In this document: piece by piece, positions 1-36,501 of the stretch
How the letters are laid out: every line of letters begins with the position of its first letter
Numbering within the stretch: the first letter of the stretch is position 1
Source: Candidatus Methanorbis basalitermitum
GTDB lineage: Archaea; Halobacteriota; Methanomicrobia; Methanomicrobiales; Methanocorpusculaceae
DNA length: 36,501 nt
Reading direction: 5' to 3'
NCBI GenBank assembly: GCA_031287415.1
Contig: JAITSY010000010.1
Span: 1-36,501, forward strand
Notes under the pieces: generated by a model
Told to the model about the DNA's origin: nothing
The model's input: only the letters and a program-made list of their open reading frames with translations
Database searches by the model: none
Translations under genes and position numbers: made by a program

Positions 1-84
1 CCGACCAAGACACCAGGCTTTGGTGCACTCGGGGCACTGGCGGGCCTTGGTGCAGTAGCCGCTCTCATACTCCGCAGACACTAA
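1..84 (+). CDS. C-terminal end of a PGF-CTERM surface protein (partial)
   Basis: The window opens inside a gene; only the last 27 codons and a TAA are visible. They read PTKTPGFGALGALAGLG followed by a short hydrophobic stretch and a terminal RRH. This is the tripartite PGF-CTERM sorting signal: a Pro-Gly-Phe motif, one transmembrane segment and a basic tail. Proteins with this tail are known substrates of archaeosortase A, which removes the tail and links the protein to a membrane lipid, so the missing upstream part is probably an S-layer or other exported surface protein. The nature of that protein cannot be told from here. Confidence 0.85.
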   Translation, partial: PTKTPGFGALGALAGLGAVAALILRRH

Positions 85-545
85 CTGCGTGAACCACCAA
101 GAGGGACCAGGGGGACCTCTGCCAGCCTGATGTCAGGTAGGTGCAGCAAATCCCGGAAAAACCCTGGTAATCTCTTTTTCCGAAAAAATGCAGACCCTCT
201 TTTTCCCAAATATGCGGCGCATGGTTCAGCTACCATGCAATTATCGCAGGCATGCAGCAAATAGGCAATGCAGTGATTCCATTCAGAAGCACTGCAGCTT
301 CATTACATCAGGCAGTTCCTTTTCCCAGCTGACCGCTCCTTCTAAACCCACATCCTAACAGGCCTCTCATCAATGCATATTGCAATGGAGAGCTGCGGCA
401 GGATGAAAACACCCCTGTTTTTGCGTATTCTGCACCGTGGACATGCTGCCAGCAGACGATTACATCCTGGGTTGCCGAAGTACAGACTGTCGCGAGATGA
501 ACACTGATTTTATCACCTATCACTCACCATTGTTACATTGATATC
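85..545. other. Intergenic region with hairpins, no gene seen
   Basis: No convincing coding region is present. Short inverted repeats are visible: CCTGA-TG-TCAGG at 126-137, and a perfect 7-bp stem GCATGGT/ACCATGC with a 6-nt loop at 219-238. T-rich tracts at about 172-180 and 198-206 could terminate the upstream surface-protein transcript. The region resembles the hairpin-rich spacers elsewhere in the window but lacks the CCTCTGATAGAGG module. The promoter of the NfeD gene should lie toward the right end; I see no clear TATA box. Confidence 0.5.
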
Positions 546-1010
546 ATGCTTGAAACACTCTTGAATCCCGCAATGTTTCCGTGGGCTCTCATTGTTATCG
601 GAGCAGCCTTCCTTCTCATCGAAACGGCAACGCCAGGATTTTTCATGGCAGTCCCAGGTACTGCCATGATCATTCTCGGACTCATGGTTCTTGCTGGTAT
701 TGACATCTTTACATCGCCGATCGGTGTTGGTATCGCCGTGATTGCCGCAATTTTTGCAGCCACGGTGAGCATTTTCTTTTACCGGAGAATATCCCCTGAT
801 CAGACGCCGGTCACCACCAGGCAGGACACCCTTGCCGGCAAAGAAGGCCGCGTTATTATTGAGGTGATTCCCGATGCCATCTCCGGCAAAGTTGACATCT
901 CCGGCATAGTCTGGAGCGCCAAAAGCACGGGAGCAGTACTTGCACCCGGAACAAAAATACAGGTGACCACCGCTAGCGGCGTTCACCTAACCGTTGAGGA
1001 AGTTACCTAA
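546..1010 (+). CDS. NfeD-like membrane protein
   Basis: 154 aa. The N-terminal half (about residues 10-80) has hydrophobic segments separated by short Gly/Pro loops, and the C-terminal half (about 90-150) is a small soluble beta-rich domain with the pattern GKEGRV...SGKVDISGIVWSAKS, typical of the OB-fold of short NfeD proteins. Such proteins partner with SPFH/stomatin proteins in membrane microdomain organisation or membrane protein quality control (family knowledge). The SPFH gene follows immediately: the TAA at 1008-1010 abuts its ATG at 1011, which indicates translational coupling. The long form of NfeD carries a ClpP-like serine protease domain; this short form lacks it. The start ATG at 546 is the first in frame and places the hydrophobic segment properly. 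Confidence 0.85.
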   Translation: MLETLLNPAMFPWALIVIGAAFLLIETATPGFFMAVPGTAMIILGLMVLAGIDIFTSPIGVGIAVIAAIFAATVSIFFYRRISPDQTPVTTRQDTLAGKEGRVIIEVIPDAISGKVDISGIVWSAKSTGAVLAPGTKIQVTTASGVHLTVEEVT

Positions 1011-2105
1011 ATGAATGTTTTCACTATCATAGCCATCGTGCTCATATTCATCGTTCTCTACATATTTGCCAAGGGCGTGGTAATCATTCAGCCCTATCAA
1101 ATGGGTCTTGCAATCCGTCTCGGTACCTATGTCGGCCGAAAGAACCCTGGTTTCAAGTGGATCGTGCCGTTCATCACAGAGATCATCAAACTCGATCTCA
1201 GAACACAAGTTATCGATGTCCCGTCACAGGAAGTTATCACCAAAGACAACTCCCCGACTGACGTTGACGCAATTATTTACATCCGTGTCACAGACCCCGA
1301 ACGTGCCTGCTTCGAGGTCAAGAACTATCGCCAAGCAACCGTCGCCCTCGCGCAGACGAGTCTTCGCGGGATCATCGGTGATATGGAACTTGACGAAGTC
1401 CTCTACAACCGCGACATGATCAACAACCGCCTCAGAGACATCCTTGACAAAGAGACTGATCAGTGGGGAGTCAAAATTGAACGGGTAGAGATCAAAGAGG
1501 TCAACCCAATAGGCGCCGTCAAGCAGGCGATGACCGAACAGACCGCAGCCGAACGAGAACGGCGTGCAGCAATCCTTCGTGCCGACGGAGAAAAACGTGC
1601 TGCAATTCTCAAAGCCGAAGGTCTCCGTCAGAGCATGATCCTTGAGTCAGAGGGTGAACGGCAGAGTAAAATCCTCCGTGCCGAAGGTGAGCGCCAGAGC
1701 AAAATCCTGCAGGCACAGGGAGAAGCCCAAGGACTGCGGATCATCGCACTCGGTGCCCGTCCTCTGGAGAAGAAGGCTATCACCGTGCTTTCGCTGAACG
1801 CTCTTCAGAAGATGGCCGACGGTCAGGCGACGAAGATTATCTTCCCGTTCGAGATCTCAAGCCTGATCAAACAGGGAGCAAAGTACCTTGGTGCCGAGGA
1901 GATCACGGCAGACGATAATGCTCCAGAGATTTATCTCGACGAAAGCATCCTTGGAACCCTTCCCGACCTGAATGAGATTGCAAAAGCAGTTGAGTCTGTC
2001 AAACCGCCGGAGAATCAGCAAGCCGATCCGGCTGTAACGGAGGAGGGTCCGCTCAGCGGATCGGAGGGAGCAATCGACTCTTCCTGCATCAGGATCAGAG
2101 AGTGA
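1011..2105 (+). CDS. SPFH/band 7 (stomatin-like) membrane protein
   Basis: 364 aa. A single N-terminal membrane segment (about residues 3-22) is followed by the band 7 domain (about 25-185; note QPYQMGLAIRLGTYVGRKNPG and the conserved ITKDNSPTDVDAIIYIRV). A charged helical region of about residues 180-250 contains repeats of the type RAEGERQSKILQAQGEAQG, which form the oligomerising coiled coil of stomatins and prohibitins. The C-terminal 50 residues are acidic and low-complexity. Stomatin-like proteins form ring- or cage-like oligomers at the membrane and work with NfeD partners, here the upstream gene. The gene starts directly after the NfeD stop and is almost certainly co-transcribed with it. 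Substrate and exact role are unknown. Confidence 0.9.
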   Translation: MNVFTIIAIVLIFIVLYIFAKGVVIIQPYQMGLAIRLGTYVGRKNPGFKWIVPFITEIIKLDLRTQVIDVPSQEVITKDNSPTDVDAIIYIRVTDPERACFEVKNYRQATVALAQTSLRGIIGDMELDEVLYNRDMINNRLRDILDKETDQWGVKIERVEIKEVNPIGAVKQAMTEQTAAERERRAAILRADGEKRAAILKAEGLRQSMILESEGERQSKILRAEGERQSKILQAQGEAQGLRIIALGARPLEKKAITVLSLNALQKMADGQATKIIFPFEISSLIKQGAKYLGAEEITADDNAPEIYLDESILGTLPDLNEIAKAVESVKPPENQQADPAVTEEGPLSGSEGAIDSSCIRIRE

Positions 2106-2148
2106 CAGATGGTGTTCCGCCAGGCAGATCGACCGAATATTTTCTTTT

Positions 2149-2240
2149 GTTGCACATCTCTGATAGAGATTACGCCGAAACGGTCGACTGCGTGCAGTGA
2201 TTGCACGTGGAACACGTGCAACGCTGCAACTCGCGGTCAC
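2149..2240 (+). repeat. Dispersed palindromic element, copy 1
   Basis: The spacer between the SPFH and HEAT-repeat genes contains TGCACATCTCTGATAGAG followed by ATTACGC (2151-2175). The hairpin TCTCTGATAGAGA (2157-2169) corresponds to CCTCTGATAGAGG in the other copies, with both outer bases changed so that pairing is kept. It is followed by further short palindromes such as GCACGTGGAACACGTGC (about 2203-2219). The flanking words (TGCACA before, TTACGC after) match the copy at 9069-9097. Confidence 0.6.
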
Positions 2241-2286
2241 CTGATAACGAACAGCCGTCTTTGGAACAGGTCCCTCTGGTGAAGTA

Positions 2287-2775
2287 ATGGCCGCGGATCT
2301 TGGTGTGTGTTTTCGTTCCCTTTGTGACGCGTCTCTTAACGTCCGTCACGCCGCGGTCGAGGAGATTGCCACGGTAGGCCGTGTCTACCCAGGCGATGTC
2401 GTGCCTGCTGTGATCGCAGAGCTTATCAAGGCAACGCCTGACCGTTGCTGGTATCTCGGCAGATCGCTTGTGAAGATGGGAGCCGTGATTATTCCGATCA
2501 TGCTCAAGTATGCGGAGCTGGAGGAAAACATGGATGTGCAGAAGTACTTTGGTGCGGTACTGGCATCCTTTGGTGATGCTGCTATCCTGCCACTTATCTC
2601 ACTCTTCTCGTCAGCAAATCCTATGACCAGGGGCATGGTGTCGGCAGCTCTCGTGCAACTTGAGGCCACGGCTGTGCCAGCGCTGATCCGGGCTGCACAA
2701 GACGACGACCCACAGATTAAGCTCTGCATTGAGCTGACGCTTACCAAACTCCATATATTTGACTACTCATTTTGA
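2287..2775 (+). CDS. HEAT-repeat protein
   Basis: 162 aa, built almost wholly of paired alpha helices with the spacing of HEAT/PBS-lyase-like repeats: DASLNVRHAAVEEIATVG, then WYLGRSLVKMGAVIIPIML, FGAVLASFGDAAILPLISL and VSAALVQLEATAVPALIRA. These repeats normally form a protein-binding solenoid; no catalytic residues are visible. A GGTGA ribosome binding site lies just before the ATG. The gene ends 9 nt before the polC start and the two are surely co-transcribed, so a role with DNA polymerase D or replication is possible, but that is inference from position only. Confidence 0.8.
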   Translation: MAADLGVCFRSLCDASLNVRHAAVEEIATVGRVYPGDVVPAVIAELIKATPDRCWYLGRSLVKMGAVIIPIMLKYAELEENMDVQKYFGAVLASFGDAAILPLISLFSSANPMTRGMVSAALVQLEATAVPALIRAAQDDDPQIKLCIELTLTKLHIFDYSF

Positions 2776-2784
2776 CTACGAATA

Positions 2785-5700
2785 ATGGCAGAACTCGTAA
2801 CATCCCCTCGCTACCGTGCATATCTGGATCATCTGATCAGCGAGCTTGATCGGGCAATGGAAATTGCACAGGCCGCAAAGGCAAAGGGATTTGATCCTCG
2901 GACTGAGGTGGAGATTCCCGTCGCCAGCGATCTCGCAGGCCGTGTAGAGGCACTCCTGAACTACAAGGGAGTTGCCGCCCGTATCCGTGAACTTGAGGAG
3001 AGAATGTCACGAGAGGAGGCGTCGCTGAAGATAGGTGATGCGTTTGTATCCCGCGAGTTTGGGGAGACAACACGGGAAGAAATTCTCGATCATGCGATTC
3101 GTGCCTCTGTGGCCCTTCTTACGGAGGGCGTGGTTGCAGCACCAACAGAGGGTATTGGCAAAATCGGGATCAAGAAAAATGATGACGGTTCCGAGTACCT
3201 TGTCATCTACTATGCAGGACCGATTCGTTCCGCCGGAGGTACGGCGCAGGCACTGTCGGTTCTTGTCGGTGATTATGTGCGCCGTCTTCTAAACCTTGAC
3301 CGCTATAAGCCCCGCGCGGAGGAGATAGAACGCTACGTTGAGGAACTGAAGCAGTACAACGGTATTCAAAGCATGCAGTATCTCCCCAAGGATGATGATA
3401 TCCGTCTCATTATCCGCAACTGTCCCGTCTGCATCAATGGGGAACCGACAGAGAATGAGGAGATATCCGGTTACCGAAATCTTGAACGTGTGGAGACGAA
3501 CGTTGTCCGCGGAGGCATGTGCCTCGTGATTGCTGAGGGCATCGGCCTGAAGGCGCCAAAGATCCAGAAGAATGTGGCAAAAATGCATCTTGACGGATGG
3601 GAGTGGCTCGAGACGCTCATCTCGGGCACTGCGTCCATATCACCAGATGAGGAAGAGGAACCGGGCATCCATCCAAAGGACAAGTACCTGCGGGATATGC
3701 TTGCAGGCAGGCCGCCGTTTTCCTATCCGATGCGAAAAGGGGGGTTCCGCCTCCGACTCGGCCGTTGTCGGAACACCGGTTTTGCAACATGTGGTTTCAA
3801 TCCGGCGACACTGCATGTGCTTGATGATTATCTGGCAATCGGAACCCAGATGAAGGTGGAGCGACCAGGCAAGGCCTGCGGCGTGGCGCCCTGCGACTCA
3901 ATTGAAGGGCCGACGGTCCGCCTGACCTCAGGCGAGGTCCGGCGGATCGATACGCTGGCCGAGGCCGACAGGCACGTTGATGCAAACGAGATCGCGTACA
4001 TCCTGGATGTCGGCGAAATTCTGATCTCGTACGGCGAGTTCCTCGAAAACAATCATGTTCTTGCCCCACCAAGCTACTGCGAGGAGTGGTGGCTGCAGGA
4101 AGGGGGGCCGCGCCACCCTGAGAGTGAAGCTGAAGCCATCTCGTTTGTTGCAGAAGGGGCATACCTACATCCCAACTACACCTGGTTCTGGGACGACTGT
4201 ACCGGGGATCAGATTAAAAATCTCTCGGATAAAGTGTCGGCAACTGGGTTGGTCAGGGACGGCGTGCTCTACATCCCGGCCGATTCTGAGGTGAAATCTA
4301 TTCTCGAGGAGCTTTTGGTCCCCCATACTGTTGAGGACTACCACTATGTAATCAGAATGCCGCTTGCGCTGATTGCGGGTCTTGGCCTGTCCTACACACT
4401 TGAGAAAAATGCCGCGTGGAACACGTTACCGCCATTTACGAATGGACTTGTGATGGCCGAACACCTTTCTGGCATTAAAATGCGGTCGAAGGCAGGAACC
4501 CGCATAGGCGGCCGTATGGGCCGCCCGGGCAAGTCCGCTCCCCGGAAGATGAAGCCGCCGGTTCATGTGCTATTTCCAATCGGCGAGGCGGGTGGTCTGA
4601 GGCGATCGATCGACAATGCGGCAAAATTTTGCGATACTGATGTGTCAAACCAGACATTTTCGGGGACGGCGGTGACGACCGGACAAATTGAGGGCCTGAT
4701 TCATGTTGAGGCTGGTGAGCGGAAGTGTCCGCACTGCAGAGTGGTGACCTTTAAGAGCCGATGCCCGCACTGCGGCTCACATACAGAGGCGGTGTATCGC
4801 TGTCCGCGGTGCAGTACTGCAGGGCAGCCGAACGGGGAACTGTGTCCACGATGCGGCTCCCCGCTTGTCTGCCGGAAGGAAAATCTGATGAGTCTCCGGC
4901 AGGAGTACATTGCGGCGCTTGCGGTAACTTGTCTGTCTGCGAGCGATATTCCTGAGCTGAAGGGCGTTCGCGGACTTAGTTCCAGGGAACGTGTGGTTGA
5001 GCCGCTGGAAAAAGGAATTCTTCGCGCAGCAAATGGTGTGTATGTGTTCCGCGACGGAACGGTCCGCTATGATATGATCGATCTCCCCTTAACGCACTTC
5101 CGTCCGGCGGAAATTTCAGTTTCGATTGAAAAGCTCCGCATCATCGGGTACACGAAAGACAGACATGGTAGGGAGCTTGTCTCTTCGGATCAACTGGTAG
5201 AGCTGCTGCCGCAGGATATTCTAGTCTCAGAGGACTGCGGGGAATATCTAGTACGGGTGGCGAAATACATCGATCAGCTCCTCGAAAGGCTCTACAATCT
5301 TGGACCGTTCTACCGGGCAGAAGCTCCCGAGGATCTGGTAGGCCAGCTTGTCATGGGTCTTGCCCCCCATACAAGTGCGGGGGTTCTCGCCCGATTAATC
5401 GGGTTTACGAAGGCAAAAGCTGGCTATGCCCATCCATTTTACCATGCGGCGAAAAGGCGGAACTGCGACGGAGATGAGGACTGCGTAATGCTTTTAATGG
5501 ACGGGCTGGTAAATTTTTCGCGTTCGTTCCTGCCGAGTACCCGCGGCGGTACGATGGATGCTCCGCTTGTGCTGACGACAACACTGAATCCGAAAGAGGT
5601 GGACAAGGAGACACTGAACGTGGATGTGATGAGCCGTTATCCGCTTGCGATATATCTGGCCTGTCTTACCTATACGCCGCCGAAGACTTTGGAGAATATT

Positions 5701-6222
5701 GTGGATCATGTTGAGAGCCGTCTGGGGACTCCTGCACAATTCGAGGGATTTTCGTTCTCGCACGACACACGCGACATTTCCGATGGTCCGCTTGATACGA
5801 TGTACACAAATCCTATGTTGAAAGGAACGACGGAAAAAATCAAGGCAGAACTTGCCCTTGCTGACCGCATTCGTGCAGTGGAGACGGATGATCTTGTGGA
5901 GCGCATCATCAATAGCCATCTGATGCCGGATCTGATCGGCAACCTGCGGGCATTTTCCCGGCAGTCATTTCGCTGTCCACGGTGTAAAAGGAGCTTTCGC
6001 AGAATTCCGATATCCGGGAAGTGTACGAAGTGCGGGGCGGTGCTGAAGGCGACGATGCACAAAGGGAATGTGACGAAGTATCTGGAGATTGCAAAGTACA
6101 TGTCCGAGCATTACAAGCTTTCGGAGTACACGAACCAGCGGATTGCGGTGATGGAGATGAATATCTGGTCAACATTCGGTCAGAAGGAGAAACAGCAGAT
6201 GGATCTGTCGGACTTCTTCTAA
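2785..6222 (+). CDS. polC: DNA polymerase D large catalytic subunit (DP2)
   Basis: 1145 aa, the catalytic subunit of the archaeal replicative D-family polymerase; the small exonuclease subunit DP1 is not in this window. The active-site motif NCDGDED is at residues 893-899, with D895 and D897 corresponding to the metal-binding aspartates. Zinc-ribbon cysteine pairs lie at about 648-695 (CPHC, CPHC, CPRC, CPRC) and again near 1064-1085 (CPRC...CTKC). The C-terminus, QMDLSDFF, is a PCNA-interacting (PIP) box matching QxxLxxFF. The reading frame is continuous and the length is that of an intein-free DP2. The gene is preceded closely by a HEAT-repeat gene. Start ATG at 2785 gives the usual N-terminal helix (SPRYRAYLDHL). 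Confidence 0.97.
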   Translation: MAELVTSPRYRAYLDHLISELDRAMEIAQAAKAKGFDPRTEVEIPVASDLAGRVEALLNYKGVAARIRELEERMSREEASLKIGDAFVSREFGETTREEILDHAIRASVALLTEGVVAAPTEGIGKIGIKKNDDGSEYLVIYYAGPIRSAGGTAQALSVLVGDYVRRLLNLDRYKPRAEEIERYVEELKQYNGIQSMQYLPKDDDIRLIIRNCPVCINGEPTENEEISGYRNLERVETNVVRGGMCLVIAEGIGLKAPKIQKNVAKMHLDGWEWLETLISGTASISPDEEEEPGIHPKDKYLRDMLAGRPPFSYPMRKGGFRLRLGRCRNTGFATCGFNPATLHVLDDYLAIGTQMKVERPGKACGVAPCDSIEGPTVRLTSGEVRRIDTLAEADRHVDANEIAYILDVGEILISYGEFLENNHVLAPPSYCEEWWLQEGGPRHPESEAEAISFVAEGAYLHPNYTWFWDDCTGDQIKNLSDKVSATGLVRDGVLYIPADSEVKSILEELLVPHTVEDYHYVIRMPLALIAGLGLSYTLEKNAAWNTLPPFTNGLVMAEHLSGIKMRSKAGTRIGGRMGRPGKSAPRKMKPPVHVLFPIGEAGGLRRSIDNAAKFCDTDVSNQTFSGTAVTTGQIEGLIHVEAGERKCPHCRVVTFKSRCPHCGSHTEAVYRCPRCSTAGQPNGELCPRCGSPLVCRKENLMSLRQEYIAALAVTCLSASDIPELKGVRGLSSRERVVEPLEKGILRAANGVYVFRDGTVRYDMIDLPLTHFRPAEISVSIEKLRIIGYTKDRHGRELVSSDQLVELLPQDILVSEDCGEYLVRVAKYIDQLLERLYNLGPFYRAEAPEDLVGQLVMGLAPHTSAGVLARLIGFTKAKAGYAHPFYHAAKRRNCDGDEDCVMLLMDGLVNFSRSFLPSTRGGTMDAPLVLTTTLNPKEVDKETLNVDVMSRYPLAIYLACLTYTPPKTLENIVDHVESRLGTPAQFEGFSFSHDTRDISDGPLDTMYTNPMLKGTTEKIKAELALADRIRAVETDDLVERIINSHLMPDLIGNLRAFSRQSFRCPRCKRSFRRIPISGKCTKCGAVLKATMHKGNVTKYLEIAKYMSEHYKLSEYTNQRIAVMEMNIWSTFGQKEKQQMDLSDFF

Positions 6223-6274
6223 ACAAAGCAGGGCGCACGGCAAAACCTTTTTTGCTTTGAGCATAGGAACTTCG

Positions 6275-8547
6275 TCACTGGTAAGGTGGGATAGGTGCGG
6301 CCAGACGTTTTTCCCCGTCTCGGCATATTTCTGGATCTTTTTGCGGTTTCAGAGCAAAGGTCATTGCTTCTTGCGCACACTCTTCTGTATCGGGAAGAAT
6401 AATATCTCCTGAAGAGACGACGCCTATCACACTGCCACAGTTCTCACGAAGGAGGGCGTGGTGCCACTGGATAAATATTTCATTACCATTGCTGCAGACC
6501 GCAGGACCGCTGTAGATGTGACCCTCCACATTCAACATGCCGGAGATAATTTGTTCAAACGCTTGAAAACGGCTTTCCCCGGCATGCTTGGGGACAACTA
6601 TCTCAAACCAATTTTGCCCGACCAGATCCGACTCGGAGTATCCGAGAAGTTTTGCGCCGTAGCGGTTGATCATCTCAACTATGCCGTCGCGGCGTACAGC
6701 AGCAAGCATGACGCCCGCAACATCTAAATAGCTCCGCGTTTTGTCGCGTTCCTGCTGAAGTTTTTTCTGCAGAAGACAACGGGAAGCAACGGTGCTCATC
6801 TGAAATGCGGTCGACATCAGGATACCCCGAAGAACCACATTCGGTAACTGTGGCGTAATTGAGCCGAGTACGATACAGGCAACGGTTCTACTCTCATGCA
6901 TAACCGGTATGAGGACAAGGGATGCGGCATTGTCCATGGTGGGTATGGTTTCTGTGGGGAAGAGCCCCATCCCGGTATTTGTCAAATATTATCGGCTCAC
7001 CCTTGTGATAATACGGTCCACAATCGAGTTCCGGGGAATGACCGGGGAAAACTTGCCGTCCTTTGGCAGGAAAAGGACGTAATCATCGAAGATACTCCGC
7101 TGGCAGACTGCTATCGCTTCAAACCCACTGATCTTCGGGAGCATCTCCATCGTCGGCCCCCACATCTCCCGCGTAGTGGAGATGCCTTCCAGCACAAAGG
7201 CAAGCTCGCGGGTCATCAGCTGGCGTTTTCTGTATGCAACCTCGTCGGAGATATCGGTTGCCATGGTCAGCAGGTACTCGCAATCAGCGGAAAGCATCAT
7301 CGGCAGTACCCGTGCCAAGATATAGATGGCGGCATTGTCCACCCCGATCCGGTCTTCGGGAACGTTTTCCGGTTTGTGGAATGCCTTGGCATGATCCTGG
7401 GCCCAGGTCAGATGATCTGAACCGAGGCGGGAGAGGAGGTTCGGGGCGAGAAACCCACGGAGGCAGGCCCTGCTCATGTGAAGGAGCTGTTCAGCCGCGA
7501 GATTGGTGTAGACGATGGTGTTCGTTTTGACATCGGCTATGATGATGATTCCCGAGATGCTATCCATGACGCCATCGAGGAACAGTTTCCACCTTTTCGC
7601 ACCAAGTTCGGCATTGCGGCGGCCGGTGACGTCGCGGAGTGCTCCATTGTAGCCGAGGAGCATATTGGATTCTTCATCAAAAGCGACCGGGATTCCGGAG
7701 AACTCGCAGTAGATGCGGCTGCCGTTTTTGCAGACCACAGGGAACTCCCGCAGGGTGAATCCATTTTCCTTGGAGATCTCTGAGGACAGTTTCCAAGAGA
7801 ATCGAGTGTTGGCTCCCGTGGGCATGAACTCGGAAAAAAAACTCTGTCGATCAGTTCCTCGGGCGTGTAACCGCAGATAGCGGTGATCTGCGGACTGATG
7901 CAGCGAATCACACCGCGGGCATCGACGGACCATATGCAGTCCTGCACAGTTTCGACCAGACGGCGGAACATTGTCTCGCTCTGCTCAAGGGCGACCACGG
8001 TGCGGACATGTTCGGTGATGTCGTCAAGAACAACAGTGACGCCGGGTTTTCCATCAGCAAGTACCATTGGATAGATCTTCTGATCAAGATGATACTCCTG
8101 ACCGTTTTGGAAGAGCCGTAGCTCGCCTCGGACTGTGTCGCCGCGAAGGGCACGGCGGATATGTTCGATGAGCATATCACTGCAGAGCGGCTTTGCGGGA
8201 CCATCATAGATGCGGGAACCGATAATTTCGTCGGAGGTAATGGACAAAAAGGAGAGCAGAGCTTCGTTTGTCTGCATGATTCCCAGATCCGCGTCAACTA
8301 ACAACACCATCTCAGAAGAGAGATTCAGCATTGCGGAGACCGGCACACGTTTGGCGAGGAAGAAGACTTTTGCTTTGCCAAACGTTCGCATCTCCACCTG
8401 ACCAGAGACAAGAAGGGTGTCCATGTAGCGTGCGACGGTGTTCCTATTGAGATGCTCTGCCTCTGCGATCTCTGTGACTGACATTCCACGCGGATTATCG
8501 CTGGGATGTGCAAGAATATTGGAATATTCTTCTGCCGATTCCCCCAT
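6275..8547 (-). pseudogene. HTH-PAS-GAF sensory regulator, frameshifted and with a nonsense codon
   Basis: Reading leftward from ATG at 8547, about 757 codons can be reconstructed across two lesions. The order is: a winged-helix DNA-binding domain (about residues 15-70, MSVTEIAEAEHLNRNTVARY), three PAS domains, a GAF domain, and a last PAS domain near the C-terminus (GIVEMINRYGAKLLGYSES). No histidine kinase domain follows, as in the one-component HTH-PAS regulators of Methanomicrobiales. The second PAS domain breaks at an 8-T run (minus strand; 7834-7841), where continuation needs a shift of frame. The GAF domain is cut by an in-frame TAA at 6989-6991; downstream codons stay in the same frame. 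Either lesion might be a sequencing error, but two make true decay likely. The signal sensed is unknown. Confidence 0.85.
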
Positions 8548-8667
8548 TATTCATTTATTTGCCGTAGATGACCATAATGTTTTTTTCAGGACGGGGTCTC
8601 AATGCCTGACATAAACGCTATGCAATGAACGATGCTTTTAAATATAATTGCTGAGAACACTATAGTA

Positions 8668-8849
8668 GCAGCCGATGAAAATAGCATCGGTTGCAGACAG
8701 ATCTGCAAAAATCAACCGAACTACACCCCATGTCCTGGGTTGAGACACATCCTTCTCTACAGAGTGCGGGTCTGCCCTAACACGATATCATCCCTCTAAA
8801 TGGTTAATGACACACGTACCACTCTCAAAACCCCCATTTTTCTTTTTCT
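8668..8849 (+). ncRNA. Candidate structured small RNA
   Basis: A TATA-like box at 8637-8645 predicts a transcript start near 8667. Just downstream are CCGATG-AAAATAG-CATCGG (8672-8690) and TGCAGA-CAGA-TCTGCA (8692-8707), two perfect 6-bp stems. T-rich sequence at about 8837-8849 could end a transcript of about 180 nt. The same TATA-like box is nearly symmetrical and could instead serve the sensor gene on the minus strand. No known RNA family is recognised; this is inference only. Confidence 0.25.
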
Positions 8850-9068
8850 GTGAACTGATAATTGATCACTCTCCACACTTCCTTACCCATTCCCTGTTTT
8901 CCCAGGGTTGACAATAAACTGAGTGCGGGAATGGGTGATCTGAACAGTTACTGTATTCGCTCTCTCTCGCGCGCGGGAGAATGCAAAATTGAGAAGGAGT
9001 CCTGCTGCGTTTATCCCGTGCGGCCTCTGTCTTGCTGGTTTCTGTATGACCACTGGGCATGCATTAGC

Positions 9069-9205
9069 TGCACACGCCTCTGATAGAGGTTACGCAGCCA
9101 TATCTGCACATGTAGCAAGCAAGGCTTGGCCTTGCGTCGTCGGCAGCGTACACCGCGGGATAAGCATCTCGCCAGAGCGACAAGCATTTCGCTGCCATGC
9201 AACTG
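9069..9205 (+). repeat. Dispersed palindromic element, copy 2 (most complete)
   Basis: Three hairpin modules follow one another. CCTCTGATAGAGG lies at 9077-9089. CAAGGC-TTG-GCCTTG lies at about 9120-9134. CGGGAT-AAGC-ATCTCG lies at about 9156-9171 and is followed by CCAGAGCG...CGCTGCCATGCA. All three recur in the copies at 10770-10985 (inverted) and 19637-19760, partly with compensating base changes. It lies downstream of purF (convergent side) and does not encode a plausible protein. Confidence 0.75.
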
Positions 9206-9291
9206 TAATCGAGATGGCATCAGTTTATGTACCGCCACCAAGTACGGCCAATGGTTTGGAAAAGCGTCTGTTTTTTCGCGAGAGGAGTAAG

Positions 9292-10701
9292 TCATGCTTC
9301 CATATTTTTGTACGGGTCAATCCTCTCAATGTCCCGCAGTTCCCTCTCCTCTCCTGGAATAGCGAGAGGATATACACCAGTAAGACAGCCGGTGCAGAGG
9401 TGACTGCAGGGCAGCCCAATCGCTTTGACGAGTCCTTCGAAGGAGATGTGGGTGAGGCTTGTTGCCTTGACTGCTTTCCTGACCTCTTCAACGGATTTGT
9501 GATGGGAGATCAGCTCCTCCCGCGTCGGGAAATCTGTTCCCAGATAGCACGGGGCAATAACCGGCGGCGAGGCTATACAAAGGTGCACCTCTTTTGCACC
9601 GAATTCGCGAACTATGGCGATGATGCGGCGCGAGGTAGTACCACGGACAATGCTGTCATCCACGAGGATTACCGATTTGCCGGTGATATGACCGCGGACT
9701 GGATTGAGCTTCATCCGAACAGCCATCTCCCGTTTTGCCTGCGTTGGCATGATGAAAGTTCTGCCGGTGTAACGATTTTTAATCAGAGCCTCTCGGAACG
9801 GGATGCCCGAAGCTGCTGCATAGCCGGTCGCAGCGGCAGTGCCGGAGTCAGGGATCGGCGAGGTGATGTCGGCGGTAACCGCAGCCTCTTTTGCAAGAAG
9901 AGCCCCGATCTTCTGGCGGACATCATAGACGGAAATGCCGTCAATCACCGAGTCTGCGCGGGCAAAGTAGATGTACTCGAACACACAATGGGCGGGTGAA
10001 CTGGCTGACATAACCTGCCGCGAATAGACTTTGCCCGCTCTCAACCGGAGGCTTTCTCCTGGGGCAACATCACGAATGAGTTTTGCACCCACAGCATCAA
10101 GAGCTACACTTTCTGATGCGACAATATAGCCTCCGTCCTTGAACCAACCAAGGCAGAGTGGTTTGATACCGAGCGGATCGCGGAATGTGTAGAGGGCGCC
10201 GTCCAGCATAAAGATGACAGCATAGGATCCGCAGATGCGCTGCATGCAGAAGCTGATGGCTGCATCAACGGTCTGATCGTGAATGATCTCGTTTGCAAGA
10301 ATTGCTGCAATTACCTCTGTGTCAGAGGTGGTGGAGAAGATGTGGCCGCGTCCTTCGTACTCGTATCGCAACTCGTCTGTGTTAACCAGATTGCCGTTGT
10401 GGACGATAGAAAGTGAGTGGCCGCGGAACATGAAATTGAACGGCTGAATGTTCTCCTGCTCAGAACCGCCGGTCGTGGGATACCGGACATGGCCGATCCC
10501 GGTCTTACCAGCGAGCGCCGACAGAGTGTCGTTTGTGAATATTGCAGAAACTAGCCCGTATCCTTTGTATTTGTGGACAGTTCCACTGTTGTATGTGGAA
10601 ATACCTCCACTTTCCTGTCCACGGTGCTGGAGTGTATGCAGTGCCCAGCACAAAAAACCCGAGACTTCGAAGTTCGCGATGATGCCTGCAATGCCGCACA
10701 T
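9292..10701 (-). CDS. purF: Amidophosphoribosyltransferase
   Basis: 469 aa. It catalyses the first step of de novo purine synthesis, transferring the amide nitrogen of glutamine to PRPP. The start is placed at ATG 10701, giving MCGIAGI, so that Cys2 becomes the N-terminal nucleophile after Met removal; the frame stays open upstream but into repeat sequence. The class II glutaminase domain (residues 1 to about 230) has HRGQESGG and GHVRYPTTGGS. The phosphoribosyltransferase domain has the PRPP loop VILVDDSIVRGTTS. The four cysteines that hold the 4Fe-4S cluster in the Bacillus-type enzyme seem present (SPAHCVFEYIYFARADS, APCYLGTDF, CTGCLTG). There is no propeptide. The gene is monocistronic as far as seen. 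Confidence 0.96.
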   Translation of the reverse strand: MCGIAGIIANFEVSGFLCWALHTLQHRGQESGGISTYNSGTVHKYKGYGLVSAIFTNDTLSALAGKTGIGHVRYPTTGGSEQENIQPFNFMFRGHSLSIVHNGNLVNTDELRYEYEGRGHIFSTTSDTEVIAAILANEIIHDQTVDAAISFCMQRICGSYAVIFMLDGALYTFRDPLGIKPLCLGWFKDGGYIVASESVALDAVGAKLIRDVAPGESLRLRAGKVYSRQVMSASSPAHCVFEYIYFARADSVIDGISVYDVRQKIGALLAKEAAVTADITSPIPDSGTAAATGYAAASGIPFREALIKNRYTGRTFIMPTQAKREMAVRMKLNPVRGHITGKSVILVDDSIVRGTTSRRIIAIVREFGAKEVHLCIASPPVIAPCYLGTDFPTREELISHHKSVEEVRKAVKATSLTHISFEGLVKAIGLPCSHLCTGCLTGVYPLAIPGEERELRDIERIDPYKNMEA

Positions 10702-10769
10702 GTATAGATTATATTGGTACTGTTTGGATTTAGCTGTGTGTCTTGAATAAAGGAGTAGAATATTGTTGC

Positions 10770-10985
10770 AACGCTGCATGCGGAACATTTGCAGCTCTGG
10801 CGGGATGCGTATCCCGTTGTCCCTGATACAGGGAACCCGCTGCCATGCAATGTACGGCACACCTCTATCAGAGGCGTGCAGCAAGAGCAGATGTACGTCT
10901 ATGCATTGGGAATGCTAGCAACCCCAATGCGTGAATGGCAGCACAACAGGGCCACGTCTGCCTTGTTGCATTTCCAGTCTCCAAA
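10770..10985 (-). repeat. Dispersed palindromic element, copy 3 (inverted)
   Basis: Read on the minus strand, this copy has CCTCTGATAGAGG (10862-10874) and then GCATTGCATGGCAGCGGGTTCC, which the copy at 23206 carries almost unchanged. It ends with CGGGATACGCATCCCG (10801-10816) and CCAGAGCTGC...CCGCATGCA. A second hairpin TCCCTGATACAGGGA (10820-10834) keeps the CTGATA loop with a different stem. The right end has GGCCACGTCTGCCTTGTTGC, which resembles a segment near 33346-33366 in the mtr leader. It sits between the divergent purF and fae promoters. Confidence 0.7.
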
Positions 10986-11060
10986 AGGCAAATATTTAAC
11001 CCTGCATCACTATAACCAGATTAATAGATCTTACAAGATCTGAAGAAAAGCACGTGAGGT
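10984..11060 (+). promoter_or_regulatory. fae promoter, palindrome and ribosome binding site
   Basis: A purine-rich BRE-like stretch followed by AAATATTTAA (10990-10999) is a good archaeal TATA element; transcription should begin near 11022. A perfect palindrome AGATCT-TACA-AGATCT (11026-11041) lies right at the predicted start and could be an operator or 5' hairpin. GTGAGGT (11054-11060) is the ribosome binding site, 6 nt before the ATG at 11067. Confidence 0.6.
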
Positions 11061-11066
11061 ACCTAC

Positions 11067-11612
11067 ATGGGATTTTTACAAAGTGTTAATAATGCAGTAG
11101 GCGGAGCAATCTCTCCGTTTACTCATGTAATGTTTGGAGAAGCACTGGTAGGTGAGGGCGCAGAAGTTGCCCACATCGATCTTGTTATCGGACCAAAAGG
11201 AAGTTCCGTCGAGCAGGCGTTTGTGAGTGCTCTTGCCTCTCCTGAAAAGGGGCACACCCCACTTCTTGCGGTTGTGACCCCGAATCTCCCGCCAAAACCG
11301 ACAACCCTGATGGTCAACAAAGTCACCCTCAAAAACGTTTCCCAAGTGGTCATGATGTTCGGCCCCGCCCAGCACGCGGTGGCAATGGCCGTGATGGATT
11401 CAGTCGAGGAGGGGGTCCTCCCAAAAGATAAAGCAGAGGATCTTTTAATCATTGCATCCGTGTTCATCGAGTGGGATGCAGCGGACAAGAAGAAAGTGCA
11501 TGACTGGAACTATGAGGCAACGAAACTTGCACTCAGACGCGCCGTTGCCGGTAAGCCGACGGTTGACGAAATTCTGGCAAAAAAGAACTCGGCTGTTCAC
11601 CCCTTCAACTAA
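11067..11612 (+). CDS. fae: Formaldehyde-activating enzyme
   Basis: 181 aa, a stand-alone Fae. The enzyme condenses formaldehyde with tetrahydromethanopterin to methylene-H4MPT. The diagnostic stretch FGEALVGEGAEVAHIDLVIG includes H36, corresponding to the active-site histidine of characterised Fae proteins, and is followed by GPKGSSVEQAF. There is no fused hexulose-6-phosphate synthase domain, unlike many archaeal Fae-Hps proteins. In a methanogen the product enters the C1 carrier pathway that also feeds the mtr complex; detoxification or ribulose monophosphate-linked turnover are the usual suggestions. It has its own promoter (10990-10999), and a T6 run right after the stop (11613-11618) could terminate it. 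Confidence 0.93.
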   Translation: MGFLQSVNNAVGGAISPFTHVMFGEALVGEGAEVAHIDLVIGPKGSSVEQAFVSALASPEKGHTPLLAVVTPNLPPKPTTLMVNKVTLKNVSQVVMMFGPAQHAVAMAVMDSVEEGVLPKDKAEDLLIIASVFIEWDAADKKKVHDWNYEATKLALRRAVAGKPTVDEILAKKNSAVHPFN

Positions 11613-11672
11613 TTTTTTCCAGCCATCTCTTTTGGATTTGTAGTACATAATTATTTTCTTTGCACCATAACG

Positions 11673-11717
11673 AATATTCTTATCCAATCAAGGTATAATT
11701 AGATCATAAGGAATATT
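11673..11717 (+). promoter_or_regulatory. Promoter framed by an inverted repeat, before the V4R regulator
   Basis: AATATTCTTAT (11673-11683) and ATAAGGAATATT (11706-11717) form an inverted repeat, imperfect by one base, around a TATA-like GTATAATTA (about 11692-11700). Transcription should start near 11722, some 30 nt before the ATG at 11753. An operator that encloses the TATA box suits autoregulation by the regulator it precedes, as known for the related MsvR proteins; the binding itself is inferred. Confidence 0.5.
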
Positions 11718-11752
11718 TTTCGGGACATATCCGCCGAAAATCACCAAAAACC

Positions 11753-12553
11753 ATGCCCGAATCAGATCGCCCCCTGTCTCTCAAATTATTTTCCAGTGGC
11801 GGAACTGTTACAGCAGTGAGAAGTCCGGTTAGAAACAGTATTCTATTACTTATCTGTGACGAAGGCGAGGTCTCCTTCTCCCGAATTATGGAGTATACGA
11901 GTCTGTCCAAATCCACGGTGTCGGGTTACATAAACTCGCTGATCGAAGCAGGACTGATTGCTTTTCGCACGGTTCCGGAAGACGCCCGCAAAAAGATATA
12001 TTTTCTGACAGCGTCCCATCTTGCAGATATTGAACCATACCGTCAGACAGGCAACAATGAGTTCCGTGAACTGATCCGCCAATGCTATCTCAAGTATGAT
12101 AATGTGGACTACCGCCAAATTATCCCTCACATCATTCAGGTTGCGCTGCTCGAGGCAGGTATCAGAATCGATCCGGTTATGATGCGGGGCGGCGAGATAC
12201 TTGGCGAGGCAGTTTCGGTATATCTAGTTGCGGAGACGCTTGAAAGAACCATTGAGAATGTGATCAAATTCTGGGTACGATATGGATTTGGAGAGATGCG
12301 CATCCGTTCCGCATCATCGCTGCGGCTCATGGTCTATCAATGCTACGAGTGCATGGTATTGCCGAAGACCGAACGCGGATGCTGTGTTATCTCCCGTGGT
12401 ATTCTGACGGCGATTTTTTCCGCATACTACAAAAAACCGGTACGTGTGGAGGAAATCGAGTGCATGACCCAGGGGTACCCTGCCTGCTGCTTTGATATCG
12501 AAACACCAAAAGAGGTGGAGACATCCACAAAGACCCAGCCAATTAGGGCATAA
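11753..12553 (+). CDS. HTH regulator with V4R domain (MsvR-like)
   Basis: 266 aa. Residues about 20-90 form a winged-helix domain (RNSILLLICDEGEVSFSRIM, then LSKSTVSGYINSLIEAGLIAF). The C-terminal part, about 125-255, is a V4R (4-vinyl reductase) domain with several cysteines, including CYECMV, GCCVISRG, ECMTQG and PACCFDIE. This layout matches MsvR, a redox-sensitive regulator of methanogens whose V4R cysteines sense oxidation and which controls its own gene and oxidative-stress genes (family knowledge). The gene is preceded by a TATA box inside an inverted repeat, which fits autoregulation. Its neighbour fae is transcribed in the same direction but separately. Confidence 0.82.
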   Translation: MPESDRPLSLKLFSSGGTVTAVRSPVRNSILLLICDEGEVSFSRIMEYTSLSKSTVSGYINSLIEAGLIAFRTVPEDARKKIYFLTASHLADIEPYRQTGNNEFRELIRQCYLKYDNVDYRQIIPHIIQVALLEAGIRIDPVMMRGGEILGEAVSVYLVAETLERTIENVIKFWVRYGFGEMRIRSASSLRLMVYQCYECMVLPKTERGCCVISRGILTAIFSAYYKKPVRVEEIECMTQGYPACCFDIETPKEVETSTKTQPIRA

Positions 12554-12680
12554 ACAGACTAAAAAGATTAATTTTCGAAAGTATCAGTTAAACCATTCTT
12601 CAAATTAGAAACATAATAGTCTATATCAATAAAGAACGATGAAATGGATATAGAGATCACCACTAAAACCGACAAGTCCG

Positions 12681-14066
12681 TTAATTCTTCTTTCCACCTT
12701 TCCTTGCTGCCTTCTTTTCGGCTGGTTCCGACGCGGGTTTGCGGATAACGAAGAAGTACAAGACACCCGCGATGGTGAGAATACAGACGATGCCTCCTAT
12801 AATCCAGAGAGTGAAATCGGCTGGGCCGGACGGTTTCCCCGGTGTTTTGGGATCGGAAAGCACGATCAGGATTCCCTCAGTCAAGCTGTCCAGCATCACC
12901 CCACCGACGAGTGCTGCTTTTCCTGAGGAAATGGATGCAGCATTCTTGAACGTCGAGTGCACACCGTTCTGGGAGATTTTATTGAGTTCGGTGATTGCAC
13001 CACCGATCGACAGCGTCAGCCATACCGGGTCATCGTATCCATCCATACCAGCAACAAGATATCCATCGCCAAAAGGAATGACCGCATAGGGAGCATAGCA
13101 ACGGGGAAGGTCGTTGACCCATGCATGGGAGAGATCAGCCTTAACGTGCGCTGCCCATCCAAGACCGGGTGCCTGGGTTACCCCGAATGGTGGGTTGGAT
13201 CCCACCATAATATAACCGCCATCGTACGCCTTGGTGATCGCGTAGCCGCATGCACCATCTCCATAGCGCGGATCGGAACTTCCGATTCTGATGACGCTTT
13301 GCTTCTGAACAACGCCTCCATTGACCTTTGCAATCCAAGCGCAATCACTTTTGTTTTCCTCGGAGAAGTATGCAGTGGTTCCTCCGATAAGAACCAGGGT
13401 CCCGTCATTTTCGACAAGCATTGCAAACGGAATCATGGGCGAGGTCGCGTTGCCCAGCAGGATCTGATCATTCCCCGGAGCACCGGTTGACAGGAGATAG
13501 GTCTGCGTAAATCCCACATTGGTTTTCCAAAACCATCCGGCAAAGCTGATGGTATTGCCGGAAACGGCAATATCACCTGCACCAACATCGTGAAGAGGTA
13601 GCTGCCAGACAATTGTCCCCGTACCATCTGTACGGAGAAGAGTTGTGTCGCCTCCAAACGTATAGCCCGCTTCCTTGGAGCCGTCAACCACCCGGGTAAT
13701 TGTGGTCATCACACAGCCATTGTCAGCAAGGGCAGCAATCGATCTGACACCTTTGCCTGGGAGGGCAGTCCGCCATATTTCTTTTCCTGCCGAATCGACT
13801 TTCATCAGAACAGCACCGGAGCTGTTGGCCAGACCAAGAAAAAATCCTCCATCGCTTGAAGATGCAACTGCTTCAGCGTCCGTATAGATCCCACCAAGTG
13901 GGTAGGTCACGTTGAGATCCTCAACGGCCGTTGCAGCAGATGCTCCTCCGCAACACACAGCCACCATCATCAGTAGAACTAAAGCTGCAACGTGGCACGG
14001 CTCAGCCGTGTGCGCGCGTCCTGAGCACTGCTTCACTGCTGCCTTTGCGTATTTAATCATATACAT
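12681..14066 (-). CDS. Secreted beta-propeller-like protein with C-terminal membrane anchor
   Basis: 461 aa, unknown function. A hydrophobic signal sequence covers about residues 26-44 (HVAALVLLMMVAVCCGGASA) after an unusually long basic N-region. Residues about 50-405 hold repeated beta-strand units of the type SSSDGGFFLGLANSSGAVLMKVDSAG, YDGGYIMVGS and FGDGYLVAGMDG, which resemble propeller blades of uncharacterised methanogen surface proteins. A single transmembrane helix follows (about 418-440; LWIIGGIVCILTIAGVLYFF), with a Lys-rich cytoplasmic tail. It is therefore probably anchored with its propeller outside the cell. The codons just before the signal core (near 13990-14020) contain the palindrome CACGGC-TCA-GCCGTG, so the N-terminus may have been extended by a palindromic element. 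Confidence 0.75.
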   Translation of the reverse strand: MYMIKYAKAAVKQCSGRAHTAEPCHVAALVLLMMVAVCCGGASAATAVEDLNVTYPLGGIYTDAEAVASSSDGGFFLGLANSSGAVLMKVDSAGKEIWRTALPGKGVRSIAALADNGCVMTTITRVVDGSKEAGYTFGGDTTLLRTDGTGTIVWQLPLHDVGAGDIAVSGNTISFAGWFWKTNVGFTQTYLLSTGAPGNDQILLGNATSPMIPFAMLVENDGTLVLIGGTTAYFSEENKSDCAWIAKVNGGVVQKQSVIRIGSSDPRYGDGACGYAITKAYDGGYIMVGSNPPFGVTQAPGLGWAAHVKADLSHAWVNDLPRCYAPYAVIPFGDGYLVAGMDGYDDPVWLTLSIGGAITELNKISQNGVHSTFKNAASISSGKAALVGGVMLDSLTEGILIVLSDPKTPGKPSGPADFTLWIIGGIVCILTIAGVLYFFVIRKPASEPAEKKAARKGGKKN

Positions 14067-14160
14067 ATCGTCTTCTACGTTAAGGTATTAATGTTTTTGT
14101 GGAAGACCTCGGAGAAGAAGACACCTCTATTAATGATTTTAGAAAACAAAACACTATCAT

Positions 14161-15186
14161 GTGAAGGCATGGCTCGATGGCACACAGGTTTTGGCACCAC
14201 AGGAAGCAGCGGTCTTTTACGAGCAGAGCGGTTATGGCCGCGTGGAAAAAACAGGAAGCCTTCGGCTTACTGTCATCGAAGCTCTTTACCTGATGGCACG
14301 CGGAAAAATTCAGATTGATGGTTGGTCCTTTGACACTCTTCTTGCCGCAAACGCCGAATCCCCTGAGTTTCTCCGCAAATACATCGTATATCGCGACATC
14401 CGTGAGCGCGGCTATGTGCTCGCCACCGGTCCGCAGGATTTTCGTATCTTCCCCCGCGGTCAGCGTCCAGGGCACGGGCAATCAAAGTATCTGCTACGGG
14501 TGCTCTCGGAGCGTGACATGGTGGATCTTTCCGTTGTCCTCAGTGAGGCACAGGCAACTGCGAACATGCGAAAGCAGTTTTTGCTTGCCGTCGTCGATGA
14601 CGAGCATGAACTGACCTACTATGAGATCAGACTCACCCGCCCTGCGGCAAAAAAGGACAGTCTCTGCCTTGCAGCAAAAAGCCCCCCTATAGCTTTGGCA
14701 ATTTTTGCAGGAACGTCTGCCTTTGTGATTGAGGACGGTTCCAGCATCACCAAGGTTCTGAAGAACAACTGGTGCGGAACAATGCTTGATGCAAGCAGGC
14801 TTTTCCTCGCACCAGTTGAGGTCTGTTGGCTACTTGAACACGGGAAACTCACATTAATGCCTGCGATGAGGGCCGACGAGTATGCGAACCACGCAGCAGC
14901 GTATGATCCCGAATTTTCCGACAAGATGATCGTCTATCGACATCTCCGGGAGATAGGGCTCTCCCCGCGGACCGGCTACAAATACGGTCATCACTTCCGT
15001 GTCTATGCGGAGGAGAAAAAACACTCCGAAATGCTGGTGCACGCCTGTCCGCATGGCCATTCCATATCGATGAGCGTCATCTCCCGCTCGGTCAGGCTTG
15101 CCCACAGTGTGAAAAAAGAGATGTTTTTCGCCTGCATCGGAGACGGTGGAGTTGTCTTCATCGAGTTTGCCAGGATGAAACTATAA
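14161..15186 (+). CDS. endA: tRNA-splicing endonuclease, two-repeat type
   Basis: 341 aa. EndA cuts bulge-helix-bulge introns from archaeal pre-tRNA. Its length and two homologous halves show the double-domain form that works as a homodimer, as in Archaeoglobus. The first half (about 1-165) has YRDIRERGYVLATG but lacks the catalytic triad. The second half has YRHLREIGLSPRTGYKYG, with Y282 (HHFRVY), H288 (KKHSEM) and a lysine at 318/319 (AHSVKKEMF) matching the Tyr-His-Lys triad. The start is GTG at 14161; no earlier in-frame start fits. The 94-bp gap from the divergent surface-protein gene must hold both promoters. trpS begins 20 nt after the stop. Confidence 0.93.
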   Translation: MKAWLDGTQVLAPQEAAVFYEQSGYGRVEKTGSLRLTVIEALYLMARGKIQIDGWSFDTLLAANAESPEFLRKYIVYRDIRERGYVLATGPQDFRIFPRGQRPGHGQSKYLLRVLSERDMVDLSVVLSEAQATANMRKQFLLAVVDDEHELTYYEIRLTRPAAKKDSLCLAAKSPPIALAIFAGTSAFVIEDGSSITKVLKNNWCGTMLDASRLFLAPVEVCWLLEHGKLTLMPAMRADEYANHAAAYDPEFSDKMIVYRHLREIGLSPRTGYKYGHHFRVYAEEKKHSEMLVHACPHGHSISMSVISRSVRLAHSVKKEMFFACIGDGGVVFIEFARMKL

Positions 15187-15206
15187 CAATAGCAATTGTG
15201 AGATTT

Positions 15207-16463
15207 ATGGCAGAACAAATTAATCCCTGGTCCAACATACCCAAGATGGATATCAGCCGGCTAATAGCCGACTTCGGCATCGCGCCGTTTGCACCGGTTA
15301 AGGAAAAAATAGCAGATCCACCGGCGTTTATCCGCCGCGACATCATTGCAGGCCACCGCGGCTACGAGGCTATTGCGGACACCATCGCACAGAAAAAACC
15401 GTTCCATGTAATGACTGGTTTTATGCCAAGCGGTCATCCACACTTTGGTCATCTGATGGTGATAAAGGAGGTCGTCTGGCACATTCAGCAGGGAGGCAAG
15501 GGTTTCATCTCCATGGCCGACTGTGAGGCGTATGCGGTCCGCGGCCTTTCTTGGGACAGCTGCGATCGTTATGCCCGCGAGTACATGGAGTGTCTCTATG
15601 CACTCGGATTTGCGGGCGAGATATATTCCCAGCGCCGCAATAATCTACTCAAGGATCTCGCGTTCGAGGCGGCAACGAAGATCAACTTTTCAGAGCTTTC
15701 AGCAATTTACGGGTTCGGATCGGAAACAGAACTCGCCCATGCCATTAGTGTGTCCCTGCAGGCTGCAGACATTCTCTACCCGCAGCTGGCCGCGGGGGAA
15801 GTTCCAACGGTTGTACCGGTAGGAATCGATCAGGATCCACACATTCGGCTAACCCGCGACATCACCAACTCACTGCGGATGCTCCTTGTTGAGGATCGCG
15901 GAACGCACATCAGCATTCGGGCAAAAAACGCACCCGTGGGGGTGCTTGATGCGGTGGCAAAGCGATTTGCCGGATCGAAGAAGTATGAGGGGCACATCAA
16001 TCTCCCCGCAGACCACAATGCGGCCGCAGTCGATGCAATCGTCCGGAACATTGAACGCGAGTTTGGCGGATTCGGATTTTTGCTGCCGTCGGCGACCTAT
16101 CACAACTTTCTTCAGGGTCTGCAGGGCGGCAAGATGTCCTCGAGCGTGCCTGATAGCCTAATCTGGTTTGACGATCCGGACCAGGATGTCCACAAGAAGA
16201 TTATGGGGGCACTTACCGGCGGCCGCCAGAGTCTTGAAGAGCAGAAGAAGCTTGGTGGTGAGCCGGAGATGTGTTCTATCTATCAGCTGAACAGGTTCCA
16301 CATGCAGGATGACGACGCAGAGCTTGCTGAGATGTGCCGCACCTGCAGGGCGGGAGAACTGATGTGCGGAATTTGCAAAAAGGAGACACTGGAGCGTGTT
16401 TGCACGTTTCTTAAGGAATTCAAAGAAAAACGCGATGAAGTGGTGCATATGGTGGAGTGGTAA
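15207..16463 (+). CDS. trpS: Tryptophanyl-tRNA synthetase
   Basis: 418 aa, class Ic synthetase charging tRNA-Trp. The HIGH-like signature is PSGHPHFGH and the KMSKS-like signature is GGKMSSSVPDS. The N-terminal NPWSNIPKMDISRLIADFGI is typical of archaeal/eukaryal TrpRS. I place the start at ATG 15207; a GTG at 15198 is also in frame, but GTGAG at 15198-15202 is better read as the ribosome binding site of the ATG. It lies within the endA-trpS-pheS-pheT run, with pheS only 3 nt downstream. Confidence 0.95.
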   Translation: MAEQINPWSNIPKMDISRLIADFGIAPFAPVKEKIADPPAFIRRDIIAGHRGYEAIADTIAQKKPFHVMTGFMPSGHPHFGHLMVIKEVVWHIQQGGKGFISMADCEAYAVRGLSWDSCDRYAREYMECLYALGFAGEIYSQRRNNLLKDLAFEAATKINFSELSAIYGFGSETELAHAISVSLQAADILYPQLAAGEVPTVVPVGIDQDPHIRLTRDITNSLRMLLVEDRGTHISIRAKNAPVGVLDAVAKRFAGSKKYEGHINLPADHNAAAVDAIVRNIEREFGGFGFLLPSATYHNFLQGLQGGKMSSSVPDSLIWFDDPDQDVHKKIMGALTGGRQSLEEQKKLGGEPEMCSIYQLNRFHMQDDDAELAEMCRTCRAGELMCGICKKETLERVCTFLKEFKEKRDEVVHMVEW

Positions 16464-16466
16464 GAA

Positions 16467-17930
16467 ATGGATCTGACAATCAACGAAAAACGAGTGCTGG
16501 TGGCGCTTGCAGAGGTAAAATCTGTGGATGCTGCCGTGCTGGCAGAAAAACTGAATGCCTCGGTAGAGGCAGTTGCGCAGTGGGCGCATCTTTGCGCTGA
16601 CCGCGGCTTAGTCAATCTTGAGATGAAGGTTTCAGAAATCGTTGTTCTTACCGAGGAAGGCCGAAAGTATGCGGACGAAGGACTGCCCGAGCGGCAGATT
16701 CTTGTAAGTATCGATAGGCCAACTTCGATAGCAGAGCTGGCAAAGCATCCACTCTCCAAAATTGCCATCGGGTGGCTGAAGAAGAAGGACTGGATTACCA
16801 TTGACAAGGGCATTGTCACGGCAAAGCTGGATGTTCCCGAACGAGCCGATGAACTTGTTCTGAGACGCATCCGGGAAAATATGGGCAAGGACATTCTGCA
16901 GACGACCAGTGGCGGGTGTGGGGAGCTGATCAAGCGAGGTCTTGCCGAAATCTCCAAAATGGTGTCGTGGAATGTCTCCATCACGCCGGAGGGGGAATCG
17001 GCTACCGCCGCTGGTCTTGATATCCGGGAAGAGGTTGGGACACTTTCTCGCGAACAGATTCTTTCCGGCAAATGGAAGAGCCTGCCACTTCGCCGTTACA
17101 GCGTGAACAAACTGCCGAAGAAGATCTATGGCGGCAGGGTGCATCCAAACCAGCAAATTCTGGATGAAATCCGTTCGCTTTTGTTCGGGATGGGATTTAC
17201 CGAATTCCACGGATCAATTGTGCAAAATGCATTCTGGAACTTCGACGCCCTGTATCAGCCGCAAGACCATCCGGCACGCGAGATGCAGGATACCTTCCAC
17301 CTTGGCGAGGAGATGGAGCTTCCGGCAGGCTGGGAAAAGATCCGCGAGATCCACACGACTGGCGGCTGCACGGGCTCAACTGGCTGGGGTGGTGAGTGGA
17401 GCCCAAATATCGCCCGCAAATGTGTTCTTCGGACGCACAGCACCCCACTGTCCATTCAGTACCTCGCCCAGAACCCGAAACCTCCAGCAAAAGCGTTTTC
17501 CATTTCCCGTGTTTATCGCCGAGAAACTATTGATCCTACCCATCTGCCGGAATTCGAACAACTGGAGGGCATCGTGATGGACAGGGATCTGACATTCGGC
17601 CATCTACTTGGGTTTTTCAAGGAATTTTTCAGCAGAATTGGTTTTGAGTCGGTACGGTTTCGCCCCGGCTACTTCCCGTACACCGAGCCGTCGGTGGAAC
17701 CGGAAGTTTGGGTTGACGGACTCGGCTGGGTGGAGCTGGGAGGTGCGGGTCTCTTCCGCAAGGAAGTTACCACACCATGGGGCATTGACTGTCCAGTTCT
17801 TGCATGGGGCCTTGGTGTGTCCCGTGTTTCGATGCTGCGCATGGGTCTGACAGATCTCCGCCAGCTCTACAGAAGCGATACTGACTGGATTCGTGCAAGC
17901 CCGGTCCGGAGGGTGCAGCTATGCCGATAA
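16467..17930 (+). CDS. pheS: Phenylalanyl-tRNA synthetase alpha subunit
   Basis: 487 aa, class II catalytic subunit of the alpha2-beta2 enzyme, archaeal/eukaryal type. The N-terminal part (about 1-190) holds winged-helix DNA/RNA-binding modules ([20 protein letters not shown]). The catalytic core follows from about 210, with motif 2 around [20 protein letters not shown] and motif 3 near [14 protein letters not shown]. The motif region [20 protein letters not shown] is an insertion with cysteine characteristic of the group. Its last 10 nt overlap pheT, so translation of the two subunits is coupled. Confidence 0.95.
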
Positions 17931-19534
17931 TAAAACTCAACAATACATATCTTGAACGGCTGATGAAGACGGACATCAAAACGATACGTGACAATCTCCC
18001 GATGATGGGTTCTGAAGTGGAACGCGAGGAGGAGAACCAGACAGACGTGCAGTTCTTCCCAAACCGCCCTGATCTCTACAGTGCGGAGGGAACTGCCCGG
18101 GCAATGCGAGGCTACCTCGGTATTGAAACGGGGCTCCCCATCTATACGGTGAAGCCATCAGGAATTTCATTCTCCATTGATCCACGGCTTGCAGATATCC
18201 GACCGTATCTCGGATCTGCGGTTATCCGCAATGTTCATATGGACAATGCGATGATCGAATCGCTGATGGATCTGCAGGAGTCGTTGCACGGGGCTGTCGG
18301 CCGCGGCCGAAAAAAAGTTGCCATTGGTGTTCACGATCTCGACATGGTGAAGGGCCCATTCTCATACATTGCGGCTGAGCGGTCAACGGCGTTTGTACCG
18401 CTGGATTATGATGTGTCGATGACGATGGACCAGATTCTTGCCGAGCATCCAATGGGCAGAGCCTACGCAAAGATTGTGGAGGGTATGCCACTGTTTCCGC
18501 TGATTCATGATGCAAAAGGAAACGTCTGTTCCTTCCCGCCAATCATCAACGGCGAGCTGACCCGCATTACGGAGGAGACGAAAAACATTCTTCTGGATGT
18601 GACGGGCACTGAACCGCGCGCGGTGATGATTGCTGTCAACATCATCTGTGCGGCGATGGTAGAGATGAGCGCAACGATTGAGTCGGTGGATGTGGACGGC
18701 ACAGTAACGCCGACTCTCGCACCCTCTGTGCGGATGGTATCGGTCCAAGACTGTAATGCTCTTGTTGGCATTGCAATCACTGCAGAGGAGATGAAGGATC
18801 TTTTGGAGCGAATGCGGTTCGGTGCCGAGATTGTGGACACCGATCATGTCCGCGTGACGATTCCATGCTACCGTGCAGATATCATGCATGATCACGATAT
18901 CTATGAGGACGTGGCAATCGCCTACGGCTACGATAAGATTCCGGCTGTCCCGCCGACGACCTTTGCGGTGGGCAAGCCCCATCCGGTACAGGAGGTCTAC
19001 AGCCTTGTCCGAAGTATTCTGGTCGGTTTTACCTACGTTGAGAACACACCATTTACACTGACAAACAGCAACGTCTCCTACAGGATGATGAAACGCCCTG
19101 AAAATCCCGCGGCGCTTCATGTGCTGCATCCAATCAGCGAGGATCAAACAATCATCAGAACAGACATTCTGCCAATGCTGATGGGGTCGCTGTCCATCAA
19201 CCGGTCCCGCGAACTGCCGCAGAGAATTTTTGCCTGCGGTGATGTGGTAGAGAATCTGGTGACATATCCGAAAATTGCGGCAACATCGATTCACCCGGCA
19301 GCCGATTTTTCGGAAATTTATGCAGTGGTTGATGCATTCTGCCGAGTGCTGGCGCTGCCATATGAGGTCAGTGAATCGGTGGATCCAGCATTCATCGATG
19401 GGCGGTGCGGTGATGTATATGTGGATAGGAAGAAGGTTGGCGTGTTCGGCGAAATCTCTCCGGAGGTGCTGGGGGCGTTTGGGCTTGAGCACCCGGTTGC
19501 AGCATTTGAGATGGATCTGTCCTGTTTGCTTTAG
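17921..19534 (+). CDS. pheT: Phenylalanyl-tRNA synthetase beta subunit
   Basis: 537 aa, the usual length of archaeal PheT, which lacks the N-terminal tRNA-binding and C-terminal anticodon-binding additions of the bacterial form. The N-terminus [15 protein letters not shown] and the [20 protein letters not shown] segment of the B3/B4 editing region are clear, and a B5-like DNA-binding fold follows (about 270-345). The C-terminal domain is a degenerate class II synthetase core ending in [21 protein letters not shown]. It begins inside pheS by a 10-nt overlap, so the two subunits are made together. A hairpin 22 nt after the stop probably ends the operon. Confidence 0.95.
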
Positions 19535-19536
19535 GA

Positions 19537-19596
19537 TTTTTTGTTCGTTGCGGCTGATGCCAGCAGATCAGCCCCTGCCGATGTTTTGCTGGCATC
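19537..19596 (+). terminator. Putative terminator after pheT
   Basis: A T6 run follows the stop codon closely (about 19536-19542). The perfect 10-bp inverted repeat GATGCCAGCA (19556-19565) / TGCTGGCATC (19587-19596) lies just beyond. Together they are the likely 3' end of the endA-trpS-pheS-pheT transcript, by T-tract termination with a stabilising hairpin. Confidence 0.45.
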
Positions 19597-19636
19597 CAGA
19601 GGGATGTAAAAAAATCAGAACAGAATTTGCTTCAGC

Positions 19637-19760
19637 TGCATGTCCCTGATAAAGATTAGGCAGGCACAGCTACGCAAACAGCAAACAAGGCTTAGCCTTG
19701 CATCGGTTGGTAATGGGGTAAGCATCCCACCAGATGCGCAATCGTTCCGTTGCCATGCAC
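19637..19760 (+). repeat. Dispersed palindromic element, copy 4
   Basis: The first module is degenerate (TGCATGTCCCTGATAAAG followed by ATTAGG). The second, CAAGGC-TTA-GCCTTG, is intact (about 19687-19701). The third reads GGGGTAAGCATCCCACCAGA followed by TGCGCAATCGTTCCGTTGCC-ATGCA, aligning well with the copy at 9156-9202. It sits between the pheT terminator and the decayed surface-protein gene. Confidence 0.65.
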
Positions 19761-19797
19761 TTTCACCGAAGGCGGGAAAAAAAGATTTGGTTGTGGT

Positions 19798-20440
19798 TTA
19801 GGAAGGGTACGCGATATCGTTCAGGGTGTTGCCGGATATCTCACCGCCGGACATCGTAAACATGTCGCCGTTGTAGACATCCACCTCATCGCCCGCGTTG
19901 CGCTGTTGCCGGCAATTTTGCCGCGGTTCTGCGTGAAACTGAGCTAGCCATTGGCCTGCCATCATAAGCTTGCTACCAGCTAACCGTGAACATGCACACC
20001 GGTCTTATGGAAGGTATTCGCCCCTATCCTATAAATTGTGCAATTGGCATCATTTTTTGCCACGAGAACGATATTCTTGCCTTCAACCACAACCAGAGCT
20101 GCGTCGGCCGCATCGACTACAATGCCACTACCAGTGAGGATGGCATGTAATGAGCCGGATTTAGATACTTCGCGTATGCGGTCCTGGAAGTATAGACAGA
20201 CAGCCTCGTAACCACAGGTTGATTGACAATGAAATTCATCTGCAACGGGAGAGTGAGGTTGTACTCCCTGTCCATGAACCTATCAGTTGCTGTAAAGGCG
20301 ACATTTTTCACATTCTGGAAAAACACAGTCGCTTTTCCTGAAGGGATTTCTTTACCGAAATCGACCTCGAAAGTGCAGTAGATCTATTTGCTGTTGTCGT
20401 TGACGGGTTTTCCTTCTGTGGTGATTTTCCAGTTCTCGTT
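19798..20440 (-). pseudogene. Remnant of a surface adhesin-like gene
   Basis: Read leftward, good protein sequence appears in pieces in different frames. About 20370-20150 gives FTATDRFMDREYNLTLPLQM and a following beta-rich run, interrupted upstream by a TAG after ENWKITTEGKPVNDNSK. About 20165-19985 gives GIVVDAADAALVVVEGKN in another frame. The last piece ends NGDMFTMSGGEISGNTLND before a TAA at 19798-19800. The last segment is the signature repeat (F-M-SGG-ISGNT) of large beta-helical surface proteins of methanogens. No continuous frame links the pieces, so this is a decayed gene. Only the C-terminal part of a much longer ancestor seems to remain. Confidence 0.65.
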
Positions 20441-20461
20441 ATATGCATCATTAACACGTGA

Positions 20462-20698
20462 ACTTTTTGTTTACCTCAGCAATGGCCCAATCAATATCTA
20501 CTGACTGGAATTTTTTGCACAATTCCAGAATTCCAGAACCACGTAGAGAAGAATAAAATCTGCGCTATCAACGTCATGGACCCATTCTACCATAATGAGA
20601 CTGCTTGCAGCAGGGTGTGGGATAATTCACTATTCGACGCAGTAAAGCAGGAGACGAGGAAAAAGACTGCAGATAGTCCTGTAATTTTCATTCAGTGA
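20462..20698 (+). pseudogene. Possible gene fragment, unrecognised
   Basis: From just after a TGA at 20459-20461 the plus strand stays open for 78 codons to TGA 20696-20698. The sequence looks protein-like, for example KNKICAINVMDPFYHNETAC and DNSLFDAVKQETRKK, but the only ATG in frame is at 20576, too late for a normal domain. I do not recognise it. It may be the 3' end of a lost gene, or chance. Confidence 0.25.
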
Positions 20699-20710
20699 AA
20701 AACCGTCTTA

Positions 20711-21943
20711 TTATTTCCGGAGGATGGCAGTGATGTTGGCGTAGTTCAATGCAGTCTTTAACTGCGCATCCTGAATGGAGCCAAGTTGCGGGTCAGCGAT
20801 GACGACGTTATTGCCTGCAGCACTGCGATCGGTGACCCACTGAACGAAACTGGCCCAGTCGTTTGCCGGGGAGTTGATACTCGCAACAAGGCCGGAGCCT
20901 TCTAGTTGGATCGGGGCGAGGATCTTTACGGCGACATCACCAGTACTTTTGTCGATTGCACTGATGTATGGTGGGCTTCCTGCGACTGCATATTGGATGA
21001 CGTTCTGCGAGAGCAGAGTCATCAACTGCGGTCCGCCCGATCCTTCGAAAAACGTGACATCAGCGATCTTCTGATCGTTGATATAGAGCTCGGCTACAGA
21101 AACCTTTCCTGGGCCGTCTGTTTTTGGCTTGAGATAGGAGTTATAGGTGTCTCGGAAGTACTGCCAGTCCTTGAGGAGGACGAACAGAGGCGCATCATGG
21201 TCGCTTGGGAGGTAGCCGATGGAGACGGTAACGGGATTTGCTGCTGGAACAAGGGAGGTGAGGCTGCCGGCCGCTATCTGTGCAATTGCTGCTTCGTACT
21301 GAGCGAAATCATAGAGCAAAACTCTGGACTCCTCTGCAGTGGAAGATGCAAGATTACCGGTGAGCAGTCCAAGCTCGCGTTGGGACTGGATGAACATCTC
21401 GTTACTTGCGATCCAGCGTTCGGTGACTTCGCTGGAGAACATGATGGTGGGGATAGACGCTTTCAGGATGTCAACGGAGTTGATCGTGGTGTTGCCGGAG
21501 ATCACGTTTTGCTTGGCAAACAGCCAATCTGCGGTAAGTTCTGCGGTTTTTCCCGGATAGTCGTTGATGTACTTGTTGCCGAGGATCGTGAGGGCAACAA
21601 TTGAGGTAGTAAGCTCATTGTTTTTCAGCGCCTTGGAATTTGCACCAATCACACAGCAGGTGTGCTGTTTCCACATTCCTTCGGGCGGAAGATCCCGACT
21701 ATAGGAGACAATCTTTCCCATATCACCTTCGACACCGACGGCAATGTAGGGCTGCCAGATGATGTATCCGTCAATTTCTCCGTTTGCAAGAAGTCCGGGC
21801 ATGAAGCCAGCTCCAGAATAGAGAATCTCTACGGTCGGAGTTTTGTTGGTATCTGCCGGCCCGGAAACGCATCCGGCAGCAAAAACCATTGCAGTACACA
21901 CGACAAGAAGACCCACGGCTGCGGACAGATGCTTTTTGTACAT
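20711..21943 (-). CDS. ABC-type solute-binding lipoprotein, NMT1/SsuA-like, halves apparently swapped
   Basis: 410 aa from ATG 21943; the frame extends upstream but without protein character. The signal peptide MYKKHLSAAVGLLVVCTAMV ends in the lipobox AAGC, so it is a membrane-anchored lipoprotein. Residues about 35-200 match what is normally the second half of nitrate/sulfonate/taurine-binding proteins (GAGFMPGLLANGEIDGYIIW, then a helical tail). Residues about 220-400 look like the normal first half (PVTVSIGYLPSDHDAPLFVL, GGPQLMTLLSQNVIQYAVAG, SGLVASINSPANDWASFVQW). The ligand cannot be told. No permease or ATPase gene is adjacent, so it must work with a distant transporter or not at all. 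Alternative: a truncated tandem protein. Confidence 0.75.
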   Translation of the reverse strand: MYKKHLSAAVGLLVVCTAMVFAAGCVSGPADTNKTPTVEILYSGAGFMPGLLANGEIDGYIIWQPYIAVGVEGDMGKIVSYSRDLPPEGMWKQHTCCVIGANSKALKNNELTTSIVALTILGNKYINDYPGKTAELTADWLFAKQNVISGNTTINSVDILKASIPTIMFSSEVTERWIASNEMFIQSQRELGLLTGNLASSTAEESRVLLYDFAQYEAAIAQIAAGSLTSLVPAANPVTVSIGYLPSDHDAPLFVLLKDWQYFRDTYNSYLKPKTDGPGKVSVAELYINDQKIADVTFFEGSGGPQLMTLLSQNVIQYAVAGSPPYISAIDKSTGDVAVKILAPIQLEGSGLVASINSPANDWASFVQWVTDRSAAGNNVVIADPQLGSIQDAQLKTALNYANITAILRK

Positions 21944-22560
21944 GCATCCCTGTTGGCTGACAATGGTATTGAACTCATCGCAGGTACTTGGGGATGGTAT
22001 GATGCCATGTATGTCACTATTCGGGACTTGAAATGAACCAGCAAAGCAGCGGAACCTCACCTGCAGCAGGCAGGCGGCAGCAAATCCTTTGGCTTTGCAG
22101 CTATTATGTAGAACATACGAGACCGGTGTGTCGTTGCGGAGGGCCGCACTCGTGATGTTGCTGCGGTCAATCGTTTTACTTAATGTAGTCACAAAACAAA
22201 TGTACTCTCTGCAATTATTATGCGGATTTTGATACTCTATGTCGACGTGGCCGATTTTGCTGCTACAAAAGTCGCGGCCCAAAAACGGGAAGTGCTGCAG
22301 TCCCACAGGGTTACCACGGCACACGCGCGGCGCAGATTGTACCTGTTGCAACGCGGCGGCGTGCTGCCGCTACCTGCCGAAAGGCGAGGTTCCATTACCT
22401 TGTTGGTTTTGCGAACACAGAAGACAGCACCGGAGGCAAAGCACTACAGCTCGAGGTATCAGGATACGGCAGACGGTAGGCTGTTTGGGGAAAAGCAGGG
22501 AGTTCCATTACTGGTAAACCGAGTGATGATAGCTCTGGCGCACGGTAAAGAGGAGTTTTG
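21944..22560. other. 617-bp divergent spacer with possible coding remnant
   Basis: No intact gene is seen. It holds GC-rich inverted sequences (for instance GCGGCGGCGTGCTGCCGC near 22345-22362 after GTTGCAAC) that resemble the dispersed palindromic elements. Between about 22391 and 22476 the plus strand reads VGFANTEDSTGGKALQLEVS before a TAG, which has the look of an exported-protein C-terminus and may be a fragment. The right end carries the mobA ribosome binding site GAGGAG (22550-22555). Confidence 0.4.
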
Positions 22561-23205
22561 ATGAACAGTGTTCGACTGTCGGCGATGATTCTTGCCGGCG
22601 GGGATGCAAAACGGGTAAAGGGACGCGAGAAGTATTTCTTCTTCTATGATGGATGCTCGTTTATTTCGCGTCTGGTGATGACGTTTTCCGGGATCTGCGA
22701 TGAGATTTTGATTGTTGCAAAAAGTCAAGAACAGGCAAAGCATTTCGCGGGGCTGCCGGTACAGTGCACGTGGGACAAAGTGCGCGGACTCGGGCCGATA
22801 GGCGGGATATCCTCGGGCATTGATGAGGTGAAAGGAGAGTTCGTGTTTGTTGCAGCTTGTGATATGCCGACGATCCGCCGGTCAATTGTGACGTATCTGT
22901 TTGATCACATCGGAGAGTACGATGCGATAGTTCCGGTGTGGGAAGATGCAGATATCGAACCGCTGCATGCGGTGTACCGTGTTTCGGCGGTACGGAAGTA
23001 TATTGAGGAAAATGAGGTGCTGTCGCTTCGCGGTATGGTGGAGTCTCTACATACGCTCCGCGTGGATCCAGAAGGGCTCCGGAAGTTCGATCCGGATCTG
23101 GAGACGTTCCGGAATATCAATACGCTCGATGAGCTGCAGACACTCGGGCCAATTGCAGCAGCATATCAGGAGAAGCACCCTGAACGACACATGGATATGT
23201 TTTGA
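22561..23205 (+). CDS. mobA: Molybdenum cofactor guanylyltransferase (MobA-like)
   Basis: 214 aa. MobA attaches GMP to molybdopterin, giving the MGD cofactor needed by formate dehydrogenase and formylmethanofuran dehydrogenase in methanogens. The nucleotide-binding loop ILAGGDAKRVKGREKYFF is a variant of LAGGxSxRMGxxK. GPIGGISSGI and AACDMPTI (the metal-binding DMP segment) follow as in the family. ATG 22561 is chosen over the TTG one codon earlier because GAGGAG lies 5 nt before it. It stands alone; the convergent rfcL follows after 111 bp. A related NTP-transferase with another substrate is possible because the loop is atypical. Confidence 0.85.
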   Translation: MNSVRLSAMILAGGDAKRVKGREKYFFFYDGCSFISRLVMTFSGICDEILIVAKSQEQAKHFAGLPVQCTWDKVRGLGPIGGISSGIDEVKGEFVFVAACDMPTIRRSIVTYLFDHIGEYDAIVPVWEDADIEPLHAVYRVSAVRKYIEENEVLSLRGMVESLHTLRVDPEGLRKFDPDLETFRNINTLDELQTLGPIAAAYQEKHPERHMDMF

Positions 23206-23316
23206 GAAAAGCTGCACACCTCTGATAGAGGTTACACCCGATACAGTCGGCGGGCGTGCACGTGCATTGCAGGGCAGCGGGTTCCTCTGCCATGAAATAT
23301 TTTCAAAAAGCTGTTT
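23206..23316 (+). repeat. Dispersed palindromic element, copy 5
   Basis: Between the convergent ends of mobA and rfcL lies GCTGCACACCTCTGATAGAG followed by GTTACACCC (23211-23239), with the perfect hairpin CCTCTGATAGAGG at 23219-23231. It is followed by GCATTGCAGGGCAGCGGGTTCC (about 23264-23285), nearly identical to part of the copy beside purF. Confidence 0.7.
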
Positions 23317-24774
23317 TCAGAAGAAATCCAGTGTTGACTGGGAAGGAACTTTCTTTTTTTCTTCTGATTGGGCTTCCTCAGCTTTGGAAAGCGGCTCAAG
23401 CACCGGAACTGATACAGGAAATAGAGATTGTAGCGGGTTTTTTGCGGGGAACTTTTCGAGATCTGCCATGCGAGATTCTTCATGCGTGCACACGACAGCC
23501 TGCTTGGTGGCGGAGATCTTTTTCCTCTTTGTTTCCCTTCCTTTCGCAATTTTCTGTACTTCATTGAAAACAGCTGTTGCTGCGGTTTTATCGTGAAGCA
23601 GGATGGTGAGTTGCTCTGCATCAAGGTCATAGCGCTCGCAAAAGGCAAGCGGGGCATCTGTTGCGAACCGCGAGAGGAGGTCGAGATAGACCATCTGAAT
23701 ATGTGCATCGGGGATGCTGTAGCCTTCACCAAATTTTGCGGCAAGAGTCCGACGCACAGCCTTCTGTTTTTTCGCAGTTCCCATCCGTTTCCATCGCGAT
23801 GGCGGCATGATCCTCGGTCGGAAACCGGCTTCGGCAAATTCTTTTGCGACACCCAAGGTCATCAAGGCAGTTGCATAACGCCAAAGGGTGTAGTACTGGC
23901 ACCGCATGGTTCTGCCAAGATAGATATCAGCACGGGAAAGGGAGGCATATGTGTTTTCCCGCCTGCCTGCATCTGCAACAGCCACTGCGGATTCTTCGAT
24001 CCACTGCATGACAGTGTCGGGTTTTTCCTCACATTCGCGGGAGAGCTTCTGTATTCTGGCATCCGGCACTCCCGCATAGATCCCGGCGACGAGGTCAAAG
24101 ATACTAGCACGCTCATCCTTTTGAGAGACTCTGATGTCTTCTGCAGCAAGGGCTGTTTTGCCGGCGGCTGAGCCAAACAGCATATTGACAGCGGATCGCA
24201 GATCGCCCCCTGCACTTTCTGCAATGACGGCGATGGCGTCGTTTTGGCAGGAAATATGTTCGAGGGCGGAGATCACCCGCATGCGTTTTTCCAGTGTTGA
24301 AGCGGCGATGGCCCGGAAGGGAACGGGATCACAGAATTTTCTGATGGAGTCGACAACGCCGTATGCATCATTTGCAATCAGGATGATTGGTTGCTGCGCT
24401 TCTCTGAGGATGTCAGCGATGGCCCGTGCACCGCCCCGATCCGCATTTCCTTCGAGATTGTCGGCCTCGTCGATGATGATGAGTTTTTTATCTGCACCAA
24501 AGAGGCTGGCGGTAACTGCGGAGTTTCCGGCGATGCGTTCAATGACGGATTTTGTCCGGGCGTCGCTTGCATTGAGTTCAAGGACCTCCCAGTGCATGTC
24601 GCGGGCGAGCGCATAGGCCGCTGAGGTTTTGCCTACGCCAGGTTTTCCGGCGATAAGAAGGGGATGCGAGTCTGGTGTCCAGTTCCGTGCCCATTCCTGC
24701 ATCTGTTTGACAGCGGCGCCGTTGCCAAGAATGTCCGTAAGATGTTCAGGGCGGTATCGTTCTGCCCAGTCCAT
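23317..24774 (-). CDS. rfcL: Replication factor C large subunit
   Basis: 485 aa. RfcL is the large ATPase of the clamp loader that puts PCNA on DNA for polymerases B and D. The start is set at ATG 24774 (MDWAERYRPEHLTDILGN). Walker A is AGKPGVGKTSAAY, Walker B IIIDEADNLEG, and the SSDAR-like NASDARTKSVIERIAG lies between. The alpha-helical collar occupies about residues 240-400, and a charged low-complexity region leads to the C-terminal QSTLDFF. This is a PIP box one residue shorter than the canonical QxxLxxFF. The small subunit gene is not in the window. Promoter sequences should lie in 24775-25052. Confidence 0.95.
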   Translation of the reverse strand: MDWAERYRPEHLTDILGNGAAVKQMQEWARNWTPDSHPLLIAGKPGVGKTSAAYALARDMHWEVLELNASDARTKSVIERIAGNSAVTASLFGADKKLIIIDEADNLEGNADRGGARAIADILREAQQPIILIANDAYGVVDSIRKFCDPVPFRAIAASTLEKRMRVISALEHISCQNDAIAVIAESAGGDLRSAVNMLFGSAAGKTALAAEDIRVSQKDERASIFDLVAGIYAGVPDARIQKLSRECEEKPDTVMQWIEESAVAVADAGRRENTYASLSRADIYLGRTMRCQYYTLWRYATALMTLGVAKEFAEAGFRPRIMPPSRWKRMGTAKKQKAVRRTLAAKFGEGYSIPDAHIQMVYLDLLSRFATDAPLAFCERYDLDAEQLTILLHDKTAATAVFNEVQKIAKGRETKRKKISATKQAVVCTHEESRMADLEKFPAKNPLQSLFPVSVPVLEPLSKAEEAQSEEKKKVPSQSTLDFF

Positions 24775-25052
24775 GATTGATGAATATTTTTTGGATGCGG
24801 GAAGTGATAAACATGAGGGAATCAAAAAAGAATCCTGGCAACAAAAAACCTAGATCCATGCATCTCTTTGGAATGACCACCCGACTCAGCTGCCACCGCT
24901 GCCTGCAGCATCATTTCCGAACACCTGGCATTTCAAGAACTCAGGGATTTCCCACACACCCGCTGCAGAGAGATCTACATTCCGTACGAACACGACAGGT
25001 TCACCGGATGGTGGGATGATTGATGAAAAATGAGCGTTCGCTTTCATTTCGA
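24775..25052. other. Spacer upstream of rfcL with a possible broken small gene
   Basis: On the plus strand the frame after TGA 24874-24876 is open for 48 codons to TGA 25021-25023. It reads CSIISEHLAFQELRDFPHTR and ends EHDRFTGWWDD, which looks like a real protein C-terminus. The preceding residues MHLFGMTTRLSCHRC are in another frame, so if it is a gene it is frameshifted. I do not recognise it. The rfcL promoter must also lie here on the minus strand. Confidence 0.3.
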
Positions 25053-27290
25053 TCAAGCCCTCAGGGAAACAACATCCTCAATCGCAGAAACATCCCAGAT
25101 ATCCGGCGGACATGCAGATGTTTTGCGAACGGTGTACTCCGCAGCGGCAGCCTTGAGCGAGCCTAGGTCCGGCAGGATCAACAGGAGATCAATCTGCGGA
25201 TCCACTGGAACTGCCGAAACTATCTCAAGAGCGGACCGCATATGCTGATATGACAGGTTTGCAGGATTTTGCATCACCGCGAAACTCGCCGCGGTAAACG
25301 CTTCATCGTACTTGCCCATGCCGGTAAGCGCACGGGCACGCCCCGCCCATGCTGCAGGAAACTGATCATTGATCTTCAGGGCGGAACTGCAGGCATCTGC
25401 GGCAGCCTGATATCTGCCTGCTTCGCACTCCATCCATCCAAGCTCGGCAAAGAGACGGGACCGCATTTCACATCCCGGATTTGCACGAAGAGCGGTTCGA
25501 AGAATGGCCCGCGACTCATCCAAAGAACCTGCAGAAAGCAAAGCACGTGCTGCGGCAGAACAGACAGCAGCACGTTCATCATCACGAGTGGATCGAGAAG
25601 TCACCCCATCAAGAACGGCAGATAGACTCTCCGAACAGAGATAAGGAATGACCGGCTCAATGACAGTAGAAATGTCCATATTTTTCAGCCATGCATCAGT
25701 AATCGCAGCATTCAGCTCCTGAACAATCAGTGCGGGAGACGCACCATTTGCCGCGAGAATAGCTGCTCTTTGTGCTGGAGCGGCTGCATATTCATCCGCA
25801 TTCCTTCCAGCGGCCATTGCCGCCTTGAACTGCAGTGCGGAAACATCCACAGATACAGACCTGCCGTACCACCGCAGGGCAGACTCAGGATCAAACCCAA
25901 AGTAGGCAGCATTACCCTGCGCTGCTGCTGCTGCCGACTCAACCGCCGCATCAACAGTTGCAAGTAAGAAAACATCCGGCCGACCATCTGCGGCCAGACA
26001 TGAATTTTGCTCAGAAAGCCGGGACAGGGCAGTAGATTCCAGATCCTCACCTCCATTCTCCCCGCTAACGACCTGTTCAAGGTAATGATATTCTGCCTCA
26101 TAAACATGGCGTCTGCGGCAGGATGCAGCAAGGTCCAGATACAAATGCAGTTTGTCAGGGGTAGGGAGGGCGTCTGCAAGCTCGCCGATTCTTGTGTAAT
26201 ACTCGCTCATATCCTCTCCCAGATCCTCACCAACCTCGCAGAGATTTTTCAGACCAACCGCCATCTGATACGCACCGGAACCGCGAGAGGCAAGAAATGC
26301 ACTTTTGTATGCTTCAAACGCATTGTCGAAATCTCCTGCTTTCTGGAGGGTCATGCCAATCCGCTCAAACGCCAAAATCTCTGCGGGAGTTCCAGGGAAA
26401 GCAAGGGTAATGTTTGCATACAGATCAAGAGCTGGATCACAATTTCCTGAAGCATACAACCAGTTCGCCGTGGAGAGAGCTGCATCCGGACAGTCACATT
26501 GCAAAAGCGGGGCACACAGAATTTCCCACTCGGCAGTGGAAGGCTGGGGCGTATTCAACCATGCGATCATCTCCTCCCGCGGCAGAGAAGAAAACCATGC
26601 GCCTGCAGCGCAGACAACACAATCATAGACATTCTGCAGCGGAAGCGCAGGAGTGCCAGCAAGAACCGCCGCATATCGATCAAGAGGGAACTCATACCAG
26701 ATTGGTCGGTGCCCCTTACCGAAGTACATATCAGGATTACTGATCTCGGTAACTGTAATACGGCGGGTTTGAAACTGCCACCAGCTTTTCGGGCGGGCAT
26801 CTCCAGCAGCTGCAATAATCTCAGCCGTCTGATTTGTGCCAGAAATATAAGAACGCAGAAGTGCCGAGACTGCCATCCGCCGGGGAACATGCTTTTCTTT
26901 GACAGAGGAGGCATACTCACGCCTCAACCAGAGTTGCAAGGCAGACACCGCCGCCTCACCCGATACAACGGGCTGCTGCGTTGCAATCCCATGCTGGGGG
27001 GGCTGCAAATCTTCCATTGGCAGAACATTTCCGTCGGTATTGACTGCCACAGCAAGAAGATCCAAGAGAACACGGCTATCATTCGAGTGTTGCAGAACAG
27101 CGGCAAGCACGCGGGCATGAAATCCGCCATCGACACTCATCCGATGCAGAAATAGATTGTAAAACACGATTTTTTCATGTACTTTGCGGCGGACAGCGTC
27201 ATCATCAGCTGTGAAGAAAATCTCCTCAGCAAGAATTGTCAGATAGTCACAGTAGTATTGTTGGGTCAGATTCCCCTCGCTGACTCGCAT
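25053..27290 (-). CDS. Large TPR-repeat protein
   Basis: 745 aa, unknown function. The C-terminal two-thirds are rich in paired helices of the tetratricopeptide type. Clear units are AEILAFERIGMTLQKAGDFD, SRLFAELGWMECEAGRYQAA followed by KINDQFPAAWAGRARALTGM and YDEAFTAASFAVMQNPANLS. TPR arrays bind other proteins. The N-terminal 250 residues are helical and lack repeats I can name (CDYLTILAEEIFFTADDDAV). There is no signal peptide or membrane segment, so it is probably cytoplasmic. It lies 150 bp downstream of mtrH on the same strand but after a terminator, so it is probably transcribed separately. The ATG at 27290 is the only reasonable start. Confidence 0.75.
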   Translation of the reverse strand: MRVSEGNLTQQYYCDYLTILAEEIFFTADDDAVRRKVHEKIVFYNLFLHRMSVDGGFHARVLAAVLQHSNDSRVLLDLLAVAVNTDGNVLPMEDLQPPQHGIATQQPVVSGEAAVSALQLWLRREYASSVKEKHVPRRMAVSALLRSYISGTNQTAEIIAAAGDARPKSWWQFQTRRITVTEISNPDMYFGKGHRPIWYEFPLDRYAAVLAGTPALPLQNVYDCVVCAAGAWFSSLPREEMIAWLNTPQPSTAEWEILCAPLLQCDCPDAALSTANWLYASGNCDPALDLYANITLAFPGTPAEILAFERIGMTLQKAGDFDNAFEAYKSAFLASRGSGAYQMAVGLKNLCEVGEDLGEDMSEYYTRIGELADALPTPDKLHLYLDLAASCRRRHVYEAEYHYLEQVVSGENGGEDLESTALSRLSEQNSCLAADGRPDVFLLATVDAAVESAAAAAQGNAAYFGFDPESALRWYGRSVSVDVSALQFKAAMAAGRNADEYAAAPAQRAAILAANGASPALIVQELNAAITDAWLKNMDISTVIEPVIPYLCSESLSAVLDGVTSRSTRDDERAAVCSAAARALLSAGSLDESRAILRTALRANPGCEMRSRLFAELGWMECEAGRYQAAADACSSALKINDQFPAAWAGRARALTGMGKYDEAFTAASFAVMQNPANLSYQHMRSALEIVSAVPVDPQIDLLLILPDLGSLKAAAAEYTVRKTSACPPDIWDVSAIEDVVSLRA

Positions 27291-27364
27291 GATAATAGAT
27301 CGTTTTTTATGTTAACACTATGTATTCCTTCTGCTACCAGCAAGGAAGGCTGCATTGTAAAATT

Positions 27365-27417
27365 GAAAAAAACAAAAAAGCTGCTCACAAAAAATAGGAA
27401 CGCAGTGAGATACTGCG
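27365..27417 (-). terminator. Terminator of the mtr operon
   Basis: On the minus strand, 25 nt after the mtrH stop, CGCAGT-ATCTC-ACTGCG forms a 6-bp hairpin (27401-27417). It is followed by several T tracts (T6, T6 and T7 between about 27365 and 27394). This suits strong T-rich termination before the TPR gene. Confidence 0.65.
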
Positions 27418-27442
27418 GAAGGTGTTTTTCTGAAGATCTGAT

Positions 27443-28462
27443 TTAAACAAGCTTGTACAGCGGGCCCTCGTGATCCTGTGGCTCACCGCCAAGTTCTTTT
27501 AAGGCCTCAGACAGAACGACGTCGGAGAAGGCTGCTGCGGTTGCGATACCTTCCATGTTCTCAATCGGACCGAACATGATAAGATCAGCACCAAGTGTCA
27601 TTGCCATGATGTTACAGCCGATATCCGGCGAGGACCAGGCAATCTGGCGAATGCCCTCAATACCACCATAATGATGGTGGAACATCTGCTCTGCAAGCAG
27701 GTCCTTGCCTTTGTACTGTTCGTGAATGTTCTTTCTCCAGCGCTTGAGCCAGGTCCAGGACACCGTCATGTTGTGGTATGCACCACCAGTCGGCAGTCCA
27801 TGGATTGCTTTGCATGCAAGAATCTCACGGAAAGAACCGGAGGAACCAAGGCCGAGCGGAGTTGCTGCAGTGTCGAGAATAGGGCGTTTGATACCGCACT
27901 CTTCTGCGATCTGCACCATACCCTTTGATTGACCTGCAACACCACCCTCGGAAAGTACCTTCTCACGGCCGGCAACAGAACCGTCTCCCGGGTTGAATGC
28001 AAGAACAATTGCGGAGTCCACATCGGACTCTGAAAGTGCCTGAATATTCTCCGGTGCAATGGACCCATTGATGGAGTTGTAGATTGCACGGTCTGCAAGA
28101 CCAACTTCCGTGACGTACTTCGTTGCATGGGCAAGTGCTGTCGGCGCGGAAGAATCCATCAGGAATGCAGTCTTGTTGTCGATACTGTCGAACCACTGGA
28201 AGTATGACTCGAAGGCCTCGCCGTACTCGGCGATGATCTGGATGAAGAAGTGGTTTCCGGTCGCATCAGTCAATTCCTGACAGCGGTTCCAGAGTGCTTC
28301 TGCTTTCGCTTTGTCGATCTTACCAGTGTGGTCATCAAGAACAACCTCATGTTTGTTGTAGAAGATGGATGCGCCGAGAACACGCGGGTATTCTCCTGGC
28401 TGTCCACCTATCTTTGTTCCGTTAAAGTCAAAGACCTGCTGCTCCTTTTCGAACTTGAACAT
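27443..28462 (-). CDS. mtrH: Methyl-H4MPT:CoM methyltransferase subunit H
   Basis: 339 aa. MtrH is the soluble subunit that moves the methyl group from methyl-tetrahydromethanopterin to the corrinoid on MtrA. It has the TIM-barrel-like methyltransferase sequence seen in the family: FNGTKIGGQPGEYPRVLGAS, FLMDSSAPTALAHATKY, YNSINGSIAPENIQAL and GADLIMFGPIENME. It is last in the operon, as in all mtrEDCBAFGH clusters, and follows the mtrA::mtrG fusion by 14 nt. GAGGTG upstream of the ATG is the ribosome binding site. Since two MtrA corrinoid domains are encoded upstream, this MtrH may have to serve both. Confidence 0.96.
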   Translation of the reverse strand: MFKFEKEQQVFDFNGTKIGGQPGEYPRVLGASIFYNKHEVVLDDHTGKIDKAKAEALWNRCQELTDATGNHFFIQIIAEYGEAFESYFQWFDSIDNKTAFLMDSSAPTALAHATKYVTEVGLADRAIYNSINGSIAPENIQALSESDVDSAIVLAFNPGDGSVAGREKVLSEGGVAGQSKGMVQIAEECGIKRPILDTAATPLGLGSSGSFREILACKAIHGLPTGGAYHNMTVSWTWLKRWRKNIHEQYKGKDLLAEQMFHHHYGGIEGIRQIAWSSPDIGCNIMAMTLGADLIMFGPIENMEGIATAAAFSDVVLSEALKELGGEPQDHEGPLYKLV

Positions 28463-28476
28463 ATTGGCACCTCAAT

Positions 28477-29220
28477 TTATATCATCAATATCAGTTTAGT
28501 CCATATCATCAGAATTACCAAAAAGGCAATACATCCTGCTACAAGACCGTAGAGGATACCGATGTCACGACCAATTTTTCTTCCGACACGCATCGCGATT
28601 TCCGCGTCCGTGAATTCTATCTTCTTCTCGATAGCATCGAGACGCTTCTCGATTTCGAGGAACTGCGGGTTCGCACTCGCAACCATTGCACCGCTGGCAC
28701 TTCCGCCATCGTCATCAGAGAGATGAACAACGATCGGATCAGCACCGAATGCTCCGGGGTCTTTTGCCTTAATCTCGCTGATCTTTGCAGAAATCTGACC
28801 AAGGTCTTCAGTTTCCATGATGTTGACGAGCTCAACCTGCTCCTGGAACCGCTTGATATCTGAGTCGCTCAAGTTCTCAAGGAACGGAATTGCCCCGATG
28901 GAACCGACGATCTTACCACCGTCAATACCATTTTTGTGCACCGCCTCGATGGACTGACCGGAAAGATGACCTTTCACTTCAGTACCACAGAGAAGGACAA
29001 AACGAATGTTTGGGTTTGAGATGACGTTGGCAACGATCTTTTCGATGCCGAGGTTTTCTGTCTTACAAGATCCTGCGAGGGCAGCTCCTGCCGCACAAAT
29101 TGCTGTTTCGTCAAGGTGAGAACCCATGGTGATAACAGCAACTGGGCTGTTTGCATCGCCGGTATGGTAGTCACCCTGGACAATCGGCCATCCATTTGCT
29201 GGTGATTTTTTATCTGCCAT
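28477..29220 (-). CDS. MtrA-MtrG fusion protein of the methyltransferase complex
   Basis: 247 aa. Residues 1 to about 180 are a full MtrA corrinoid-binding domain ([18 protein letters not shown]), with H85 in [15 protein letters not shown] at the place of the corrinoid-ligating histidine. Residues about 184-247 are Mtr[21 protein letters not shown], then [16 protein letters not shown] and one transmembrane helix. The gene sits exactly where mtrG is expected, between mtrF and mtrH, and the window has no other mtrG. The usual MtrA membrane anchor is missing, replaced by MtrG. The ribosome binding site GAGGTGA lies at the end of mtrF. The linker is a short Gly/Ser/Ala-rich stretch. The frame is open and the codons look normal, so a functional protein is likely. 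Confidence 0.92.
28808..28989 (-). repeat. Near-identical tract shared by mtrA and mtrA::mtrG, first copy
   Basis: This 182-bp stretch matches 29746-29927 with only two mismatches (28918 and 28926), including all other synonymous sites, whereas the sequence on both sides is clearly more divergent. It covers codons of about residues 78-138, including the corrinoid-ligand H85. Confidence 0.9.
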
Positions 29221-29226
29221 TCTTCT

Positions 29227-29421
29227 TCACCTCATGACAAGTACCAACACAGGAACAAAGATCGTAACGAGGGCGATGATGAGGCCTGCACCAAATCCAA
29301 CAAGTCCAGAGTCCATAACTGCAGACTCAATCTTGTAGGTACGAGCAAGAATTTGCCCCTTGTATCTGATGGCATCTACCATCTTATCGATGGCAGCCAT
29401 TCTGATAGTTGAACCTGCCAT
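29227..29421 (-). CDS. mtrF: Methyl-H4MPT:CoM methyltransferase subunit F
   Basis: 64 aa. An amphipathic N-terminal half (IDKMVDAIRYKGQILARTYK) is followed by one transmembrane helix (LVGFGAGLIIALVTIFVPVL). Size, sequence pattern and its place right after mtrA identify MtrF. This small subunit anchors and organises the membrane part of the complex. The start is 2 nt after the mtrA stop, and the stop is 6 nt before the fusion gene. Free-standing MtrF proteins are about this length. Confidence 0.88.
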   Translation of the reverse strand: MAGSTIRMAAIDKMVDAIRYKGQILARTYKIESAVMDSGLVGFGAGLIIALVTIFVPVLVLVMR

Positions 29422-29423
29422 TT

Positions 29424-30158
29424 TTAGATCACCCCAAAGAGGGTAACACCAAAGAGGGTAAGGGCAACGGTGAGACCGATCATCAGACCCTCAATCTTGC
29501 CCCCATAGAGGCCGGATGCGAATCTGGTACGGTAACCAATGTCGGTAACCATCATCTGGATGTATTTCATGCGGGCAGTGATGAGTGCCATCTCACCGGT
29601 TAAGGGTTCTTCCTCACCGGCTTCGGCCCCTGCACCGGATCCACTTTCATCACCGCTAATCTGAACGACAACCGGATCTGCACCGAAAGCTCCCGGGTCT
29701 CTTGCCTTGAGTTCACTGATCTTCGCGGCAATGACGTTCAAATCCTCAGTTTCCATGATGTTGACGAGCTCAACCTGCTCCTGGAACCGCTTGATATCTG
29801 AGTCGCTCAAGTTCTCAAGGAACGGAATTGCCCCGATGGAACCGACGATCTTACCGCCGTCAACACCATTTTTGTGCACCGCCTCGATGGACTGACCGGA
29901 AAGATGACCTTTCACTTCAGTACCACAAAGGAGGACAAAGCGAATGTTCGGGTTAGATATAATGTTGGCAACGATCTTTTCAATACCGAGATTTTCGGTT
30001 TTACAGGATCCTGCAAGAGCAGCCCCTGAAACGCAGATTGCCGTCTCATCGAGGTGAGATCCCATAGTGATTACAGCGACCGGGCTGTTTGCGTCACCGG
30101 TGTGGTAGTCACCCTGGACAATTGGCCATCCGCTTGCTGGTGATTTTTTATCTGCCAT
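29424..30158 (-). CDS. mtrA: Methyl-H4MPT:CoM methyltransferase corrinoid subunit A
   Basis: 244 aa from ATG 30158, preceded by GAGTGTGAG; an upstream TTG at 30173 is less likely. MtrA carries the corrinoid cofactor that accepts the methyl group from methyl-H4MPT and hands it to coenzyme M in the Na+-pumping step. H85 ([11 protein letters not shown]) matches the cobalt ligand. After the corrinoid domain come an acidic linker and a C-terminal membrane helix ([20 protein letters not shown]), the normal MtrA layout. The MtrA::MtrG gene two positions downstream shares most of residues 1-170; see the near-identical tract there. Confidence 0.96.
29746..29927 (-). repeat. Near-identical tract shared by mtrA and mtrA::mtrG, second copy
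   Basis: Partner of 28808-28989, at a constant offset of 938 bp. The pair is a direct repeat inside the mtr operon. Confidence 0.9.
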
Positions 30159-30169
30159 GTAACTCACAC

Positions 30170-30454
30170 TCAAAATAACGCCAATGCGATCAAACCAGCG
30201 ATGACCAGTCCTGGAACAAGACCATACCAGAACGAAGTGACGAATCCTGCGTACAGGAGAGTTTTTTCGCGTCCTGGATAGCTGTTGAGGAAGTTCCCTT
30301 CTCCAGAGAGCATTCCGACGAGATCGTCTGCAATTTTTTCAAGTTCAGCAACCTGGTCAGTAACTGGCTGGTAGGATACACCGGCAGTCGTGACAATGCC
30401 TGCGATAGGGTCAGCTACGAGGCCAAATTCCGGTAATACTAAGATATATCCCAT
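30170..30454 (-). CDS. mtrB: Methyl-H4MPT:CoM methyltransferase subunit B
   Basis: 94 aa. A soluble N-terminal part ([20 protein letters not shown], then a helical [20 protein letters not shown]) is followed by one C-terminal transmembrane helix ([18 protein letters not shown]), as in known MtrB. It lies between mtrC and mtrA in the conserved order, 18 nt after mtrC and 11 nt before the chosen mtrA start. It is a small structural subunit of the membrane complex. Confidence 0.92.
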
Positions 30455-30472
30455 TCTTGGTTCCTCCTGACT

Positions 30473-31318
30473 TTATTCCTCCGCATCGCTGAACGGCTTT
30501 GCGTCGAGCCATGCTGCTGCATCGCGTTTTGATAGGGCAAAGAACTGTCTGTAGGTCACAAACCATCCAATGAGTGCAATGACGAAGGATATCCAAGCTG
30601 CAATCTGAGAAACGAATGCAAAGGAAATAACCGCCATAACAATCATGGAAAGGAAGCCGCACTCAATCGCGAGCAGGTCAGTTCTGTCCTGCTTCTCTCC
30701 TGGGCCAAGACAGGCGTTGAACGGGTGCTGCAGGGCAATTGCACCGAGTATAAACGCAACCGCGATGATCCCGGCACTGATATAGGAGGCGTAGGGATCC
30801 GTGAGGCCTGTTGTGATCTGATCATATCCAATATCTCCAGTTGCAACAGCGGTCAGACCCATAAGGGTGAGACAGCCGACAGCTGCAAGCTCGGCAATGC
30901 TGCGAGTCATGACCGGGATCTTCATGTTCAGGACGGAGTTAGAGATCCATCCAAGGATGAGACCGACAATCAGCGCAACGAGTAATCCTGCAATCGGAAC
31001 AAGGAACGGATTGACCTTGGTTGCGAACAGCATGGCAATAACCCCAGAACCAAACGCAAGCATACCTGCGGACGGAACGCCGGTACCAATACCGTAGCTG
31101 CAGAGTTTTTTGATTGTGCTGTTGCCCCAACGAAGGGTGAAAACAGCTGCGATTCCACCGCTGACGCAGGCGATCGCGGGATAGCTCCAGCTGCCGTCTC
31201 CAGCAACTGATGCGGCAGCAATTGCAATGTAGAGAAAAAACAGTGCAAGAATGCCATTTTTCATCATGACTGTATTATGGGGAACACCGTCATGTGATAC
31301 TTCAACTTTTACTGACAT
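30473..31318 (-). CDS. mtrC: Methyl-H4MPT:CoM methyltransferase subunit C
   Basis: 281 aa, polytopic membrane protein with about seven or eight hydrophobic segments, for example MKNGILALFFLYIAIAAASV and MIVMAVISFAFVSQIAAWIS. The characteristic inner stretch GNSTIKKLCSYGIGTGVPSA and ALQHPFNACLGPGEKQDRT identify MtrC. Together with MtrD and MtrE it makes up the large membrane part thought to conduct Na+. It is followed by mtrB in the same operon and starts 12 nt after the mtrD stop. Confidence 0.95.
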   Translation of the reverse strand: MSVKVEVSHDGVPHNTVMMKNGILALFFLYIAIAAASVAGDGSWSYPAIACVSGGIAAVFTLRWGNSTIKKLCSYGIGTGVPSAGMLAFGSGVIAMLFATKVNPFLVPIAGLLVALIVGLILGWISNSVLNMKIPVMTRSIAELAAVGCLTLMGLTAVATGDIGYDQITTGLTDPYASYISAGIIAVAFILGAIALQHPFNACLGPGEKQDRTDLLAIECGFLSMIVMAVISFAFVSQIAAWISFVIALIGWFVTYRQFFALSKRDAAAWLDAKPFSDAEE

Positions 31319-31330
31319 TTTTTACACACC

Positions 31331-32167
31331 TCAAAAAATTGCCACCACTAGAAGTGCAACGAGACCGCAGATGCCGCTTGCACAAATTGCGGCGACGATT
31401 GCACGGGGAAAACGCTTGAACTTCGGGTCATGCGGGCCCTCGATGGTTCCGGTAATGTTGTACGCAGAGAGTACTGCAATAACAAGGAACATACCAATTG
31501 CAAAGATACCTGCAAGGCCAACTGCCAAAGCATTTGTACCTTCACTGGTGGGAAGGAGGATCACGTTGTAGAAGTTGAGAAGTTCAATGTAGATGAGTGT
31601 TCCGCCAAGGCCGCCAAGCAGACCTCCGAAAACACCGCCAACATAGGAGATGAACGGAAGTCCGTGACCTTCGGTTCCCTGGGATTTGTACTCAGGCTGA
31701 GAGTCGCCGGTAATCGGGTCTTTCTCGACCTTGCCAGATGCTGCGGGGATACCCATGCCGTAGACATAGGAGATGTTCACCATCAGACAGGTGATTGCCA
31801 TCATTAAACCGCCGCCAATTGCACCACCAGCGAGAGCGACCCAAAGGCCGATGTGCGCTGCCCACGCTCCTCCAAATAGTCCTGCAAGACCTGCACCGGT
31901 CGCAAGCATTGCGACACCGGTTGCGATGCCTGGCGACTGTCCCATTGCTGCCGGCGCACCGCCGACCGGAACGAAATGGACACCAAATGCAATCAGGGCT
32001 GCACCGATGATGATACCAATCAGAGCTTCGACGGCAAGGCAGCCGAAGCTGCCAAGAAGCCAGTAAGCAGTACCGATAAAGATGATTGCAAAGAAGATTG
32101 CGATAAGGGAAGCAACAGGCTGGAAAGCTCCGGCGGCTGCTCCTGGTTTTGCTGCAATTGCGCTCAT
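31331..32167 (-). CDS. mtrD: Methyl-H4MPT:CoM methyltransferase subunit D
   Basis: 278 aa, membrane protein with several Gly/Ala-rich helices (LIGIIIGAALIAFGVHFVPV, GGAIGGGLMMAITCLMVNIS). The conserved loop GMGIPAASGKVEKDPITGDS is an MtrD hallmark. It begins 2 nt after the mtrE stop, so the two are translationally coupled. It is part of the Na+-translocating membrane module. Confidence 0.95.
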   Translation of the reverse strand: MSAIAAKPGAAAGAFQPVASLIAIFFAIIFIGTAYWLLGSFGCLAVEALIGIIIGAALIAFGVHFVPVGGAPAAMGQSPGIATGVAMLATGAGLAGLFGGAWAAHIGLWVALAGGAIGGGLMMAITCLMVNISYVYGMGIPAASGKVEKDPITGDSQPEYKSQGTEGHGLPFISYVGGVFGGLLGGLGGTLIYIELLNFYNVILLPTSEGTNALAVGLAGIFAIGMFLVIAVLSAYNITGTIEGPHDPKFKRFPRAIVAAICASGICGLVALLVVAIF

Positions 32168-32169
32168 GT

Positions 32170-33072
32170 TCAGGCCTCCGCAGTGTAGGGTCCGTAGTTC
32201 GTACGTGCCCAGATCTCAACATAGCGATCGATGATCATGAAGAGAACAATGATGAGGGCACCAACGATTACTGCTCCCCACCCAACTGCACCCCAGTTAT
32301 CAAGGGAATGCTCAAAGAGAACGGTACGCCACAGTTCAAGGAACACGATTAACCCAAAACAAAGACCAGAAGCCGGTCCACCGAATTTAGCGGTGAAAAA
32401 GCCGTTGTCAATAGAGCTTCTCTGACCTGCTTCTGCATACCGGACGATGTTACCGGATGCAGAGATGGGAACACCAGCACCGAACTTCTGATTTTGGTAC
32501 TGGCGTTCCTTTCCGTAGTACGGGTTTCCAGTTGCAGAACCTGCTGCACCAAGAGCAAGACCCCATACAATACCGAGAAGCGGAAGTGCGAATGGATGCT
32601 GGAGCATTGTTGACATGAGGTAACATGCGGCTACCGTGGTTAAAATTGCAACAAATGCGTGAGCCATGGTTACAGTCGTTACTGATTTCAAAACATCAAT
32701 AAAGACCGGCTGTCCGAACTTGGAAAGACTTGCCGTTCTTCCAAGGTATGCAGTGGTAGCATAGATACCCTGCACAAAGGTTGCGAGAACTGTACCGAAA
32801 ATGATTGCCAGCATTGCATTGACATGCAACATAGTGAATGCCCATGCAATACCGCAAGCAAGGGTTACCCACAGAGTGTAGGCGGGGGGTTCACCGGATA
32901 CTGCTTTGTTGTAGATACGGTGAGTGTACCCCATCTGCGGTGCGAGCTGGACCTGAGAGTTCGGGTCACCCTGTGATCCGATGTTGGACTCAGTATCCTC
33001 GGCTGCACCTGCCATCGCTGCGAGCGCTCCCGCAAAGGCAGTTACTCCAATGCCGATTATAATTTCTTGCAT
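32170..33072 (-). CDS. mtrE: Methyl-H4MPT:CoM methyltransferase subunit E
   Basis: 300 aa from ATG 33072 (MQEIIIGIGVTAFAGALAAM), preceded by GGGAGA; the frame runs on upstream into the leader. It is a polytopic membrane protein with a long conserved extramembrane loop (ESNIGSQGDPNSQVQLAPQM, GYTHRIYNKAVSGEPPAYTL). MtrE is first in the conserved mtrEDCBAFGH order and the largest of the three integral subunits that form the Na+ path. Transcription seems to start about 400 nt upstream. Confidence 0.95.
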   Translation of the reverse strand: MQEIIIGIGVTAFAGALAAMAGAAEDTESNIGSQGDPNSQVQLAPQMGYTHRIYNKAVSGEPPAYTLWVTLACGIAWAFTMLHVNAMLAIIFGTVLATFVQGIYATTAYLGRTASLSKFGQPVFIDVLKSVTTVTMAHAFVAILTTVAACYLMSTMLQHPFALPLLGIVWGLALGAAGSATGNPYYGKERQYQNQKFGAGVPISASGNIVRYAEAGQRSSIDNGFFTAKFGGPASGLCFGLIVFLELWRTVLFEHSLDNWGAVGWGAVIVGALIIVLFMIIDRYVEIWARTNYGPYTAEA

Positions 33073-33485
33073 GTAAGAATCTCCCTTGAGTTTGCGTAAC
33101 ATGAATTTCTCAACTCATGCATGCACCTGAACACCATGCAGGCGTCAGGGCCAACATTTCCATTGAGGAAACGAGAGTATTGTTCCAGTTCATAGCTGAA
33201 ACGAAGGATGCATCTCAAGTAACCACACGATAATCTATCGTGCAGACGTCTCAGGAGTCTAATGATAGACTCACGGACAAGTTGCAACACGGCCTGACGG
33301 CCGCCTGCCTGAGGCAGACGGGGCAGGCGGCAGGGCAGAGGGCGCAACGACCACATCTGCCTTGCTGCTTTCACAATTCGTTCATCTACGTGGAATGCCG
33401 TGAATGTTTGAACTAACGTTACCACTCTAAAGAATGGAGTACATAGTGTGGACAGTTACTTGTTTGCGGGGGAAGTATATTAATA
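33073..33485 (-). promoter_or_regulatory. Long structured leader of the mtr operon
   Basis: No good TATA box lies close to mtrE; the nearest strong A/T elements are at 33474-33527, so the leader may be about 400 nt. In it are two adjacent perfect hairpins, CACGATA-ATC-TATCGTG (33226-33242) and GAGTCTA-ATGA-TAGACTC (33255-33272). A GC-rich nested structure (GCCTGCC...GGCAGGC with CTGCC-TGA-GGCAG inside, about 33302-33328) follows. A piece near 33346-33366 resembles the right end of the palindromic element beside fae. An open frame crosses the leader in phase with mtrE but has no protein-like character. Confidence 0.5.
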
Positions 33486-33527
33486 TATGGACTAGTGGTT
33501 TTGATAACAATATATAAATATATCGTT
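33474..33527 (-). promoter_or_regulatory. Probable mtr operon promoter region
   Basis: Two A/T-rich blocks, TCCATATATTAATATACT (33474-33491, minus strand) and CGATATATTTATATATTG (about 33510-33527), are the best TATA candidates for the mtr operon. The second is preceded on the minus strand by GGAAAC, a BRE-like purine-rich stretch. Both are near-symmetrical, so rightward transcription toward the methyltransferase gene is also possible. Confidence 0.4.
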
Positions 33528-33803
33528 TCCTTCTATTGATATAGACAGTTATGTTTCTGATTTGAAGACCGGTTCCCATTCGTACTGATAATCCCATTAA
33601 TTATACGTAAATCGTCGAAGAGCGATTCATTAATTGATTATTTTTGCTTTTTAGTCCAGTTTCACCAAATTATTTGTTTCGGAATGATACCATTACTAAC
33701 TAAGATGTATATCTTAGGTTAACCTACTTTCTCTCTCGGTATACTTGAAAATAGAGGTGAGGTAAATGTAAAAAAATCGGAATTATACAGATATGGAGAT
33801 GAA
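33528..33803. other. AT-rich spacer at the edge of the accessory island
   Basis: No gene is seen. The sequence is clearly AT-richer than the core genes to the left. The frame of the following methyltransferase is open back to TAA near 33719-33721 but without an ATG. In another frame SPNYLFRND (about 33657-33683) recalls a degenerate SPPY motif of methyltransferases, but a stop follows soon after. Confidence 0.35.
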
Positions 33804-34976
33804 ATGCAAATTGGATTCAACGACAGCTATGAAACATATATAAATCAGCTTAATCTCGCGTGGACTGAGTGTTTTCGTGTACTTCGCGATGGTTGCCGCA
33901 TGTGCGTGAATGTTGGAGACCAGTTTGCGCGTTCCAGTTATTATGGACGTTACAAGGTTATCCCGATTCACACCGAAATAATCCGTTTTTGTGAAAGTAT
34001 TGGGTTAGATTTTATGGGTCAGATTATCTGGCAAAAGACAACAACGATGAATACAACCGGAGGCGGAGCGGTTATGGGAAGTTTTCCGTATCCGAGAAAT
34101 GGAATAGTCAAGCTCGATTTTGAGTATATACTGCTTTTCAAAAAACCAGGCAACGCTCCGAAACCATCTTCGACTCGCAAGTTGGCTGCTAAAATGACGA
34201 ACGAGGAATGGAACACATATTTTGGGGGTCATTGGAATTTTTCAGGAGTTCGACAAGACAAACATCTTGCTATGTTTCCCGAGGAATTGCCGCGAAGATT
34301 GATAAAAATGTTCTCGTTTCCAGGAGAGAAAGTACTTGATCCATTTGCCGGTAGCGGAACAACGGCAAAGGTCGCAAGAGAGCTTGGGCGCAGTTCCATA
34401 AACTATGAAATCAACCGCGAGTTTATTTCGATCATACGCGAAAAACTTGGTGAATCCAATACATTTACCGAAGTCAAGACTGTTCGCGATGTTTGCCCTG
34501 AACTGGAAATTCTTGAGGCAAGAGTTCATAATCTGCCATATATCTTTGCCGATGTTCATAAATTTGATAAGAAATTTGATGTGAAACGGTTGCACAGCGG
34601 TTTAAAGATCGATATGGCAAGCTCCGATGAACGTATAGAACAATACAGGGTACGTTCAGTTATTGCACCTAATTTAATTAAGCTGTCAAACGATATGCTG
34701 ATACGTTTAATTGGGATAAAGCCTGACCCCCAAATGATAGAACCTGCAAAAAAATTCTTGTTGACAAAATTCAAGGGAAGACGCGTATTTATAAAACATG
34801 ATGATATAAAGTTCGATGATGAAAATCGACCCCTCGTTTATCTTTACCTCGATAACAAGACGTTTATTAACGCACACTTGCTTAAGAATAAATTTGCGCT
34901 TGTTGATGATTCAATTCCGTTTGGATTAGCAGATAAATTTACGAGTTTAAGATTTCCCGAGATGCAAAATGGCTAA
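33804..34976 (+). CDS. DNA methyltransferase (N4/N6 class) with SNase-like tail, N-terminally truncated
   Basis: 390 aa. The frame starts with sequence that normally follows motif IV of class-beta amino-methyltransferases (NDSYETYINQLNLAWTECFR, VLRDG). The AdoMet-binding motif I is DPFAGSGTT at residues 179-187. The catalytic motif IV (S/D-PP-Y) that should lie just before the present N-terminus is missing, so the enzyme is probably inactive. Residues about 280-375 resemble a staphylococcal-nuclease (SNase) fold (MLIRLIGIKPDP, GRRVFIKHDD, DENRPLVYLYLDNKTFINAH). The usual acidic residue after RLIGID-PE is not there, so it is probably a non-catalytic module. GGAGATGA precedes the ATG. The next gene is the partner endonuclease; AT-rich composition suggests transfer. 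Confidence 0.75.
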   Translation: MQIGFNDSYETYINQLNLAWTECFRVLRDGCRMCVNVGDQFARSSYYGRYKVIPIHTEIIRFCESIGLDFMGQIIWQKTTTMNTTGGGAVMGSFPYPRNGIVKLDFEYILLFKKPGNAPKPSSTRKLAAKMTNEEWNTYFGGHWNFSGVRQDKHLAMFPEELPRRLIKMFSFPGEKVLDPFAGSGTTAKVARELGRSSINYEINREFISIIREKLGESNTFTEVKTVRDVCPELEILEARVHNLPYIFADVHKFDKKFDVKRLHSGLKIDMASSDERIEQYRVRSVIAPNLIKLSNDMLIRLIGIKPDPQMIEPAKKFLLTKFKGRRVFIKHDDIKFDDENRPLVYLYLDNKTFINAHLLKNKFALVDDSIPFGLADKFTSLRFPEMQNG

Positions 34977-34998
34977 GGAATAGCTGCTTAACAGCACA

Positions 34999-35602
34999 AT
35001 GAATCGATTTCAACTCAATTTCAAACGCAATGTCGGAGCAACAAGCGAGGCAATCCGTGTCTGTTCTCCGAGAAATCTTGATGAGTGGCGCGATTACTAT
35101 TTTGCCAATGTGCGCTCTCGCGAACATATTGAGGAACTCGGATGCAAACTGTATATGAAAATCACCGAGGTTATTCAAGCAGAGGTCGAAGATGTAACCG
35201 AGCAAGATTGCATTAACTATATGCTTGCACTTGTAATTGACCGCACATTCGATGGTTATATAACCGAAATTAGTACGATTTACGGTCAACTTGCGGGAAT
35301 TCTCGGTGTGAAGATTGAGCCTGCGCCTGATGAGTGGGACAGGTTTTTCAATGTTGACTTTTTTATCAAAGTAGACAAAAATTTTATCGGGTTACAGATA
35401 AAATCAGTATAGTGATGGTATCCAAATACCTGTGATTTTCAAAGAACGCGCATTACAATTAAAGACGCACGAAAAATTCCAAAAGCAGTATGGCGGCAAA
35501 GTGTTCTATGTTTTCTCGAAGAAATCTGGTACAGTAAAAACTATCGTTAATATCGATGTCATTGATGAAATACGTGGGGAGATTAGTCGGTTGAAAAACT
35601 AA
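34999..35602 (+). pseudogene. MjaI-type restriction endonuclease, frameshifted
   Basis: The first frame (34999-35412, 137 codons) ends with a TAG just after NVDFFIKVDKNFIGLQIKS, which has the D...QxK spacing of a PD-(D/E)xK nuclease core. Homologous sequence continues in the next frame: QYSDGIQIPVIFKERALQLK, then YGGKVFYVFSKKSG and a helical end, stopping at TAA 35600-35602. A one-base change near 35399-35408 (an A run) would restore one protein of about 200 aa. The whole resembles the MjaI family of type II endonucleases of methanogens, whose prototype cuts CTAG (family knowledge; specificity here not shown). It lies 22 nt after the methyltransferase, so the pair was once a restriction-modification operon. 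Confidence 0.7.
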
Positions 35603-35703
35603 TCACAGCAGACACGGTGAAACCAGCTTTACGGAGCGAAGATTTTGAGAAAATTTTAGGGTTCACCCTGGCAAGCGACACGTTGACAGTGAATGCTCCC
35701 GGG
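35603..35703. other. Junction between restriction gene and insertion sequence
   Basis: About 100 bp. The plus strand reads KPALRSEDFEKILGFTLASD in one frame and then runs into the end of the insertion element, so it may be the fragment of a gene cut by the insertion. The word GGGCTAAATTACACACTG starting near 35700 could be the terminal inverted repeat of the element; the other end is outside the window, so this cannot be verified. Confidence 0.25.
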
Positions 35704-36501
35704 CTAAATTACACACTGTTTCAGCAGTGTATCAAACACCCCTTTGTTTTTCCGGTTATTGGGCCTGAAGCAAAATTCATCGATATACTTCTGCATGTAT
35801 TTTGCTGAAATATGGTGATACATCCCATAAATGCCTCTTTTTATCAGTGCCCATACGGATTCTATACCATTGGTGTGTGTTTTCTTGTGATCGCTGTGCT
35901 GCCCTAATGAGTGATTCACCTACAGATGGGCACACTCCTTATGGTTATCAAGAATTCTATATCCAGGGAACTCGTCAGAGATAACCGTAGTCTTTGCTTT
36001 GCACGCCTGCCGAATTATCCCGATCAGTTGTCGACCGGTCAACATTTTATTCTGACCGTCTTTCTTAGCTACCACGGCGCGCACATGCCCCGAAGAACGC
36101 TCCTTCACGCCGACAACTGGAGTCTTTGTTGTTCCCCTGCCACGCTTTCTTTTCTTATTTTTGTCTCTGGATGGTTTTCCACCCACATATGTTTCATCTA
36201 CCTCTACGATAGCCTCAAACATCTCTCTCTCTCTTGTTCATTCCCCATAGCCGTACGGATTCGGTTTAGCATTCTCCAAGCGCATTTATATGTAACGCCA
36301 ATCTCTCTTTGTAACTGCCTGCCGGAGATACCCTTCTTACCGTTGAGCATGGTGTTAATAGCGTAAAACCACATCTTCATGTCGGTTGATGATTTTTCGA
36401 AGATGGTATCCCGCATGATGGAGAAAGTATTGTCGCAGTGTTTGCAGTCAAACATTTTTGGTTCATCTTTTCTCCGGTAGATCAGTTGTCGGCCACCGCA
36501 A
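35704..36501 (-). mobile_element. IS1595-like transposase, inactivated and cut by the window edge
   Basis: Read leftward from the window edge, the N-terminal part has a zinc ribbon (CGGRQLIYRRKDEPKMFDCK, HCDNTF) and GKKGISGRQLQREIGVTYK. The core has VEVDETYVGGKPSR with the first catalytic aspartate and SDEFPGYRIL with the second. The C-terminal part has HTNGIESVWALIKRGIYGMY, the hallmark of IS1595/ISXO2 transposases with the final acidic residue. Two lesions are visible: a frameshift near 36205-36225, between RTAMGNEQERE and MFEAIVEVDE, and an in-frame TAG at 35920-35922. The beginning of the gene lies beyond 36501. Transposition by this copy is not expected. Confidence 0.85.

Follow-up and report, generated by a model that had tools for sequence, protein, structure and literature searches.

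The methyltransferase Mtr is the sodium-pumping step of methanogenesis. In the stretch of DNA analysed here, a window of 36,501 nucleotides from Candidatus Methanorbis basalitermitum (contig JAITSY010000010.1), the gene at the mtrG position of the mtr operon reads as a second MtrA joined to MtrG, which raises the question of whether such a fusion is genuine, whether it belongs to a known family, and whether it would give the Mtr complex a second corrinoid arm. The window holds a complete mtr operon on the minus strand, running from 33102 to 27443 in the order mtrE-D-C-B-A-F-[A–G]-H, and all genes of the operon score above their own Pfam cut-offs (Table 1). The true start of mtrE is probably a later ATG than the start of its open reading frame.

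The fusion is encoded by a single open reading frame without an internal stop. Its MtrA part matches the Pfam profile with 277 bits over residues 4 to 172 (cut-off, 25), its MtrG part with 78.5 bits over residues 184 to 238 (cut-off, 27), and the protein clears both NCBIfam equivalog cut-offs, mtrA and mtrG. The MtrG match spans positions 9 to 63 of the 64 in the PF04210 profile, with the linker occupying the place of the unmatched first 8, and by the same profile the MtrG membrane helix is present. The initial annotation had described a full MtrA corrinoid domain joined to MtrG with its helix and carrying the ligand histidine at residue 85, and these descriptions were confirmed; the KGHL histidine falls at residue 85 both in the fusion and in mtrA-1. 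A normal mtrA had likewise been reported, and mtrA-1 is indeed kept, with a PF04208 match covering residues 4 to 172 and a C-terminal membrane helix of its own. The fused arm hangs from a different membrane helix, that of MtrG, as had been proposed. In a profile search of the whole assembly (1.16 Mb in 33 contigs, 74% complete), we found two matches to MtrA and a single one to MtrG. All lie inside the mtr operon, that to MtrG in the fusion, in agreement with the earlier statement that no separate mtrG is seen. Because the genome is incomplete, a free mtrG elsewhere in the organism retains some probability; closed genomes of relatives have one MtrG match each.

Table 1. Positions of the mtr operon genes and of selected features within them, given as coordinates of the window.
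Feature	Position	Strand	Description
mtrH	27443..28462	-	PF02007, 319 bits
mtrA-2b	28477..29220	-	MtrA-MtrG fusion, 247 aa; PF04208 at residues 4-172, PF04210 at residues 184-238
mtrA-2b, parts		-	MtrA domain, residues 1 to about 170; then linker; then MtrG stalk/membrane helix, residues 184-247
Partner tract, fusion codons 78-137	28810..28989	-	Longest identical run, 36 codons
His85 codon of mtrA-2b	28966..28968	-	Expected cobalt ligand of the fused MtrA domain; KGHL motif, residues 83-86
mtrF	29227..29421	-	64 aa; PF09472, 68.8 bits
mtrA-1	29424..30158	-	244 aa, normal MtrA, own membrane helix at the C terminus; PF04208, 270.7 bits; NCBIfam mtrA equivalog
Near-identical tract, mtrA-1 codons 78-137	29748..29927	-	2 of 60 codons differ from the fusion
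mtrB	30170..30454	-	PF05440
mtrC	30473..31318	-	PF04211
mtrD	31331..32167	-	PF04207
mtrE ORF	32170..33102	-	PF04206 from residue 18

Two observations concern the surroundings of the operon. An open reading frame of 390 residues on the plus strand (33804-34976) adjoins it and resembles, by eye, a DNA methyltransferase with an additional domain at the C terminus. Farther along, three short minus-strand open reading frames in different frames (35704-36455) look like fragments of one broken IS transposase, IS1595-like, again as judged by eye. A scan for sigma-70 promoters gave 9 sites against 7.8 in shuffled sequence, which is no excess, and the sigma-70 model does not fit an archaeon.

The fusion arrangement, about whose prior description the initial annotation had been uncertain, has been described before. 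In 2015, Wang et al. (PMC4632066) gave the MtrA–MtrG fusion of Methanomicrobiales the name mtrA-2b and reported a long-lasting gene conversion that keeps its MtrA domain similar to mtrA-1, with Methanocorpusculum labreanum as the representative of its genus, and the arrangement was restated in later work (PMC6053082). The best named relatives are from Methanocorpusculum, with up to 89% identity, and assign the window to that genus. The window's gene shares with mtrA-2b the flanking mtrF and mtrH, a helix-less MtrA domain joined to MtrG, an upstream mtrA-1 that is kept, homogenised MtrA domains, and the order Methanomicrobiales itself. We are thus almost certain that it is mtrA-2b, the ancestral MtrA-MtrG fusion of Methanomicrobiales, in an otherwise normal mtr operon, and the window's gene adds a further member to a gene family already on record. 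For Methanococcales and Methanocella arvoryzae, Wang et al. also reported a parallel fusion of mtrA with mtrF, which they called mtrA-2a (PMC4632066). There too a second MtrA domain sits on a small stalk subunit and evolves in concert with mtrA-1, but the fusion partner is MtrF rather than MtrG, and the origin was independent according to that study.

The relationship between the two MtrA domains was followed in 59 genomes in which both copies are full-length. The mean DNA identity of the domains was 94.4% within a genome versus 74.5% between genomes. In the tree, 42 of the 59 within-genome pairs are sisters, that of the window among them. Where the window departs from mtrA-2b as described, with no substantial difference otherwise, is that homogenisation is only partial, with 87% DNA identity (87.3%, or 63 nucleotides differing in 495) and one recent-looking tract. 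The closest mtrA-2 of another genome shows 86.5% DNA identity to the window's fusion. Identity along the window pair is uneven: codons 78 to 137 contain 2 changed codons in 60, the flanking parts 50 in 105. Fisher's p for this contrast is about 2e-10, a value calculated once the tract had been noticed and so indicative only; a shuffle test on the longest identical run gave a p of 0.0005. This unevenness is a mark of gene conversion. The paralog comparison as a whole shows the imprint of recurrent gene conversion, which keeps both MtrA domains alike.

The architecture of the complex is known from cryo-EM of the Methanothermobacter Mtr (PMC10998594), a trimer of MtrABCDEFG protomers with an A:G ratio of 1:1, in which MtrA, MtrB, MtrF, and MtrG each contribute one helix to a central stalk, the N termini are cytoplasmic, and the soluble MtrA corrinoid domain is mobile on a glycine/glutamate-rich linker. 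Structures 8Q3V and 8Q54 (Methanothermobacter marburgensis) and 9QTQ, 9QTR, and 9QTS include chains that are sequence relatives of both fusion parts; unlike in the window, MtrA and MtrG are separate chains in them, with one MtrA per protomer. Because the N terminus of MtrG is cytoplasmic (PMC10998594), an N-terminal fusion brings the added domain to the correct side, next to the one of MtrA-1. We propose that, in the ancestor of Methanomicrobiales, mtrG acquired at its front a further mtrA domain lacking a membrane helix, and that the fusion product would replace MtrG in the central stalk of the complex. A flexible linker of about 20 residues would hold the second corrinoid domain on the cytoplasmic side; the linker between domain and stalk helix is 18 to 22 residues long in the 56 fusions in which it could be measured. 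With one copy each of A to G per protomer, the trimer would carry three MtrA-1 and three MtrA-2 arms, and six methyl carriers would shuttle between MtrH and the MtrCDE cavities. This doubling of the corrinoid arms, raised in the initial annotation, is plausible and would give six per complex, fitting the 1:1 ratio of A to G and the conserved ligand histidine.

The lower-ligand histidine, His84 in M. marburgensis, corresponds to His85 in both the window's fusion and mtrA-1, and the 59-genome alignment has it in 59 of 59 fusions and 59 of 59 mtrA-1 copies. We infer that the fused arm probably does bind a corrinoid and take part in turnover. At 17 positions, comprising the MtrCDE contacts modelled in the cryo-EM paper (PMC10998594) and the ligand region, only 1 of the 59 genomes shows a difference between its copies, at a single position; since the contacts are conserved across MtrA as a whole and hardly vary in any genome, this identity is weak and not independent evidence of function. 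The papers searched gave no measurement of protein, corrinoid, or stoichiometry for the Mtr complex of any Methanomicrobiales species. The fused domain could instead have a structural role or serve as a reserve template for gene conversion, and be no working methyl carrier, as the MtrG part alone would suffice for the stalk. We consider this unlikely, given that no fusion in the alignment has lost the ligand histidine and that conservation of the domain equals that of mtrA-1; moreover, both copies of mtrA were reported essential in Methanococcales, which have the analogous A-F fusion (Sarmiento et al. 2013, as cited in PMC4632066). Post-translational cleavage into a free soluble MtrA domain and a free MtrG would be compatible with the fusion linker, which is probably flexible, and soluble MtrA homologues are known from other methanogens (PMC4915002), but proteins of the MtrA-1 type with a similar flexible linker were reported to be uncleaved (PMC10998594), and we judge cleavage very improbable.

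The comparison of mtr operons across Methanomicrobiales that the initial annotation had suggested covered several dozen loci from many genera. Every intact locus examined in that order has the layout A, F, A–G, H, closed single-contig genomes included. An MtrG match was present in 179 of the 232 Methanomicrobiales genomes, one apiece in each genome among the matches listed, and the MtrG-bearing open frames are mostly about 244 to 320 amino acids long. The loci examined outside Methanomicrobiales have a stand-alone MtrG with an open frame of about 76 to 143 codons, and a Methanocella bin with an A–F fusion has a stand-alone MtrG as well. A repeat-driven misjoin that placed a second mtrA copy before mtrG has next to no probability and was rejected: the two MtrA domains are close repeats at which metagenome assemblies often break, but closed single-contig genomes, and genomes of many genera, carry the same gene order, and the 63 differences between the copies mean that neither is a collapsed or doubled version of the other.

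Short MtrG frames in some Methanomicrobiales were considered as free mtrG genes and rejected, the fetched cases being contig ends, N gaps (three cases), and, within the fused domain, a frameshift or an ambiguous base (two cases); other short frames were assigned to contig ends by coordinates alone, and the weakest matches lie outside those listed. Within the repeated MtrA domain, Methanomicrobiales assemblies frequently break off or acquire N gaps (five examples were noted); the fused gene is therefore easily taken for a fragment, and genomes that are good in other respects can lack mtrG. The repetition of the domain is a likely reason for the breaks.

Two further loci deserve mention in their own right. 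A Methanocorpusculum-like mtr operon with 84% identity to the window's fusion lies on contig JAQVAY010000069.1, whose bin is labelled 'Bacilli bacterium'; because of this operon the bin looks contaminated or mislabelled. In Methanocella sp. PtaU1.Bin125 (MVRA01000212.1, 3995-7069), mtrA is followed by a fusion of mtrA with mtrF, in which the MtrA domain reads the same as mtrA-1, then by two tandem mtrG frames of 67 and 106 residues, an unusual duplication, and then by mtrH.

A whole order of methanogens thus seems to have genes for double the normal number of corrinoid domains in each Mtr complex. Although another order evolved a parallel fusion, MtrA and MtrG are separate chains in the matching solved structures. 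There is a slim chance that the two arms of a six-arm Mtr are not equivalent, with MtrA-2 on the MtrG helix serving a different step or neighbour from MtrA-1. If that were so, MtrA-2 might, for example, be loading at MtrH while MtrA-1 is at MtrCDE, and methyl loading and Na+ pumping would overlap in time.
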